Below, in pieces: positions 1-64,000 of a stretch of 64,000 bases of DNA. The translations under genes were made by a program, and so were the position numbers. Positions within the stretch are counted from its first letter, which is position 1. Each line of letters starts with the position of its first letter. The stretch covers positions 31,906 through 95,905 of the forward strand of contig NZ_JAMQCO010000011.1 in assembly GCF_023702225.1 (NCBI RefSeq). Direction: 5' to 3'. The DNA comes from Aureimonas altamirensis (lineage in GTDB: Bacteria; Pseudomonadota; Alphaproteobacteria; Rhizobiales; Rhizobiaceae). Below the pieces are notes generated by a model. It searched no databases and was not told the origin of the DNA. It saw only the letters and a program-made list of their open reading frames with translations.

Positions 1-291
1 GCCAAGACCGATGTTTTCTGGTTCCGACGGGCTGTCCCGGCGAGCCTTCGCAACGCCGTTGGCAAGCGAGAGGAACTCGTGTCGCTCGGCACCAAGGACG
101 CCAAGCTCGCGCGCGTAAAGTACGGCCCGGCTCCTGGCATTTGGCTGAACGGCAGCTTTCGGCGGAGAAGCCGCCTCCAGAGGAGCTCGCTCATCCGAGC
201 TCGTCGCGGAGCCAATCCAGAACCGCTCGCGTCTCGTTGCGCTTTCCACCCCGCATTCCGTGAAAGATCGAAATCTCAGTCGGACGCATAA
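1..291 (+). pseudogene. N-terminal remnant of a phage-type (tyrosine) integrase, DUF6538 region
   Basis: The frame is open from the first base of the window, so the true start lies upstream. Residues 1-39 of the visible frame contain FWFRRAVPASL and VSLGTKDAKLAR, the layout of the DUF6538 segment that precedes the SAM-like and catalytic domains of many alphaproteobacterial integrases. After about base 125 the frame turns into arginine/serine-rich non-homologous sequence and stops at 289-291. Another frame there reads HLAERQ followed by an acidic stretch, which hints at a frameshift. No catalytic R-H-R-Y region exists, and the 3' end overlaps the convergent LysR gene. It is probably a dead recombinase marking an old integration boundary. 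Confidence 0.5.
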
Positions 292-1087
292 GGACTTCTG
301 CACCTAGACGGACCAATTTACCCTCCCGCATCAGGCTTTCGACCGTTCGCTCCCAGCCAAGTGCGATCCCTATGCCAGAGATGGCCGCCTGCAAGACGAG
401 GGGAAAGCTGTCGAACCTTACGATGCTTGAGTTCGCAGGCAAGGCCTCGTTGAAAGCGGCGAACCAGTCCGGCCAATCCAACCAGTCCTGCGGAACGACA
501 CGATAGGACAGGAGCGGATAGTTCGCGAGGTCGCAGCGCTCGATCGGAAGAGACGCTCTTGACACAAGTTCTGGCGAGGCAACAGGAAAGATCGCATCGC
601 TGGCGGTGAAGGCCAGCCGGGCCGACCCCGATGGGCGTCCGGTGGTCTGGAGGGCGATATCGAACGGCTCCGAAGCTTCCGTGATCGGCCGAAGCGAGCT
701 CGAAATACGTAGCTCGATATCCGGATGTCTCTCATGGAAGAGTGAAAGGCGCGGCATCAGCCAGTAGAACGCCTCGCAAAGCTGACAGCGGAGGACCACG
801 CCACCGGAATGAGACGCCCCGCGGAGGCGGGCGACTTCGTCCGCTATTTGGCCCAGTGCGTGACCGACGACGCGGCCGAGGGCTTGCCCCTGCTCAGTCG
901 GGAAGACGGTGCGGTTGCGTCGCTCAAAGAGCGTCATCCCCAGATCGGCTTCCAGCGCCGCAATCTGCTTCGTCACGGCCGTTTGCGTGAGACCCAGTTC
1001 GCGAGCCGCCGCAGTGAAGCTTTCGTGCCGTATAGCCGCTTCAAACGGGCGCAGGCGCGAAAGTGGCGGCATAGATCGAACATCCAT
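191..1087 (-). CDS. LysR-family transcriptional regulator (GcvA-like)
   Basis: 298 aa, the normal length for LysR regulators. Residues about 11-60 form the winged helix-turn-helix, with LTQTAVTKQIAALE as the recognition helix, followed by a LysR substrate-binding domain. The spacing and the PFDIALQ segment resemble the GcvA/AmpR branch. The ATG at 1087 has GAGG about 11 bases upstream; an alternative ATG is at 1072. The gene is divergent from the EamA exporter at 1158 with a 70-bp shared intergenic region, so it most likely controls that exporter in response to its substrate (inference). Its 3' end overlaps the integrase remnant. Confidence 0.9.
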   Translation of the reverse strand: MDVRSMPPLSRLRPFEAAIRHESFTAAARELGLTQTAVTKQIAALEADLGMTLFERRNRTVFPTEQGQALGRVVGHALGQIADEVARLRGASHSGGVVLRCQLCEAFYWLMPRLSLFHERHPDIELRISSSLRPITEASEPFDIALQTTGRPSGSARLAFTASDAIFPVASPELVSRASLPIERCDLANYPLLSYRVVPQDWLDWPDWFAAFNEALPANSSIVRFDSFPLVLQAAISGIGIALGWERTVESLMREGKLVRLGAEVLMRPTEISIFHGMRGGKRNETRAVLDWLRDELG

Positions 1088-1157
1088 TCCACGACCTCAT
1101 GCATTGGGGGCCATTTTTCATTTTATATATGTCCGCAGACGAGCTTTCCATGTGTCC

Positions 1158-2087
1158 ATGGCATGGGTCACGACAATCGTCTATTCGGTATCCCCGCGAT
1201 TAAGAGGAATAGCCGCGATCGTTCTCGCGGTGTTCCTCCTCTCGCTTTCGGACGCATTGGTGAAGCTCGCGGGCGATCGGTTCGGACTAGCACAGCTCAT
1301 CCTTCTGCGTTCGCTCGTCGCCGGAGGACTCATTGGCGCCGGATTCTGGATCGTCTCCGGGCTGCGCGCCCTTCGCGCGAAACGCTTGGGATGGGTGTCA
1401 GCGCGAAGTCTCTGCCTGACGGCCATGTGGGCAACCTACTATGCCGCTCTTCCATCCATGTCTTTCGCGCTTGCCGCCGCCTGTTACTACACCGCTCCGA
1501 TCTGGATGGCTCTGATGGCGCGCTTCTGGCTCGGAGTCGCGATCGGCACGAATGGATGGGCCGCTATCGGGTTGTCGAGCCTTGGCGTTCTCCTCGCGGT
1601 GAACCCGGCCGTAGAACAGTCGACCTTCGCTGTGCTCCTTCCGCTCGCCGCCGCGATGTTTTACGCACTTGCGGGTACGATCACCTGGAGGTGGTGCCGG
1701 AACGAGACGGCAGGAGCAATGGCGTTCAATCTGAACCTCTGTCTCGTGGCGGTCGCCGGACTTGGCATCCTCGCCTTGTCGCTCTTCCGCCCGGGGGACG
1801 GCGAAGGGTTCGTCCTTGCACTCTGGCCTGAACTGTCAGCACCGGATTTCAGCCTCGCTGTGATCCTCGGGGTTCTCCTCGCCTTCATTACAACGACAGT
1901 CGCGCTCGCCTATCGCTTGGCGCCCACGCCGCTCGTCGGGATCTTCGATAATTCCTATCTCGGCTTCGCAGCTCTTTGGTCCGCACTTCTCCTCGCGGAC
2001 ACACTCAATCCGGGAGAGGCTGCCGGCATCGTCTTAATCGCAGCCGGTGCTTTGCTGATGAGCCGTCGCAATACGACGAAGGAGTAA
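1158..2087 (+). CDS. EamA/DMT-superfamily transporter
   Basis: 309 aa, highly hydrophobic, with about ten predicted transmembrane segments in two halves, the classical EamA duplication. Such inner-membrane proteins usually export amino acids or other metabolites. The long open frame extends upstream to 909, but that part overlaps the LysR gene and is not hydrophobic. The ATG at 1158 (MAWVTTIV) directly precedes the first membrane segment; a GTG two codons upstream is possible. It is divergent from the LysR gene at 1087, its likely regulator. The substrate cannot be told from sequence. Confidence 0.85.
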   Translation: MAWVTTIVYSVSPRLRGIAAIVLAVFLLSLSDALVKLAGDRFGLAQLILLRSLVAGGLIGAGFWIVSGLRALRAKRLGWVSARSLCLTAMWATYYAALPSMSFALAAACYYTAPIWMALMARFWLGVAIGTNGWAAIGLSSLGVLLAVNPAVEQSTFAVLLPLAAAMFYALAGTITWRWCRNETAGAMAFNLNLCLVAVAGLGILALSLFRPGDGEGFVLALWPELSAPDFSLAVILGVLLAFITTTVALAYRLAPTPLVGIFDNSYLGFAALWSALLLADTLNPGEAAGIVLIAAGALLMSRRNTTKE

Positions 2088-2245
2088 GATATCTTCGATG
2101 GAGCCAGAGACCCGAAGCGAACATTCGCCACGCGACGCCCAAACGTCCCATTTGGGGTCGGTTGCTCAAGCTCCCCGCCAAAAAAGCTCTCGCCGTCACT
2201 ACAGTGGTCTCACACGAACCGCATAAGAAGGCATACGGAGCAACT

Positions 2246-2713
2246 TCAGCAGAGGATTGAAATTATCTCTGCGTAACCCGCACCGGCGCGAATTGTTTCC
2301 CCCTCTTCCCTTCCGACGAGTTGACGCGCCATTGGAGACAGGTAGGAGATTCGTCCCTCGCCGGGATCGGCTTCGTCAATTCCGACGACCCGAAAGACGG
2401 CAATTTGTCCGTTGGGGCGCCGAATCGTAACGGCGTGGCCGAACTGAACGAAATGGCTGTCTTCTCGCGGTATCACCACTTCGGCCGTCGAGCGACGAGC
2501 GCGCCAGTAGCGCAGGTCCCGCCGGATCATGGCGACGGCGATCTTGTTGCCTGCGAACTGAGCCTCTTCCAATCGGGTCTGACCTACTTCGATCGCTTCG
2601 TCCAGCAACGCAAGGCCACGTACTGTCACGAAGTTCGGGTCAGTGCCGAGGTCACGTTCCGGCAGGCCTTCGACCTGATCTTCGTTGGGCTCTTTGACGA
2701 ACGCAACGCTCAT
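2246..2713 (-). CDS. GreA/GreB-family transcription elongation factor
   Basis: 155 aa, close to the usual GreA length (about 158). The N-terminal half is helical with an acidic tip region (LDEAIEVGQTRLEEAQ), as expected for the coiled coil that enters the RNA polymerase secondary channel. The C-terminal half has the FKBP-like Gre domain: FGHAVTIRRPNG, VGIDEADPGEGRISYLSPMA and LVGREEGE. The ATG at 2713 has GGAGAGGAG just upstream; a longer frame to 2779 is possible but lacks a better start. It lies among accessory genes rather than beside carB or other typical greA neighbours, so it may be a secondary Gre paralogue. Confidence 0.85.
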   Translation of the reverse strand: MSVAFVKEPNEDQVEGLPERDLGTDPNFVTVRGLALLDEAIEVGQTRLEEAQFAGNKIAVAMIRRDLRYWRARRSTAEVVIPREDSHFVQFGHAVTIRRPNGQIAVFRVVGIDEADPGEGRISYLSPMARQLVGREEGETIRAGAGYAEIISILC

Positions 2714-2775
2714 CGCCTGCTCCTCTCCGTCCCGCCGGTTTTGGTACGCCTCCGTAATCTCCATATAGGTTGAGT

Positions 2776-2978
2776 TCACGTGACCCGGAAGTGGAAAAGG
2801 CCAGCTTCTCTATCATCGACGATTTCGCTGCGCAGGTCGGCGGCGACGGTTCGAGCCTGCAACGAGAGCGACAGGGCGTCCGCCGCCTGAAACCGCCAAT
2901 CCCGCTCAAGGTCGGCGGGAACACCTCGCGGAACGAAAAACTCTCGACGTCCACAACAAGAAAATAAACTACCTCCAA
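2776..2978 (-). pseudogene. possible frameshifted DUF6894-like small protein
   Basis: Two overlapping minus-strand frames can be joined. One begins at 2978 with VVYFLVVDVESF, like the start of DUF6894 proteins, which open with a YFF-V-DG strand. A shifted frame then reads GVPADLERDWRFQAADALS and ends GLFHFRVT before a stop at 2776, like the ADAL...LF-V tail of that family. A single frameshift near 2920 would join them. No continuous frame covers the whole. Function of the family is unknown. Low confidence: short, and recognised by pattern alone. Confidence 0.3.
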
Positions 2979-2980
2979 AA

Positions 2981-2997
2981 TCTATTAATTTTATAGA
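2981..2997. promoter_or_regulatory. AT-rich inverted repeat upstream of the redox/ABC operon
   Basis: TCTAT (2981-2985) and ATAGA (2993-2997) flank a TAATTTT spacer in the only strongly AT-rich stretch nearby. It lies about 35-50 bases upstream of the first ATG of the operon (3031), where the promoter and an activator or repressor site would be expected. The assignment is positional inference. Confidence 0.35.
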
Positions 2998-3030
2998 CTT
3001 TAATGCGGTGACGAACATGAGGTCATTTCG

Positions 3031-3618
3031 ATGCCGCAGACACCTTCCAATCCGATCCAACTGGGATCCAGCCTTCCGGACTTCGTCCTGCCGACGCACG
3101 ATGGCGGACGCATAACCCCGGCCGACTTTGCCGGGGCCTCGGCGCTTCTGGTGGCCTTCATTTCCAATCGGTGCCCCTTCGTCGTACTGATCCGCGAAGA
3201 GCTCGCGGCCTATGCCCGCGATTACGCGGAGAAGGGTGTCGCGGTTCTGGCGATCAATTCCAACGATGCGACCCTTTACCCGGAAGAAGCGTCGGCGGCG
3301 CTGGCACGCGAGGCGAGCGAACAAGGCTATGCCTTCCCCTATGTGAAGGACGCGACGCAGGACGTCGCGCGGGCATTCCTGGCAGCCTGCACGCCAGACC
3401 TCTTCCTTTATGATGGCGCGCGCCGCCTCGCCTACCACGGCCAGTTCGACGACGCGCGTCCAGGCAACGGCAAGCCGGTGACGGGAGCGGATCTGAGGAG
3501 GGCAAGCGACGCCATCCTGGCGGGTCGCTCGCCCGTTGCGGCGCAGCTTCCGTCCATCGGGTGCAATATCAAGTGGCTTCCTGCCGAGATCCTGCCGGAC
3601 CAGCGCAAGGCCTCCTGA
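3031..3618 (+). CDS. thioredoxin-fold (AhpC/TSA-like) protein
   Basis: 195 aa. It has the thioredoxin/peroxiredoxin fold order: PDFVLPTHDG, then SNRCPFV with Cys48 at the N-terminus of the first helix, then AACTPDLFLYD with the conserved cis-Pro segment after Cys120, and a family-typical tail GCNIKWLP. The usual second redox cysteine close to Cys48 is missing, so it may act as a one-Cys peroxiredoxin or use Cys120 or the C-terminal Cys. No signal peptide, so cytoplasmic. It heads the operon with the flavoprotein and ferredoxin (44-bp gap), suggesting it supplies or removes reducing equivalents or protects that redox pair (inference). Confidence 0.8.
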   Translation: MPQTPSNPIQLGSSLPDFVLPTHDGGRITPADFAGASALLVAFISNRCPFVVLIREELAAYARDYAEKGVAVLAINSNDATLYPEEASAALAREASEQGYAFPYVKDATQDVARAFLAACTPDLFLYDGARRLAYHGQFDDARPGNGKPVTGADLRRASDAILAGRSPVAAQLPSIGCNIKWLPAEILPDQRKAS

Positions 3619-3662
3619 TCGCGGCGCCAACCTTTGCAACACATCTTCAGTCAGGAACGCCG

Positions 3663-5297
3663 ATGGCAACGGCCCGTAAGGACAGATCGCTACCCAATGG
3701 CACCGTGCTCGGCTGTGACGTCCTGGTTGTCGGCGGAGGGCCGGCAGCGGCCTGGGCGGCTTTGTCCGCAGTCGAGGCGGGTGCCCGTGTCGTGCTTGCC
3801 GACAAGGGCTATTTTGGCACGAGCGGCGCGACGGCCCCGTCCAATACCGGCACCTGGTGCGTGCCCCCGGGCGAAGCCCGCGCAACAGCGGTGGATGCCC
3901 GCTGGAAGAAGACGGCCGGGCTTGCCGATCGCCGCTGGATGATGCGCTGCGTCGATACCTGCTACGAGAACCTGTCCCGGTTGGTCGAATGGGGATACCC
4001 GTTCCCCAGCGACGATGGTGGAAACCTGTACGTCGCCAACCTGCGCGGTCCCGATTACATGCGCTTCATGCGCGAGCGCGTGTCGAAGGCGGCCGTGCGT
4101 ATCCTCGACCATCACCCGATCCTTGAACTTATCGGCGACGGCGCATCCATATCGGGTGCCGCCGGCATGGCGCGCGCCAATGGGCACGATTTCCGGATCG
4201 AGGCCAGGGCCGTGGTGCTCGCCACCGGCGGATGCGCCTTCTTCGAGCGCATCCTTGGCGGAACGGGCCTGACCGGCGACGGGCATCTTTTTGCGCTCGA
4301 GGCAGGGGGCGCCTTGTCCGGAATGGAATTCAGCGGGAAGTACACGCTCGCCCCCTACGGATCCTCCGTCAACAAGGGGTTGCCCTTCCGTTGGGCGAGC
4401 TTCTACCGAGAAGGCGGCACCCCTCTTGTCGGCCCGGACGGCGCACATTTGACGAATGGAATAGGCGGAGCCGAACAGGCCATAGCCGCGGCCCTGATGG
4501 AAGGACCGGTTTTCGCCCGGCTCGATCTGGCAAACGCTCCCCTGCGCGATGCACTCCGCCGGGGGCAACCCAATTGCTTTGTCCCCTATGACCGGATGCG
4601 GCTGGACCCGTTCGAGGATCGCTTCCGTATTGAGTTGAAATACGAAGGGACCATCCGCGGTACGGGCGGAATCCGGATCGCCTCCGCCGAGTGCGCTGCC
4701 GGCGTCGCCGGCCTGTTCGTCGCCGGCGATGCTGCAAGCCGCGAAAACGTGACCGGTGCGATCTCCGGCGGCGGTGCCATCAACGCCTCCTGGGCAATGG
4801 CGAGCGGCTGGTGGGCGGGCCACGGCGCGGCCTGCTTCGCGGCCCGGCGGCCGGGCATCGACTCCGGGCGGCTGACACCCCTCGGGCGGACGGGGCTCCG
4901 CGGCGCAAGCAGCGCCCGTCCCGTCGATATCGCGGCGGCCGCGTCGCTGGTACATGCCGAGATTGCGCCGCTTGGCAAAAGCTACATTCGCGATGCCGCG
5001 ACCTTGCGGGAAAGCCGGAATACCGTAGACGCGGTCTGGCAGGACCTCCATGACCACCTGGAGGCGACCGGTCGCGAGCGGCTGCGTGCCCGGGAACTGG
5101 TAGCGGTGACAGCTGCAGGCCGCGCCACGCTGGCAGCCGCCGCTTCGCGCACGGAAAGCCGGGGCGTTCATCGCCGCGCGGACTTCCCCGGCGAAATGCC
5201 CGGCATGGCGCGCCGCATCATCGTATCCGGCGTGCAATCCGTCTCGGTGGAGCTGGAAGCGGCGCCCGAGGCGATCGGTAGCGGGCTCGCATCATGA
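3663..5297 (+). CDS. FAD-dependent flavoprotein, fumarate reductase/AprA-like alpha subunit
   Basis: 544 aa. An N-terminal Rossmann FAD-binding motif VVGGGPAAA is at about residues 22-30. The middle has ATGGCAFFE and GDGHLFALEAGG, typical of the succinate dehydrogenase/fumarate reductase/APS reductase flavoprotein family, and a C-terminal FAD loop LFVAGDAAS. The paired gene directly downstream (4-bp ATGA overlap) is a two-cluster ferredoxin, as in AprAB, rather than an SdhB. The next genes are a sulfonate/nitrate-type ABC importer. A role in reductive or oxidative handling of an imported sulfur compound is therefore plausible, but the substrate is not shown by sequence. The ATG at 3663 is chosen because the Rossmann motif follows at normal distance. 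Confidence 0.8.
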   Translation: MATARKDRSLPNGTVLGCDVLVVGGGPAAAWAALSAVEAGARVVLADKGYFGTSGATAPSNTGTWCVPPGEARATAVDARWKKTAGLADRRWMMRCVDTCYENLSRLVEWGYPFPSDDGGNLYVANLRGPDYMRFMRERVSKAAVRILDHHPILELIGDGASISGAAGMARANGHDFRIEARAVVLATGGCAFFERILGGTGLTGDGHLFALEAGGALSGMEFSGKYTLAPYGSSVNKGLPFRWASFYREGGTPLVGPDGAHLTNGIGGAEQAIAAALMEGPVFARLDLANAPLRDALRRGQPNCFVPYDRMRLDPFEDRFRIELKYEGTIRGTGGIRIASAECAAGVAGLFVAGDAASRENVTGAISGGGAINASWAMASGWWAGHGAACFAARRPGIDSGRLTPLGRTGLRGASSARPVDIAAAASLVHAEIAPLGKSYIRDAATLRESRNTVDAVWQDLHDHLEATGRERLRARELVAVTAAGRATLAAAASRTESRGVHRRADFPGEMPGMARRIIVSGVQSVSVELEAAPEAIGSGLAS

Positions 5298-5623
5298 TCG
5301 AGATCGTCTCCGAGGCACGCTGCATCCGCTGCGATATCTGCGAACGGGTCTGCCCTGCCTTCGTCTTCGAACGGGATGAATCCGGACTTCCCTTCATCGC
5401 AAGGCAGGATGACTGCCAGACCTGTTTCCTCTGCGAAATCTATTGTCCCACCGACGCGCTCTACGTGGCCGAGCTGGCCCACGGGCCGACCGGCATCAGC
5501 GAGGCGGAAGCCGAGGCGGCCGATCTCTTCGGCAGTTATGCCCGCGCTCTCGGATGGCGGCGTGGCCGCTCCGGCGGCATCGCGGACGATCCTACACATC
5601 GCCTCCGGATGGCGCAGTCATGA
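5294..5623 (+). CDS. 2[4Fe-4S] ferredoxin, AprB-like partner of the flavoprotein
   Basis: 109 aa. Two complete cluster motifs are visible: Cys10-x2-Cys13-x2-Cys16-x3-Cys20-Pro and Cys41-x2-Cys44-x2-Cys47-x3-Cys51-Pro. This is the standard bacterial 8Fe ferredoxin pattern; a tail of about 55 residues follows, less conserved. The start codon overlaps the stop of the flavoprotein gene (ATGA), which implies translational coupling and a stoichiometric complex. It presumably passes electrons to or from the FAD of that subunit. No membrane segment is present, so the complex should be cytoplasmic or peripheral. Confidence 0.88.
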   Translation: MIEIVSEARCIRCDICERVCPAFVFERDESGLPFIARQDDCQTCFLCEIYCPTDALYVAELAHGPTGISEAEAEAADLFGSYARALGWRRGRSGGIADDPTHRLRMAQS

Positions 5624-5642
5624 AGTTCGAGAGGAGAAGCCC

Positions 5643-6479
5643 ATGGACCGAATAACCGTGAGCGACGTCTGCAAGACGTTTCGCCTCAGGCCGGGCCAGA
5701 GCGTGACACTGGATGGCCGTAGGAGCGATCGGGTCGAGGTTCTGGCTGGTGTCGATCTTTCAATCCGCCAAGGGGAGTTCATTACCCTCGTCGGCCCTTC
5801 GGGCAGCGGCAAGTCGGTCCTGCTCGACGTCATCGCCGGATTGACGGATGCGACGTCCGGCAGCGCGCAGATCGACGGGCGCTCTGTGACGCGACCTCAC
5901 GCCGATACGGCCTACGTCTTCCAACAATATGCCCTGTTTCCTTGGCGGACGGCCATCGAGAACGTCGAGTACCAGCTCGAGGTTCGGGGCGTTGGAAAGG
6001 CGGAACGGAGGGAGCGGGCTCTCCACTTCCTCAACCTCTTCGGTCTGCGAGGCTTCGAGGATCGCTATCCCTCGCAGCTGTCGGGTGGCATGCAGCAGCG
6101 CGTGGCCATCGCGCGCTCGTTGTCCAGCGATCCTCAAGTCCTGCTGATGGACGAACCCTTCGCCGCGCTGGACGCACAGACGCGCGATATCCTGCAGATG
6201 GAGCTTTTGCGCATATGGGAGACGATCCGTACGACCGTCGTCTTCGTCACTCACTCGATCGACGAGGCCATCTTCCTTGCCGATCGCGTCGTGGTCATGA
6301 CGGCACGTCCGGCCCGGGTGAAGGAGATCGTCAAGATAGACCTGCCGCGCCCGCGCGACATCGAATGTCGAAACGGCGCGGCTTTCAACGACTATCGCGG
6401 CCATGTCTGGAATGCCCTTCGGGATGAAGTCCGCAAGGCCCAGGCCGACTGGTCCCTCGCCTCCGGCTTCGAACATTGA
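5643..6479 (+). CDS. ABC importer ATPase, nitrate/sulfonate/taurine type (SsuB/TauB-like)
   Basis: 278 aa. Walker A GPSGSGKS at residues 51-58, Q-loop VFQQYALFPW, signature LSGGMQQRVAIARS, Walker B VLLMDEPFAAL and switch VTHSIDEA are all intact. The Q-loop ending in FPW and the MTARPARV segment are usual in the SsuB/TauB/NrtD branch. The start at 5643 has GAGGAGAA 6 bases upstream and lies 19 bases past the ferredoxin stop. It powers the permease encoded next (6490). It has an unusual insertion after the first strand (residues about 16-32). Confidence 0.9.
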   Translation: MDRITVSDVCKTFRLRPGQSVTLDGRRSDRVEVLAGVDLSIRQGEFITLVGPSGSGKSVLLDVIAGLTDATSGSAQIDGRSVTRPHADTAYVFQQYALFPWRTAIENVEYQLEVRGVGKAERRERALHFLNLFGLRGFEDRYPSQLSGGMQQRVAIARSLSSDPQVLLMDEPFAALDAQTRDILQMELLRIWETIRTTVVFVTHSIDEAIFLADRVVVMTARPARVKEIVKIDLPRPRDIECRNGAAFNDYRGHVWNALRDEVRKAQADWSLASGFEH

Positions 6480-6489
6480 GGACCCGGTC

Positions 6490-7347
6490 ATGACCTATGC
6501 ATCATCCGCCAAGGGCGGCGAAACGCCATTTCCGACGAATAGGCGACTTCGGTTCAGCGTGGCCAACTCGGCCTTGCGGGCTACCGCAAGCACGATCGGC
6601 TACGGGCTCCCAGCGATGCTCGCATTCGCCCTCCTCTGGGAGATGGCGCCCCGGCTGGGTTGGATCAACGCGTTGTTCTTCCCGCCGCTCAGCCGGGTCC
6701 TGGCCAGCCTCGGCGACATGATCGCCAGTGGCCTCATCGTGCGGCATCTGGGAATCAGCCTGCAACGTGCTGCCATCGGCTTCCTGCTCGCCGTCGCGGT
6801 GGCCATCCCGCTTGGGCTCCTGATGGGCCGTTACACGCTATTCGAGCGCATGAGCGACTTTCTGGTGCAGACATTGCGCAACACGTCGCAGTTCGCCCTG
6901 CTTCCCGTCTTCATCCTGGTGCTGGGCATCGGCGAGGCGTCCAAGATCGCCATCACCTTCTATGCCGCCGTGTTCTTCCTGCTGGTCAATACCATCGTCG
7001 GCGTCAAGTCGACCGACCCGCTGCTCCTGAAGGCCGCACGCTCGATGGGCACGTCGGACTGGGACCTGTTCCGCAAGGTGATCCTGCCGTCGGCGATCCC
7101 GTCGATCGTGGCCGGCGCGCGACTGGGCGTAAAATCCTCGCTTTTCTCGGTGATCGCGGCTGAGATGCTGGCAGCGCAATCGGGCATCGGCTTTCTCATC
7201 CAGAACTCGTCTCTGATGCTCCAGACAGACCGCATGTATGCCGGCATTCTGACGCTGACGATCGCCGGGCTTCTGCTCAATTATGCTCTCGTCGCCTTCG
7301 AGCGTCGCGCCACGCGCTGGCAGCCGCACGGTGACGAAACCGACTGA
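6490..7347 (+). CDS. ABC importer permease, SsuC/TauC-like
   Basis: 285 aa with about six membrane segments and a BPD_transp_1 core. The EAA loop reads KAARSMGTSDWDLFRKVILPSAIPSI, which contacts the ATPase. It sits between the ATPase (10-bp gap) and the substrate-binding protein gene. The ATG at 6490 is chosen over upstream in-frame codons that overlap the ATPase gene. The family moves nitrate, sulfonates, taurine or related small anions and organic sulfur compounds; the substrate is not decided here. Confidence 0.9.
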   Translation: MTYASSAKGGETPFPTNRRLRFSVANSALRATASTIGYGLPAMLAFALLWEMAPRLGWINALFFPPLSRVLASLGDMIASGLIVRHLGISLQRAAIGFLLAVAVAIPLGLLMGRYTLFERMSDFLVQTLRNTSQFALLPVFILVLGIGEASKIAITFYAAVFFLLVNTIVGVKSTDPLLLKAARSMGTSDWDLFRKVILPSAIPSIVAGARLGVKSSLFSVIAAEMLAAQSGIGFLIQNSSLMLQTDRMYAGILTLTIAGLLLNYALVAFERRATRWQPHGDETD

Positions 7348-7385
7348 CTCGCTCTCAATTCAATCCAAACGGAAGGCCGTTACCC

Positions 7386-8423
7386 ATGCGCACGACCAAA
7401 CCTCTTCTCACGCGGCGCCTGTTCTCCGCCACTCTTGCCGCCGCAGTCGCCGTCGGCGCCCTTCCCCTGGCCGGGGCAGCGTCCGCGGCCGATGACAAGC
7501 CGGATGCCATACGCATCGGCTCCACGGCGCCGGGGCATTTCAAGTTCATCCTGTTCCGCCACCAGAAGCTTCTCGAGAAGGAATTCGAGGCGGATGGAAT
7601 TCCGATCGAACTGACGACGTTCGACGGCGGCTCCGCGGCGTCTGTGGCACTAGGGTCCGGCGCCATCGACGTCACTTATATCGGCAACAACCCTTCGCTG
7701 CGGTTGGCGGCGAGCGGCGCCGACGTCAAGCTTGTCGGGCTTTCAAGCTGGCTGCCGTCTAACGAGACCCTTGTGCTCACCCGCGCCGACTCCGACATCC
7801 AGACGCTTGCCGACCTTGAAGGCAAGCGTGTCGGTTATCTTGCGGGGACGGTTCGCCACTCGACATTCGCCAAAGCGCTGGAAGCACAAGGATTGTCGAT
7901 CGACGATGTCGAAAGCCTGAATATCAGCATCGAAAACTCCGGGCCCGCCCTCGCCCGAGGTGATATCGACGCGATCGTGGAGGGGCAAGGTCCCGCCCAG
8001 CGTCTTGTGGAGGCGGGTCAGGCACGCATCGTCTTCGATGCGGCCAAGGACGGCCGGCCCGAATGGGCAGTGCCGCACGCCATCAGCGTCAACGGCGATT
8101 TCGCCCAGCGCTATCCTGACATTGTCGAGCGGATCCTCAAGGTCGACATTGCTGCGGCCGAGTGGGTCGAAGCCAATCCGGAAGAAGCCATCTCGATCTT
8201 CGTCCAGGAGACCGGCAACAGCGAAGCCGCCGTTAGGGCGACATACGCGGATGGTCGTTTCCACCAGAACCCCGAGATCACGCCGGCGGCCGTGGAAGCC
8301 CTCAAGGGCGAGGAAGCCTTCATGGCGAAGGCCGGCCTGCTGCAGGGGTCGATCGACTACGATCGCTGGATCGACCGATCCTTCTTCGAAGCGGCGACGG
8401 CCGAGCGCACTGCCGGCAACTAA
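7386..8423 (+). CDS. periplasmic substrate-binding protein, SsuA/NrtA-like
   Basis: 345 aa. The signal peptide has TRRLFSATL followed by a hydrophobic run and an AASA-A cleavage region; the twin arginine and phenylalanine resemble a Tat signal, which is unusual for this family. The mature part has a type II periplasmic binding fold with [37 protein letters not shown] and LEGKRVGYLAGTVRH, typical of aliphatic sulfonate binding proteins. It delivers ligand to the 6490 permease. The gene ends 3 bases before the MFS gene. Confidence 0.88.
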   Translation: MRTTKPLLTRRLFSATLAAAVAVGALPLAGAASAADDKPDAIRIGSTAPGHFKFILFRHQKLLEKEFEADGIPIELTTFDGGSAASVALGSGAIDVTYIGNNPSLRLAASGADVKLVGLSSWLPSNETLVLTRADSDIQTLADLEGKRVGYLAGTVRHSTFAKALEAQGLSIDDVESLNISIENSGPALARGDIDAIVEGQGPAQRLVEAGQARIVFDAAKDGRPEWAVPHAISVNGDFAQRYPDIVERILKVDIAAAEWVEANPEEAISIFVQETGNSEAAVRATYADGRFHQNPEITPAAVEALKGEEAFMAKAGLLQGSIDYDRWIDRSFFEAATAERTAGN

Positions 8424-8426
8424 GTC

Positions 8427-9857
8427 TTGCGGAGCGCACCGACCAACGATACCGGCCCGGGGGAGCGGGCGGGGCGTCCGCGCCTCGTCGCCGGCATCGT
8501 CGCCATCGCCTTCTTCATGCAGATGATCGACGGAACGATCATCGCAACCTCGCTGCCCGCCATGGCGACCGATTTCCGGACCAACGCGATCTCGCTCAAT
8601 GTCGGTTTCACGGCCTATCTTCTGGCGATGGCGATCTTCATTGCGCCATCCGGATGGCTGGCGGAGCGCTTCGGCGCCCGACGGGTCTTCCTTTGGGCGA
8701 CGATCCTCTTCACCGCCGCGTCGCTGGCCTGCGCGGCGGCGGGCTCGCTCGCCTCCTTCACGCTGGCCCGCCTTGTGCAGGGCGCAGCGGCGGCCCTTAT
8801 GGCACCGGTCGGGCGACAGCTCGTCCTGCGCGGCGCGCAGAAGCACGAGCTTGTCCGCACCATCGCGATCATCACCTGGCCGGCGCTGATCGCCCCCGTC
8901 ATGGGCCCACTTCTCGGCGGGTTCATCACCACCCATTTCGGCTGGCGGTGGAACTTTCTGATCAACCTACCCATCGGCGTTGCTGGCGCCGTACTGATCC
9001 GTCTTTTCATCCCTGCGGATGAAGCACGCACGGCCCGTCGGTTCGATTGGGCCGGCTTTGTGCTGTCCGCCGGGGCCCTCGCCGCTCTTGTTACCGGCCT
9101 GGAACTCTTCTCGCATGAGGGGCGCGCCGGGCTGGCGCTGTCGCTTGTCGCCGTCGCGACGGCAACCGGCATGCTGGCGATACGCCACATGAACCGTAGT
9201 CTGGCGCCGTTGCTGAACCTTGAGGTGTTGCGGGTCCGGACATTCGCTCTCTCGGCCTTGTCCAGCGGCATCCTGACACGAAGCGCGATCAACGCGACGC
9301 CCTTCCTGCTGCCGCTTCTACTGCAAGTCGGATTGGGTCTCGACCCGGTCGCCACCGGCTCGCTGATCCTCGTCTATTTCCTCGGCAACCTTGCGATGAA
9401 GGTAGCCACGACCGTCTTCCTTCGGCTTCTGGGTTTTCGGACGCTGCTGGTCTTCAACGGCGTCCTCGCTTCGGCCCTCGTGGCCTGTCTTGGGTTGATC
9501 GGCCCGGACGCCGGCAATCCGCTCCTGTGGACGGTTCTGTTTGTAGCCGGATTAACGCGGTCGATGCAGTTCACCGCGCTGAATACCATTGCCTTCGCCG
9601 ACATTGAGGCTCGCCAGCGGGGTGACGCGGCCACCATATCGGCCATGTCTCAGCAGATCTCCCAACTTCTGTCCATCGCAGGATCGATTGCCGTCATACG
9701 GCTGATCCACGCGTTCGACCTTGTCGGACCAAATCCAGAAGCGGCCGCGTTCGCCCTTGCCCTCATGGTGATGGGAGCCATCGGCATCGCATCTTCGCTA
9801 GCCTTCCTGCGCCTGCCGGCCGATGCCGGCCACGAGGTATCCGGCTGGCGAGCCTGA
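8427..9857 (+). CDS. MFS transporter, DHA2/EmrB-QacA-like
   Basis: 476 aa, about 14 membrane segments. The motif DGTIIATSLPAMATDF matches the D-x-T-IV-x-VALP signature of TM1 in drug:H+ antiporters, and GWLAERFGARRVF is motif A between TM2 and TM3. The frame has no ATG before the first membrane segment; the TTG at 8427, three bases after the preceding stop, is the best start. Position at the end of the redox/ABC operon suggests export of a by-product such as a sulfur oxyanion or organic acid, but this is inference. Confidence 0.8.
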   Translation: MRSAPTNDTGPGERAGRPRLVAGIVAIAFFMQMIDGTIIATSLPAMATDFRTNAISLNVGFTAYLLAMAIFIAPSGWLAERFGARRVFLWATILFTAASLACAAAGSLASFTLARLVQGAAAALMAPVGRQLVLRGAQKHELVRTIAIITWPALIAPVMGPLLGGFITTHFGWRWNFLINLPIGVAGAVLIRLFIPADEARTARRFDWAGFVLSAGALAALVTGLELFSHEGRAGLALSLVAVATATGMLAIRHMNRSLAPLLNLEVLRVRTFALSALSSGILTRSAINATPFLLPLLLQVGLGLDPVATGSLILVYFLGNLAMKVATTVFLRLLGFRTLLVFNGVLASALVACLGLIGPDAGNPLLWTVLFVAGLTRSMQFTALNTIAFADIEARQRGDAATISAMSQQISQLLSIAGSIAVIRLIHAFDLVGPNPEAAAFALALMVMGAIGIASSLAFLRLPADAGHEVSGWRA

Positions 9858-10150
9858 CAATCATGCAGTTCGCCGAACGCATTGAATATGCGACTTGCGA
9901 GATAGACTCGGCATCCCGGAATGCGCTCGCCGCCCGCGTGGGCGCACAGGGAATCCGGGCGGGTACGGTGAGCCCGTAAGCGCATGCGTTTGCCAAGTGG
10001 CCGAACATAGCGTATGCACACCTCATCGATCTTGTTGCGAACGATGTTTCCGCGCTCAGCGCCTTCGCACCCTCCTCTTCAATTTCGAGCAGCATGGCGA
10101 CGGCTCCCGGCCGGGCGCTGGCACATCACGCCGGTTGAACGGAATTCATC

Positions 10151-10360
10151 ATGGCAACTGGAACAGTAAAGTTCTTCAACACCGCAAAAGGCTTCGGCTT
10201 CATCGAGCAGGATGGTGGAGGCGCCGATGTCTTCGTCCACGCTTCGGCCGTCGAGCGCAGCGGAATGAACAGTCTGGTAGACGGTCAGAAGATCAGCTTC
10301 GACGTCGTCAAGGACCAGCGGAACGGCAAAAGCGCCGCCGAGAATATCCAGAGCGCCTGA
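10151..10360 (+). CDS. CspA-family cold-shock protein
   Basis: 69 aa single OB-fold. RNP1 (KGFGFIEQ) and RNP2 (VFVHASAV) are both intact, with the usual start GTVKFFNTAKGFGF. Single-stranded RNA/DNA chaperone, cytoplasmic. The 293 bases upstream (9858-10150) hold no gene I can support; part of it may be the long structured 5' leader common for csp genes. A G/C-rich hairpin follows at 10393-10420. It is a stand-alone gene between two unrelated operons. Confidence 0.93.
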   Translation: MATGTVKFFNTAKGFGFIEQDGGGADVFVHASAVERSGMNSLVDGQKISFDVVKDQRNGKSAAENIQSA

Positions 10361-10392
10361 AGCCGCTTACCCTGCGCGCTCGGCTTGGATAT

Positions 10393-10420
10393 GGGAGGGG
10401 GCTGATGTCAGGCCCCTCCC
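10393..10420 (+). terminator. hairpin downstream of the cold-shock gene
   Basis: GGGAGGGG (10393-10400) pairs with CCCCTCCC (10413-10420) across a 12-base loop. It lies 33 bases after the csp stop. There is no clear U tract afterwards, so intrinsic termination is likely but not certain; mRNA 3'-end protection is the alternative. Confidence 0.5.
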
Positions 10421-10524
10421 CGCGAAGTCGATCCCATGATTTCGGCAACCGCAATCGGCCTGCTTCTGCCAGGCGAAGAAGCCGCTACGGCTGACATCTT
10501 TCGGGACGATCCAGGCCACTCAGC

Positions 10525-11994
10525 CTAAAGATGCTTGTGAATGACCGTCCGCAGCGTGGACATGTCATGCAGGGCCGCAAATCCCTTCTCCCGCCCATGC
10601 CCCGATTTCTTCATGCCGCCAAACGGCAGTTCGATGCCGCCGCCGGCGCCGAAGGCATTGATGTACACCTGTCCCGCCTTGATGGCACGCGCGACGCGCA
10701 ACGCCCGGTTGCCGTCAAGTGACCAGACAGCCGCCATCAATCCATAGGACGTGCCGTTCGCCAGGCGCACGGCGTCGCCCTCATCATCGAATGAAAGCAC
10801 CGAAAGCACGGGGCCGAACACCTCCTGCATGGCCAACTCGCTGTCGCGTGGCACCGGGCCGAATATGGCTGGGGCCACGAAGAAGCCTTCTGCCGGAACG
10901 CCGTCCGCTATCCTCCCCCTTGCCAGAACCGGCACACCGGCACTGTCCGCCCGTTGCAGGAAGCCTTCGATCCGATTTTTCTGGGTGGCGTTGATCACGG
11001 GGCCGAGGTCGAGGTCCATATCCGGAGTACCGGCAGTCAGGGCTGAGAAGCGCGATGCCAGCGCCTCGACGACACGGTCGTAGATCGCGCGCTCGACCAG
11101 GACGCGCGACCCGGCCGAACAGGTCTGCCCGGCATTCTGCACCATGGTCGAAGCGATTACGCCGACTGCCGTCTCCAGATCCGCGTCGGCGAACAGGATA
11201 TGTGGCGACTTGCCGCCGAGTTCGAGCGTGCAGCCGATATGGTTCTTCGCAGCGGCAGTCTGGATCAGCGTTCCCACTTCCGGCGAGCCGGTAAAGGAGA
11301 TGAAGTCGATATCCGGATGGCTCGAAAGGGCGCTTCCGGCATGCTCGCCAAGGCCGGGCACCACGGCGATTGCGCCCTCGGGAAAGCCCGCTTCCGCCGC
11401 AAGTTCAGCAAGTCGAAGCGGCGTCAGGCAGGCATCTTCGGCAGGCTTGACGATGCAGGCATTACCCATCGCCAACGCTGGCGCCACCGTGCGGCCGAAC
11501 ATCTGCGCTGGGTAGTTCCACGGTATGACATGGCCCGTCACGCCGTGCGGCACGCGCTCTGTCGACACGAAATGTCCCGGCAGGAAGGGGATCGTTTCGC
11601 CATGAACCTTATCGGCCGCGCCCCCGTAGAACTCAAAGTAGCGGGCCGTGGCCACCATGTCGGCCCGCGCCTGTTTCATCGGCTTGCCGGTGTCGCGCGC
11701 CTCGATCAGCGCCAGCTCCTCCGCATGGTCGGCTATGGCGATGCCGAGCCGCGTCAACAGGCGGCCGCGCTCGAATGCCGCCATGCGGCCCCACGCGCCC
11801 GCTTCCAGCGCATGTCGTCCGGCCTTGACCGCGCGGTCGACATCGTCGGCATTGCCCGCCGCGACCTCGGCGAAGGCGACACCCTCGGCCGGAGCCACGA
11901 CGGGGAGGTAGGCGCCGGATGCCGGATCCTCCATGCGGTTGCCGATGAAGACGCCATGGCGCTCAGTCTGCGGGGCGGTTTGTGGAGCGTTCAT
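10525..11994 (-). CDS. NAD(P)-dependent aldehyde dehydrogenase
   Basis: 489 aa, full length. Catalytic Cys292 lies in NAGQTCSAGSR and the general base Glu258 in LELGGKSP; the cofactor-binding FTGSPEVG and oxyanion Asn160 in PWNYP are present. It oxidises an aldehyde to the carboxylate with NAD(P)+, in the cytoplasm. It is the last gene of the minus-strand operon that contains the Liv-type importer, SDR and zinc alcohol dehydrogenase, so it probably finishes the oxidation of the alcohol or aldehyde made upstream. The exact substrate is unknown. Confidence 0.92.
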   Translation of the reverse strand: MNAPQTAPQTERHGVFIGNRMEDPASGAYLPVVAPAEGVAFAEVAAGNADDVDRAVKAGRHALEAGAWGRMAAFERGRLLTRLGIAIADHAEELALIEARDTGKPMKQARADMVATARYFEFYGGAADKVHGETIPFLPGHFVSTERVPHGVTGHVIPWNYPAQMFGRTVAPALAMGNACIVKPAEDACLTPLRLAELAAEAGFPEGAIAVVPGLGEHAGSALSSHPDIDFISFTGSPEVGTLIQTAAAKNHIGCTLELGGKSPHILFADADLETAVGVIASTMVQNAGQTCSAGSRVLVERAIYDRVVEALASRFSALTAGTPDMDLDLGPVINATQKNRIEGFLQRADSAGVPVLARGRIADGVPAEGFFVAPAIFGPVPRDSELAMQEVFGPVLSVLSFDDEGDAVRLANGTSYGLMAAVWSLDGNRALRVARAIKAGQVYINAFGAGGGIELPFGGMKKSGHGREKGFAALHDMSTLRTVIHKHL

Positions 11995-12043
11995 GGCGCT
12001 GGCCTCGTCGATGTTGGAGAATGGGATTTGCCGTACCGGCGGG

Positions 12044-13042
12044 TCAGGTCAGGTCCATCGCCTTCGGCACATAGGTGAAGGCGCCGCCGCTCGGGCGAAT
12101 ATTGCCGATGCCGGGGAACGGAAAATGATAGCCGATCATCGTCAGCCGGTCGCTCGACGCGCGGTCGAACAGCGCCTTTCGCGTCGCCGCTGCCTGTGAC
12201 GGATCGGTGTCGAAGGAGAATTCCCATTCGGGCTGCCGGAACAGAAGGGCGTAATGGTGCACGACATCGCCGACGAAGAGATAGGTCTCGCCGCCAGAAT
12301 CGATCAGGTAAGAGGTATGCCCCACCGTGTGACCGGGGGTGGACAGTGCCGTGATGCCGGGCAACACCTCGCGCTCGTTTTCCACGAAGATCATGCGATC
12401 CTGGTTCGGGATGAGGTTGCGCCGTGCGCCGCGCACGAAATCGGGCAGGAAGCCGGACGCGGACAGCTTGCCCTCGTCGGTCCAGAAGTCGAAGTCGGCC
12501 TTGCTCATGTAGATCTGCGCATTCGGGAAGTTGCGGCTGTCGTCGTCGGCCATGATGCCCCAGCAGTGATCCAGATGCGCATGGGTCAGGATGACGGCGT
12601 CTATGGCGGCCGGGTCTATTCCGGCGGCGCGGATATTGTCCAGCAATCGGCCGGATGCGGGGCCGAACGTCTTGGCCGTGCCCATTCCCGTATCGAACAG
12701 AACCAGCTTGTCGCCGGTCTTCAGGATCATGGCGTTCTGCTCGAGCATCATCGGCTCGACGGGCAGGAACTCCTCATCGAGGATGCGGCGCACCGTCTCC
12801 GGGTCGGCGTCGGGAAACTGCTCGAGCGCGCTGCCGAGGTTCAGGCGCCCGTCGGAAACGATCGTTGCCTCGAAATCACCGATGGGAAAGCGGTACCAGG
12901 CGGCGGGCTTGTCCGCGCCTTGCGCCGTCGCCGCATGGCCCCGCATTGTAAAACCGCCCGGAACCGACGCCGCCAGGCCGAACGCTCCGACGCCCAGCAA
13001 CAGATTGCGGCGGCTGGTGGCGAATCTGGAGATACCCTGCAT
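12044..13042 (-). CDS. exported metallo-beta-lactamase-fold hydrolase
   Basis: 332 aa. The N-terminus has TSRRNLLLG then a hydrophobic segment, a good Tat signal, so the protein is probably folded in the cytoplasm and exported to the periplasm. The metal site HAHLDH spans residues 154-159 (His154, His156, Asp158, His159), with further ligands likely in TPGHTVGHTS and the FVGDVVHH loop. Members hydrolyse lactones, thioesters or other esters using zinc or iron. It lies 49 bases upstream of the aldehyde dehydrogenase in the same operon. A role in opening or unmasking the substrate in the periplasm is inference. Confidence 0.85.
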   Translation of the reverse strand: MQGISRFATSRRNLLLGVGAFGLAASVPGGFTMRGHAATAQGADKPAAWYRFPIGDFEATIVSDGRLNLGSALEQFPDADPETVRRILDEEFLPVEPMMLEQNAMILKTGDKLVLFDTGMGTAKTFGPASGRLLDNIRAAGIDPAAIDAVILTHAHLDHCWGIMADDDSRNFPNAQIYMSKADFDFWTDEGKLSASGFLPDFVRGARRNLIPNQDRMIFVENEREVLPGITALSTPGHTVGHTSYLIDSGGETYLFVGDVVHHYALLFRQPEWEFSFDTDPSQAAATRKALFDRASSDRLTMIGYHFPFPGIGNIRPSGGAFTYVPKAMDLT

Positions 13043-13083
13043 GTTTGTTCCTCCCCCATGAAGCCGGTTTCCGGCGTTGATGT

Positions 13084-14214
13084 CTACAATCTCAAAATGT
13101 GACGCACTGTTCTTCCTTCGGCGAGGGCATCGAACCCTTCATTGATGTCGTCGAGCGTTCCCGTGCTCGTCATCAGCCGGTCGACGGGCAAGCGCCCGGC
13201 GCGGTAAAGCGCGACGAACCGCGGAATGTCGCGAGAGGGTATGCAGCTACCGACATAAGAGCCCTTCAAGACCCGCTCCTCGGCCACGAGCCGCAGCGGC
13301 GACAGGGCCATCGTCGCCGCCGGCGGAGCAAGCCCGGCGGTGACGGTGGAGCCGCCCCGCCGCGTGACGGCGAAGGCCAGTTCGAGCGCGCGCGCAGAGC
13401 CCGCAAGCTCGACGGCGTGGTCGACGCCGCCGCCGGTCAAGGTTCGGACTTCGTCCACCGCGCCTGCTCCGCCTGCATCGACCGTGTCTGTTGCGCCGAG
13501 TTCTTTGGCCAGGGCCAGCTTCTGCGCGGAGAGGTCCAGCGCGACGATGCGCGAGGCGCCCGCCGCAACCGCCCCCAGCAGGGCCGCGAGCCCGACGCCG
13601 CCGAGGCCGATGATCGCAACAGTTTCGCCAGCCTTCACGCCGGCGGTGTTGATGACCGCGCCGACGCCTGTCAAAACCGCGCAACCAAATAGCGCGGCGA
13701 TGTCGAGCGGGATATCCGCGTCGACCTTCACCAGCGAGCGGCGGGATAAGACCGCGTGCTCGGCGAATGCCGAAACGCCGACATGGTGATGCACCGGGGC
13801 GCCGTGCCATCTCAGCCGGCGTGCGCCGGAAAGCAAGGTACCTTGCCCATTGCTGGCGTTGCCGGGCTCGCACAGGGCCGGACGACCTTCAGCGCAGGGG
13901 CTGCAATGGCCGCAGGACGGCACGAACACCATGACGACATGGTCGCCGGGGGTAAGGTCGTCGACGCCTTCGCCCACCGTCTCCACGATCCCGGCGGCTT
14001 CGTGACCCAGGACCATCGGCGTCGGGCGCGGGCGCACCCCGTCGATGACCGAAAGGTCGGAGTGGCACAGGCCGGCGGCGCGAACGCGCACCAAAACCTC
14101 GCCGTAGCCCGGCTCCGCCAGTTCGACCGTTTCTATGGCCAACGGCCTTGTTTGTGCATATGGCCTTTGGATCGGAGACGCGGTCAAGATGGCGGCGCGT
14201 GTGCTGGTCGTCAT
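13084..14214 (-). CDS. zinc-dependent alcohol dehydrogenase (class III-like MDR)
   Basis: 376 aa. Catalytic zinc ligands Cys50 and His71 with Glu72 (GLCHSD, GHEAAG) and a complete structural zinc lobe Cys101, Cys104, Cys107 and Cys115 are present. The NAD-binding motif GLGGVGLAALLG follows, with an acidic ALD after the second strand that favours NAD+. It oxidises an alcohol to the aldehyde. The ATG at 14214 lies 13 bases after the SDR stop; longer in-frame extensions overlap the SDR gene and are not conserved-looking. It presumably feeds the aldehyde dehydrogenase at 10525. Confidence 0.9.
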   Translation of the reverse strand: MTTSTRAAILTASPIQRPYAQTRPLAIETVELAEPGYGEVLVRVRAAGLCHSDLSVIDGVRPRPTPMVLGHEAAGIVETVGEGVDDLTPGDHVVMVFVPSCGHCSPCAEGRPALCEPGNASNGQGTLLSGARRLRWHGAPVHHHVGVSAFAEHAVLSRRSLVKVDADIPLDIAALFGCAVLTGVGAVINTAGVKAGETVAIIGLGGVGLAALLGAVAAGASRIVALDLSAQKLALAKELGATDTVDAGGAGAVDEVRTLTGGGVDHAVELAGSARALELAFAVTRRGGSTVTAGLAPPAATMALSPLRLVAEERVLKGSYVGSCIPSRDIPRFVALYRAGRLPVDRLMTSTGTLDDINEGFDALAEGRTVRHILRL

Positions 14215-14227
14215 GGCGGTGCCTACC

Positions 14228-15001
14228 TCAAACCGTTCGACCGCCATCGACCGGCAGAAGAACGCCGGTGATGAAGTCTGACTCGTCGCTGGCGAGGTAG
14301 AGCGCAGCCTTGGCGATGTCCTGCGGGCGCGACAGCCGGCCCAGCGGAATGGTCGACACGAAGCGCTCGCGATTTTCCGGCGTGTCTTCGACACCCATGA
14401 AGGATTCCAGAAGGGCAGTCTCGCCCATCACGGGGCACAGCGCGTTGACGCGGATGTTCCTGGGCGCAAGCTCGACGGCAAGAGATTTTGACAGGATGTT
14501 CACCGCACCCTTCGTGCCGTTGTACCAAGACAGGCCTGGGCGCGGCCGGATGCCCGCCGTCGAGCCGACATTGACGATTGAGCCGCCTCTGGTCATCACC
14601 GGCACGGTCGCCATGGTCATCAGGTAGATGGACTTGACGTTGATGCGGAAGACCTTGTCGAAAGTCTCCTCGTCGATATCCAGGAGCGGTTGGTTGCGGT
14701 GCGTCCAGCCGGCATTGTTGATGACGATATCGGGTGCGCCGAACGTCTCGACCACCTCGGAGATCGCGCGATCGACATCGTCCCGCACGCCGACATCGGC
14801 CACGAAAGCTTTCGCCCCCTCGCCGATGGCGGATGCGACACGGCGGGCATTCTCGGCATTGATGTCGACAAGCGCAACCTTGGCTCCTTCATCCGCGAAC
14901 AGATGGGCGATGGCTTCGCCGAAACCACTTCCCGCGCCGGTGACGATGGCGACCTTGTCTGACAGGCGCTCGCGCCCGGCGTCGTTGATCTGGTTCGACA
15001 T
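14228..15001 (-). CDS. short-chain dehydrogenase/reductase
   Basis: 257 aa classical SDR. The cofactor motif TGAGSGFGEA is at residues 21-30, NNAG at 95-98, and the catalytic Ser147, Tyr160 and Lys164 are in VGSTAG and SWYNGTKGA. Asp47 after the second strand (LVDIN) suggests NAD(H). The ATG at 15001 has GAGGAAA upstream at the usual distance; a start further up would lack that. It follows livF in the same operon by 36 bases. Likely oxidises a hydroxyl group on the imported compound. Confidence 0.88.
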   Translation of the reverse strand: MSNQINDAGRERLSDKVAIVTGAGSGFGEAIAHLFADEGAKVALVDINAENARRVASAIGEGAKAFVADVGVRDDVDRAISEVVETFGAPDIVINNAGWTHRNQPLLDIDEETFDKVFRINVKSIYLMTMATVPVMTRGGSIVNVGSTAGIRPRPGLSWYNGTKGAVNILSKSLAVELAPRNIRVNALCPVMGETALLESFMGVEDTPENRERFVSTIPLGRLSRPQDIAKAALYLASDESDFITGVLLPVDGGRTV

Positions 15002-15037
15002 TCTTTTCGTTTCCTCCATTGATGTCGCCGCCAAGCC

Positions 15038-15727
15038 TCAAGCGGCAGACACGCGCGCCTGTTCATCCGAGGCGATCGCACCGCGCTCGATGGTGATGAT
15101 ACGGTCCGCGAAGCGTTCGAGCAGAGCAGGGTTGGACTCGGTGATGATGACGGCAATCTCGGGCGCAACGTCACGCAGGCGCCCGAGCGCCTCCGCATAG
15201 CGCTGCGCCAGCACCGGCGCGAGGCCCTGGAAAGGCTCGTCCAACAATAGCAACTGCGTGGAGATCATCAGAGCACGGCCCAGTGCGACCATCTTGCCCT
15301 GGCCGCCCGACACCGAGCCTGCCGGCCTTTCGCCAAGCGTGCGCAATTCGGGAAGCACTTCATAGACCCGCTGGAGGCGCGCCTCCGTCTCGATGGCATC
15401 GAGACCGGCAACCCGTGCCGGCAGGAGGATGTTCTCCTCTACCGTAAAGCGGGAAAACAGGCGTCGGTCTTCCGGCGCATATCCGATGCCGAGGGCGGGC
15501 CTGCGATGCGGCGCAACCGATGCAAGGTCGGAACCCCTGAACCGGATGCACCCGCTCATGATGTCGGTAAAGCCCATGATAGAGCGCAATGTCGTCGTCT
15601 TGCCGGCGCCGTTTCGGCCGACGAGAGCAACGGTTTCGGTTTCCTCCACCGTGAAGGCGATCCCGCGCAGGATGGGAATGCGCTGGATGGATGCGTCGAC
15701 ACGTTCGAAGGTCAGCATGGCGCTCAT
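15038..15727 (-). CDS. livF: branched-chain amino-acid-type ABC importer ATPase LivF
   Basis: 229 aa. Walker A GRNGAGKTT at residues 37-45, signature SVSGGQGKMVALGRAL, Walker B LLLLDEPFQGLAP; the QGLAP after Walker B is the LivF hallmark. The start overlaps the livG stop by 4 bases (ATGA). With LivG it forms the ATPase pair of the HAAT-family importer. HAAT importers carry branched-chain amino acids but also aromatic acids, amides and urea; the surrounding dehydrogenases favour a catabolic substrate other than an amino acid. Confidence 0.9.
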   Translation of the reverse strand: MSAMLTFERVDASIQRIPILRGIAFTVEETETVALVGRNGAGKTTTLRSIMGFTDIMSGCIRFRGSDLASVAPHRRPALGIGYAPEDRRLFSRFTVEENILLPARVAGLDAIETEARLQRVYEVLPELRTLGERPAGSVSGGQGKMVALGRALMISTQLLLLDEPFQGLAPVLAQRYAEALGRLRDVAPEIAVIITESNPALLERFADRIITIERGAIASDEQARVSAA

Positions 15728-16467
15728 ACTCCGATCACCGTTCGGATGACGTCCGGATCGTTCAAGACGGTCTTGGGATCGCCGGACATCTGGATTTTGC
15801 CCTCGCTCCATACTGCGACGCGACTGGCGTATCGCGTCACCATTTCCATATCGTGCTCCACGAAGACGGAGGACACTTTCGCCGCCCTCAGGGCCGCGAC
15901 CAGGATTTCCATCACCTGGAACTTGTCGGCGGAGGCAACGCCCGAGGTCGGCTCGTCCATCAGGAGCAGGCGCGGCTTGAGCGCCAGCGCCAGCGCGATA
16001 TCAACCAGCTTGCGTTGTCCCTCGGGCAGATCCGAGGCGCGGCGATCCGCAATGCCGGCGCAACCGACGAGGTCCAGAAGCCCAAGCATTTCCTGCCGCT
16101 GCGGCAATGCGCTCAGCGATCGGAAGGGATTCCAGGCCCTTTCGCGCACGGCAGCCGCCAGAAGCATGTTTTCCAGAACCGTATGTTCGACGAAGAGCTG
16201 CGGTATCTGAAATGCGCGTGCGATGCCGAGCCGCGTGATGCGGCGTGGCGGCTGGCCCAGTATCTCGGCACCTTCGAACCGGACGGACCCCGCCTGCGGC
16301 TTGAGATAACCGGTGCACATGTTGAGGAAGGTCGTCTTGCCTGCACCATTGGGACCGATGATGGCAAGGTTTTCCCCCTCATTCACGTCGAGGTCGATGC
16401 CGTTGGCGGCGATGACGCCGCCAAAGCGGATTTCCAGTCCACGGGCCTGAAGCAGGGGAGCGCTCAT
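15724..16467 (-). CDS. livG: branched-chain amino-acid-type ABC importer ATPase LivG
   Basis: 247 aa. Walker A GPNGAGKTT at residues 38-46, GIARAFQIPQLF in the Q-loop region, Walker B LLLMDEPTSGVA. The signature reads LPEGQRKLVDIALAL rather than the common LSYGQQR, a modest departure seen in some HAAT importers. Overlaps livM by 4 bases upstream and livF by 4 bases downstream, so all three are translationally coupled. Confidence 0.9.
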   Translation of the reverse strand: MSAPLLQARGLEIRFGGVIAANGIDLDVNEGENLAIIGPNGAGKTTFLNMCTGYLKPQAGSVRFEGAEILGQPPRRITRLGIARAFQIPQLFVEHTVLENMLLAAAVRERAWNPFRSLSALPQRQEMLGLLDLVGCAGIADRRASDLPEGQRKLVDIALALALKPRLLLMDEPTSGVASADKFQVMEILVAALRAAKVSSVFVEHDMEMVTRYASRVAVWSEGKIQMSGDPKTVLNDPDVIRTVIGV

Positions 16468-17453
16468 CGTCCTGCACCTTCGCCTTGCGCGGCCGGCACC
16501 TTCACCGCCTCGGGCTGCCCTTTCGACGCACGGTTCAAGCCGAGGCGACGCGGCAGATCGATGATGCCGCCCGGTGCACCCAGGATGACGGCGATGAGAA
16601 CGATGCCGAGGATCAGCTGCCAGCTGTCCTCCAGGAAGGCGGCGGCATAGAAGCGGACAGCCTCGTAGACGAAAGAGCCGGCAAAGGCCCCGACCACATG
16701 GCCTACCCCCCCGAGAACCGCAATGAACACGAATTCCGAAGAGCGGGTCCAGAAGGTGTAATCGGGTGTCGCGAGACCCTGAACGATGCCGAGGCACAGG
16801 CCGCCGAGCCCGCAGAGGACGGCCGAGAAGACGTAGGCGGCAAGGATCGTGTTGCGGGCGGAGAGTCCGATATATTCGAGGCGCGTTTCGTTTGTCTTGA
16901 CGGCCTTCAGCGCCTGCCCGATCGGCGAACGCAGGTATTGCCAGACGAGCACCGCGCACCCGAGCGAGACCACCAGCACGAAGTAATACAGGACGAGGTC
17001 GAACGAATCGCGCCCGAACTCGAAGCCGAGAAGCGTTGGCCGCCGGATGCGCATTCCGTCCGTGCCGCCAGTCAGGTGGAAGAATTTCTCCAGCACCGCG
17101 AACAGGACCATCGAGAAGGCCAGATTGAGCATGCCGAAGAAGATATAGCGGTAGCGAGCCACGAAGAGGCCGACGAGAAGGCCACCAAGCCCGGAAAGAC
17201 CGATAGCCGCGAGCGCGAGCACAAGGAGATCGGCGTCGCGCCATGCGCTTCCGATATAGGCGGCCGAGTAGGCGCCCACCGCGAAGAACATGCCGTGCCC
17301 AAACGAAACCTGGCCGGCCTGCAGCAACAGGAACACGCCGAGGACGGCAAGCGCCTTGGCCAGGACAACCGTCGTCAACGTGACCATAGAGCCGGCGGCA
17401 AACGGCAGCGCCAGCAACAGGAGGATGACAAGGAGAAGGGAGATTCTACGCAT
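16464..17453 (-). CDS. livM: branched-chain amino-acid-type ABC permease LivM
   Basis: 329 aa. The N-terminus is a hydrophobic run, followed by LQAGQVSFGHGMFFAVGAYSAAY, the LivM signature, and a loop KAVKTNETRLEYIGL that contacts the ATPase. About nine to ten membrane segments. A charged C-terminal tail of roughly 30 residues extends beyond the last helix. The ATG at 17453 shares a base with the livH stop. Forms the membrane channel with LivH. Confidence 0.92.
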   Translation of the reverse strand: MRRISLLLVILLLLALPFAAGSMVTLTTVVLAKALAVLGVFLLLQAGQVSFGHGMFFAVGAYSAAYIGSAWRDADLLVLALAAIGLSGLGGLLVGLFVARYRYIFFGMLNLAFSMVLFAVLEKFFHLTGGTDGMRIRRPTLLGFEFGRDSFDLVLYYFVLVVSLGCAVLVWQYLRSPIGQALKAVKTNETRLEYIGLSARNTILAAYVFSAVLCGLGGLCLGIVQGLATPDYTFWTRSSEFVFIAVLGGVGHVVGAFAGSFVYEAVRFYAAAFLEDSWQLILGIVLIAVILGAPGGIIDLPRRLGLNRASKGQPEAVKVPAAQGEGAGR

Positions 17454-18358
17454 CAGATCTTCCTTGCCTGGACCGTGCCGAACAGGCCGAAGGGGCGGAA
17501 CAAAAGGATCACGACCATGATCAGGTAGGGCATCAGCACCTCGAATTCGGGCGCCAGATAAACCGCGAAGGAGCGCGCCATGCCGATGATGAGGGCGGAT
17601 AACGCGGCACCCTCGATCTGTCCGAGGCCGGCGCTGGCCGCCACGGCGAAGGAGAGGACGATCATGTTGGCGCCCATGCCCGGCACGACCGAGGTGGTGG
17701 GGGTAGCGAGCGCACCGCCGAGGGCGGCAAGAATCGCCCCGACGACGAAGGTGAGGAAGTAGACCCGCGTCGCATCGATGCCGATGGCTGTTGCGGCCTC
17801 GCGATCCTCGGTCACCGCGACGATCTGCGCTCCGGCATTGGTATGACGCAGGAAGAGCCGAAGCCCGATCAGCGTCAAAATGGCGAGGGAAGGCAGCAGG
17901 ATGGTCTGGTAGGCGGTGTAATTGATGCCGAAGACGCTGACATTGCCCAGCAATTGCAGCGGCGAGGCCATGTAGTAGGGCTGGACGCCCCAGATCATAC
18001 GCTGGAGGTTTTCCAGGATCATGAAGACGGCAAAGGTGACGAGAAGCTGAAGGACCGGGTCCTTGTCGTATATGCGCCGCAGCAGGAGCGTTTCGATGGC
18101 GCCTCCGACCACGAGGCCGACGACGAGCGCGGCAGCAAGCAGGGCCGGATAGGTGAGCCACGGGTTCCAGCCATCGGCAACGAGATGCCCGCCGAACGTC
18201 GCCGCGGTATAGGCTCCAAGCGCGTAGAGACTGCCATGAGCGACATTCAGCACGCCGAGCACGCCGAAGATGAGCGTCAAGCCGACAGCGACGAGGAAGA
18301 TCAGCGATGCATAGGACAGGCCGTCCAGCATTGCGATCAATGCTAAGTTCAACGACAT
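17453..18358 (-). CDS. livH: branched-chain amino-acid-type ABC permease LivH
   Basis: 301 aa. It has GLTLIFGVLGVLNVAHGSLYALGAY, the LivH hallmark, and the ATPase-contact loop VAVTEDREAATAIGID. About eight membrane segments. It lies 78 bases after the binding-protein gene, and the gap contains a perfect hairpin (18388-18411). Pairs with LivM. Confidence 0.92.
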   Translation of the reverse strand: MSLNLALIAMLDGLSYASLIFLVAVGLTLIFGVLGVLNVAHGSLYALGAYTAATFGGHLVADGWNPWLTYPALLAAALVVGLVVGGAIETLLLRRIYDKDPVLQLLVTFAVFMILENLQRMIWGVQPYYMASPLQLLGNVSVFGINYTAYQTILLPSLAILTLIGLRLFLRHTNAGAQIVAVTEDREAATAIGIDATRVYFLTFVVGAILAALGGALATPTTSVVPGMGANMIVLSFAVAASAGLGQIEGAALSALIIGMARSFAVYLAPEFEVLMPYLIMVVILLFRPFGLFGTVQARKI

Positions 18359-18387
18359 GGCTCGCGGCCCTTGTATATCTGGAGGGG

Positions 18388-18411
18388 GGCCACCGGACGA
18401 AACCGGTGGCC
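18388..18411 (-). terminator. intra-operon hairpin between binding-protein gene and livH
   Basis: GGCCACCGG (18388-18396) and CCGGTGGCC (18403-18411) make a perfect 9-bp stem with a 6-base loop. It has no U tract on the minus strand, and the downstream genes clearly belong to the same operon. It therefore probably stabilises the 3' end of the binding-protein mRNA or attenuates transcription, so that the binding protein is made in excess. Confidence 0.55.
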
Positions 18412-18436
18412 TGTCCGGCTGCGGGGATCGGCTCGG

Positions 18437-19732
18437 TCAGCCGCCGTGCTGGAAGCGGTCGCCCTTGATGTTCAGGAAGTCGGGGCCGAGGCCTTCGATC
18501 CAATCGATGGACTCTTCGCCGACGGGCGCCATCAGCGGCGTCGCGTCGTAGATCGCCATGTCGTCGATGATCTTGAACGGATAGTCGGCGACGGAGCGGG
18601 TTACGCCCACAAGTTGCGCCTCGACGCCCTGATTGTCCTCGCGGATCGTCAGCGGCCGGCCGAAGCCTTGGAATTCCAACCCGTCCATCGCCTCGCGGAC
18701 CTGTTCCCGGTCGGGCCATGCGCCGCCATTGGCTTCCGCCGCGTTGTCGTAGACCGCCTCCAGCGCCGCGAAAGCCTGCGCCATGTGGAAGACGGAGTAG
18801 ATAGGCCAGGTATTGGTCGCCTCACGGAAGCTATCCACGAAGGCGCGGAAATCCTCGTCGTCCTTACGCTCCGGATGCAGGAAATAATGGTCGCCGCGCG
18901 CGCCAACGATGACGCCCTCCGGAAGATCGGCGCCGAGCCGCTCCAGCGAGGATTCTGCGAGCGGCAGCACAAACTGGGAGTTGGCGAAGAGCCCGCGCTG
19001 ATTGGCCTGCCGTACGAAGGTGTCGAGGTCGCCTCCCCAGGACGTCGACAGGATGACATCGGGCGAAAGTGCCTGAAGGCGCGAGACTTCGGCAGAATAG
19101 TCTGGGGCGCCGAAGGCCGGAAACAACTCGGCCACCACCTCGACATCCGGGCGGAGCGTCTTGAGAGCCGTCGAGAAGATATGCCAGCTATCGCGGCCCC
19201 AGGCATAATCCTGGTTGACGACGGCGATCGTCTTGAAATCCGGGTTCTTTTCGAGAAGGTAGAGGAACGGCGCGAGCACCTCGGGTGTGGCGTTTGCCTG
19301 TGTGCGATAGACCCAGTCGTACTCATCTTCCTCGAAGATGCGTTGCGTTCCGCAATCCCACATGAAGTTGAGGATCTCGAGGTCTTCGGCCAGCGGGGCG
19401 ACGTTGTTGCAGACGCCGGACGAGATCGAGGCGAACATGACGTCGACGAGGTCGCCGTCCACGAGGCGGCGATATTCGGTTGTCAACGTTTCGACGCCGG
19501 CACCCTCGTCGATGAAAGTCAGCGACACGGGAACACCCTGTATGCCACCGCGCTCGTTGATCTGGTTGGCAAGAAGTTCGGCGGCGCGGCGCGCGGGCAC
19601 GCCGAAAACAGATGCGGGCCCCGAATTGTAGGTCGTGATGCCGATCCGCAGAGCTTCCGGTTTTTCCTGCGCAAGCGACGTGGTCGCCACAAGCGCCAGC
19701 GCGAGGGCGCCGAGCCCACTCGTCATTTTCAT
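18437..19732 (-). CDS. periplasmic binding protein of the Liv/HAAT importer
   Basis: 431 aa, type I periplasmic binding fold. A signal peptide ends near LAQEKPEALRIG. Typical segments are NSGPASVFGVPARRAAELLANQIN, FIDEGAG and VNQDYAWGRDS. Belongs to the amide/branched-chain/aromatic-acid binding group rather than the strict LivK leucine binders (inference from length and divergence). First gene of the transporter part of the operon; the 140-bp gap from the FMN oxidase gene is AT-rich around 19803-19825 and may hold its own promoter. Confidence 0.88.
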   Translation of the reverse strand: MKMTSGLGALALALVATTSLAQEKPEALRIGITTYNSGPASVFGVPARRAAELLANQINERGGIQGVPVSLTFIDEGAGVETLTTEYRRLVDGDLVDVMFASISSGVCNNVAPLAEDLEILNFMWDCGTQRIFEEDEYDWVYRTQANATPEVLAPFLYLLEKNPDFKTIAVVNQDYAWGRDSWHIFSTALKTLRPDVEVVAELFPAFGAPDYSAEVSRLQALSPDVILSTSWGGDLDTFVRQANQRGLFANSQFVLPLAESSLERLGADLPEGVIVGARGDHYFLHPERKDDEDFRAFVDSFREATNTWPIYSVFHMAQAFAALEAVYDNAAEANGGAWPDREQVREAMDGLEFQGFGRPLTIREDNQGVEAQLVGVTRSVADYPFKIIDDMAIYDATPLMAPVGEESIDWIEGLGPDFLNIKGDRFQHGG

Positions 19733-19872
19733 GTTTCCCTCCCAAGAGCCGCTGCGTTGGCGGTTCTGAAAAGATTACGGGTGACAAGCGGACCAGGGAA
19801 AATACCGATAAATTATAAGGGCCATACTTCATCAATATGGATCGAGCCGAGTTGTCGGCGCGCGAGGCGCGG

Positions 19873-21009
19873 TCAGGTCCGCACCAGGCCCCTTCGGCCC
19901 GTCATCGCCATGGCCGCCTCGAGTTCGTTCGCCAGGACATCGAAAAGAGCCCGTGGACCTTCCGGGCCGAAGGCGGCGACGGCATACAGAAACGGCCGCC
20001 CCACGAAGACGAAGTCCGCCCCTGCCTCCAGAGCCTTGAGGATGTCCTCTCCGGAGCGGACGCCCCCATCGAGGGCGACCGGAAACCCCTGCGGCACCGC
20101 CGCGCGGACCGCCGGCAACATGTCCAGCGGCGCCGGCGCTCCATCGAGTTGCCGACCGCCGTGGCTGGAGACCTGGATCGCGTCGGCGCCGGCAGCCGCG
20201 GCCATGGCCGCATCCTCGGCGTCTAGGACACCCTTCAGAACGAGCGCTCCTTTCCAACGGCGGCGGATTTGCGCAAAGACGTTCCAATCGAGGCGGCCCG
20301 AGCTTTGCGCCGCCATCACCTGCGCCAGAGTGCGCGCGCCCGCGCCGGGCCTTGCATAGGGCGCCAGATTGGCAAGGCGCGGCGCGCCATGGCGCAAGGT
20401 GGCAATGGCCCATACGGGATGAAGCGCAAGGTCGAGCAGCGTGCCGGCGCTCAGCCGGAGCGGCAGGCCGAAACCGTTGCGCAGGTCGCGCAGGCGCTTG
20501 CCCGGGCGAGGCACATCGGCCGTGACCACCAGCGTATCGAATCCGGCCGCCTCCACTCGCGCGATCAGGTCTTCCGTGATGTCGGCGGACGCCCCGACAT
20601 AGAGCTGGAACATCGAGCGCGTGGGCGCCGCCGCGCGCAGCGCTTCCAGCGTCTGCGTCGCTGGCGTCGGGCAGACATAAGGCGCACCGAAGGCTTCCGC
20701 CGCCCTGGCGAATGCAAGATCGGCGCCGGGCCATGCCAATCCAGGCAACCCGAGCGGCGCGATGCCGAACGGCACCGACCACTCCCGGCCCAGAAACCTG
20801 CATGACAGATCGGCCAGGCTTTCCGAGTTGACGAGGATGCGCGGCTTCAGGCACGTCCGGTCGAACGCTTCGCGGCTGCGCCGCGCCGCGCGCTCGTCGC
20901 CGGCCGCGCCGTCTACGTAGTCGAACGCGAATCGCGGGATGCGCGAGCGGGCATGCTTGCGCATGTCGTCAGACGAGATGGGCAGGATCGTCTTGCGACG
21001 GTCGGTCAT
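19873..21009 (-). CDS. FMN-dependent alpha-hydroxy-acid oxidase/dehydrogenase
   Basis: 378 aa, LldD/glycolate oxidase/mandelate dehydrogenase family. FMN and catalytic residues: Lys259 in ALVLKGVLD, catalytic His283 and Arg286 in SSHGGRQLDG, plus FDYVDGAAGDE near the N-terminus and DGGVRSGEDILKAL in the phosphate-binding loop. It oxidises an L-2-hydroxy acid (lactate, mandelate, glycolate or similar) to the 2-oxo acid. The ATG at 21009 begins the conserved part; upstream in-frame sequence is low-complexity. It is divergent from the LysR gene at 21208 and lies at the head of the Liv/dehydrogenase operon. Confidence 0.88.
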   Translation of the reverse strand: MTDRRKTILPISSDDMRKHARSRIPRFAFDYVDGAAGDERAARRSREAFDRTCLKPRILVNSESLADLSCRFLGREWSVPFGIAPLGLPGLAWPGADLAFARAAEAFGAPYVCPTPATQTLEALRAAAPTRSMFQLYVGASADITEDLIARVEAAGFDTLVVTADVPRPGKRLRDLRNGFGLPLRLSAGTLLDLALHPVWAIATLRHGAPRLANLAPYARPGAGARTLAQVMAAQSSGRLDWNVFAQIRRRWKGALVLKGVLDAEDAAMAAAAGADAIQVSSHGGRQLDGAPAPLDMLPAVRAAVPQGFPVALDGGVRSGEDILKALEAGADFVFVGRPFLYAVAAFGPEGPRALFDVLANELEAAMAMTGRRGLVRT

Positions 21010-21207
21010 CCTGAGGGTCACTGCGATGGTCCGGACTGGCAGGGAAACGGTCGGCAGACCCGGACCCTGCCCGCCGGTAGACGGAAGGGAAATTCGGAAT
21101 TTCCTTCGAACGGCGAAGCGGCGCTCGACGCAGATGGCCTCAGACATACCCGGTTCTCTCCTTTAGGCGCTCTTGCGCCGAATCCCGCCAACTTCCAGAG
21201 TTCGGCT

Positions 21208-22125
21208 ATGGACCTGCAGCTCTCATTGAAAACGCTTCGCTACATCGTGGAGACCGCGGATTGCGGCAGCGTCACCGAGGCGGCGCGCCGGTTGCAGGTT
21301 TCCCAGCCTTCCGTTTCGTCGGCGCTGGCCCAGGCGGAACGTGATCTCGGCGTCCAGATATTCGTACGCCACCATGCCCGGGGGATGACCCTCTCGGTGC
21401 CGGGCCGCAGGCTGGTGGACGAAGCCAGGCCGCTTCTGGCCCATGCGGCAGCCTTCTCGAAAACCGCGCGTTCCCTGGGCGATCCGCTGAGCGGCCAGAT
21501 CGTGGTCGGCAGCTTTCCAACGCTGGCCATGCGCTACATGCCGCGCATCATCGACGGCTTTGCGCGCGCCTTCCCCAAGATCGACATCAGCCTGATCGAA
21601 GGCGATCACCACGAAATACTCTCCGCCCTTCAGGATGGCGGTATGGAGATCGCCCTGGGTTACGACTATGCGTTGCCGCCGGAGCTTCACGCCCACCAAC
21701 TTGCGGCATTGCCGCCCCACGCGCTGCTGTCGCCCGACCATCCGCTTGCCGGGCAGAAGGCGGTCTGGCTGGCCGATCTCGCCGAAGATCCCTTCATCCT
21801 GCTCGATCTTCCGCACTCGCGCGATTACTTCGCGGGCCTTTTCGCAGCCTGCGGGGTCGAGCCCAACGTCGCCTTCCGCAGCCGCTCTCCCGAGTTCGTC
21901 CGCGGCCTCGTCGGCAACGGCCTCGGCTTCTCCCTCGGCAATGTCCTGCCTGCCGTGCCCATCGCCTACGACGGCAGCCCGATCACGACGATTCCGCTGC
22001 TGGGCGACCTGCCCCCCGTGCGGATCATGCTTCTTCACCTTTCCGGATCGGCCATGCGCCCCGCCGTAGAGGCGTTCGCCGCCCATCTGCGCGCCGAATT
22101 CGCCAATCATGGCATCTCTGGTTAG
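21208..22125 (+). CDS. LysR-family transcriptional regulator
   Basis: 305 aa. The N-terminal winged HTH has GSVTEAARRLQVSQPSVSSALAQAE, followed by a substrate-binding domain. The ATG at 21208 begins DLQLSLKTLRYIVE, normal for the family. It is divergent from the FMN oxidase at 21009 (198-bp shared control region) and 216 bases upstream of the TRAP operon at 22342 on the same strand. It could control either; the divergent arrangement makes the Liv/oxidase operon the more likely target. It closely resembles in layout the LysR at 34931. Confidence 0.9.
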   Translation: MDLQLSLKTLRYIVETADCGSVTEAARRLQVSQPSVSSALAQAERDLGVQIFVRHHARGMTLSVPGRRLVDEARPLLAHAAAFSKTARSLGDPLSGQIVVGSFPTLAMRYMPRIIDGFARAFPKIDISLIEGDHHEILSALQDGGMEIALGYDYALPPELHAHQLAALPPHALLSPDHPLAGQKAVWLADLAEDPFILLDLPHSRDYFAGLFAACGVEPNVAFRSRSPEFVRGLVGNGLGFSLGNVLPAVPIAYDGSPITTIPLLGDLPPVRIMLLHLSGSAMRPAVEAFAAHLRAEFANHGISG

Positions 22126-22341
22126 GATACACCTTTCCATAGCTTAGTTTGAACCAGCGTCTATCTTGATAGCGTCCTCTTATACGCAGCATAGGCAAAG
22201 GTTTTAACGCATCGATTTTGGTTTTCTGCTTAAATTATGGACGCACTTTAGTCGCCGACTGCTGAATTATTGAACCGCTTTGGCGTTGCAGAGCGAAGGC
22301 AGGGCGATCGATCCTTATGTGGAAACTTCCAGGGGATCGAC

Positions 22342-23322
22342 ATGAAAACACTGATCGCGACGATACTCGCGTCCTGCGCTGCCGGGCTCATGATGAGCTC
22401 CGCCGCGTCGGCGCAAACCCAGATGCGCCTTGCCGTCGAAACGACGAGCGGAGACCCGACCCATGTGATGTTGTCCACCTTCCGCGAAGCGTTGAGCGAG
22501 AGCGCCGGGGATTCCGTCGCATTCACCTTCAACGACGGCGGATCGTTGGGCGACGAAACCGCGCTGGCCGAGTTGATCCGCGCCGGCGCCGTCGAGGTGA
22601 TTCCGATGGGGTCGGACGGCGTCGCATCGCTGGACACCCACTTCTCGATCTTCGATACGCCGTTCCTGTTCGCCAGCAAGGAAGACGCCAGGAAGGCGCT
22701 GGACGGCGAATTCGGCGACGTCATGGCCGCATCGCTGCGCGAAAAGGCGAACCTTGAGGTTCTGGCTTTCGGCGAGCTCGGTGTTCGCGTCATCAGCAAC
22801 TCGAAGCGCGAGGTCAAGACTCCGGCGGACCTGTCCGGCCTCAAGCTGCGCACGCCCAGCAGCCCGACGCGCATGATGGCGTTCCAGACATTGGGCGCGG
22901 TCCCGACCAACCTGCCGCTGGGGGAAGTCTATATGGGCCTGCGCCAGGGCGTGATCGACGGGCAGGAGAACCCGCTGTCCGTCATCAAGGAATTCTCGCT
23001 GCACGAGGCCCAGCCCTACATCTCGCTGACCAACCACATCTACACTCCGATCACGCTGGTCATGAACGGCACGGCCTACGACGCGTTGAGCGACGAATTG
23101 AAAGCGCAGGTCAAGGCTGCGGCGGAAGCCGGCGTCGAGGCCACGAGGACACTGTCCGACGAAAGCGACGCCAAGCTGGTCGGAGAATTCCGGGAAGCCG
23201 GCGTCACCGTGACCGAGCCGGACATCGCGGCGTTCCAGGCGGCGGCCGAGCCGGTCCGGGAAAAGATCGCCGAGATCGTCTCGCCGGAGTTCATGGACAG
23301 CGTGAAAGGCATGCTTCCGTGA
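22342..23322 (+). CDS. TRAP transporter solute-binding protein (DctP family)
   Basis: 326 aa. Signal peptide MKTLIATILASC...SAASA then the mature DctP fold. Diagnostic segments are GGSLGDETALAELIRAGAVE, LKLRTPSSPTRMMAFQTLGAVPTNLPLGEVYMGLRQGVIDGQENPLS; the arginine of LRTP is the usual carboxylate-binding residue. So the ligand is probably an organic acid. The ATG at 22342 has AGGGG at the right distance. The gene overlaps the next one by 4 bases (GTGA). Confidence 0.92.
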   Translation: MKTLIATILASCAAGLMMSSAASAQTQMRLAVETTSGDPTHVMLSTFREALSESAGDSVAFTFNDGGSLGDETALAELIRAGAVEVIPMGSDGVASLDTHFSIFDTPFLFASKEDARKALDGEFGDVMAASLREKANLEVLAFGELGVRVISNSKREVKTPADLSGLKLRTPSSPTRMMAFQTLGAVPTNLPLGEVYMGLRQGVIDGQENPLSVIKEFSLHEAQPYISLTNHIYTPITLVMNGTAYDALSDELKAQVKAAAEAGVEATRTLSDESDAKLVGEFREAGVTVTEPDIAAFQAAAEPVREKIAEIVSPEFMDSVKGMLP

Positions 23323-24095
23323 GCACCGTCGCAACGAGATACCCTCGCTTCATGCCGGATGGCTCCGGCACCCTCGCGCGCATCGGCCTCATCTACATCG
23401 CGTCCTCCGTGGTGATGGAGGAAGAAATGTCGGCCATGTCCGCTCCCGGCGTTTCCACCCACACCGCGCGCATCCGCCTGCCGAAGGTGACCGTCGAGGG
23501 AATAGAGGAGATGATGAGCGCGCCGGAGCTCGAGACGGCGGCCCGCCATGCGGCCGCGCCGCCCATCGACGTCCTGTGCTTCGGCGGCACCAGCGCCTCG
23601 TTCCTGCATGGAACGGCATACGACCAGGCCCTGATCCGGAAGATCGAGGCCTGGACGCCGGGCCCGCTCGTCACCACCGCCTCGACGGCAACGCTTGCCG
23701 CCCTGCGGCATATGAAGGCCGGCAAGGTGGCGCTGGCGACGCCCTATGTCGGTGCGATCCATGATCGCGCCATACGCTTCCTGTCCGAGAACGGACATGA
23801 GGTCGTCAAGGGCGCGCATCTGGACATCACCGACGACCATGCGCTGGCCGAAGTGCCGCTGGAGCGCGTCTACGACCATGTGCTGTCGGTCGACCATCCG
23901 GAAGCGACCGCCATCTTCGTGTCCTGCACCAACTTCCGCACCGTCGGCGCCATCGCCGCACTGGAAGAGCGGCTCGGCAAGCCCGTCATCTCGGCCATCC
24001 AGGCCTCGTTCTGGCATTGCCTGCATCTCGTCGGCGTCAAGGGCGCGCGGCCCGGCTACGGCCGATTGTTCGCGGGGCTCGAAGCCGATGTCTGA
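23319..24095 (+). CDS. Asp/Glu racemase-family enzyme (maleate isomerase/arylmalonate decarboxylase-like)
   Basis: 258 aa. Two cysteines sit in the expected active-site contexts: VLCFGGTSAS and FVSCTNFRT, matching maleate cis-trans isomerase and arylmalonate decarboxylase-like proteins. These act on dicarboxylates via a thiol nucleophile or base. The start is GTG at 23319, overlapping the TRAP binding-protein stop; an internal ATG at 23352 is an alternative. It is embedded between dctP- and dctQ-type genes, so its substrate is likely the TRAP cargo, such as a dicarboxylate (inference). Confidence 0.8.
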   Translation: MSTVATRYPRFMPDGSGTLARIGLIYIASSVVMEEEMSAMSAPGVSTHTARIRLPKVTVEGIEEMMSAPELETAARHAAAPPIDVLCFGGTSASFLHGTAYDQALIRKIEAWTPGPLVTTASTATLAALRHMKAGKVALATPYVGAIHDRAIRFLSENGHEVVKGAHLDITDDHALAEVPLERVYDHVLSVDHPEATAIFVSCTNFRTVGAIAALEERLGKPVISAIQASFWHCLHLVGVKGARPGYGRLFAGLEADV

Positions 24096-24579
24096 CAGCG
24101 TCGCCATGGCGGCTCCGCGCGGCGCCCTGCGCCGCAATGCCCTGATGGTGGTGGAGATCGCGGCGATCGCCCTGCTGGTCGCACTCGTCGTCCTGGTGCT
24201 CGCCAATTCCCTCGGGCGCTATCTGCTGTCGCGCCCCCTGCCATGGAGCGAGGAGATCGTCAGATCGCTGCTGATGTGGCTCGGCGGTCTCGGCATCACG
24301 GTCGCGGCCCTGCGCAACGGGCTAATCTCCTGCGCCATCTGGACCTCGCGGCTGGGGGCGACGGCGCAGCGACGGCTTCGCGTGGTCCAGAACGTGTTCG
24401 GCATCCTCACCATGGCCGCGCTGGCCTGGTTTACCTGGCAGTATCTGGGCATCTTCGGCGCCGACCGCTCGCCGCTGCTCGGCATTCCCAAGGCGGTGCC
24501 GATCAGCGGCATCATCGGCTGCGCGGCAGGCATGTCGCTCGCCTTCATCATCGACCTGATCGCGCCGGAGGATCTGTAA
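24088..24579 (+). CDS. TRAP transporter small membrane subunit (DctQ family)
   Basis: 163 aa, four membrane segments. Contains LANSLGRYLLSRPLPWSEEIVRSLLMWLG, where the PLPWSEE motif after TM1 is the DctQ hallmark. Its ATG overlaps the preceding gene by 8 bases, and its stop shares a base with the DctM start. Confidence 0.9.
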   Translation: MSDSVAMAAPRGALRRNALMVVEIAAIALLVALVVLVLANSLGRYLLSRPLPWSEEIVRSLLMWLGGLGITVAALRNGLISCAIWTSRLGATAQRRLRVVQNVFGILTMAALAWFTWQYLGIFGADRSPLLGIPKAVPISGIIGCAAGMSLAFIIDLIAPEDL

Positions 24580-25859
24580 TGCTCGGCCTTGCCGCCATAA
24601 CGCTGGGCGCCCTTTGCGCGCTGGTGCTGCTCGGAATCCCCGTGGTGATCTCGCTGGTCGCTTCGGTGTTGATGTTCCTGGCATTCTCCGGCGGCTGGGC
24701 GCTGGCTCTCCCGCAACAGGTTCTGGCGGGCGTCGGAGACTACCTGCTGATCACGCTGCCGCTGTTCATCCTGGCGGGCGGGATCATGAATGCCACCGGC
24801 ATCGCCGACCGGCTGTTCGACTTCGGCGCGGCCCTGGTGGGCTGGATGCGCGGCGGCCTCGCGCATGTCGACGTGGCCGCCAGCGTCATGTTCGGCGGCA
24901 TGATCGGCACATCCGTCGCCGACCTTGCCGGCACCGGCTCCGTCACCATCCCGAAGCTGAAGGCGCACGGCTATCCAGGCCCGTTCGCGGCGGCCGTTAC
25001 CGCCACCTCCTCCGGCATCGGCGTGCTGATTCCGCCCAGTTCCCCGATGATCCTCTATTCCGTGGTGACGGGCACCTCGCTGGGCGCGCTCTTCCTGGCC
25101 GGCGTCGTGCCCGGCCTGCTGCTGGCCGCCGTGCTGATGATCACCATCTCGATCCTCGCCCGCCGCAACGGCTGGCAGCCGATGAACTCCTTCGAATGGT
25201 CGCGGGTCATGCGGACAGGCGTCCACGCGATCCTGCCGCTGGGGATGCCGGCCATGATCCTCGGCGGGCTCGTCTTCGGCATATTCACCGCAACGGAGGC
25301 AGGCGCATTCGCCGTCGCCTATGCGCTTGTCCTCGCCGGGCTCGTATACCGGACCCTGACCCTGCCGAAGCTGCGGCAGGCGCTGGTGGATTCGGTGATC
25401 CTGACGGGCGAAGTCCTGATGGTGGTGGGCTTCTCGACGGCACTCGGCTGGGCCCTGTCGCAAAGCGGTGTGCCCGCGGCGCTCTCGTCGGCGATAGATA
25501 CGCTGGTTCCGTTCGAAAGCGTGACCGTGCGCATCTTCGCCCTGCTGCTTCTGGCGCTGATCGCGGGGATGGTGCTGGATCCGCTCATTCCGATGATCAT
25601 GCCGGTACTGTTGCCCGCGCTTCTGGCGATGAACGTGGACCTAGTGCATTTCGGCGTCCTGATCGTCATGACAGTCGTGATCGGACAGGTCACGCCGCCC
25701 GTCGCCATCGCCCTCCTGGTGGCGGCGAAGATCGGCAAGGAAGACGTCTGGGACGTAACCCGTGCGAACATGCCGTTCCTTTACGGCCTGTTCGTGGCGC
25801 TCGTCATCCTGACGCTGTTTCCGGCACTGTCCACGACCCTGCCCGCGCTGATGAACTGA
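24579..25859 (+). CDS. TRAP transporter large membrane subunit (DctM family)
   Basis: 426 aa, about twelve membrane segments. Characteristic segments are LPLFILAGGIMNATGIADRLFDF, GMIGTSVADLAGTGSVTIPKL, IPPSSPMILYSVVTG and GQVTPPVAIALLVAAKI. This is the Na+-coupled transport subunit. The start ATG overlaps the DctQ stop (TAATG). It is followed by a 126-bp gap before the flavin monooxygenase. Confidence 0.93.
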   Translation: MLGLAAITLGALCALVLLGIPVVISLVASVLMFLAFSGGWALALPQQVLAGVGDYLLITLPLFILAGGIMNATGIADRLFDFGAALVGWMRGGLAHVDVAASVMFGGMIGTSVADLAGTGSVTIPKLKAHGYPGPFAAAVTATSSGIGVLIPPSSPMILYSVVTGTSLGALFLAGVVPGLLLAAVLMITISILARRNGWQPMNSFEWSRVMRTGVHAILPLGMPAMILGGLVFGIFTATEAGAFAVAYALVLAGLVYRTLTLPKLRQALVDSVILTGEVLMVVGFSTALGWALSQSGVPAALSSAIDTLVPFESVTVRIFALLLLALIAGMVLDPLIPMIMPVLLPALLAMNVDLVHFGVLIVMTVVIGQVTPPVAIALLVAAKIGKEDVWDVTRANMPFLYGLFVALVILTLFPALSTTLPALMN

Positions 25860-25985
25860 AATTGCAGAACCGGCGACGCCGCACGGGATCGGATTTTCCT
25901 ACGTCCTGCGACGGAAGTTACTTCTTTCCTCCGTGCCGGCGAGCGCGCAGTTCTTGACACGAACAACAATCCCCAGGAAGTGAAC

Positions 25986-27278
25986 ATGATCGTCGAGAAG
26001 ACCGACACGCTGGTCGTAGGGGCCGGGCAATCCGGCATCGCGATGAGCGAGCATCTGACAGGGATGGGCATTCCCCATCTGGTGCTGGAGCGCAGCCGCG
26101 TCGCGGAGCGCTGGCGCTCGGAACGGTGGGACTCCCTGGTGGCCAACGGACCGGCCTGGCACGATCGGTTTCCCAACATGGAATTCACCGACCTGCCGCC
26201 CGACACCTTCCCGCCGAAGGAGCGGATGGCGCGCTACTTCGAAGACTATGCGGCGATGTTCGACGCGCCGATCCGCACCAATGTCGAGGTGAAGCGCGTG
26301 CGCCGCTGCGAAGGACGCCCGGGCTTCCTCGCCACGACGTCGACGGGCGACATCGAGGCGCGGCGGGTCGTCGTCGCAACCGGCCCGTTTCAGGTTCCGT
26401 CCTTTCCCCGCATCGTGCCGGAGGACGGCGGCATCGCGCAGATCCATTCGTCGGCCTACAGGAACCCGCAGGCATTGGCCGACGGCGCCGTACTGGTGGT
26501 CGGCGGCGGCGCTTCCGGCTCGCAGATCGCGGAAGAGCTGAACAAGGCCGGTCGCAAGGTCTTCCTGTCCATCGGCGAGCATTACCGCCCGCCGCGTTCC
26601 TATCGCGGCCGCGACTATGTCTGGTGGCTCGGCGTGCTCGGCAAGTGGGACGAGATCAAGATCAACGCCAAGAAAAAGCACGTCGCCTTCGCGGTCAGCG
26701 GCTACGACGGCGGCAAGACCATCGACTTCCGTCGCCTCGGCAGCGCCGGCATCACGGTTCTCGGCATGACCGAGGGCTACGAGGACGGGGTGCTGGCCAT
26801 CGCGGACGATCTGGCCCGCAACCTGGCCGAGGGCGACCGCGCCTATCTGGAGGTCCTGGCCGAGGCGGACGCCTATGTCGAGCGGAACGGGATAGAGCTG
26901 CCACCCGAGCCCGAGGCATGGACGATCCAGCCAGACCCCGCCTGCGTCACCGACCCGATCCGCCGGCTGGATCTCGCCGCGGCGGGCATCACGACGATCG
27001 TCTGGGCGACCGGCTTCAAGTTCGATTTCAGCTGGCTCCAGGTCGACGCCTTCCATCCGGATGGCATGCCCTTCCACAAGCGCGGCATCTCGGTCGAGCA
27101 GGGGATCTACTTCCTTGGCCTGCCTGACCTCACCAATCGGGCCTCGTCCTTCATCTACGGCTGCTGGTACGACGCCAAGTACATCGCGACGCATATCGGC
27201 GTTCAGCGCAACTACGACGCGTACCGCGCGCCAGCCGCCGCGCCGATCGCCGCGCCGGCCATGGCGACGCAGGACTGA
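25986..27278 (+). CDS. flavin-containing monooxygenase-like NAD(P)/FAD oxidoreductase
   Basis: 430 aa. Two Rossmann motifs are present: VVGAGQSGIA near residue 12 for FAD and VVGGGASGSQIAEEL near residue 170 for NAD(P)H. QIHSSAYRNP lies just before the second motif, where class B monooxygenases have their fingerprint. WATGFKFDFSWL near the C-terminus is also typical. It likely uses O2 and NADPH to hydroxylate or Baeyer-Villiger-oxidise the imported compound. The ATG at 25986 has AGGAAG upstream; a GTG two codons earlier is possible. Followed closely by the dehydroquinase-like gene. Confidence 0.82.
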   Translation: MIVEKTDTLVVGAGQSGIAMSEHLTGMGIPHLVLERSRVAERWRSERWDSLVANGPAWHDRFPNMEFTDLPPDTFPPKERMARYFEDYAAMFDAPIRTNVEVKRVRRCEGRPGFLATTSTGDIEARRVVVATGPFQVPSFPRIVPEDGGIAQIHSSAYRNPQALADGAVLVVGGGASGSQIAEELNKAGRKVFLSIGEHYRPPRSYRGRDYVWWLGVLGKWDEIKINAKKKHVAFAVSGYDGGKTIDFRRLGSAGITVLGMTEGYEDGVLAIADDLARNLAEGDRAYLEVLAEADAYVERNGIELPPEPEAWTIQPDPACVTDPIRRLDLAAAGITTIVWATGFKFDFSWLQVDAFHPDGMPFHKRGISVEQGIYFLGLPDLTNRASSFIYGCWYDAKYIATHIGVQRNYDAYRAPAAAPIAAPAMATQD

Positions 27279-27304
27279 GCGGGGCACTTTCAGGGGGATT
27301 GCCA

Positions 27305-27751
27305 ATGAAGACCGTCATGTTTCTCAACGGGCCGAATGCCAATCTCTACGGGCTCGACCCGAAGGGTACGTACGGCACGGACAGCTTTCCCAAGATCGAA
27401 GCCGCCTGCATGGCCCGGGCGGAGCAGCTCGGGTTCCATCTCCATTTCCGCCAGTCCAACCATGAAGGCGTGCTCATCGACTGGATCCAGGAGGCACGCC
27501 GGAGCTGCGATGGCCTGCTCATCAACGCCGCCGGGCTTACCTACACCTCGATCGCGATCCTCGATGCGCTCCTGGCATTCGATGGCCCGATCATCGAATG
27601 CCACATGAGCAATATCTGGAAGAGGGAGCCGTTCCGCCACCATTCCTTCATATCCAAGGCGGCGACCGGCGTTATCGCCGGGCTGGGCGTACGAGGCTAC
27701 CTGCTCGGCCTTTCCGCGATGCGCGACATGATCGCCGGAGATGCGGCATGA
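27305..27751 (+). CDS. type II dehydroquinase-like protein lacking the catalytic arginine
   Basis: 148 aa, full-length AroQ fold with NGPNANLYGLDPKGTYG at the N-terminus, INAAGLTYTSIAILDAL and ECHMSNIWKREPFRHHS. In type II dehydroquinases the lid holds an essential Arg (Arg19 of the M. tuberculosis enzyme) and Tyr (Tyr24). By alignment here Tyr23 is kept but the Arg position is Asp18, and the NPG/NAG loop reads NAAG. The His of the H-x-SN motif remains. It thus probably does not catalyse normal dehydroquinate dehydration. A canonical aroQ exists at 45081. ATG at 27305 preferred over an upstream TTG; operon with the monooxygenase and hydroxyacid dehydrogenase. Confidence 0.8.
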   Translation: MKTVMFLNGPNANLYGLDPKGTYGTDSFPKIEAACMARAEQLGFHLHFRQSNHEGVLIDWIQEARRSCDGLLINAAGLTYTSIAILDALLAFDGPIIECHMSNIWKREPFRHHSFISKAATGVIAGLGVRGYLLGLSAMRDMIAGDAA

Positions 27752-28683
27752 CGGACACGCTGGTCTTCCACAGCGGCCCGGACCCGTTCGGGCCCTGGCG
27801 CGATGCGCTTGCCCCGCATCTGGGCAAGGATGTCCTGATCGAGGAGTCCCACGCCGTCACCGACCCGGAAGCGGTCCGGTTCGCGCTGGTCTGGATGCCG
27901 CCCGAAGGCTTCTTCGATCGCTTTCCCAATCTCGAGCTGGTGATCAACCTGGGCGCCGGGGTAGACCGGCTGGTTGCCCGCAAGGACTTGCCGGACGTTC
28001 CGATAACCCGGCTGTCCGACCCGGACATGGGCCGGATGATGGCCGGATTCGTCCTGTTCTCGGTGCTCCGCCACGCCCGCGAGATACCGCATTTCCAGGC
28101 GGCGCAGGCCCGTCGCGAGTGGAGCTACCGGCACCCGCGGGCCGCGCAGGACATCACCGTCGCGGTTCTCGGCCTCGGCGAGCTCGGCGCCCCGGCCGCG
28201 ATCGAAGTCGCCCGCCAGGGCTTCGATACGCATGGCTGGGCGACACGGCCGCGCGACCTGCCCGGCGTTACCGTCCACTGCGGTGAGGAGGCCCTGCCCG
28301 GCCTTTGCGCCAAGGCCGACATCGTGGTGTGCATGCTGCCGCTGACGCCCGGTACCCGGAGGCGTCTGGACGCCTCCTTCTTCGCGCGGTTGAAAGCCGG
28401 TGCGGCCTTCGTCAACGTCTCGCGCGGGGAGGTCGTGGACCAGGGGGCGCTGGTGGCGGCCCTGCAGGCAGGCAGCTTGTCCGGGGCGACGCTCGACGTC
28501 TTCGAGACCGAGCCGCTGCCGTCCGACAGCCCGCTCTGGGATATGCCGGGCGTATTGATAACCCCGCATCTTGCTTCCGTCGCACTGCCTAAAAGTGCCG
28601 CACCGCAGATCGCCGCCAATATCCGTGCAGTCCAGGCCGGGCAGCCGCTTGCAAACGAAGTTTCGCGGGTGCGCGGCTACTAG
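27748..28683 (+). CDS. D-2-hydroxyacid dehydrogenase (glyoxylate/hydroxypyruvate reductase A-like)
   Basis: 311 aa. The NAD-binding motif GLGELGAPAAIEVA and the catalytic set Arg in NVSRGEVVD, Glu in DVFETEPLP and His in TPHLAS are all visible. Reduces a 2-oxo acid to the D-2-hydroxy acid or the reverse. The ATG overlaps the stop of the preceding gene by 4 bases. Last gene of the TRAP operon, so it likely handles a 2-oxo or 2-hydroxy acid formed from the TRAP substrate. Confidence 0.88.
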   Translation: MTDTLVFHSGPDPFGPWRDALAPHLGKDVLIEESHAVTDPEAVRFALVWMPPEGFFDRFPNLELVINLGAGVDRLVARKDLPDVPITRLSDPDMGRMMAGFVLFSVLRHAREIPHFQAAQARREWSYRHPRAAQDITVAVLGLGELGAPAAIEVARQGFDTHGWATRPRDLPGVTVHCGEEALPGLCAKADIVVCMLPLTPGTRRRLDASFFARLKAGAAFVNVSRGEVVDQGALVAALQAGSLSGATLDVFETEPLPSDSPLWDMPGVLITPHLASVALPKSAAPQIAANIRAVQAGQPLANEVSRVRGY

Positions 28684-28892
28684 GCAGGATGCCGCCCTAT
28701 TGAACACTTGCCTGCGGAGGCCCGAGCGTGTCCTTCGAAAACGTATTTCCTTACAGACGATTAGACGAATGAGGCAGCAAAAGCTTCGCACTGGATAGGT
28801 ATTTCCAGTTAGGCTTCCCCTTCCGTCTCCCCGCAATATTGCCCCGACAGCTCACCCGGCAACGGCGCATGCCTCAACAGATGGGAACAACC

Positions 28893-29918
28893 ATGAGACG
28901 CCTTCTCCTGACCGCATCGGCATTTGCTTTCCTGACCTCGTCGGCCTTCGCCGAGACACTCGTGGTCAGCAGTTGGGGCGGAAGCTTCCGCGACCTGATC
29001 GCCGAAGCGATCGCGACGAAATTCACCGAGGAAACCGGCGTCGAAGTCGAGTTCATCACCGGCGGCACCATCGACAGGCTGAACCAGGCGAACCTCAGCA
29101 AGGACAACCCGGAGAGCGACGTGACCTTCACCACGTCCCATGTCGGCTGGCTGTACCGGAACCAGGGCCTCTTCGAGGATCTGGATATGTCGAAGATCCC
29201 GAACGCGGCCAATCTCGTCGAACAGGCGAAGATCAGCCCGTCGCATATCGGCGCCTGGGCCTATGTCTACACGATCGGATATCTTCCCGACCTCGTCCCG
29301 CAGGACGTGACCTTCGAAAGCTGGAACGATCTGTGGTCTCCCGAGCTGAAGGGGATGATCGCCGTTCCGGACTTCGACCCCTCTCACATAATCGCCGTCG
29401 CCGCAAAGCTGGAAGGTGTCGATATCGAGAACTGGCAGCAGGCCGAGGACAAGCTTCGGGCGCTGCAGCCGAACCTGAAGGCGTTCTATACCAACGATGC
29501 CAACTCCCAGCAGCTTCTGTCGACGGGCGAGACGCCGGTGCAGGTGCTCCTGTCGATGAACGCCTACCACATGCAGTCCGAAGGGCTGGACGTGAGGCTG
29601 GCCATCCCGAAGGAAGGCGCCGTGCTCGGCATCGATACGATGGGCATCACGAAGGGCAGCACCAAGCAGGACCTGGCCTACAAGTTCATCGACACGGCCC
29701 TCGACCCTGAGGTCCAGGCCCGGATCGCCGAAATCAAGAAGGGCAGCCCGGTCGTATCGAACGTCCAGCTGCCGGAAGAGCTGGCGTCCCTGCCCGGCAT
29801 CTTCACGACGCCCGAACAGTGGGAAAGCCAGACGCTGATAATCCCGCACGAGTTGCGCGCCGAGAAGACCGGAGAATGGCGTCGGTGGTTCTCGGAAAAC
29901 ATGACCGCCGGCAACTGA
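28893..29918 (+). CDS. ABC importer solute-binding protein, PotD/spermidine-putrescine family
   Basis: 341 aa. Signal peptide MRRLLLTASAFAFLTSSAFA followed by a type II binding fold beginning TLVVSSWGGSFRDL. Segments such as LWSPELKGMIAVPDF and the late PEQWE segment are typical of the family. Ligands of relatives include polyamines, opines and aminophosphonates. The ATG at 28893 precedes the signal peptide; longer frames add a basic leader without an RBS. Followed by a strong hairpin at 29928-29951. Confidence 0.88.
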   Translation: MRRLLLTASAFAFLTSSAFAETLVVSSWGGSFRDLIAEAIATKFTEETGVEVEFITGGTIDRLNQANLSKDNPESDVTFTTSHVGWLYRNQGLFEDLDMSKIPNAANLVEQAKISPSHIGAWAYVYTIGYLPDLVPQDVTFESWNDLWSPELKGMIAVPDFDPSHIIAVAAKLEGVDIENWQQAEDKLRALQPNLKAFYTNDANSQQLLSTGETPVQVLLSMNAYHMQSEGLDVRLAIPKEGAVLGIDTMGITKGSTKQDLAYKFIDTALDPEVQARIAEIKKGSPVVSNVQLPEELASLPGIFTTPEQWESQTLIIPHELRAEKTGEWRRWFSENMTAGN

Positions 29919-29927
29919 GCCCGTATC

Positions 29928-29951
29928 GCCCCGCCGCATCGGCGGCGGGGC
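29928..29951 (+). terminator. intra-operon hairpin after the PotD-like gene
   Basis: GCCCCGCCGC (29928-29937) and GCGGCGGGGC (29942-29951) form a perfect 10-bp stem with a 4-base loop, starting 9 bases after the binding-protein stop and followed by CTCTTCCCT. As the permease genes downstream depend on the same transcript, it probably attenuates or protects the upstream mRNA, giving more binding protein than permease. Confidence 0.6.
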
Positions 29952-29979
29952 CTCTTCCCTTCCCGATCTGGTCCGCCGC

Positions 29980-30831
29980 ATGTCGAAGCGCCCATTCCTT
30001 CGCTGGTTCGCCTCTCCGTCGATCCTCATCGCGTTCGGCATCACGGCATCGTTCCTGGCCATCGTCCAGTACAGTTTCCGCGCCCATATCCCAGGATCTC
30101 TGGATCCCGGCGGCCTGACGCTCGACAATTTCACGACGCTCCTGAAGGCGGTCTACGGCCAGGCCTTCCTGAACACGGTTCTGCTGTGTCTCTGGACGGC
30201 GCTGTTTACCCTGCTGATCGGATATCCGCTGGCCTACGCGATGATCCGGGCCAAATCCGCCAGGTTACGCAGCGCGATCCTGCTGATCTCGCTGACGCCG
30301 CTCTTCCTGGGCGAGATCGTACGCACCTATTCGTGGATGATCGTGCTTGGCAACCGGGGCTTCCTCAACGCCTTCCTGCTGCAGATCGGCCTGATCGACC
30401 GACCGTTGAACCTGATGTTCACCATGACGGGCGTGGTGATCGCGCTTGTCCACTTCACCCTGCCGATCGTGGTCGTGATGCTGGCCGCCGCCCTGTCGCA
30501 CATCGACCGCAACCTCGAGCGTGCGGCGCGCTCCCTCGGCGCGGGCCGCATACGCAGCTTCCTGACGGTGACGCTGCCCTTGTCGGTGCCCGGCATCGTC
30601 GCCGCGACATCGACGGCCTTCGCATGGACGTTCTCCGCCTTCGCCACCCCGCAGATGATCGGCGGCGGCCAGGTACAGACCATCTCGACGCTGGTCTATC
30701 AGGTCGGCTTCGCGTCCTTCAACTTCCCGCTGGCTGCCTCGCTGTCGCTCGTCGGACTGCTCTTCACCCTCGCCGTCCTCGCCTTCTTCAATGCCGGACT
30801 CGGCCGGCTCGAACGGATCGGAGCGCACTGA
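29980..30831 (+). CDS. ABC importer permease, PotB-like
   Basis: 283 aa, six membrane segments, BPD_transp_1 fold. The ATPase-contact EAA loop reads NLERAARSLGAGRIRSFLTVTLPLSVPGI. An N-terminal basic start MSKRPFLRWF precedes TM1. Ends 2 bases before the PotC-like gene. Forms the heteromeric channel with it. Confidence 0.9.
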   Translation: MSKRPFLRWFASPSILIAFGITASFLAIVQYSFRAHIPGSLDPGGLTLDNFTTLLKAVYGQAFLNTVLLCLWTALFTLLIGYPLAYAMIRAKSARLRSAILLISLTPLFLGEIVRTYSWMIVLGNRGFLNAFLLQIGLIDRPLNLMFTMTGVVIALVHFTLPIVVVMLAAALSHIDRNLERAARSLGAGRIRSFLTVTLPLSVPGIVAATSTAFAWTFSAFATPQMIGGGQVQTISTLVYQVGFASFNFPLAASLSLVGLLFTLAVLAFFNAGLGRLERIGAH

Positions 30832-30833
30832 CC

Positions 30834-31643
30834 ATGAAGAAAAGCGTGTCCGACCGCATTCTGGACTGGGGTGGGGCGATCCTCGTCACGTCGATCCTGT
30901 GCTTCGTGCTGATGCCGTTCCTGGTGGTTGCGATCGCCTCGTTCAACGATGGCGCGATCCTGTCCTTTCCGCCCCGGAGCTGGTCTTTCCGCTGGTATGC
31001 GAACGCCTTCCAGTACCGGGATTTCGGGGCGGGCCTCGTCAATTCCCTGAAGGTGGCGGCGGTCGGCGCAACCATCGCGATGGTTGCAGGCGCCGGCTTC
31101 GCCTATGTGCTGGACCGATACGAGTTCAGGGGCAGGAGCATCCTGAACGCGATCCTGATGTCGCCGCTGATCATCCCCAACTTCACCATCGGCCTCGGCC
31201 TGCTGATCCTGTCGGCCGCTGCCTCCCTGCCCCGTTCGATCTGGCTCGTCGTGGCGGTGCACGTCATCATCGTCTTCCCCTTCGTCGTACGCTCGGTCTA
31301 CGTGTCGCTGCGCAATTTCGAGCGGCGCTACGAACAGGCGGCCGAAAGCCTCGGCGGCGGACCGCTGCACGTCCTCCTGACGATCACCCTGCCGCTTCTG
31401 GTGCCGGGCCTCGTTTCGGGCGGCCTGTTCGCCGCGATCCTGTCGTTCAACGAGTTCACCGCCTCGCTCTTCGTCGTCAACCAGAGCACGCAGACCCTGC
31501 CGGTCGCCATGTACAACTACGTTCGGGAGTATGCGGACCCGACGCTGGCCGCGCTGTCCGTGGTCTACGTGGTCGTCGTCGCCGCCATCCTCCTGATCGT
31601 CCACAAGATCTTCCGCCTCGAAAAGGTTCTCAATGTCGAGTGA
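30834..31643 (+). CDS. ABC importer permease, PotC-like
   Basis: 269 aa, six membrane segments. Contains VAIASFNDGAILSFPPRSWSFRWY, usual for PotC, and the EAA loop YEQAAESLGGGPLHVLLTITLPLLVPGL. Overlaps the ATPase gene by 11 bases, an indication of translational coupling. Confidence 0.9.
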   Translation: MKKSVSDRILDWGGAILVTSILCFVLMPFLVVAIASFNDGAILSFPPRSWSFRWYANAFQYRDFGAGLVNSLKVAAVGATIAMVAGAGFAYVLDRYEFRGRSILNAILMSPLIIPNFTIGLGLLILSAAASLPRSIWLVVAVHVIIVFPFVVRSVYVSLRNFERRYEQAAESLGGGPLHVLLTITLPLLVPGLVSGGLFAAILSFNEFTASLFVVNQSTQTLPVAMYNYVREYADPTLAALSVVYVVVVAAILLIVHKIFRLEKVLNVE

Positions 31644-32754
31644 GATGCCCATTCCCGCAGCGTCTTCGGACATGCCGGACGCCGCCGTCCAATTGGATGG
31701 CGTGGCCAAGTCCTTCTCCGGCATCATGGCGCTCGACCCGATCTGGCTGAAGATGCGGCGCGGCGAGTTCATGACGCTGCTGGGGCCGTCCGGCTGCGGA
31801 AAGACCACGCTGCTGAACCTGATCGCCGGCTTCCTCGAAGCCGACGCAGGCGAACTCTTCATCGAGCGCGAGCTCGTCACCCAGGTTCCGCCGCACAAGC
31901 GCGAAATCGGCATCGTCTTCCAGAACTACGCGCTGTTTCCGCATATGAGCGTCGCGCAGAACGTCGCCTATGGCTTGCGGACCCGCCGTGTCGCCAAGGC
32001 GGAGATCGCCGAGCGCGTCCGAGAGGCGCTTGCGCTGGTGAAGCTCCAGGATTTCGCCGACAGGCGCCCCCGACAATTGTCCGGCGGCCAGCAGCAGCGT
32101 GTCGCGCTGGCCCGGGCACTGGTGATCCGCCCGCGCGTCCTGCTGCTGGACGAACCGTTCTCGGCCCTCGATCGCAACCTTCGGGGCGCGATGCAGGTGG
32201 AACTGCGCGAGATCCAGACGCGGCTCGGGCTGACCACGGTCTTCGTGACGCACGACCAGAACGAGGCGCTCAGCATGTCGGACCGCATCGCCGTCATGTC
32301 GCGCGGGCATATCCGCCAGATCGGCAGCCCGGCCGACATCTACGACAGGCCGCAGAGCCTCTTCGTCTCCACCTTCGTGGGCGACGCCAACCTGTTTTCG
32401 GCGACGTTGCGCAAGAGATTCGACTCCACCGCCGAAGTCGAGATCGGCGATACGCCCCTGAAGCTGACGCTCTACCAGGATGAAGTGCCCGCCGTGGGTC
32501 CGGTGACGGTGTTCGTCCGTCCGGAGCAGTGCCGCCTGACCGAGCCGGGCGACCCCTTGTCCATCCCGGCGCGCGTCGCCTTGTCCGTCTATCAGGGCAG
32601 CTACGCCGAACTTTACCTCGACTGTCCGGCCGCGACGTCCGGACGCGTGATGCTGCGCGTTCCGGCGGCCGGGGCATTCGCGCCGGGTGTCGCGGTCGGG
32701 ATCGCCCTGCCGGAACAGGGCGCCGCGATCTACGCCCGGGAGGATGCCCTTTGA
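31633..32754 (+). CDS. ABC importer ATPase, PotA-like
   Basis: 373 aa. Walker A GPSGCGKTT at residues 51-59, Q-loop VFQNYALFPHM, signature LSGGQQQRVALARAL, Walker B VLLLDEPFSALD, switch VTHDQNEA. A C-terminal TOBE-like regulatory domain (about residues 285-373) includes VTVFVRPEQCRL. Energises the 29980/30834 permease pair. Its stop overlaps a potential TTG start of the next gene. Confidence 0.92.
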   Translation: MSSEMPIPAASSDMPDAAVQLDGVAKSFSGIMALDPIWLKMRRGEFMTLLGPSGCGKTTLLNLIAGFLEADAGELFIERELVTQVPPHKREIGIVFQNYALFPHMSVAQNVAYGLRTRRVAKAEIAERVREALALVKLQDFADRRPRQLSGGQQQRVALARALVIRPRVLLLDEPFSALDRNLRGAMQVELREIQTRLGLTTVFVTHDQNEALSMSDRIAVMSRGHIRQIGSPADIYDRPQSLFVSTFVGDANLFSATLRKRFDSTAEVEIGDTPLKLTLYQDEVPAVGPVTVFVRPEQCRLTEPGDPLSIPARVALSVYQGSYAELYLDCPAATSGRVMLRVPAAGAFAPGVAVGIALPEQGAAIYAREDAL

Positions 32755-32762
32755 CCCGCACG

Positions 32763-33749
32763 ATGAAAGCCGTGATCGCCGCACGGCCCGGCGGACCGGA
32801 CGTGCTGACGCTGGTGGACCGCCCCGTTCCTGCGCCCGGTGACGGCGAGGTGCTGATCGAAGTTGCCGCCGCCGGGGTGAACCGCCCCGACATCATGCAG
32901 CGCTCCGGTGCTCTGCCCGCGCCGCCCGGCGTCTCCGACGTGCTGGGGCTGGAGGTTGCGGGGGAAGTCGTCGCCATCGGCGCCGATGTCGATCCTGCCG
33001 CCCTCGGCACGACGGTGATGGCGCTGCTGAAGGCCGGCGGATACGCCGAACTTGCCGTGGCTCGGGCCGCCCATTGCCTGCCCGTACCGGACGGCTTGAG
33101 CCTCGAGGAGGCCGCCGTGCTGCCCGAAGGGCTTTTCACGATCCGGCACAATCTGTTCGAGCGTGGAGCGCTGCGGCCCGGCGAAACCGTACTGATCGAA
33201 GGCGGCGCCAGCGGCATCGGCACCCTTGCCTCGCAACTGGCGCAGGCGATGGGCGCCAAGGTGATCGTCACGGCCGGCGGATCGGAAAAATGCGCGCGCC
33301 TCGCCGCCATGGGGGCCGATGCGATCGACTACCGCAAGGCGGATCTGGCCGCGGAAGTGCTGCACCTGACCGACGGGCGCGGCGTGGACGTGGTGCTCGA
33401 CATCCTGGGCGGCGATGCAGTCAACAGCCATCTTGCCTGCATGGCGCCCGGCGGACGCCATGTCGGCCTGTCCTTCATGACCGGCATGATCGCGCCGGTC
33501 GACCTCGGCCTGCTGATGCGCAAGGGGCTCTGGCTCACCTCGTCGACGCTCCGGCCCAAAAGCGACGGAGAAAAGGCCGCGATCGCCGCCGACGTCCGTG
33601 AAACGCTGCTGCCACTGCTGGGGCCCGGCAAGGTCCGGCCCGTCCTGTCGAGCACCTTCCCGCTTGCCGACGCGGCGCGGGCCCATGCGCTGCTGGAGGG
33701 CGGCGACAATTTCGGAAAGATCGTACTGACCACGAGGGAAAGAAGCTGA
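32763..33749 (+). CDS. zinc-free NADPH:quinone oxidoreductase (MDR, PIG3-like)
   Basis: 328 aa. It has GVNRPDIMQRSG near residue 38, no zinc-ligand cysteines, and the cofactor motif EGGASGIGTLASQLA. DPxD-type zinc lobe is absent, so it belongs to the quinone/enone reductase branch of MDR proteins. Reduces a quinone or activated double bond with NADPH. ATG at 32763 is chosen; TTG at 32751, overlapping the ATPase stop, could also serve. It is part of the PotABCD-like operon, an uncommon partner for a polyamine-type importer. Confidence 0.82.
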   Translation: MKAVIAARPGGPDVLTLVDRPVPAPGDGEVLIEVAAAGVNRPDIMQRSGALPAPPGVSDVLGLEVAGEVVAIGADVDPAALGTTVMALLKAGGYAELAVARAAHCLPVPDGLSLEEAAVLPEGLFTIRHNLFERGALRPGETVLIEGGASGIGTLASQLAQAMGAKVIVTAGGSEKCARLAAMGADAIDYRKADLAAEVLHLTDGRGVDVVLDILGGDAVNSHLACMAPGGRHVGLSFMTGMIAPVDLGLLMRKGLWLTSSTLRPKSDGEKAAIAADVRETLLPLLGPGKVRPVLSSTFPLADAARAHALLEGGDNFGKIVLTTRERS

Positions 33750-33752
33750 ACC

Positions 33753-34169
33753 ATGGCTCATTTGCGACATCGCAAGTTCAACACGCGCGACACCTATCCC
33801 GAGCAGAAGCTCGATAACGACCTGTCGCAGGCCGTCGTGGCCCGGGGAGGAACCACCATCTTCCTGCGCGGCCAGTGCCCGCAGGATCTCGACACCGCCG
33901 AAAACATCGCCAGCAGCGACCCGGTGGAGCAGACCCACAAGGTGATGCAGAACATCCGCCAGCTGGTGCAGGAGTGCGGCGGCGAGATGGAGCATGTGAC
34001 CAAGCTCGTCGTCTATCTGACCGACGTGCGCCACCGCGAGGCCGTCTATCGGACCATGGGCGAATACATCAGGGGCGTCTTTCCGGTCTGCACGGGTTTG
34101 ACCGTGGTGGCCCTGGCCCGTCCAGAATGGCTGGTCGAGATCGACGCGACCGCCGTCATCCCCGATTGA
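33753..34169 (+). CDS. RidA/YjgF-family protein (enamine/imine deaminase-like)
   Basis: 138 aa. Contains the family's VVARGGTTIFLRGQ strand, QNIRQLVQECGGEMEHVTKLVVYLTD and ALARPEWLVEIDATAVIP. The Arg of the RPEWLVEI segment is the carboxylate-binding residue in active RidA enzymes. Hydrolyses reactive 2-imino/enamine acids from amino-acid breakdown. Starts 3 bases after the quinone reductase stop. Points to an amino-acid- or amine-like substrate for this operon. Confidence 0.88.
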   Translation: MAHLRHRKFNTRDTYPEQKLDNDLSQAVVARGGTTIFLRGQCPQDLDTAENIASSDPVEQTHKVMQNIRQLVQECGGEMEHVTKLVVYLTDVRHREAVYRTMGEYIRGVFPVCTGLTVVALARPEWLVEIDATAVIPD

Positions 34170-34213
34170 GCGCACCCCAGAAGACGGAAAGGGCGGATGC
34201 CCAGGGAGTTTCC

Positions 34214-34888
34214 ATGACTTTTTCGATCGTCGGCCACTGCCCGGAAACGGGAATGTTCGGTGTCGCCATATCCTCCTCGTCGCCGGCCGTCGCCGCGCGC
34301 TGCTCCTTTGCACGGGCCGGCGTGGGCGCCGTCGCCACGCAGAACGTGACCGACCCGCGGCTCGGCCCGCATGCGCTGGACCTCATGGAGCGGGGGGCCA
34401 GCCCGCGCGAAGCCCTGGCGATCCTGGAACGCAGCGGCGCGCATATGGCGTTCCGGCAGGTCCTGGCGGTCGGACGCTCGGGCGAAAGCGCCATCTATTC
34501 GGGCACCGAGGTGCTCGGCATGTGGTCCGAAGCCCAGGGCCGCGATACCGCCGCGGCCGGCAATCTACTTGCCGATGCCGGCGTGCCCGAAGTCATGGTC
34601 CAGCATTTCAGCAACTCCGAGGGCCATCTCGGGCAGCGCCTGTTGGGCGCGTTGCGCGCCGGCCTGGATGCCGGCGGCGAGGCAGGACCCGTTCACTCGG
34701 CCGGGCTGCTGCTCGTCGACGCGCAAAGCTGGCCGCTGGCCGAGCTTCGGATCGACTGGAGCGACGCGTGCCCGATCGCGGCGCTGGAACAGGCCTGGTC
34801 GGTCTACCAGCCCCAGATGGCCGCCTATGTCACCCGCGCGCTGGACCCGCGCCAGGCGCCGTCTTATGGCGTTCCGGGAGATGAGTGA
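34214..34888 (+). CDS. DUF1028 family protein (Ntn-hydrolase-like)
   Basis: 224 aa. Starts TFSIVGHCPETGMFGVAISSSSPAVAARC and contains GVGAVATQNVTDPRLG, both diagnostic for DUF1028, a family with an Ntn-hydrolase-like fold and frequent linkage to RidA and peptide or amide catabolism genes. Enzymatic activity is not established; an amidohydrolase role is plausible here next to an M20 deacylase. ATG at 34214 with GGGAGTTTCC upstream. Confidence 0.88.
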   Translation: MTFSIVGHCPETGMFGVAISSSSPAVAARCSFARAGVGAVATQNVTDPRLGPHALDLMERGASPREALAILERSGAHMAFRQVLAVGRSGESAIYSGTEVLGMWSEAQGRDTAAAGNLLADAGVPEVMVQHFSNSEGHLGQRLLGALRAGLDAGGEAGPVHSAGLLLVDAQSWPLAELRIDWSDACPIAALEQAWSVYQPQMAAYVTRALDPRQAPSYGVPGDE

Positions 34889-34930
34889 CTAACCTCGCCG
34901 CGTCCGGACGAGGTTCTTCGAGGGATTGCC

Positions 34931-35857
34931 ATGCCGCTTCGCTTCACCCTGCGACAACTGGAATATTTCATTGCCGTGGGTGAAGCCGGCAGCATCGCGC
35001 TGGCCGCCGAGAAGGTGAACGTCACCGCGCCGTCCATGTCGTCCGCCATCGCGCAGCTCGAAGCGGGGTTCGGCGTCCAGCTCTTCACGCGTCGCCACGC
35101 TCAGGGCTCGGCCCTGACGCCGACGGGAGAACGCTTCATGGAGCAGGCGCGGGTGGTCCTGGAAAACGCGGCCAAGTTGAACGATCTGGCCAACATCTAT
35201 ACCGGAAGCGTCCTCGGCTCGCTGCGGATCGGCTGCCTGCGAACCTTCGTGCAGCTCATGGTACCGCAATTGCGCCGCACCTTCGAAAGCCGTTATCCCA
35301 GCGTGGAGTTCAGCCAGGTCGAACTGGACCAGGCGCAGATCTTCGATGCACTCGGGTCGGCCCGGATCGACGTGGCGCTGACCTACGACATCGCGCTGCC
35401 CAGCGACATCGACTTCCAGCCGCTGCGCACCCTGCCTCCTTACGTCATGGTGGATGTGGATCATCCGCTGGCCGGCCGCACCAGCCTGACGGCCGACGAA
35501 TTGCTGGGGCACGGCATGGTGCTTCTGGATATGCCGCACAGCTCCGACTACTTCCTGTCGCTGTTCCGGGGCTTCGGACAGCGTCCGCGCATCGCCGAAC
35601 GCACCTGCGAGATTTCGATCCAGCGCAGCCTGGTCGCCAACGGGTTCGGTTTCGGCATATCGAACATGCGCACGGTCTCCGACATCTCGATGGACGGCAA
35701 GCAGTTGAAGTTCATACCGCTGCATACGCCGGTGCCGCCGCTGCAACTGGGCATCGCCATTTCGCGCGCCGCCCACGTGTCGCGCACCATCCAGGCCTTC
35801 ATCGACCACTGCCACGAAGCCGCGGATTCGGGCAGCCTGCCCGGCCTGCTGGCCTGA
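34931..35857 (+). CDS. LysR-family transcriptional regulator
   Basis: 308 aa. HTH with SIALAAEKVNVTAPSMSSAIAQLEAGFG, then a LysR substrate domain. It is encoded in the same direction inside the PotABCD/RidA/DUF1028/M20 cluster (42 bases after DUF1028, 13 before the M20 gene), so it probably autoregulates the cluster. Layout similar to the 21208 regulator (QPSVSSALAQAE versus APSMSSAIAQLE, both with an FxRRHA/FVRHHA-type sequence), suggesting paralogues. Confidence 0.9.
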   Translation: MPLRFTLRQLEYFIAVGEAGSIALAAEKVNVTAPSMSSAIAQLEAGFGVQLFTRRHAQGSALTPTGERFMEQARVVLENAAKLNDLANIYTGSVLGSLRIGCLRTFVQLMVPQLRRTFESRYPSVEFSQVELDQAQIFDALGSARIDVALTYDIALPSDIDFQPLRTLPPYVMVDVDHPLAGRTSLTADELLGHGMVLLDMPHSSDYFLSLFRGFGQRPRIAERTCEISIQRSLVANGFGFGISNMRTVSDISMDGKQLKFIPLHTPVPPLQLGIAISRAAHVSRTIQAFIDHCHEAADSGSLPGLLA

Positions 35858-35870
35858 CGGACATGCCCTC

Positions 35871-37064
35871 ATGATACCCGAGACAACCGATATCCTTGCC
35901 CGGCTGGTGGCCTTCCCGACCCTGTCGCGGCAATCGAACCTGGCGCTTCTCGACTACGTCGAGGGATTGCTGGCCCCGGCCGGCATCCGTCTCGAGCGCT
36001 ATGCCAGCGACGACGGCACCCGCGCCAACCTGTGGGCCAGCGTCGGGCCAGACATCGCCGGCGGCGTGGTGCTGTCCGGGCATTGCGACGTGGTGCCGGT
36101 GGAGGGGCAGGACTGGTCCGGCGATCCGTTCCTCCTTCGGCTCGAAGGAGGGCGTCTCTACGGGCGCGGAACCGCCGACATGAAGGGCTTTCTCGCGGTG
36201 GCGATCCGGGCGATGCTGCACGCCGCCGGCGAGACGTTGAGCCTGCCCCTGCATCTCGCCATTTCCTATGATGAGGAGATCGGCTGTCTCGGCGTGCGCG
36301 GCATGCTGGACATGCGCCGGATGCACCCGGCCCGGCCGGCCCTTTGCCTGATCGGCGAGCCGACGGGAATGCGCATCGCTACCGGGCACAAGGGCAAGCG
36401 CGCCCTGCGCGCCTGTTGCCTTGGCCAGGAAGGCCATTCGGCGCTGGCGCCCGAGGCGTTGAACGCGCTGCATCTCGGCGCCGAGTTCGTGACCCGCCTG
36501 CAGGCCCGGCAGGCGGCGCTGGAGGCAGCCGGCGCGCGCGACGATGCCTATGACATTCCCTATTCGACGCTGCATGTCGGCACGATGCATGGCGGCACGG
36601 CGCTCAATATCGTGCCTCGGCGCTGCGACCTCGAGTTCGAGCTGCGCAATGTCGCCGCCGACGATCCCGACGCGATCATCGCCGGCGTCGTGGCCGATGC
36701 CGAGGCGATCGCCGCCAGGCATCGCGGGCGGTTTCCGCATGCCCGGATCGATGTCGAGGAGGTCTCGGGCTATCCGGGGCTGGATACGCCCGCCGATACG
36801 CCGGCGGTCGGGTTGCTGCAATCGATGCTCGACAGCGGCGATCCCCCGATCAAGGTGGCCTTCGGCACCGAGGGCGGGCTGTTCCACGAAGCGCTGGGTA
36901 TACCGACGCTGATCTGCGGCCCGGGCCACATGGCCCAGGGCCACAGGCCGGACGAGTTCGTCGACGAAGACCAGCTCGCCGAATGCGAACGACTTCTGGG
37001 CGCCATCACGGCGATGCTTGCTGACCGAGGCGCGCACCCTTCAGCAAGGTTGCGGCATGGTTGA
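35871..37064 (+). CDS. M20-family deacylase (acetylornithine deacetylase-like)
   Basis: 397 aa. Metal-binding residues are in SGHCDVVPVEGQDW (His and Asp), GRGTADMKGF (Asp), YDEEIGCLG (the catalytic Glu pair) and the late GPGHMAQGHRPDEFV (His). ArgE/DapE-type dinuclear zinc hydrolase; removes an N-acyl group from an amino acid or diamine. With the polyamine-type importer, RidA and DUF1028 it suggests uptake and deacylation of an N-acylated amino acid or amine. The 3' end overlaps the convergent pcaB by 59 bases. Confidence 0.88.
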   Translation: MIPETTDILARLVAFPTLSRQSNLALLDYVEGLLAPAGIRLERYASDDGTRANLWASVGPDIAGGVVLSGHCDVVPVEGQDWSGDPFLLRLEGGRLYGRGTADMKGFLAVAIRAMLHAAGETLSLPLHLAISYDEEIGCLGVRGMLDMRRMHPARPALCLIGEPTGMRIATGHKGKRALRACCLGQEGHSALAPEALNALHLGAEFVTRLQARQAALEAAGARDDAYDIPYSTLHVGTMHGGTALNIVPRRCDLEFELRNVAADDPDAIIAGVVADAEAIAARHRGRFPHARIDVEEVSGYPGLDTPADTPAVGLLQSMLDSGDPPIKVAFGTEGGLFHEALGIPTLICGPGHMAQGHRPDEFVDEDQLAECERLLGAITAMLADRGAHPSARLRHG

Positions 37065-38043
37065 GCGCGGCGCCTGCCGCTTCGGCCATCTGCGGCAGGA
37101 TCATCCATTCCAGTGTCCAGGCAGCGCCGGAGCGCTCGTTCTCGTGGATCATGGATTGGTGGAGCGTGCCCATCAGACCGGCGTTCAGCCGGCCGATCGC
37201 AACCAGCAACTCGGCGCCGACGGGGTTGTTCTTGTGCGCCATCGCGGATGACGCGCCCCCGCCCGACAGGGTGACCGCTCCGCGCTCGGCCATCGATGCG
37301 ATGTCCTGGCCGACCTTGCCGAGCGTGCCGGTGAGAAGCGCAACCCCCTGCGCCGCATCGAGGATGCGGGTACGGTCCGTATGCCAGGGCGCGGCGTCCG
37401 CAAGGCCGAGCTGCCGGGCAAGGTGGCGCCGGACCTCCGGGGCCTTGCCCCCGAACCCCCTTCCGTCGCCGACCGGCCCGCCGAGCTGGATGGCAAGGTC
37501 CGCTTTGAGGTCTGCAAGCCGTTCGCGGTGATGGATAAGCGGCCTGCTCCAGCCTTCCAGCTTGTCCGCAACGGTGATCGGCAGCGCCGCCTGCATGCGG
37601 GTATGGGCCATCAACGATTTTTGCCCGTCAGTGCGCTTTGCCGCGTCGACGGCGTCGATCAGGCGGTCCAGCCGCTTGCCCAGCACGTCGAGAATACCGC
37701 TCAGCCGCAGCATCAGCCCGGTGTCGATCGCGTCCTGGCTGGTCGCACCCAGGTGAAGCGCAACGCCATGCGGGTCGCGGATGGACGCGCGCACCTGCCG
37801 AACGAGTTCGGGCACGATGACGCCGTCTCGCCGGAGCCCCGCCGACAGCCTGTCGCTGTCCGCAACGAATGCCGCGACGGCGCTTTCGATGGCGGCGGCG
37901 GCGGCGGGCTCGATCAGCCCCGCCTCCGCCGTCGCCTGCGCAAGCGCCGATTCGAACCGCAGGATCGCCTGGATCTCGGCTTCGGGTGCAAGGAAGCCGG
38001 CGATCTCCGCATCGCCCGTCAGGACATCCAGCAGGGAGCGCAT
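37006..38043 (-). CDS. pcaB: 3-carboxy-cis,cis-muconate cycloisomerase
   Basis: 345 aa, fumarase/aspartase superfamily. The superfamily signature is [18 protein letters not shown], and [13 protein letters not shown] is typical of PcaB. It converts 3-carboxymuconate to 4-carboxymuconolactone. Shorter than many PcaB proteins (about 350-450). Last gene of the protocatechuate operon, 3 bases after pcaF. Confidence 0.93.
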
Positions 38044-38046
38044 GCG

Positions 38047-39249
<1,203 letters not shown>

Positions 39250-39250
39250 G

Positions 39251-39922
39251 TCAGAGCTCCGGAGCGGTAAGGTCGGCGATCGTCGGCGGCAGGATAAGCG
39301 TCGCGCCCGTTGCCGCCTGCAGGTCTTCCAGGGACACGGCGGGAAGCTTTTCCCGCAGGATGAAGCGTCCCCCCTCGATATCGACGACGGCGAGGCTGGT
39401 ATAGACCCGCGTGACGCAGGCGACGCCGGTCAGCGGCAGCGAGCACGCCGTCACCAGTTTCGGCTTGCCGTCCTTCGTCATGTGATCCGTGATGACCGCC
39501 ACGCGTTTTGCCCCATGGACGAGGTCCATCGCTCCCCCGACCGCCGGCACGCCCCCTGGCCCGGTCGACCAGTTGGCAAGGTCTCCCGTCTCGGCGACCT
39601 CGTAGGCCCCGAGGATCGCGACGTCGAGATGGCCGCCGCGCACCATCGCGAAGCTGTCGGCATGATGGAAGAATGCGGTGCCCGGCTTTATGGTGACAGC
39701 CTTCTTGCCGGCATTGATGAGGTCCCAGTCCTCCTCTCCGTCCGGCGGCGCCTCTCCGAAACCGAGGATGCCGTTCTCGGTGTGGAAGATCGCCTGTCGG
39801 CCCGGAGGCTGGAACCGCGCCACCATCTCCGGAAGGCCGATGCCGAGATTGACATAAGCGCCATCCTCGATGTCCTGCGCCGCGCGCCAGGCGATCTGCG
39901 CCGGGGTGAGCCGGGCGCTCAT
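39251..39922 (-). CDS. pcaJ: 3-oxoadipate CoA-transferase subunit B
   Basis: 223 aa. [13 protein letters not shown] and the catalytic Glu49 in [10 protein letters not shown] are present; [12 protein letters not shown] is typical. With PcaI it transfers CoA from succinyl-CoA to 3-oxoadipate. Start overlaps the pcaI stop by 4 bases, which fits a fixed subunit ratio. Confidence 0.94.
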
Positions 39923-40662
39923 ACAACCGCCTCCGGGTAGCGCGCGTCCTGACGATTGAGCGCCTCTTCCTGTGCAGGCATGGCCACCTCCACGACCCGC
40001 TGCACGAAGATGCCGGGCGTCACCACATGCTCCGGGTCGATTGCACCGGGCAGGACGATCTCGGATACCTGGGCGATGCTTACTCCGGCGGCCATGCACA
40101 TCAGCGGATTGAAGTTGCGGGCCGCCTTGTTGAAGACGAGGTTGCCCAGCGTATCGCCCCGGTGCGCCTTCACCAGTGCGTAATCGGCTTTCAGCCATCG
40201 CTCCTGGACATAGGGCCGGCCATCGAATTGCGTGACGGGCTTGCCCTCGGCCAGCGCGGTGCCATAGCCGGTCGGCGTGTAGAATGCTGGGATGCCGGCT
40301 CCGCCCGCACGTATCCGTTCGGCCAGCGTACCCTGCGGCACGAGTTCCAGTTCGATCCGGCCGGCCCGATACAGTTCGGTAAAGACACGGGGGTCTGCCG
40401 AACGCGGGAACGAGCATATCAGCCGCGCCACCATGCCCTGCTCGATCAGCGCCGCCAGTCCGACATGGCCGTTGCCTGCATTGTTGTTGACGACGGTCAG
40501 CCCGGTCGGGTGGCCGGTCGCGACGAACCGGTCGATTAGCGCATGGATCAGCTCGATCGGCGCGCCGGAACCGCCGAATCCGCCGATCATCACGGTAGCG
40601 CCGTCCGGAATGTACGCTACGGCATCGGCCAGGCTGGAAACGGTCTTGTCCATCGGTCCCAT
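39919..40662 (-). CDS. pcaI: 3-oxoadipate CoA-transferase subunit A
   Basis: 247 aa. MIGGFGGSGAP near residue 25 and the tail VEVAMPAQEEAL match PcaI/ScoA. The start MGPMDKT at 40662 overlaps the pcaG stop by one base. First half of the CoA-transferase heterodimer. Confidence 0.94.
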   Translation of the reverse strand: MGPMDKTVSSLADAVAYIPDGATVMIGGFGGSGAPIELIHALIDRFVATGHPTGLTVVNNNAGNGHVGLAALIEQGMVARLICSFPRSADPRVFTELYRAGRIELELVPQGTLAERIRAGGAGIPAFYTPTGYGTALAEGKPVTQFDGRPYVQERWLKADYALVKAHRGDTLGNLVFNKAARNFNPLMCMAAGVSIAQVSEIVLPGAIDPEHVVTPGIFVQRVVEVAMPAQEEALNRQDARYPEAVV

Positions 40663-41288
40663 CACATATCCAGAAAAACGGTTTCGCCTTCGCCCTGCAG
40701 GCGAATATCGAAGGTGAAGACGGCGATCCCGTCGCGGTCGGAGCGGGCCGCCACCAATGTGGCCCGGCGCGCCGGTTCCGCAATGCGCAAGAGAAGGGGG
40801 TCCTGTGCATTGGCCTCCGCCTCGTCGCCGAGATAGGCTCGCGTATGCAGGCCCAGATTGATGCCCCGCGCGACGATCCAGAACGTCACGTGCGGCGCCT
40901 GCAGGCGGCCGTCCGGAAAGGGAACGCGCCCGGGGCGCACCGTCTCGAAGCGGAATGCGCCATCGGCCTCCGAAATCGGTTGCCGGCCCCAACCAGAAAA
41001 ATGCGGGTCCGCCTTGCCGCGCGTCTCGGACGGCGCGTTGTAGAGCCCGGCCGCGTCGGCCTGCCAGATCTCCACCAGCGCATCGCGCACCGGGCTGCCG
41101 CCACCGTCGAGAATCCGCCCCTCCAGCACGATCCGCTCGCCCGTCGCCTCGGGTCCGACAAGGACGAGGCCGAGATCCTCCTGCCAGACGCCGGTGATCT
41201 CCACCCAGTTCGGGTTGGTGCCGATATGGACATAGGGGCCGGCCGTCTGCGACGGCGACTCCTTCAGATAGCCGAGAGGCTGGGCCAT
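40662..41288 (-). CDS. pcaG: protocatechuate 3,4-dioxygenase alpha subunit
   Basis: 208 aa, intradiol dioxygenase fold. PSQTAGPYVHIGTNPN at the N-terminus is the PcaG mark. It lacks the iron ligands, which reside in PcaH. With PcaH it opens the ring of protocatechuate between the hydroxyl carbons to 3-carboxymuconate. One base separates it from pcaH. Confidence 0.94.
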   Translation of the reverse strand: MAQPLGYLKESPSQTAGPYVHIGTNPNWVEITGVWQEDLGLVLVGPEATGERIVLEGRILDGGGSPVRDALVEIWQADAAGLYNAPSETRGKADPHFSGWGRQPISEADGAFRFETVRPGRVPFPDGRLQAPHVTFWIVARGINLGLHTRAYLGDEAEANAQDPLLLRIAEPARRATLVAARSDRDGIAVFTFDIRLQGEGETVFLDM

Positions 41289-41289
41289 G

Positions 41290-42012
41290 TCAGTTTCCCT
41301 CCGGGCGGTTCTCGAATATCGTGGAACGGCGGCCGCGCAACACGATGTCGAACCTGTAGGCCAGGGCATCCATCGGGATTGTGGCGTTGCGGTCCAGCGC
41401 CGCCACAAGCTGGTCGATGGCGGCTTCGTCGGGAATGGTCCGCACGATGGGGCATTGGCGGATCATCGGATCGCCCTCGAAATACATCTGGGTGATCAGG
41501 CGCTGCGCGAAGGCATGCCCGAAGATCGAGAAGTGGATATGCGCGGGCCGCCAGTCGTTGGCGCCGTTCGGCCATGGATAGGCGCCCGGCTTGACCGTGC
41601 GGAAGGCATAACGCCCGTCCTCGTCGGTGATGCAGCGGCCGCACCCCCCGAAATTGGGGTCCAGCGCAGCCAGGTAGGTTTCCCTGCGGTGCCGATAGCG
41701 CCCGCCGGCATTCGCCTGCCAGAATTCCACCAGCGCGCCGCGAACCGGCCGGGCCGCCTCGTCCAGCACGCGGCCCTGGACGATGATGCGCTGGCCGATG
41801 GCCTCGCCGCCATCGGTGGAAAAGTTGCGGATCAGGTCGTCGTCGAGCGGACCCAGCCTGTCGTGCCCGAACATCGGGCCAGTCTCCTCCGAAAGCGTCG
41901 TCGGCAGCGACAGGAGCGCGTGGCGCGGCGACCGCAACACGGACGTCTTGTAGCCCGGCGTCAGGGCCGGCGGGTGCCAGGCATGATCGCGCTGGAAATA
42001 CGAACCGGTCAT
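41290..42012 (-). CDS. pcaH: protocatechuate 3,4-dioxygenase beta subunit
   Basis: 240 aa. The iron ligands of the family are recognisable: Tyr in [12 protein letters not shown], Tyr in PGAYPWPN, and two His in RPAHIHFS. Also [10 protein letters not shown] and [10 protein letters not shown]. Fe(III) non-haem dioxygenase acting on protocatechuate. Start overlaps the pcaL stop by 4 bases. Confidence 0.96.
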
Positions 42013-43181
42013 GCGGTCGGCTCCTTCCTCATCTCGCCGATGGTCGCCTTGGCGATCCTGAACGCGCTGTTGGCGGCGGGCACGCCGGCATAGACGGCCA
42101 CATGCATGAGCGCCTCGGCGATATCGGCCTCGCTGGCGCCGGTGTTGCGGGTGGCGCGCACATGCATGGCCACCTCCTCGCCATGGCCGAGCGCCGCCAG
42201 CAGCGCGATGGTGACGAGGGAGCGCTCGCGCCGGGTCAGCTGCGCCCCCGTCCAGACCGTCCCCCAGGCCCCTTCCGTGATGAAGGTCTGGAAGGCGCGG
42301 TCGAAGTCGGTGATCGCCGCGCTCGCCCTGTCCACATGCGCGTCGCCCAAGACCTGGCGGCGGGTGGCCATGCCGGCCTCGAACGCGCCCGCTTCGGGCG
42401 CGAGCTCCGCCAGGAAGCCCCGCAGGGTATCGGCGTAGGCCTGCGGCCGTTCGACGTTCGGCAGATGGCCGGCATTATCGATCACCGTCGTGCGGGCGCC
42501 CGGGATCAGCGATGCCAGCGCATGCACCAGTTGCGGCGGTGTCGATCCGTCGTCGCTGCCGGCGATGCACAGGGCCGGCACCGTGATGGCCGGGGCCCGC
42601 TCGGTGAAGTCCGCGGCCGCGATGGCCTCGCAGGTCGCGATGTAACCGGCGGGCGAGCACCGCTCGAACATGGTCCGGCACAGCCGGTACGGCGGGTTGC
42701 CGGCCTGCCGGAAACCTGCGGTGAACCACTTTTCCATGACGCCGTCGGCAATGGCTTCCAGCCCCCCGGCACGAACGGCGTCGATCCGCTCGGACCAGCT
42801 CTGCGGCGTTCCGATCCTGTGCGCGGTGTTCGACAGGACGAGGGCCGAGACGAGGTCCGGCCGTGCGAGCGCCAGCCCCTGGGCGATCATGCCGCCGACC
42901 GAGAGGCCGACGACGACCGCGCCGGTGACCGCGTGATGCTCCATCAGCCCGGCAAGGTCGCGCACATGGGCATCGATGCTTCCGGGCCCGATCCCATCTC
43001 CGGTAAGTCCATGGCCGCGCTTGTCGTAGCGCAGCAGCGCCTGCCCGGCGCCCAGCGCGGCCACGACGCCGTCCCATATGCGAAAATCGGTCCCGAGCGA
43101 GTTTATGAAGACGAGCGCCGGCCCCGGCCCCGGCCGGAATTCGCAGTGCAGGGTCAGGTCGCCGACTTGCGCGAACTGCAT
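42009..43181 (-). CDS. pcaL: fused 3-oxoadipate enol-lactonase / 4-carboxymuconolactone decarboxylase
   Basis: 390 aa, two domains in one chain. Residues about 1-255: alpha/beta hydrolase (PcaD) with nucleophile elbow GLSVGG, GxH tail [12 protein letters not shown]. Residues about 265-390: AhpD-like PcaC with [20 protein letters not shown] and [18 protein letters not shown]. The order D then C is that of known PcaL fusions. Decarboxylates 4-carboxymuconolactone and hydrolyses the enol-lactone to 3-oxoadipate. Ten bases downstream of quiC. Confidence 0.94.
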
Positions 43182-43191
43182 CCGGTTTCTC

Positions 43192-45084
43192 CTACAGTTT
43201 CGGAATGCCCTTGGGTGGCATCAGCCGCTTCTGGGCGGCGATGCGGAATGGCGCGTTCGGCGCGCCGTAGCCCGAATATCCGCCACGCCGCTCCACGATC
43301 TCGAAAAAGAACCCGCTGCTTTCGAGGCGAGAGTACATCTGAAAGAATTCCGCCTCGCCGTCGCGGTCATAGAAGATCTGGGCAGCCTTCATCCGCGCCA
43401 GGAGCGCCGGCTCGACGTCGAGCCGGGCAGCCAGGTCGTCGTAATAGTTGGACGGGATCGGGAGCGGCCGGAAGCCGTTTGCCGCGAAGGCCGCGGCAGT
43501 GGCGAAGATGTCGTCGCAGGCGAAGGCGATATGCTGGATGGCCGCCCCAAGATTGTCCCGCAGGAAATGGCCGGCCATGGTGCGATGCGTTTCGGCGCCG
43601 TTCAGCGTCATGCGGAAGCTGCCGTCGGCCGTCGCCAGCGCCTGGCTGCGCACCAGCCCGTCCGGGTCGACGACATCCACCATCGCCGACTTCCCCATGT
43701 CAAAGAGCGTCGTATAGAACAGCGACCAGCTCAGCATCTCGTCGTAGCTCATGGTCTGGGCCAGATGATCGACGCGGGTCAGGCCGCAGTCGCGTCGGGG
43801 CAGATCCGGCGCCAGCGGCTCGAACTCGACGTCCCAGACGCGCGCCAGGCCCGAGCCATCGTCCAGGAAATGCAGCACGCTGCCGCCAAGCCCCCTGATG
43901 GCCGGAATGTCGAGCTCTCCGGGGCTGAGCGGCTGCGAGAACGGCGTTTCGCCCAGATGCCCGGCCCGCTCCAGCGTCGCCGCCGCATCGGCGACCGACA
44001 AGCCGACGTCGCAGACAGAGGTCCCGTGGACGAGCCAGGCGCTGTGGGCGTGGCCCTCGCCCTCCTCGTTGAGCACGATACGGATATCGCCCTGCTGGAA
44101 CAGGGTAAGCTTCTTGCCGATATGGCGCGCGACGGCCGAGAAGCCGAGCGTCCCCAGCGTCCGGCCGAGCGCGTGCGCCTCGCCGCCGGCACTTGCGAAT
44201 TCCACGAAGGAGACGCCGGATACGATCGACCGGGGCGGCATGGCGGCCGGCTCCAGCGCGGTCGCATCCTCGAGCCTGCGCACGTCGTCGACCAGCGCGA
44301 CGAGGGAGCGGTATCCGTCGGCCGCGATGGTGCGCGGGCTGGCCGAGCGGAACTGGTCGTTGAAAATCTCCAGCGAGACGGGGCCGCCATATCCGGTCGC
44401 GGCCACCGCGGCCATGAAGCGCGTGACATCGAGGTCGCCCTCGCCCGGCATGTTGCGGAAATGGCGGGACCAGTACAGCAGGTCCATGTCGATCTGCGGC
44501 GCATCGGCAAGCTGCACGAAGAAGATGCGGTCGCCGGGAATGCGCCTGATCGTGTCCGGATCTATCTTCCGCGCCAGCGTATGGAAGCTGTCGACGATAA
44601 GGCCGATGGATGGATGGTCGGCGCGGCGCACGACCTCCCATGCATCGCGGTGATCGTTGACATGGCGCCCCCAGGCCAGCGCCTCGTAGCCGACCCGCAG
44701 GCCGCGCCGCGCAGCGCGCTCCCCGAGTTCCGCGAAGTCGGCGGCCATGCGGTCGATGCCGCCGAGCGCGTCGGGATGCACGGAGGAACAGACGAGCATC
44801 AGGTCCGTGCCGAGCTCCCCCATCAGGTCGAACTTGCGCTCGGCACGCTCGAAGGCCTTGCGGCGGAGCGGCTCCGGCAATCCTTCGAAATCCCGGAACG
44901 GCTGGAACAGGGTGATCTCCAGCCCCATGTCGCGGATCGCGCGTCCGACGTCGCGCGGGGCGGCGTCGTTGGCGATGAAATCCTGCTCGAAGATCTCGAT
45001 CCCGTCGAATCCGGCCGCCGCTATGGCTTCCAACTTCTCCGGAAGGCTTCCGGAAATCGAGACCGTGGCGATGGACGTCTTCAT
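43192..45084 (-). CDS. quiC: 3-dehydroshikimate dehydratase, two-domain (QuiC1/HPPD-fusion type)
   Basis: 630 aa. N-terminal half (about 1-285) is a xylose-isomerase-like TIM barrel with GFDGIEIFEQDF, DSFHTLARKIDP and SLEIFNDQFRS; metal-site residues are in those strands. C-terminal half (about 290-600) is a 4-hydroxyphenylpyruvate-dioxygenase-like vicinal oxygen chelate region with LTRVDHLAQTM, IQHIAFACDDIF and the SSGFFFEIVERRGGYSGYG end. The fusion is the type described as bacterial dehydroshikimate dehydratase. Converts 3-dehydroshikimate to protocatechuate, the link to pca. Overlaps aroQ by 4 bases. Confidence 0.92.
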   Translation of the reverse strand: MKTSIATVSISGSLPEKLEAIAAAGFDGIEIFEQDFIANDAAPRDVGRAIRDMGLEITLFQPFRDFEGLPEPLRRKAFERAERKFDLMGELGTDLMLVCSSVHPDALGGIDRMAADFAELGERAARRGLRVGYEALAWGRHVNDHRDAWEVVRRADHPSIGLIVDSFHTLARKIDPDTIRRIPGDRIFFVQLADAPQIDMDLLYWSRHFRNMPGEGDLDVTRFMAAVAATGYGGPVSLEIFNDQFRSASPRTIAADGYRSLVALVDDVRRLEDATALEPAAMPPRSIVSGVSFVEFASAGGEAHALGRTLGTLGFSAVARHIGKKLTLFQQGDIRIVLNEEGEGHAHSAWLVHGTSVCDVGLSVADAAATLERAGHLGETPFSQPLSPGELDIPAIRGLGGSVLHFLDDGSGLARVWDVEFEPLAPDLPRRDCGLTRVDHLAQTMSYDEMLSWSLFYTTLFDMGKSAMVDVVDPDGLVRSQALATADGSFRMTLNGAETHRTMAGHFLRDNLGAAIQHIAFACDDIFATAAAFAANGFRPLPIPSNYYDDLAARLDVEPALLARMKAAQIFYDRDGEAEFFQMYSRLESSGFFFEIVERRGGYSGYGAPNAPFRIAAQKRLMPPKGIPKL

Positions 45085-45524
45085 GGCTGGGCCAGCCAGC
45101 CGCGCATGGTCGCGACGGCCGTCGCGTAGCCGGCCGGGCCGAGCCCCGCGATCACGGCCCGCGCCGCGCGGGAGACCAGCGAGGTCTGGTAGATTTCCTC
45201 CCGGCGGTGGATGTTGGAGATATGCAGCTCCAGGATCGGCATCCGCGCCATCTTCAGCGCGTCGAGAAGCGGGATCGAGCGGAAGGACAGGCCGGCCGGG
45301 TTGATGACGATCCCCGCGTCGGCGTCGATCGCCTCATGCACCCAATCCACCAGCTGATGCTCTGCGTTGGTCTGCCGGAAGACGAGCGGGTGGTCGCCCG
45401 CCGCATCCCGGCACAGCGCCTCGACGTCGGCAAGCGTCGCCGTACCGTAGATTTCGGGCTCGCGCTTGCCCAGGCGATTGAGGTTGGGGCCGTTGAGGAC
45501 GTGGATCGGTGCAGGCATGGCCAT
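45081..45524 (-). CDS. aroQ: type II 3-dehydroquinate dehydratase
   Basis: 147 aa. Lid residues Arg21 and Tyr26 in NRLGKREPEIYG, NPAGLSFRSIPLLDAL and the His of ELHISNIHRREE are all retained, unlike in the paralogue at 27305. Converts 3-dehydroquinate to 3-dehydroshikimate; here it likely acts in the catabolic direction, between quinate dehydrogenase and QuiC. Internal start at the third codon (ATG) is also possible. Confidence 0.94.
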   Translation of the reverse strand: MAMPAPIHVLNGPNLNRLGKREPEIYGTATLADVEALCRDAAGDHPLVFRQTNAEHQLVDWVHEAIDADAGIVINPAGLSFRSIPLLDALKMARMPILELHISNIHRREEIYQTSLVSRAARAVIAGLGPAGYATAVATMRGWLAQP

Positions 45525-45537
45525 AATCCTGAAAGCC

Positions 45538-46839
45538 TCAGCCCGTGTAGCCGAACATGCGCGGCACGCCGAGGACGAGCGAGGGGAAGAAGGTGATGAG
45601 CATGAGGGCGACGATCATCCCGGCAAGGAAGGGCAGCGTGTCCTTTACGATTGCCCGCAAGGGTTCGCCGGATACGCGGGCGACGATGAAGAGCAGCAGG
45701 CCATATGGCGGCGTGATGAGCCCCAGCATGACGTTGAAGACGACGACGACGCCGAAATGCACCATGTCGATTCCGAGCGCTTGCGCGGTCGGCACCAGCA
45801 CTGGTACGACGACGAGGATGATCGTCGTGCCTTCCAGGATGCAGCCGAGCAGCAGGAGGACGACGTTGACGATCAGCAGGAATGTCAGCGGCGTCAGCTC
45901 GAAGGACAGGAGGAACGCGCTGATGGATGCGGGGATGTTCTCGACGGTGATGACGTAGTTGAACACCATCGCGCCGGCGATCAGCATGCCCACCGACGTC
46001 GTCATGCGACCTGCCGCAAGCAGGGAGCCGTAGAACTGCCGCAGGCCGACGTCGCGGTGGATGACGACGGAGACGAGCAGCGCATAGAGCGCGGCGACGG
46101 CAGCGGCTTCCGTCGGCGTCATGACGCCACCGCGCAACCCGACCAACAGCACCACCGGCAGCATCAGAGCCGGCAAAGCGCGGATCGTGATGCCGGGGAT
46201 TCGGCGAAGCGGTACGGGTTCCTCCGTCGGGAAGTTCTTCCGCCGCGCGGTCCAGGCGACGATCCCCATCTGCGACACGCAGATGAGCAGGCCCGGCAGG
46301 ATGCCGCCGAGAAAGAGGAAACCGATGGAAGCGTTCGAGACCAGCGAATAGATCACCAGGGGGATCGACGGCGGCAGGATCGGCGCGATGACGGCGGAGA
46401 CGGCCGTCAGCGAGGCCGCGTAGCTTGGCGTATACTTGCCGTCCTGCGTCATCATCTTCTGCATCATCTTGCCCATGCCGGCGGCATCGGCAATGGCCGA
46501 TCCCGACATCCCCGCGAAGATGAGGCTCTGCAGCACGTTGACCTGCGCCAGCCCGCCGCGGAACCGGCCGACGATCGCATTGCAGAAGTTGAGCAGCCGT
46601 ATGGTCATCGAGCCGGAATTCATCAGCTCGGCGGCCAGGATGAACAGCGGCACGGCCAGCATGGTGTAGCTGGTCATCATCGAATTCAACAGCTGCTCCG
46701 CAGCGGTGCCCATGTCGAGCCCGGCGGCGAACAGATAGAGGATCGATGCGCAGATCATCGAGTGGCCGATGGGCACGCCCAGAATACTCATCGCGACCAG
46801 CGTCACGATGCACAGCGTGAAGGGATCGGAGAAACTCAT
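45538..46839 (-). CDS. TRAP transporter large membrane subunit (DctM family)
   Basis: 433 aa, about twelve membrane segments. SYTMLAVPLFILAAELMNSG, FAGMSGSAIADAAGMGKMM, ILPPSIPLVIYSLVS and LGLITPPYGLLLFI identify the family. Inner-membrane Na+-coupled transport subunit. Start overlaps the DctQ stop (ATGA). 13 bases ahead of aroQ, so the transporter is tied to quinate/shikimate/protocatechuate-type ligands (inference). Confidence 0.93.
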   Translation of the reverse strand: MSFSDPFTLCIVTLVAMSILGVPIGHSMICASILYLFAAGLDMGTAAEQLLNSMMTSYTMLAVPLFILAAELMNSGSMTIRLLNFCNAIVGRFRGGLAQVNVLQSLIFAGMSGSAIADAAGMGKMMQKMMTQDGKYTPSYAASLTAVSAVIAPILPPSIPLVIYSLVSNASIGFLFLGGILPGLLICVSQMGIVAWTARRKNFPTEEPVPLRRIPGITIRALPALMLPVVLLVGLRGGVMTPTEAAAVAALYALLVSVVIHRDVGLRQFYGSLLAAGRMTTSVGMLIAGAMVFNYVITVENIPASISAFLLSFELTPLTFLLIVNVVLLLLGCILEGTTIILVVVPVLVPTAQALGIDMVHFGVVVVFNVMLGLITPPYGLLLFIVARVSGEPLRAIVKDTLPFLAGMIVALMLITFFPSLVLGVPRMFGYTG

Positions 46840-47351
46840 AGGCCGGAACTCTTGTGCGTGGGGTCGATCTGCTTCGGCGCCCTGCGCATTGCTCTCCAGA
46901 CCAGCCACGCATATCGGCAGATCACGGCGACCGCGAACACGACGTAGATCGAGAAGAGATAATCGTAGCGGATGTCGAGATAGGCGGTTTCTTGCACCTT
47001 CATGAAGGTGACGTAGTCCACCGTGGCCGGCAGCGAGAACGTATAGAGCCCGACGACGGCCAGTCCGCCGACGACCGCCATGAGGCGGCGGAGGGCCGGC
47101 CCCACGGAATCGAACAGGAGGTCGAACCGGATCTCCTCGTCCTCGCGGGCAACGAAGGCCGCGCCCCAGAGCACCAGCCACAGCCACATGATGACGGTGA
47201 GCTCCGAGGTCCAGCCGATTGGGAAGTTCAGGAAGTACCGAAAGACGATCTGCGCGACGAAGCCGAAAAACATGACGGCCAGCATGAGGGCCAGGATGTT
47301 TTCGGCACGCGCATAGAGCCATCGGGCGATGCCGGTCAGTCGCATGGCCAT
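46836..47351 (-). CDS. TRAP transporter small membrane subunit (DctQ family)
   Basis: 171 aa, four membrane segments. FRYFLNFPIGWTSELTVIMWLWLVLWG is the DctQ hallmark (P-x-GW-SE). Two candidate starts at 47351 and 47345. Lies 45 bases after the binding-protein gene with a hairpin in between. Confidence 0.9.
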   Translation of the reverse strand: MAMRLTGIARWLYARAENILALMLAVMFFGFVAQIVFRYFLNFPIGWTSELTVIMWLWLVLWGAAFVAREDEEIRFDLLFDSVGPALRRLMAVVGGLAVVGLYTFSLPATVDYVTFMKVQETAYLDIRYDYLFSIYVVFAVAVICRYAWLVWRAMRRAPKQIDPTHKSSGL

Positions 47352-47368
47352 CTCCGCACGGGTTCGGA

Positions 47369-47389
47369 CGGGCGGCGCCGGGCCGCCCG
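47369..47389 (-). terminator. intra-operon hairpin between TRAP binding-protein gene and dctQ-type gene
   Basis: CGGGCGGC (47369-47376) pairs with GCCGCCCG (47382-47389), 8-bp stem, 5-base loop. The third case in this window of a strong hairpin directly after a solute-binding-protein gene. Presumably an mRNA 3'-end stabiliser/attenuator. Confidence 0.5.
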
Positions 47390-47396
47390 GCTCGGC

Positions 47397-48383
47397 TTAC
47401 ATCGCGTTGATCGTCTCGAGCATTCCGTCAGGCCAGTCCTGCGACAGGCTGGAATTGCGATACTGCTCCTGCGCATAGGCGCGGAAGGCGTCGATATCGG
47501 GCGTATGGATCTTCAATCCACGCTCCTCGAACCCCTTGGCGAGCGCCGCTTCCTGATCGACGTGCTGCTGCGTGCTCCAGCCGACCGCCTCGTCGACGGC
47601 AGCCTGGAACGCGGTGCGCTGCTCTTCGCTCATCTCGTTCCACACCTTGCTCGATATGGCGAGCACGTCGAAGCCGACGAGATGCGACGTCATGACGATC
47701 TGCGACATCACCTCGTAGAATTTCATGTTCTCGACATTCGGCAGGGGGTTGTCCTGCCCGTCGATCGCGCCGGTCTGGAGGCCGGTATAAACCTCGGCAT
47801 AGGCCATCGGCGTCGGATTGGCGCCGATGGCCTGGCCGAGGAATTGCCAGGAATCGCCGCCCGGCATGCGCAGCTTGACGCCGGCCATGTCCTGGGGGGT
47901 GTTGATCTCCCGGTCCAGCCGCAGACCCACCTGCCGCGCCCCGAAATAGGTGGGCGCCAGGATATGTACGCCGAGCTTGTCCTCCACGAGCTGCTTCATC
48001 TCGGCGCCTGCCTCGCTGTCGAAGAAAGCCTGCAGATGATCCGCGTCGCGGAACAGGTATGCCGAGGTCAGGAGAGACCATTCCGGCACCTGGTTGGCGA
48101 TATCCTGGGGCGCGATATTGCCCATCTCTAGATTGCCGCGCTGAATGGCGACCAGCTCGGTACCCTGCTTGAAGAGGTTGCCGCCATAGTAGGGCTGCAG
48201 CGTGAAATCCGGCGCGACGGCCTCGGCCAGCCGTTTCGTCATTTCGGCCCGTATGTCCTGCTCGGAGAACACGGCGGAAAAGCGTAGCGTCGTGCCATCC
48301 TGTGCCGACGCGGCTCCGGGAATAAGGACGGCGAATGCAGCCAGCGCTGTTGCGGCCAGGGCCGCACGTCGAGTGATGGTCAT
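47397..48383 (-). CDS. TRAP transporter solute-binding protein (DctP family)
   Basis: 328 aa. Signal peptide with TRRAALAATALAAF and ASA-Q cleavage site. DctP landmarks: YYGGNLFKQGTELVAIQRGNLEM, VKLRMPGGDSWQFLGQAIGANPTPMAYAEVYTGLQTGAIDGQDNPL; Arg of LRMP is the carboxylate ligand. ATG at 48383 has GGGAGGAA upstream. First gene of the 12-gene quinate/protocatechuate operon and divergent from the GntR pair; the 167-bp control region carries two palindromes. Confidence 0.93.
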   Translation of the reverse strand: MTITRRAALAATALAAFAVLIPGAASAQDGTTLRFSAVFSEQDIRAEMTKRLAEAVAPDFTLQPYYGGNLFKQGTELVAIQRGNLEMGNIAPQDIANQVPEWSLLTSAYLFRDADHLQAFFDSEAGAEMKQLVEDKLGVHILAPTYFGARQVGLRLDREINTPQDMAGVKLRMPGGDSWQFLGQAIGANPTPMAYAEVYTGLQTGAIDGQDNPLPNVENMKFYEVMSQIVMTSHLVGFDVLAISSKVWNEMSEEQRTAFQAAVDEAVGWSTQQHVDQEAALAKGFEERGLKIHTPDIDAFRAYAQEQYRNSSLSQDWPDGMLETINAM

Positions 48384-48428
48384 GTCGTTCCTCCCATCGA
48401 CCCGCTCCCACAGGTCGTTGGCCCAACT

Positions 48429-48440
48429 ATCCGATCGGAT
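48429..48440. promoter_or_regulatory. 12-bp perfect palindrome in the quinate control region
   Basis: ATCCGATCGGAT, a perfect 12-bp palindrome, lies 46 bases upstream of the TRAP binding-protein start. It could be a second operator for the operon. Supported only by symmetry and position. Confidence 0.35.
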
Positions 48441-48471
48441 GTTTCAATAATCAATGGGCGAAATGCATTTT

Positions 48472-48497
48472 GTAGGAGATTTTTGAAAATATCCTAC
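48472..48497. promoter_or_regulatory. 26-bp near-perfect palindrome, probable GntR operator
   Basis: The sequence starts GTAGGA (48472-48477) and ends TCCTAC (48492-48497), with inner arms ATTTT (48479-48483) and AAAAT (48486-48490). Eleven of thirteen base pairs match around the centre. It sits between the divergent TRAP gene and the tandem FCD-GntR genes, 53 bases before the first GntR start. FCD GntR dimers bind such palindromes near their own promoters. Best candidate operator of the quinate operon. Confidence 0.65.
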
Positions 48498-48550
48498 TTT
48501 GACCGTCGGAAGCGTGGTATCGATCCGGGGCAGGAGCAGGGAGTTGGACC

Positions 48551-49219
48551 GTGACAATCGCCATGACGGCACCGGCCGTCGCTGACAGCCGCTACGATAC
48601 GATCCGGGGCGACATCGTCTTCGGCGTGCTGGAGCCCGGGCGCCGGCTGAAGCTGGACGAGCTCGTCGCGCTTTACGGCACCAGCGTCTCGACCCTCCGG
48701 GAGATCCTGCAACGCCTTGTCTCGGAGGGGTTCATCCGGTCCGAGAGCCAGCGCGGCTTCGAAGTCGCGGCCGTATCGGCCAGGCATCTGGCGGATGTCG
48801 CGGCGCTTCGCCTTCTGCTCGAGCGTCATGCACTGGAACGCTCATTCGCAAAAGGCGACCTCGAATGGGAGGGCGAAATCGTATCGGCTCATCATAAGCT
48901 TGCCGTGATCGAACGGCGCATGATGGCGGGCGAGGCGGTGGAGCGGACGGTATGGAAGCATTACGACCGCTCTTTCCATTTGGCTCTCATCTCGGCCTGC
49001 GGCTCGCAGGAGCTCATCGACTCCTATGCCGGGGTCTACGATCATTACCTGCGCTACCAGATGGTGGCTTTCGTCTTCCGGGGGTCGGTCGCGTCCGGCG
49101 AGCACAGGGAGTTGATGGAAGCCGCGTTGGCGCGCGACGCCGGGCGCGGCGTCGCCCTGATCGAACGCCACGTGGATGGTTGCGTCGCCCATACGCTGGG
49201 CCTGGGGGTGCTGCGGTGA
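48551..49219 (+). CDS. GntR-family regulator, FCD domain (first of a tandem pair)
   Basis: 222 aa. Winged HTH (residues about 15-75) with ALYGTSVSTLREILQRLVSEGF; FCD ligand domain with ALRLLLERHALERSFAKGD and metal-site-type His in HYDRSFHLALISACGS and HRELMEAALARD. GTG at 48551 has GGGAG 7 bases upstream; ATG at 48563 is the alternative. Divergent from the quinate/protocatechuate operon; likely represses it until a pathway intermediate binds. Ends in a GTGA overlap with the second GntR. Confidence 0.88.
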   Translation: MTIAMTAPAVADSRYDTIRGDIVFGVLEPGRRLKLDELVALYGTSVSTLREILQRLVSEGFIRSESQRGFEVAAVSARHLADVAALRLLLERHALERSFAKGDLEWEGEIVSAHHKLAVIERRMMAGEAVERTVWKHYDRSFHLALISACGSQELIDSYAGVYDHYLRYQMVAFVFRGSVASGEHRELMEAALARDAGRGVALIERHVDGCVAHTLGLGVLR

Positions 49220-49221
49220 AC

Positions 49222-49881
49222 ATGGCTTCCGGCGGGGTGCCCAAACCCCTTTACGACCGACTGCGCGACGACATCATACGCGGCGTCCTCGCCCCCGGCG
49301 AGCGCCTTCGGCTCGATGCGCTGAAGGACAGGTACGGGGTCGGCACCGGCCATCTGCGCGAGGTTCTCGGCCGCCTGGCCTCCCAGCGTTTCGTCGTCGC
49401 GGAAGGCCAGCGCGGATTCGAGGTGGCGGCCGTATCCATCGCCAATCTTCACGAGATCGCCGACCTGCGCCTGCTGCTGGAATGCAGCGCCATCGAGCAA
49501 TCCTTCACCAATGGCGATACCGCCTGGGAAAGCCGCGTCGTGGCCGCCCATCACATGCTTGCCCGCACCGAGGACGCCGTGGCCGACGGACAGGACGACA
49601 GTGTCTACCTTTGGAAGCAGCGTGACTGGGAGTTCCATCAGGCGCTGATCTCGGCCTGCGCATCGCGGATCCTGCAGGACACTCATGCCCTCGTTTTCGA
49701 CAAGTATCTTCGCTACCAGATGATCGCGCTCAGCTTCCGCGGCGATGTCGCCGCCGCCGAGCACCGGGAGATGCTGGACTGCGCGCTCGAGCGCGACTGG
49801 CGGCGCGCCTGCGATATCCTGCAGGTCCACGTTCGCGGCGGTGTCGCCCATGCCCTCGGAACCGGGACGATAAGCGCATGA
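49222..49881 (+). CDS. GntR-family regulator, FCD domain (second of a tandem pair)
   Basis: 219 aa. Same layout as the preceding gene, with shared stretches such as GFEVAAVS, DLRLLLE, LISACAS and KYLRYQMIALSFRG, so the two arose by duplication. HTH with KDRYGVGTGHLREVLGRLASQ. ATG at 49222, with a GTG at 49216 overlapping the first gene's stop as alternative. Its stop overlaps the dehydrogenase gene start. It may form heterodimers with its neighbour or sense a different intermediate (inference). Confidence 0.87.
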   Translation: MASGGVPKPLYDRLRDDIIRGVLAPGERLRLDALKDRYGVGTGHLREVLGRLASQRFVVAEGQRGFEVAAVSIANLHEIADLRLLLECSAIEQSFTNGDTAWESRVVAAHHMLARTEDAVADGQDDSVYLWKQRDWEFHQALISACASRILQDTHALVFDKYLRYQMIALSFRGDVAAAEHREMLDCALERDWRRACDILQVHVRGGVAHALGTGTISA

Positions 49882-50753
49882 GCGCAACCGAAAGACGCCG
49901 GGTCAGGGTCGGACTGATCGGAACCGGCATCGGCGGCTCCCTCTCTCCGGCGATGCACGAAGCCGCAGGCGCCGCCAACGGCCTCGACTACAGCTACGAG
50001 CGCTTCGACCTCGCCGGCGCGGCAGACCCGGACGCGGCATTGAAGGCGTCGCTGGATGAAGCGGAGGGGCGCGGCTTCGCGGGCGTCAACGTCACCCACC
50101 CGTTCAAGCAGGCGGTGATCGACCATCTCCATGCGTTGTCACCCGAAGCCCAGGCATTGGGCGCGGTCAACACCGTCGTCTTCGGCCATGGCCGGCGCAC
50201 CGGACACAACACCGACTGCACGGGCTTCGCACGCGGCTTTTCCGGGCAACTGTCGGACGCGGCGCTGCACGAGGTGGTGCAACTGGGCGCAGGCGGCGCA
50301 GGCCTGGCCGTCGCGCACGCGTTGCTGACGCTCGGCACCGAACGTCTGACCCTGGTGGACCGTCAGCCGACACGCAGCGCCGCCGCCGGGCGCGCACTTG
50401 CAGAACGCTTCGGCAAAAGCCGGATCCAGGTTGCGGACGACCCCGCCGAAGCGCTCGCCACGGCCGACGGCCTGGTCAACGCCACACCCGTGGGCATGGC
50501 CGCCTATCCCGGCATTCCGCTTCGACAGGAGCTGCTGAGGCCGAGCCTGTGGGTAGCCGATGTCGTCTATGTTCCGCTCGATACGGAACTGCTCCAGGCC
50601 GCCCGCGCCATGGGATGCCGGGTCTGCGACGGAGGCGGAATGGCCGTCTTCCAGGCGGTCGAGGCTTTCGAGCTGTTCACTGCGATCGCTCCCGATAGCC
50701 GCCGGATGCAGGCGCATTTTGCCGAGCTGACCGGAAATGTGCCCGCCACTTGA
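49878..50753 (+). CDS. shikimate/quinate dehydrogenase (AroE family)
   Basis: 291 aa. SLSPAMHE near residue 22, catalytic Lys77 in NVTHPFKQAV and Asp113 in HNTDCTGF are intact. The nucleotide motif GAGGAGLAVAHAL is followed by Asp161 in LVDRQ; an acidic residue here fits NAD+ rather than NADP+, as in catabolic quinate/shikimate dehydrogenases (inference). Co-transcribed with the two GntR genes and divergent from aroQ-quiC-pca, it supplies dehydroquinate and dehydroshikimate. A biosynthetic AroE would normally use NADP+. Confidence 0.9.
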   Translation: MSATERRRVRVGLIGTGIGGSLSPAMHEAAGAANGLDYSYERFDLAGAADPDAALKASLDEAEGRGFAGVNVTHPFKQAVIDHLHALSPEAQALGAVNTVVFGHGRRTGHNTDCTGFARGFSGQLSDAALHEVVQLGAGGAGLAVAHALLTLGTERLTLVDRQPTRSAAAGRALAERFGKSRIQVADDPAEALATADGLVNATPVGMAAYPGIPLRQELLRPSLWVADVVYVPLDTELLQAARAMGCRVCDGGGMAVFQAVEAFELFTAIAPDSRRMQAHFAELTGNVPAT

Positions 50754-50795
50754 AACCTACTGATGGTAGCTTACTTAAGCTACCAATCGTAGGTT
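50754..50795. promoter_or_regulatory. 42-bp nested palindrome over a probable promoter, TetR operator candidate
   Basis: Symmetric about 50774/50775. Inner arms TGGTAGCTT (50764-50772) and AAGCTACCA (50777-50785); outer arms AACCTAC (50754-50760) and GTAGGTT (50789-50795). It can also be read as two CTAC-N5-GTAG sites (50757-50769, 50780-50792), 23 bp apart. A possible -35 TTGAAA (50750-50755) and -10 TACTTA (50772-50777, 16-bp spacer) are inside it. It lies 27 bases before the ATG of the gene cotranscribed with a TetR regulator. Confidence 0.7.
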
Positions 50796-50821
50796 ATTTC
50801 GGCAGGCAGAGGTTCCATATC

Positions 50822-51832
50822 ATGACGCATTACCCGATTCTTCTCATGGGCGGCTCCGGCGCCATCGGCAGACTGACGGCGCAGGCGCTGCGTGCGTCCC
50901 ATCCCGAAGCTCCATTGCTGATCGGCGGGCGCGATTCCGGGAAAAGCCAAGCGACGGCGCATGAACTCGGCAATGCGCAGGGCGTGGCGATCGACTCCCG
51001 TGCCGAGGATCTCGGCCTCGGCGAACGGAAGATCGGCGCGGTCGCGGTGTTCTATTCGGACGAGCGGCTCGCCGGCTTGTCTTACGCGCATGCGCGCGGC
51101 ATTCCCCATCTCGGCATCTCGTCCGGCATCTATGAGATCGCGCCCGAGGTCGCGACCTACATGAACGCGCCGCAGGCTGCCGCCATCGTGCTCGGCTACG
51201 AATGGCTCGTCGGGGCGACCACCATCGCCACGCTTGCCTGCGCCAGGCGCTTCGCGCGGGTCGACACCATCTCGATCGGCGCCCTCGTCGACGAGGAGGA
51301 TGGCGGCGGCCCGGCGGTGGCGGAGGATTTCGAGCGTCTCGCCCGTATGATGCCGGCCGCGCTGACGCGGCGGGACGGCGCCTATATCTGGCGCAGCGGC
51401 GACGAGGCCCGATCCCGGTTCCATGCGATCGACGGCACGGCCGTCGAAGCGACGGGCTTCTCGTCCATCGACGTCGCCGGCCTTGCGACCGCGACCGGAG
51501 CGCGGAACGTCAGCTTCGACCTGGCAAAGGGGGTGAGCTCCTCGCGCCGACGCGGCGATGCCAGATCCACCGAGATCATCATCGAGCTGGAGGGTCGGGA
51601 CACGCGCGGAAACCCGCTTCGAACCCGACATGGCGTGTTTCATCCGGGGGGCGCCGCGCCGCTGACGGCGCTGGGTACGTCCATGATCCTGGAGCGGCTG
51701 GCCGGCCTCGACGGCCAGGCGCCGGCCGCGCCCGGGCTCTATTTCCCGTACCAGTTGCTCGACGAAGACGTCTATCTGAAGCGGCTGAACGACGCCGGCG
51801 GCCGGATCGTCGAACTCGAGCCCATCGCATGA
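50822..51832 (+). CDS. saccharopine-dehydrogenase-like NAD(P)-binding oxidoreductase
   Basis: 336 aa. Begins THYPILLMGGSGAIGRLTAQALR, a Rossmann G-x-SG-x-IG motif, then a second-strand LLIGGRDSGK. Overall layout resembles the saccharopine dehydrogenase NADP-binding family, whose members include reductases of diverse metabolites. No substrate can be assigned. It starts after the nested palindrome and its stop overlaps the TetR gene start (ATGA), so the pair is a unit: the TetR regulator probably controls this reductase. Frames starting before 50822 cross the operator and are rejected. Confidence 0.75.
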   Translation: MTHYPILLMGGSGAIGRLTAQALRASHPEAPLLIGGRDSGKSQATAHELGNAQGVAIDSRAEDLGLGERKIGAVAVFYSDERLAGLSYAHARGIPHLGISSGIYEIAPEVATYMNAPQAAAIVLGYEWLVGATTIATLACARRFARVDTISIGALVDEEDGGGPAVAEDFERLARMMPAALTRRDGAYIWRSGDEARSRFHAIDGTAVEATGFSSIDVAGLATATGARNVSFDLAKGVSSSRRRGDARSTEIIIELEGRDTRGNPLRTRHGVFHPGGAAPLTALGTSMILERLAGLDGQAPAAPGLYFPYQLLDEDVYLKRLNDAGGRIVELEPIA

Positions 51833-52410
51833 CGGAGATCGCCATGAAGCGCCTGCCGAAGGAAGCCCGCCGTCGGCAGTTGCTTGAAACCGCGCTCGTC
51901 ATCGTGCAGACGGAAGGGGCCGACACTTTGACGCTGGGGCATCTGGCGGAACGCTCGGGTGTTTCCAAACCGGTCGTCTACGATCATTTCGGCACGCGTT
52001 CGCACCTTCTGATCGCGCTCTATCGCATGATCGATACCGAACGGGTGGCGTCCTTCCAGGCATCGATGTCGGGTGGTACGCGCACGCGGTTGGAAACCGT
52101 GCAGGCCTTGGCCAGGGCCTACATACTCTGCGCCGGAAACGTGACCGACGCGTTCCACGCCGTCGGCGCGGCCCTTGCCGGCAGCGACGAGAAGGCGGAG
52201 GTTTTCCAGGAACTGCTCGGCAACTGCGTCCGCATGTTCGTCGCTGTGCTGAAACCCCATACGACGCTGGATGCCGAAGAGCTCGAGCGTCGGTGCATAG
52301 GCCTCGTCGGCGCCGGGGAGGCCCTGGCTGGAGCGATGGTGCAAGGGCGATGCGACGAGAGCAAGGCCATTTCAGGCTTCGCGGCATTGATCGGCGGAGC
52401 CCTGGAATGA
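51829..52410 (+). CDS. TetR-family transcriptional regulator
   Basis: 193 aa. N-terminal HTH with TLTLGHLAERSGVSKPVVYDHFGTRSHLL, the TetR signature (residues about 30-58). C-terminal ligand domain is helical and divergent. The ATG at 51829 overlaps the previous stop; an internal ATG at 51844 is possible. Likely autoregulates through the 50754-50795 palindrome. Its stop abuts the convergent GGDEF/EAL gene with no gap. Confidence 0.9.
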   Translation: MTEIAMKRLPKEARRRQLLETALVIVQTEGADTLTLGHLAERSGVSKPVVYDHFGTRSHLLIALYRMIDTERVASFQASMSGGTRTRLETVQALARAYILCAGNVTDAFHAVGAALAGSDEKAEVFQELLGNCVRMFVAVLKPHTTLDAEELERRCIGLVGAGEALAGAMVQGRCDESKAISGFAALIGGALE

Positions 52411-54081
52411 TCAGCCCGAGCCGGTCAACGGTTCCGGCCGGCCGATGAAATAGCCCTGGGCATAGTCGCAGCCCTCCGCGCGCAGGAAACCCAGCTGCTG
52501 CTCGGTTTCCACCCCCTCCGCCAGCACCTTCAGCCCGACGGCCCGCGCCATCGCCAGGATACCCCGGACGAATGCCCCCGCGCGCATGTCGACGCCCAGA
52601 TCCTGCAGGAGGCTCCTGTCCAGCTTGATCACATCGAGGGGTAGCGCCCGCAGCGCATCGAAGGTGGAGTAGCCGGCGCCGAAATCGTCGAGGGCAAAGC
52701 TGACCCCGATGTCCTTCAGCCTGCGACAGTTCTTCGACGCGACGGCGATATCCTGGATCGTCATCGATTCGGTGATCTCGAGCTCGAGCCGGCCGGGCTC
52801 GATCCGCTCCCGCTCGATGATGCGCTCGACAAGGTCCGGAAACTGCGGATCCTGTACCTCGCGCGCCGAAAGATTTACGGCGACCCTCGCCATATCCGTG
52901 CGGTGCGCATCGCGGCAGGCCTGCCGCAGGACCCAGGCTCCGATCCTGGCGATCTCTCCGTTCTCCTCGGCGATCGGGATGAAGGTCGCCGGCGAGATCA
53001 TGCCGAATGTCGGGTGGTTCCAGCGCAGCAGCGCCTCGCAGGCCCGATGCCCCCCGCTCTTCAGATCGAGTTGCTTCTGGTAATGCAGGACGAACTGGCC
53101 GCGCCCGACCCCCATGCGCAAGTCGAGGCCCAGCGTACGCCGGCGCCGCGCCACCTGGTCCATCTCCGCCTCATAGATCCTGACGCGCGTCTTGGTGGCG
53201 CTCTTGGCGCGGTACATCGCAAGATCGGCATTGCTGATCAGGCTTTCCCTGTTGTCGGCATGGGTCGGATACAGCGCGATCCCGAAGCTTGCGGAGGGGT
53301 TTATGCGGCCATGAGGCAGGGTGACCGGGCTCGATATGGCGGTCTGTAGCCTGCGCACGAAGTCCTGCGCTTCTTCGCAGGAGCGACAAGGCGTAAAACC
53401 GACGAACTCGTCGCCGCCATAACGCGCGACGAGTTCCCCTTCCCGGAGGCATTGGCCGATGCGGAATGCGATCGCACTCAGCAGCATGTCGCCGGCATCA
53501 TGGCCCTGCAGGTCGTTGATGACCTTGAACCCGTCGAGATCGAAGGTCACGACCGCGACCAGGCCGCCATCGCCCTGCGCCCGGGTCAGCGCATCGTCTA
53601 GGCACGCGGCAAGCGCCAGCCGGTTGGGCAGGCCGGTCAGGACGTCGTGTCGCGCAAGATGCGCCAGTTGCTGCATGACGCGGTTGTGCTCCGTCCGGTC
53701 CCGCGTGATCTTGGCGAAGCCGACATGCCGGCGTCTGGCGTCGAAGACCGGCGTGATGACGACATCGGCCCAGAACTCGGTGCCGTCCTTGCGCACTCGC
53801 CATCCGAAGGCCTCGAACCGGCCATCCACCAAGGCTGCGCGCAGGGCCGTCTCCGGCACGCCTGCCTGGCGGTCCTCGTCGCGATAGAAGATCGAGAAGT
53901 GCCGGCCAAGTATCTCGCCCGAACGATAGCCCTTGGCGCGCTCCGCACCTGTGTTCCAGCTGACGATCGTCCCGTCCGGACTGAGCATGTAGATGGCGTA
54001 GTCCGTGATGCCCTCGACGAGCAGCCGGAATTGCCTGTCCTGGCGCTCGATCACCGGCATCATTCCGCTCGACGGTTCCAT
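52411..54081 (-). CDS. PAS-GGDEF-EAL cyclic-di-GMP signalling protein
   Basis: 556 aa. PAS domain at about 15-135 (YRSGEILGRHFSIFY, FAKITRDRTE). GGDEF domain at about 140-300 with intact GGDEF at 222-226; the inhibitory site position reads RxxE (213-216) instead of RxxD. EAL domain at about 320-550 with Glu349-Ala-Leu, NLSAREV, ITESMTIQD, DDFGAGYSTF, KLDRSL and EGVET, all needed for phosphodiesterase activity. Both activities could be functional. No membrane segment, so a cytoplasmic PAS-sensed switch of c-di-GMP. Divergent from kup. Confidence 0.93.
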   Translation of the reverse strand: MEPSSGMMPVIERQDRQFRLLVEGITDYAIYMLSPDGTIVSWNTGAERAKGYRSGEILGRHFSIFYRDEDRQAGVPETALRAALVDGRFEAFGWRVRKDGTEFWADVVITPVFDARRRHVGFAKITRDRTEHNRVMQQLAHLARHDVLTGLPNRLALAACLDDALTRAQGDGGLVAVVTFDLDGFKVINDLQGHDAGDMLLSAIAFRIGQCLREGELVARYGGDEFVGFTPCRSCEEAQDFVRRLQTAISSPVTLPHGRINPSASFGIALYPTHADNRESLISNADLAMYRAKSATKTRVRIYEAEMDQVARRRRTLGLDLRMGVGRGQFVLHYQKQLDLKSGGHRACEALLRWNHPTFGMISPATFIPIAEENGEIARIGAWVLRQACRDAHRTDMARVAVNLSAREVQDPQFPDLVERIIERERIEPGRLELEITESMTIQDIAVASKNCRRLKDIGVSFALDDFGAGYSTFDALRALPLDVIKLDRSLLQDLGVDMRAGAFVRGILAMARAVGLKVLAEGVETEQQLGFLRAEGCDYAQGYFIGRPEPLTGSG

Positions 54082-54302
54082 TCATTGCCTACCAGACCGG
54101 GATGGCGGCCGGAAAATGGCTGGCAGCCTCCACGCATATCTGTCGTTTTCTGGAAGAGTTCCAATAAGCGCCGAAGCAGTCCGCCACGTTTGCGGCAACG
54201 TGTCGCAAAGGACTTCTTTTCATAATCTCGCCACAGGAGTATACGGGCCCGTTCCGGCGTCCGGGCCGCCATAGCAACCGTGCAGAAGGCGCATTCCTCC
54301 GA

Positions 54303-56207
54303 ATGAGCGAAGCCACCGTCGCGAAACCGCCGCGCGAGCATCCGCGCGCGCTGCGGAAGAAGAGCCTGATGGCCACGACCCTCGGCAGCATCGGGGTCGT
54401 CTACGGCGATATCGGCACGAGCCCCCTCTACGCCATGAAGGAATCTCTCCTGCATGTCGGCCATGCGCCGTCGCAGGCGGAAATCCTGGGTATCGTCTCG
54501 CTGCTGGTCTGGTCCCTCATCTTCGTGGTGACGGTGAAATACGTCGTCCTCATCCTGCGTGCCGACAATGAGGGGGAAGGCGGCGCCCTCTCCCTGATGG
54601 CTTTGGCGCAAAAGGCGCTGGTCCGTCCGAGCCGCATCGTCATGGCCCTCGGCATGGTCGGCGCGGCGCTGTTTTACGGCGACGCGATCCTGACGCCGGC
54701 CGTCTCCGTGCTGTCCGCGGTGGAGGGGCTCAAGGTCACGGTTCCGGCGCTCGATCCCTTCATCGTTCCGATTTCCATCGCCATCATCATCGCGCTCTAC
54801 TTCGTCCAGAGTTCCGGCACGGGCCGCGTCGCCGTATTCTTCGGACCCATCATGACGCTGTGGTTCGTCACCCTGGCGGCCATTGGGCTGCTGCACATCG
54901 GCGACGCGCCGGCCATCCTGCAGGCGTTGAACCCACTGCATGCCCTGTGGTTCATGACGAGCCACGGCATCGTCGGCTTTACCGTTCTCGGCTCGGTCTT
55001 CCTGTCGGTCACCGGCGCCGAGGCGCTGTATGCGGATATGGGCCATTTCGGCAAGCGGCCGATCCGGCTGGCCTGGCTGTGGCTGGTCGGCCCTGCGCTG
55101 CTCATCAACTATCTCGGCCAGGGCGCCTTCGCCCTCAGCGATCCGACCGCCCTGCCCAACCTGTTCTTCCTGTCGGCGCCCGAATGGGCGCGGCTGCCGC
55201 TCGTGCTGCTGGCCACGCTGGCCACGATCATCGCCGGGCAAGCCGTCATCACAGGCGCATTCTCCCTGTCGCAGCAGGCTATTCAGCTTGGGTTGCTGCC
55301 GCGACTGCAGATCGAGCACACCTCGGAAACCGAGCATGGTCAGATCTATGTTCCGACCGTCAACTGGCTCATGCTGGCGGGCGTCCTGGCGCTCATCCTC
55401 TTCTTCCAGGATTCATCGTCGCTGGCATCTGCCTACGGCATCGCCGTCACCGGCACGATGATCGTCACCAGCCTCCTGGCCATCGTCGTTCTCGCCTATG
55501 GCTGGAAATGGGGTCTCGGCCTCGCGGTGGCGACGATGGTTCCGTTCCTCATCATCGATTCCGCCTTCCTTGCCGCCAATCTGCTCAAGCTCGCCGATGG
55601 CGGCTACCTGCCGCTGGTCGTCGGGGGGCTGATCGTGCTTCTGATGACCACATGGGTTCGCGGCACCAGCCTTCTGACGGAAAAGGCGCGGCGCGACAGC
55701 CTGCCGATGCACAGCTTCATCAAGAGCATGGCCGGCTCGACATCGGTTACGCGGGTGCCCGGCACCGCCATGTACCTGACCGGCACGCCGGAGATCGTGC
55801 CCACCGCGCTGCTGCACAATTTGAAGCACAATCGGGTCCTGCACGAGCACAACGTGATCGTGACGGTGAAGACGGCGAACTCGCCCTACGTCGCCGAGGC
55901 CGACCGGCTGGTCTATGAATGCCTGTCGCCCTCCTTCGAACGGATCACCCTGCATTACGGGTTCCTGGAAGAGCCGAACCTCGTTCATGCGATGATCCGG
56001 CTTCGGACGCTGGGCATGAAGTTCGACGTGATGTCGACGACCTTCTTCGTCGGAAGGCGGTCGATCCGCCTTGCGCAGAAAAGCGAGATGCCCCGGTGGC
56101 AGGGCAAGCTCTTCAAGAAGATGTCGCGCTATTCCTACGACGCGATCGACTATTTCCGTATTCCGGTCAACCGCGTAGTAGAGCTGGGCACCTACGTCAC
56201 CCTGTGA
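54303..56207 (+). CDS. kup: Kup low-affinity potassium transporter
   Basis: 634 aa, the usual Kup size. GSIGVVYGDIGTSPLYAMKE near residue 30 is the family signature; about twelve membrane segments follow, then a cytoplasmic C-terminal part of about 170 residues. K+ uptake with H+ symport at the inner membrane. The stop lies within a small hairpin (CGTCAC/GTGACG, 56195-56209), 6 bases before the end of convergent thiD. Confidence 0.95.
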   Translation: MSEATVAKPPREHPRALRKKSLMATTLGSIGVVYGDIGTSPLYAMKESLLHVGHAPSQAEILGIVSLLVWSLIFVVTVKYVVLILRADNEGEGGALSLMALAQKALVRPSRIVMALGMVGAALFYGDAILTPAVSVLSAVEGLKVTVPALDPFIVPISIAIIIALYFVQSSGTGRVAVFFGPIMTLWFVTLAAIGLLHIGDAPAILQALNPLHALWFMTSHGIVGFTVLGSVFLSVTGAEALYADMGHFGKRPIRLAWLWLVGPALLINYLGQGAFALSDPTALPNLFFLSAPEWARLPLVLLATLATIIAGQAVITGAFSLSQQAIQLGLLPRLQIEHTSETEHGQIYVPTVNWLMLAGVLALILFFQDSSSLASAYGIAVTGTMIVTSLLAIVVLAYGWKWGLGLAVATMVPFLIIDSAFLAANLLKLADGGYLPLVVGGLIVLLMTTWVRGTSLLTEKARRDSLPMHSFIKSMAGSTSVTRVPGTAMYLTGTPEIVPTALLHNLKHNRVLHEHNVIVTVKTANSPYVAEADRLVYECLSPSFERITLHYGFLEEPNLVHAMIRLRTLGMKFDVMSTTFFVGRRSIRLAQKSEMPRWQGKLFKKMSRYSYDAIDYFRIPVNRVVELGTYVTL

Positions 56208-56213
56208 CGGCAG

Positions 56214-57017
56214 TCAGGCGGGCCACCAGCGGTGGAAGTGATGGACCGGCCCGTGCCCCCTGCCGACCCCGAGCCCCTCGGCGGCCGCCAGCGCGGCATG
56301 CAGATAGGCTTTCGCCGAGGCCGTCGCCTCGACCAGGCTCTCGCCCCTGGCGCGGCCCGCGGCGATCGCCGCCGACAAGGTGCACCCCGTGCCATGGTCG
56401 TTGGTGGTGTGGAGCCTCGGCGTCGTCAGCGCCAGCGGCTCGCTGCCCGGCCGGAACAACATGTCCCGGCACTCGGCGCCCTTGCCGTGGCCGCCCTTGA
56501 TCAACACCGCCCCGGCGCCCATCGCCAGGATGCCGTCCGCCTGACGCGCCAGTTCCTCGTCGTCCCCTGCCGGCTCGCGGCCCGTCAGGAGTGCCGCCTC
56601 CGGAAGATTGGGCGTGACGATCTCGGCCAGCGGCAGCAACATGCGCTTCAGGCTGTCGACAGCGCCCGGCTCCAGCAGGGTGTCGCCCGACGTTGCGACC
56701 ATCACGGGGTCCAGCACCGCACGCCGCCCATGTGCAGCCAGGCGGTCGGCGATCGCCTCCGCCGTCGCGGCGGAAGAGACCATGCCGATCTTGATCGCGC
56801 CGACATCCATGTCGGCCAGGACGGCATCTATCTGGGCCGCCACGATGGCGGGCGACAGCGTCTCGATCGCCATCACACCCTGCGTGTTCTGCGCCGTCAC
56901 CGCCGTCAGCACGCTCGTGCCGAAGACGCCGAGCGCCGAGAAGGTCTTCAGGTCGGCCTGGATACCGGCGCCGCCGCCGGAATCGGAGCCTGCGATGGTC
57001 ATGGCGATGATAGTCAT
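56214..57017 (-). CDS. thiD: bifunctional hydroxymethylpyrimidine kinase/phosphomethylpyrimidine kinase
   Basis: 267 aa, ribokinase-like fold. IAGSDSGGGAGIQADLKTFSALGVFG, DPVMVATSGD, TPNLPEAALL and NDHGTGCTLSAAIAA (catalytic Asp-x-x-GTGC-x-x-SAA) are present. Phosphorylates HMP and HMP-P in thiamine synthesis or salvage. ATG at 57017 chosen; longer frames have no homology. Stand-alone, no thi neighbours and no visible TPP riboswitch just upstream. Confidence 0.93.
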   Translation of the reverse strand: MTIIAMTIAGSDSGGGAGIQADLKTFSALGVFGTSVLTAVTAQNTQGVMAIETLSPAIVAAQIDAVLADMDVGAIKIGMVSSAATAEAIADRLAAHGRRAVLDPVMVATSGDTLLEPGAVDSLKRMLLPLAEIVTPNLPEAALLTGREPAGDDEELARQADGILAMGAGAVLIKGGHGKGAECRDMLFRPGSEPLALTTPRLHTTNDHGTGCTLSAAIAAGRARGESLVEATASAKAYLHAALAAAEGLGVGRGHGPVHHFHRWWPA

Positions 57018-57069
57018 TCGGCCTCCCGCGATACTCGAACGCCGTGGATGGCGGGGCCGCCCACGCCTG

Positions 57070-58311
57070 TCAATCCAGATGCCGCGCCACCGCCTCCAGG
57101 AAGTCGTACTCGTCCACCGGCCAGGAGCCTTCGGGCTTGGATTGGGCGCCCCACATGGCGATGACAACCTGCCGGCGCGGATTGATATAGACATACTGCC
57201 CGAAGATTCCGATGGCCGCGAAAGCGCCGTCCTGTTCGAACCCGTCATTCTGCGAAACCGGCCACCACATGTAGCCGTAGTCTACCATGCGCCCGCCGAT
57301 CTCGTGCGGGGCGCCGGCCTGCCGCACCCAGCCTTCCGGCAGGATGCGTTCGCCGCCGATCGTGCCGTCTTCCAGGATGAACTGGCCGAAGCGCGCGTAA
57401 TCGCGCAGCGTCGCGGACAGGCCACTGCCGCCGACCTCGAGCCCGTCCGGGGCTTCCAGCCACCATGTCGCGTCCTGCTCCATGCCGGCGCGCGACCAGA
57501 TCTTCTCCGAAAGGTATTCGGCCAGCGGCTTGCCCGTGGCCGCGGCGACCAGCTCCCCCAATATATGCGTCTCGCCCGTCGAGTAGGTCCAGACCGTGCC
57601 CGGCTCGCCCAGCCGGTCGAGAGAGCCCATGAATTGCAGGATGGTATGCGGCTTCTGCCCGATCTGCAGGTCCAGCATGCGGCGGCGGTCGGAAGCCGGG
57701 TCCGTATAGCGCTCGTTCCATTTGACGCCGGACGACATCAGCAGGATCTGGCGGATCGTCACCCCGTCATAGACGGTTCCCCTGAGCGCCGGCAGGTACG
57801 TGTCAACGCGGTCGTCTATCCGCTCGATCTTCCCGTCCCGGATGGCGGCCCCCACGAGGGTCGAGGTGATCGACTTGGCGATCGACATCGACATCCATCG
57901 CGTCTGCGCGTCGTTGCCGAGCTCGTAATCCTCGAAGACGGTTTCGCCGTTCTTCAGCACCATCAGTCCGGCAACGCGGTTCATCGACATGTAGTCGTAG
58001 AGATCGTAGTTCTTGCCGCCGGACGGTATGACGAGGCCGTCGAGGCTGCGCTGCGACCGCGCGAAGTCGCGCACCGGGCCGCCGGCCGCCACGATGCGGG
58101 TCGGAAACAGCCGGTCTATGTTGCGGAAGGTGCGGACCTGTCGGTCCGGCATCAGCCTGCCGTCATAGATTTCCTGCACCGTGCCGATGTCGAGCGCACC
58201 CTCGCCCCGCTCCTGTGCGAATGCAGGAGAGACGACGCAGGCGAGGGCCAACAGGCCGGCAAAGGCGATCCGCCGCGACGGCCCCTGATATGTGCATCGA
58301 TGTCCGGGCAT
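57070..58311 (-). CDS. exported serine hydrolase, beta-lactamase/class C-like family
   Basis: 413 aa. Signal peptide with RRIAFAGLLALACVVSPAFAQ. The SxxK motif Ser143-Ile-Ala-Lys146 lies in SMSIAKSITSTLVG; a YST element (WTYSTGETHILGELV) occupies the second-motif position. This family holds esterases, D-aminopeptidases and carboxypeptidase-like enzymes rather than true lactamases. ATG at 58311 has GGAGG upstream; ATG at 58338 is an alternative. Divergent from the cell-wall hydrolase gene at 58495. Substrate unknown. Confidence 0.85.
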   Translation of the reverse strand: MPGHRCTYQGPSRRIAFAGLLALACVVSPAFAQERGEGALDIGTVQEIYDGRLMPDRQVRTFRNIDRLFPTRIVAAGGPVRDFARSQRSLDGLVIPSGGKNYDLYDYMSMNRVAGLMVLKNGETVFEDYELGNDAQTRWMSMSIAKSITSTLVGAAIRDGKIERIDDRVDTYLPALRGTVYDGVTIRQILLMSSGVKWNERYTDPASDRRRMLDLQIGQKPHTILQFMGSLDRLGEPGTVWTYSTGETHILGELVAAATGKPLAEYLSEKIWSRAGMEQDATWWLEAPDGLEVGGSGLSATLRDYARFGQFILEDGTIGGERILPEGWVRQAGAPHEIGGRMVDYGYMWWPVSQNDGFEQDGAFAAIGIFGQYVYINPRRQVVIAMWGAQSKPEGSWPVDEYDFLEAVARHLD

Positions 58312-58494
58312 CGGCCTCCCCTCCTGCAGATCAACCATCGGTTGTCCTCTTCCAGACCAAAGCCACAGGCATTGCAAGAGGCGTCGCGTGTGCGATCCAT
58401 TGTCGCACAGGATAGAATCGGGGTTCCCCTGCCCAGTTCTCGCCGCAAGGGGCCAATAGCGCTTGACGTGGGGACAATTGCTTTCACGGATAAG

Positions 58495-59160
58495 ATGAAC
58501 ATATCGGACGTCGCTGCCAGCAAGGCCGTCAGGGCCCTGTCGATGCTTGCTCTATGCACACTCGCCGCCTGCCAATCCACGGATATGGCTGATCTTGCAC
58601 CCAAGAAACAAGTCGATCCGAAAGACAAGGAATGCTTGGCACGCGCCATGTATTTCGAGTCCAACCGGTCCAGTGACGAGGGCATGCTGGCAGTCGGAAC
58701 GGTTGTGATGAACCGGGTCGAATCCGGCAACTATCCGGAATCGGTCTGCGGCGTCGTCGGGCAGAAGAACCAGTTCGCGAGCGGCGTGATGACGCGCCCC
58801 ATGTCCGCCGGCAAGGAGCGCGCGGAGCGGGTGGCGCAGGCGGTTCTGGAGGGCGAGCGCCATACGCTGGTCGGCAACGCCATGTATTTCCACACCGCGG
58901 GTCTCAGCTTCGGGTATCCGAACATGAACTACGTGGCGGTGGCGGGTGGAAACGCCTTTTACCAGCGGCTGTCGCGCCAGTTGCGCGAAGGGCGGCGGAT
59001 GACCTCGCAGAGCGAGGCGCGCAAGGCGCAGGCGGCGCACATGGCCGCCGGCAACCCCATCGTGACGTCGATTGCGCCCGAACCGGAGCCGGCCAACCGG
59101 AATGGCGCCGGCTTCGGCATTCTCCAGGCCCTACAGGCCGCGCAGGTCGACCGGAAGTAG
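58495..59160 (+). CDS. SleB-like cell-wall hydrolase lipoprotein
   Basis: 221 aa. A lipobox LAAC near residue 26 in a type II signal suggests anchoring in a membrane. The Hydrolase_2 (SleB/CwlJ) domain has [29 protein letters not shown] with the catalytic Glu in YFES, then NQFASGV and [11 protein letters not shown]. Acts on peptidoglycan as a lytic transglycosylase or amidase-like enzyme. Its 3' end overlaps the convergent aldehyde dehydrogenase by 30 bases. Confidence 0.9.
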
Positions 59161-60660
59161 CTCTTCCGGGAAGTCCTGGTAAGAGACCGGGCGCAGGAAG
59201 CGGTCGATGGCCATGCCGCCGACCGAGGTGGAGCGCCCGTCCGATGTCGAGGGGAAAGGCCCGCCATGCACCATGGCGGCGGACACCTCGACACCCGTTC
59301 CGAAGCCGTTGACAAGAAGCCGGCCGGCCCTGCGCTCGAGCAGCGGCAGCAGCGCCTTGACCCGCTCCCCATCGGACTGCGCGATATGCAGCGCGATGGT
59401 CAGCTGGCCCTCGATCGTCTCCAGGATTTCGCGCAGTTCGCCTTCATCCCTGCAGCGAACGACCAGCGATGCGGCGCCGAACACCTCGTCATGCAGCGAC
59501 GGATCGGCCTTGAAATCCGCACCCGAAACGGCGAACAGCGCGGGCTGCCCCTGGCATCCCTGCCCCGGCTGCCCGCGGCCGAGTTCCGTGACGGCCGCGT
59601 TGCCGGCAAGTTTCGAAACGCCCTCCGCGAACGCCTTGTGGATGCCGGGCGTCAGCATCGTCTGCGCCGCGATGCCGGCGAGCGCGGCGGCTGCCGCCGT
59701 CTCGAACGCCGTCAGCTCCGCGCCTTCGACGGCCAGGATGAGGCCGGGGTTGGTGCAGAACTGTCCGGAGCCGAGCGTGACCGACTGGGCAAAGGCTGTG
59801 GCGATGGCCTCACCCCGTTCCGCCAGCGCGCCCGGCATCAGCAGCACGGGATTGATCGAGCTCATCTCGGCATAGACGGGGATCGGCACCGGCCTTTCCT
59901 GCGCGATCTTCATGAAGGCGGTGCCGCCCCCGCGAGACCCGGTGAAGCCGACGGCCTTGATGCGGGCATCGGCCACGAGGCCCTGGCCGATCGTGCGGCC
60001 GGTATCGAACAGAAGCGCGAAGGTGCCGGCCGGCATGCCCTTGTCGGCCACGGCCTTCTGCACGGCACGTCCCACCAGTTCAGACGTGCCGAGATGCGCG
60101 GAATGGGCCTTGGTCACGACCGGGCAGCCTGCGGCCAGAGCCGAGGCGGTGTCGCCGCCCGCGATCGAGAACGCCAGCGGAAAATTCGAGGCGGAGAAGA
60201 CGGCCACGGGGCCGAGGCCGATCATATGCGCACGCAGTTCCGGCCGGCGCGCGGGCTTGCGCGTCTCGTCCGCCGCATCCTTGACCTTCCGCAGGAAGTC
60301 TCCCTTGCGGACGATGTCTGCGAAGAAGCGTAGCTGGCCGACGGTGCGGCCGCGCTCGCCTTCGATGCGCCCGCGCGCAAGGCCGCTTTCGGCCACGCAG
60401 CGCTCGATCAGTTCGTCGCCGAGGGCCATGATGTTGTCGGCGATGGCTTCCAGGAAGGCGGCGCGCTCTTCCAGCGGGCGGCCGCGGTAATCGTCGAAGG
60501 CGGCCTCGGCCAGCGCGCAGGCTTGCTCCAGGTCGGCCTGCGTGGCGCCGCCGAAAGCAGGCTCGAGCGTCGTGCCGTTGGTGGGGTCGAAGGCGCGGGC
60601 TTCGCCATTGGCGCCGCGCACGGCCTTGCCGCCAATGAGGTTTTCGCCGGTAATCGGCAT
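59131..60660 (-). CDS. aldehyde dehydrogenase, 2,5-dioxovalerate (ketoglutarate semialdehyde) type
   Basis: 509 aa. Catalytic Cys302 in [10 protein letters not shown], Glu265 in VYAEMSS, cofactor loop [10 protein letters not shown], and N-terminal [10 protein letters not shown] typical of the KGSADH branch (GQFCTNPG is characteristic). Converts 2-ketoglutarate semialdehyde to 2-oxoglutarate in sugar-acid, hydroxyproline or glucarate pathways, which are otherwise absent from this window. ATG at 60660; longer in-frame extension crosses the likely operator at 60712-60737. Confidence 0.9.
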
Positions 60661-61082
60661 ATGGGCTCTCCCTTGAAATCGATCCTTTTCGCCAGGAAGC
60701 GGCGAAACAATGGATTTTGCAGACAATGTGCAAATCCACGGCGCATACCTTTCGCAAGGGAAGGTCGGCGTCAAGGCGCCGGGCGAGTGGGCGGTTCGTG
60801 GGCGGTCGGCGAAAGCGGCACGTCCCCCGTACCAAGAATTGTCGGCGATGTCGGCAACAAACGCTTATCTCACTTTGCATCGTCGGTTGAATACCAGTCC
60901 GCGATCCGACACCACGTGCAAAAAATGGTCCCTTGTTGCCATCTTATCACCACAGATTGACGTTCAGCGGGAATGGATTTAGTTTGAGGCGTGACAGACC
61001 TTTCCCGCGACTACGCGGCTGCTGTCGGAACGGTTCATAGCGTAAACACTCTGCCTGTTTTCTCATTGTCGATGAGGATGGC
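60661..61082. other. 422-bp divergent control region without a supportable gene
   Basis: Lies between the aldehyde dehydrogenase (leftwards) and the multicopper oxidase (rightwards). It contains a promoter-proximal inverted repeat at 60712-60737 and is less GC-rich from about 60840 to 61080, where the oxidase promoter should lie. Open frames exist (for example 60710-60982) but have no recognisable content or clear RBS. Confidence 0.6.
60712..60737. promoter_or_regulatory. inverted repeat upstream of the aldehyde dehydrogenase
   Basis: GGATTTTGCA (60712-60721) faces TGCAAATCC (60729-60737), imperfect by one extra T. It lies 52 bases before the dehydrogenase ATG, where an operator for a GntR- or LacI-type sugar-acid regulator would be expected. 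No such regulator gene is in the window. Confidence 0.45.
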
Positions 61083-64000
61083 ATGCGCGCTCGTCTTATA
61101 CGAACCGGGCTCCTGACCGCCCTGGCGTCACTTGTGCTTACGTTGCAAGCGCATCCGCAGTCTCAGCAACAGTCGTCTACTACGGCCGGTCGTATTCTGA
61201 GGGCGGATATTGTCGCCTTCGACCAACCGCTCGTGTATAATCGCTTCGGCTCCTTCAACCCGTTCGGGATGATCTTTGCGCTTGGCCGCGACGTTGCTTC
61301 ATCCGAGCAAGGGGTGGCGCCGGTGCGTGCCCACACGGCAGAGGCCTGCGCCGGCCTGACCGGGGCCGAGGGCATCGACACACCGGTGGCCGACCGGGTG
61401 CGGGCCGGCAGCGGCGGCCAGGCGCTGGTGCCCGGCAAAGTCCGCCTCAAGGATTGCAAGCGCGCCCGCCCGCTGGTGCTGCGCGCCAATGTGGGCGACA
61501 CGCTGGAAATCACCGTCACAAACCTGCTGCGCCCGCGCCTGCCCGGCCTGACCAGGGATTTCTGCCGCCAGGGCAACCCGGCCTTTGCCGTGCAGCCGGG
61601 CGCGCCGACCGCCCCATACGCCTATCTGTGCGCCGGTGATGGCGAGCATGACCCGCTGGGCGCCGAGATCGCCGACCCCGAGGCCGCGCCCGAGCCGCCG
61701 GAGCCGCCCGAGGGCGGCCTGAACTATGACTGGCCGGCGACGCGCAATCTTTCATTCGTCATTCCGGGGCTCGAGCTTGCCGAAGGGTCGCATCCGGCCT
61801 GCCGGGGGCTGGACGCCGTGACGCCCGGCGGCAGCTTCGTCTGCCGCTACGCCATCGAGCGCGAGGGTACGCATCTCTTTTCCAGCTTTGCCGCACCGTC
61901 GGGTGGCGAGGGCGATGCCGGATCGGCGATCCACGGTCTTTTCGGCGCGCTGATCGTCGAGCCGGAGGGCAGCCGCTGGTACCGCAGCCAGGTGACGCAA
62001 ACCGCCTTCGACGCCGTATGGGGCAAGGATGCCGGCCGGGGCAACGGCGCGCGCATCGCCAGCTTCGACTATGAGGCAAGCGTCGCGGGCGTGCCGGTTC
62101 TCAACCTGCTGCAGGAAGGGGCGGGCGGGTTCCGCATCGTCCATGGCGATCTCAACGCCGTGGTGGTGCCACCCCAGGATGCCCCGCACGTGGCCGGCGG
62201 GCTGGATGAAACCGCCATGTATGACGGCGCCGGAAAAGCCTATCGCGAGTTCACCGTCATTTTCCATGACGAGTTGAAGACCTATTACAGCCGTAACTTC
62301 AAGGAGTTGGAGGATTATTCGCAGTTCTCCGGCGTCGGCGACGGCTTCGCCATCAATTACGGCGCCAGCGGCATGGGCTCGCTGCTCTTGGCCAACCGCA
62401 AGGGCATGGGACCGGCCGCCGACTGCGTCGAATGCGTGTATGAGGAGTTCTTCCTGCAATCCTGGGCCAATGGCGACCCGGCCTTGCGCGAGAGCTTTCC
62501 GGACGACCCGTCCAACGTGCACCACTCCTACCTCAATGACCGGGTGGTGTTTCGCAATTTCCATGTCGGCAAGGAAACCCACGTCTTCCACCTGCACGCC
62601 CATCAATGGCTGGCGGGCGACGGCACGATGGCCAGCAACCAGGAATACGGGTCCTATCTCGACTCGCAGACCATCGGCCCCCAGCAGGGCATGACCTACA
62701 AGATCTACAATCCGGCGGCGGCCTACCGGCGCAGCCTGGACGGGGCCGGCGCGCAGGCGCGCGAGCGCCTTGGCTGGTGGTCGGCCCTGGGCTCCGGCAA
62801 TCGCAACCGCACACCCGGCGATTCGATCTTCCACTGCCATCTCTACCCGCATTTCGCGCAGGGCATGTGGGCGTTGTGGCGCGTCCATGACGTGATCGAG
62901 GATGGGTCGCGCAGGTTGCCGGACGGCCAGGCGCACGAGGGCCTTTCGCTGCGCCTTGGCGATGTCGGCCCGGCGCGGCGCGGCACCGACATCGCCACCG
63001 GGGCCCCCGGCCCCGGCACGCCGGTGCCCGGGCTCGTGCCCCTGCCCGAGTATGCGCTGCCGCCGCTGCCCACCTATGGCCAGAAGGGCTTTCCCGGCTA
63101 TCCGTTCTATATCGACGCCGAGCCGGGCCACCGCGTATCGCAGCCACCCATGGACATGGCGCGGGCGGCCGATGGAACGGCGATGGATGGGGGCTTGCCG
63201 CGCCATATCGTCAAATCGGGTGAGCGCTCGATGACCGGCAAGCCGGTGGCCGAGTTGGTCGCCGACATCGGCAAGGAGGCCGCCGGCAAGCTGCTGGTGC
63301 GCCGAGCGCTGGCGCTGGCCGATTTCAGCGTGCATATCGACAAGGCTTTCATCGAAACCAAGGCTCCCGATGGCACGCCGCTCGAACGGCGCGCCATGGC
63401 ATTCCACTCCGGCGGGGAGGGTGTCGACGAGATGCCCTTGCTCAGCGATGCGCGCGGCAACCCGATGACGGCCGTGGAGGGCACCTATGCCAGCCTGCGC
63501 ATCGGCCGCCAGGCGGGCGCGGCGCCGGCGCAGTTGGCCCCGACCGCATCGGTGGCCGATCTGGATCCCGACCCGACGGAAGATCAGCTTGCCGCCCTGG
63601 CCGGCAACGCGCCCTTCCTGGTCAATGGCGCACCGCCCAAGGCGGGAGCCCCGTTTGCCGACCCCTGCGGCGGGCCGAGGGTGCTCAGCCATTATGCGCC
63701 GCCGCTGAGCCCCGGCGCGCTGCTGGACAATGGCGCGCTCAGGCAGATTCCCGACCGGCTGACGCTCGACCCTGCCGCCAACCTGTTCCAGCCCGACCCG
63801 ATGCTGGCGGGCTTTCGCCGCTACGAGGCGTCGGTCGTCGAGCTGGACCTGGTCGTCAACAAGGCGGGCTGGCACGATCCGCAAAGCCGGATCAACGTGC
63901 TGACGGCCGAGGTCGACACCTTCAAGAACAAGGTGCGGGGCGATGCCGAGCCGTTCTTCTTCCGCGCCCATTCGGGCGACTGCATCGAGTTTCGCCACAC
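61083..64000 (+). CDS. giant multicopper oxidase, MnxG-like (candidate Mn(II) oxidase), cut by window end
   Basis: At least 972 codons are open to the right edge with no stop, so the protein is far longer than laccases or CueO (about 500 aa). Signal peptide MRARLIRTGLLTALASLVLT. Copper motifs: His500-x2-His503-x-His505-x-His507 in HVFHLHAHQW, and His584-Cys585-His586-x3-His590-x4-Met595 in HCHLYPHFAQGMW (T1 ligands Cys585, His590, Met595). SGDCIEFRH appears at the very end. Size and motif placement in the first half match the MnxG family of Mn oxidases rather than bilirubin oxidase-like proteins. Exported. ATG at 61083; codon use of the first 70 residues is less GC-rich than the rest. Confidence 0.82.
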   Translation, partial: MRARLIRTGLLTALASLVLTLQAHPQSQQQSSTTAGRILRADIVAFDQPLVYNRFGSFNPFGMIFALGRDVASSEQGVAPVRAHTAEACAGLTGAEGIDTPVADRVRAGSGGQALVPGKVRLKDCKRARPLVLRANVGDTLEITVTNLLRPRLPGLTRDFCRQGNPAFAVQPGAPTAPYAYLCAGDGEHDPLGAEIADPEAAPEPPEPPEGGLNYDWPATRNLSFVIPGLELAEGSHPACRGLDAVTPGGSFVCRYAIEREGTHLFSSFAAPSGGEGDAGSAIHGLFGALIVEPEGSRWYRSQVTQTAFDAVWGKDAGRGNGARIASFDYEASVAGVPVLNLLQEGAGGFRIVHGDLNAVVVPPQDAPHVAGGLDETAMYDGAGKAYREFTVIFHDELKTYYSRNFKELEDYSQFSGVGDGFAINYGASGMGSLLLANRKGMGPAADCVECVYEEFFLQSWANGDPALRESFPDDPSNVHHSYLNDRVVFRNFHVGKETHVFHLHAHQWLAGDGTMASNQEYGSYLDSQTIGPQQGMTYKIYNPAAAYRRSLDGAGAQARERLGWWSALGSGNRNRTPGDSIFHCHLYPHFAQGMWALWRVHDVIEDGSRRLPDGQAHEGLSLRLGDVGPARRGTDIATGAPGPGTPVPGLVPLPEYALPPLPTYGQKGFPGYPFYIDAEPGHRVSQPPMDMARAADGTAMDGGLPRHIVKSGERSMTGKPVAELVADIGKEAAGKLLVRRALALADFSVHIDKAFIETKAPDGTPLERRAMAFHSGGEGVDEMPLLSDARGNPMTAVEGTYASLRIGRQAGAAPAQLAPTASVADLDPDPTEDQLAALAGNAPFLVNGAPPKAGAPFADPCGGPRVLSHYAPPLSPGALLDNGALRQIPDRLTLDPAANLFQPDPMLAGFRRYEASVVELDLVVNKAGWHDPQSRINVLTAEVDTFKNKVRGDAEPFFFRAHSGDCIEFRH

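Follow-up and report, generated by a model that had tools for sequence, protein, structure and literature searches.

In the accessible literature, MnxG-type multicopper oxidases have tested activity in two branches, Bacillus Mnx and Pseudomonas MnxG, and both are reported to oxidize manganese. The Bacillus complex made from mnxEFG oxidizes Mn(II) as well as Mn(III) and is described as requiring MnxE and MnxF alongside MnxG (PMC5622069). In Pseudomonas putida GB-1, deletion of mnxG reportedly made Mn oxidation an order of magnitude slower, whereas deletion of mcoA did not slow it and the double deletion produced no oxide (PMC11930936). The GB-1 operon is given as mnxG, a YVTN beta-propeller gene, two successive SCO1/SenC genes, a gene for an ABC-type substrate-binding protein with a cytochrome c domain, and SurA (PMC11409713, PMC8218464). 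For Alphaproteobacteria, the accessible text of several papers names other Mn oxidases, either haem peroxidases (Erythrobacter, Aurantimonas, Roseobacter) or multicopper oxidases of other kinds, for example MoxA- or CotA-like enzymes (PMC9224936, PMC9476993, PMC11708043). A marine Rhizobiaceae MAG from a Mn-oxidizing enrichment is reported with moxA- and cueO-like genes (PMC9476993), the Georhizobium enzyme reported to oxidize Mn is a three-cupredoxin multicopper oxidase of a different type from MnxG (PMC11708043), and for Mn-oxidizing Mesorhizobium one laccase-like gene is reported in the type strain (PMC4505141). The accessible part of a report on three isolates, one of them a Paracoccus, mentions no gene annotated as mnxG (PMC4861733). 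No description of the alphaproteobacterial MnxG-type branch treated here, or of its operon, was found in the accessible text of the openly licensed literature, which is no proof of absence.

The window analyzed here, meaning the whole 64,000-nucleotide stretch (G000:C3:31906-95905), comes from an Aureimonas altamirensis genome of 4.33 Mb in 41 contigs. An ATG at 61083 on the plus strand opens a frame of 972 residues without a stop up to the window end. The contig runs beyond this point, and the 972 residues are the N-terminal part of a 2241-residue MnxG-like oxidase encoded by an intact frame of 2241 codons (G000:C3:92988-99710 plus stop, equal to L003:8989-15714 including the stop). A sequence-only reading of the window had proposed a giant, MnxG-like multicopper oxidase of at least 972 residues at 61083-64000; the frame stands, the motifs it named lie where it placed them (within HVFHLHAHQW at 500-509 and HCHLYPHFAQGMW at 584-596, and SGDCIEFRH at 964-972), and the giant MnxG-like character is borne out by sequence, motif order, predicted fold, and operon partners. 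The N-terminal stretch MRARLIRTGLLTALASLVLTLQA looks like a signal peptide by inspection. Features of the gene, with copper roles that we take from multicopper oxidases in general, are as follows.

61083..64000, plus strand: MnxG-like multicopper oxidase, residues 1-972 of 2241 (open reading frame, continued to G000:C3:99710)
61083..61151, plus strand: signal-peptide-like N-terminus, residues 1-23 (by inspection)
61191..63002, plus strand: unit 1, residues 37-640, ends set by eye (unit profile comparison, predicted fold)
62580..62609, plus strand: C-type motif HVFHLHAHQW; H500 type 1, H503 and H505 trinuclear (motif search)
62832..62870, plus strand: C-type motif HCHLYPHFAQGMW; C585, H590, and M595 type 1, H584 and H586 trinuclear (motif search)
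63750..64000, plus strand: start of unit 2, residue 890 onward (unit profile comparison, motifs)
Beyond the window, in L003, plus strand: N-type motif QHIHLVKFD, residues 996-1004 (motif search)
Beyond the window, in L003, plus strand: N-type motif FTHDHF, residues 1116-1121, within FTHDHFGPSSIQQHG, residues 1116-1130 (motif search)

All 12 expected copper ligands are kept (H500, H503, H505, H584, C585, H586, H590, M595, H997, H999, H1118, and H1120). The C-type motifs (HVFHLHAH and HCHLYPHFAQGM) precede the N-type motifs (QHIHLVKFD and FTHDHF), in the order 500 < 584 < 997 < 1118, which is common to Bacillus-type and Pseudomonas MnxG and is also that of Priestia MnxG. Both N-type motifs, the remaining H-x-H motifs that the earlier reading would seek downstream, are present in the full-length protein; their absence was to count as refutation of that reading, so this check leaves it standing. 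Its remark that such a permuted order sets Mn-oxidase-type proteins apart holds for the MnxG branch; multicopper oxidases outside it that are reported to oxidize Mn, the Georhizobium enzyme for one, belong to a different type. Among 86 proteins longer than 1500 residues, this one included, drawn from the 80 named relatives described below and from further loci, 83 have the four motif patterns in order, and the other three (L096 and two Pseudomonadaceae) keep the four H-x-H pairs with different adjoining residues; the set counts apparent duplicates (L030/L098, L033/L094, L039/L165) and L079, shortened by a frame break. It also holds two Jiella avicenniae loci, L067 and L074, which lie on two contigs and start with identical bases. 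In the row of the Bacillus MnxG structure 9bxa, H590 of HCHLYPH aligns with the A of HCHLYPA; the entry is titled Mnx H340A.

The protein consists of three tandem two-cupredoxin units (hhalign between the unit alignments, 98.1, 99.7, and 99.7). Copper ligands occur in just two of the six half-units, the second one of unit 1 and the first one of unit 2, and the remaining four have no H-x-H pair. Because only those two half-units keep ligands, a single site made up of a type 1 copper and a trinuclear cluster would form at the unit 1/unit 2 junction, as the fold match also suggests. Bacillus MnxG (9bxa) ranked first among fold matches for both predicted models, the copper core being modeled on the relative L045 rather than on the protein itself and unit 3 being left unmodeled. 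Ceruloplasmin came second among the Foldseek matches of that L045 copper core, and factor V and VIII chains were also among the fold matches. Ceruloplasmin is likewise a single multi-cupredoxin chain; its trinuclear site lies between the first and last domains, whereas the predicted site here lies between units 1 and 2.

At the sequence level, the NCBIfam MnxG model NF041487 matched the first 972 residues with an E-value of 2.3e-98 and the full protein with 4.6e-158. The full-length match falls in six stretches and scores 527.8 bits against a curated cut-off of 3100, so the protein is not the Pseudomonas MnxG equivalog. In a PDB sequence search (E up to 0.01), 9bxa was the sole match (E 2.8e-68); strong copper-core pieces are co-linear along both chains, and the first 150 residues show a weak match to the third unit of 9bxa, as tandem repeats can. 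No Pfam family reached its cut-off on the oxidase: a search of the full protein (E up to 0.1) found no Cu-oxidase domain, and on the 972 residues Cu-oxidase_2 scored 15.7 bits, below its curated cut-off of 20.4, so the protein does not class as an ordinary laccase or CueO. With Pseudomonas MnxG (P. putida GB-1 type) the protein shares the giant chain and motif order, but identity is 29% over the blastp pieces (42-55% in core pieces) and its 2241 residues compare with frames of 1946-1950 codons in loci L163/L162. With Bacillus Mnx (MnxG with MnxE and MnxF; 9bxa is from strain PL-12) it shares a multi-cupredoxin chain with C-type before N-type motifs, but it is about 1000 residues longer than the 1227-residue Bacillus MnxG. 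Elsewhere in the genome there is one ordinary multicopper oxidase match, and a haem peroxidase search returned no match, its control being likewise silent.

Three genes with overlapping ends lie directly 3' of the oxidase gene.

From the ATG at L003:15696 (searched from 15711): propeller-like protein, about 597 residues, without a Pfam or NCBIfam family
Third in the operon: SCO1/SenC protein, 193 residues, with CTSLCP (E 6.4e-17)
Fourth in the operon: cytochrome c with a binding-protein domain, 453 residues, one CSGCH haem motif

The sequence-only reading had pointed downstream for partner genes, and those found are arranged as in the mnxG operon of Pseudomonas. The label "propeller" is provisional, coming from a weak likeness to the gene at the same place in that operon, and the 453-residue protein has below-cut-off matches to Peripla_BP_6 (E 3.5e-5) and Cytochrom_C (E 0.032). 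Queried with these proteins, the Pseudomonadaceae locus L163, whose MnxG scores above the curated cut-off, showed the same gene order, its propeller matching at a phmmer E-value of only 3e-6; L162 gave no propeller match, although L133, which covers less of that genome, did (6e-5). In contrast to the Pseudomonas operon, with its two SCO genes and SurA, there is one SCO gene here, and next in line stands neither a second SCO gene nor SurA but a 522-residue subtilase (PF00082, E 5.4e-19; L003:19442 to L004:1010).

A scan of species genomes found at least 485 relatives, of which the best 80 by similarity to the query were kept and named, so they are not a fair sample. Within these 80, 57 loci have at least 5 kb downstream: all three partners follow in order in 28, some in 17, and none in 12, and a cytochrome c gene lies downstream in 36. 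In two loci of the group without downstream partners, Leptothrix L097 and Sphaerotilus L111, SCO and cytochrome matches lie upstream on the opposite strand. The loci of Nitrosomonas mobilis and Nitrobacter winogradskyi (L048, L093) contain all four operon genes in order. The subtilase has no relative in the best 80 of the at least 485 loci. On the Shinella plasmid L191, an annotated S8 peptidase gene and a trypsin-like gene lie on the other side of the MnxG-like gene. Taken together, sequence, motif order, fold, and operon mark the protein as a true but divergent MnxG-type protein whose operon is of the Pseudomonas type; it does not represent a new kind of system.

Upstream, the interval just 5' of the oxidase gene contains or is overlapped by two open reading frames, 90 and 145 codons long, and beyond them are ordinary neighbors identified with Pfam.

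52411-54081, minus strand: PAS-GGDEF-EAL protein
54303-56207, plus strand: K+ transporter
57070-58377, minus strand: beta-lactamase-family protein
To 59160, plus strand: Cell Wall Hydrolase
59131-60774, minus strand: aldehyde dehydrogenase

Priestia MnxE and MnxF, labeled by position, matched none of 22,986 open reading frames, the upstream ones included, although very divergent small proteins could escape such a search; this fits the earlier statement that no MnxE/MnxF-like genes stand upstream. The 90- and 145-codon frames matched only themselves among the same 22,986. The queries come from a Priestia megaterium plasmid (L189:5051-9378), where two small genes are followed by a 1228-residue MnxG in an mnxEFG-like set. 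A sigma-54 promoter pattern (up to three mismatches) had no plus-strand match within 58986-61082; over the whole window it gave 85 matches against 101 expected by chance.

The reading that we consider the most probable, with clear room for doubt, is that of an exported MnxG-type oxidase which, at the copper site between units 1 and 2, would take electrons from a metal ion, Mn(II) being the likeliest, with O2 as acceptor and operon partners aiding. By analogy with MnxG, Mn(II) is the likely substrate, and the possible Mn(II) oxidase of the sequence-only reading stays a candidate. Electrons would pass from the metal ion to the type 1 copper, then to the trinuclear cluster, where O2 would be reduced to water; outside the cell or at its surface, Mn(II) may be converted by way of Mn(III) into Mn(IV) oxide. 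The SCO-type chaperone encoded in the operon would load the copper site, and the propeller-like protein and the cytochrome c/binding-domain fusion presumably serve in supporting roles. Counted against a Mn oxidase are the score of 528 of 3100 bits, the absence of a second SCO gene and SurA next in line, and the lack of a sigma-54 match upstream. The Mn(II) assignment is less certain because identity to Pseudomonas MnxG is 29%, because no MnxE/MnxF relatives were found, and because nitrifiers and methanotrophs account for 17 of the best 80 of at least 485 relatives (Nitrosomonas, 5; Nitrospira or Nitrospirales, 6; Nitrobacter, 1; methanotrophs, 5).

Those 17 relatives, which fall in several tree branches, speak for a tentative alternative that we rate distinctly below the Mn(II) reading: the same architecture and copper chemistry may serve another electron donor, whether Fe(II), Cu(I), or some small molecule that nitrifiers, methanotrophs, and methylotrophs encounter. 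The operon cytochrome c, with its weak binding-protein match, could handle a small molecule. However, the best 80 were chosen by similarity to the query, both branches with tested activity are reported to oxidize Mn, and Nitrospira MAGs of a Mn-removing sand-filter inoculum are reported with MnxG (PMC12070406), so Mn may be what connects the nitrifiers to these genes. It is improbable that electrons from Mn(II) go to the operon cytochrome c instead of, or besides, O2 and feed the respiratory chain; a cytochrome c with a binding-like part does stand in this operon and in that of Pseudomonas (PMC11409713) and recurs downstream in the 36 of 57 loci given above, but all eight trinuclear-site histidines are kept, pointing to O2. 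It is very improbable that the protein is a decayed or structural cupredoxin-repeat protein without oxidase activity, like coagulation factors V and VIII, whose chains are among its fold matches and whose likeness the four half-units without H-x-H pairs might recall, since every ligand is kept in both active half-units, the four H-x-H pairs persist in the 86 proteins, and the frame is intact over 2241 codons.

The distribution of the gene is patchy. In the genus, an MnxG-type gene was found in 1 of 21 genomes, this one; the MnxG model matched 8 of 199 genomes of the family and 4 of 398 of the phylum (one barely), this genome counted in both. Three genomes (G642, G701, and G720) have more than one MnxG-type copy each. 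In a search for McoA, a Leptothrix L108 protein queried against 298 genomes (E up to 1e-20, at most two candidates scored per genome) matched, among the rows listed, the same 45 genomes as the MnxG model. Leptothrix discophora CCM 2812 carries two MnxG-like copies, L097 and L108; both were considered as MofA and set aside, no mofB-like gene appearing among the adjoining open reading frame starts read by eye. When 20 Pseudomonadaceae genomes with mnxG were searched with the protein for a second relative, McoA, every candidate being scored, the resulting rows fell within MnxG genes.

A quick maximum-likelihood tree was built from 80 copper cores, after exclusion of ten named loci and of sequences under 1500 residues; it groups the protein with 34 alphaproteobacterial sequences as their sister (SH-aLRT 94, just below the program's star). 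The protein splits off first in this 35-row clade, on a long terminal branch (0.84). The clade holds the MnxG-like proteins of Paracoccus, Methylobacterium, Mesorhizobium, Jiella, Antarcticirhabdus, and others, many with the same operon. Pseudomonas and Priestia MnxG lie far from the protein, and the long branches of both make the root unsure.

This uneven occurrence, a shift in G+C, and a phage-type integrase located some 5 kb past the cytochrome gene together suggest that the operon was gained horizontally. The first part of the gene has a G+C of 0.66-0.67, which rises to 0.70-0.71 from L003:12001 on; 4-kb blocks of the window have 0.61-0.69. In two congeners searched for an empty site, the flanking genes matched scattered places. 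An island-like run at L004:4686-11127, some 4-10 kb after the subtilase, contains an integrase (PF00589; L004 4686-5315, minus strand), an HTH protein with a sub-threshold ASCH match, and a GNAT-domain protein. Relatives were also found in 30 plasmid records, eight of them from Paracoccus and others from genera such as Methylobacterium and Shinella. The top 11 of these plasmid matches, from genera that we take to be all Alphaproteobacteria, are annotated "hypothetical protein"; the label "multicopper oxidase domain-containing protein" appears on several of the weaker matches. A speculative and rather doubtful extension is that these genes form a separate, widespread, largely unnamed MnxG-type branch, spread horizontally among alphaproteobacteria, nitrifiers, and methanotrophs, which would act on a non-Mn substrate shared by these lifestyles or use Mn(II) with a dedicated cytochrome c for energy.

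One metagenome study, in its accessible text, used Bacillus MnxG as its sole query of the MnxG kind (PMC6839870); surveys of this design may miss or misplace such genes. With the best plasmid matches annotated as hypothetical, a whole MnxG-type operon in Alphaproteobacteria would provide a genetic handle for testing which organisms form Mn oxides in nature.
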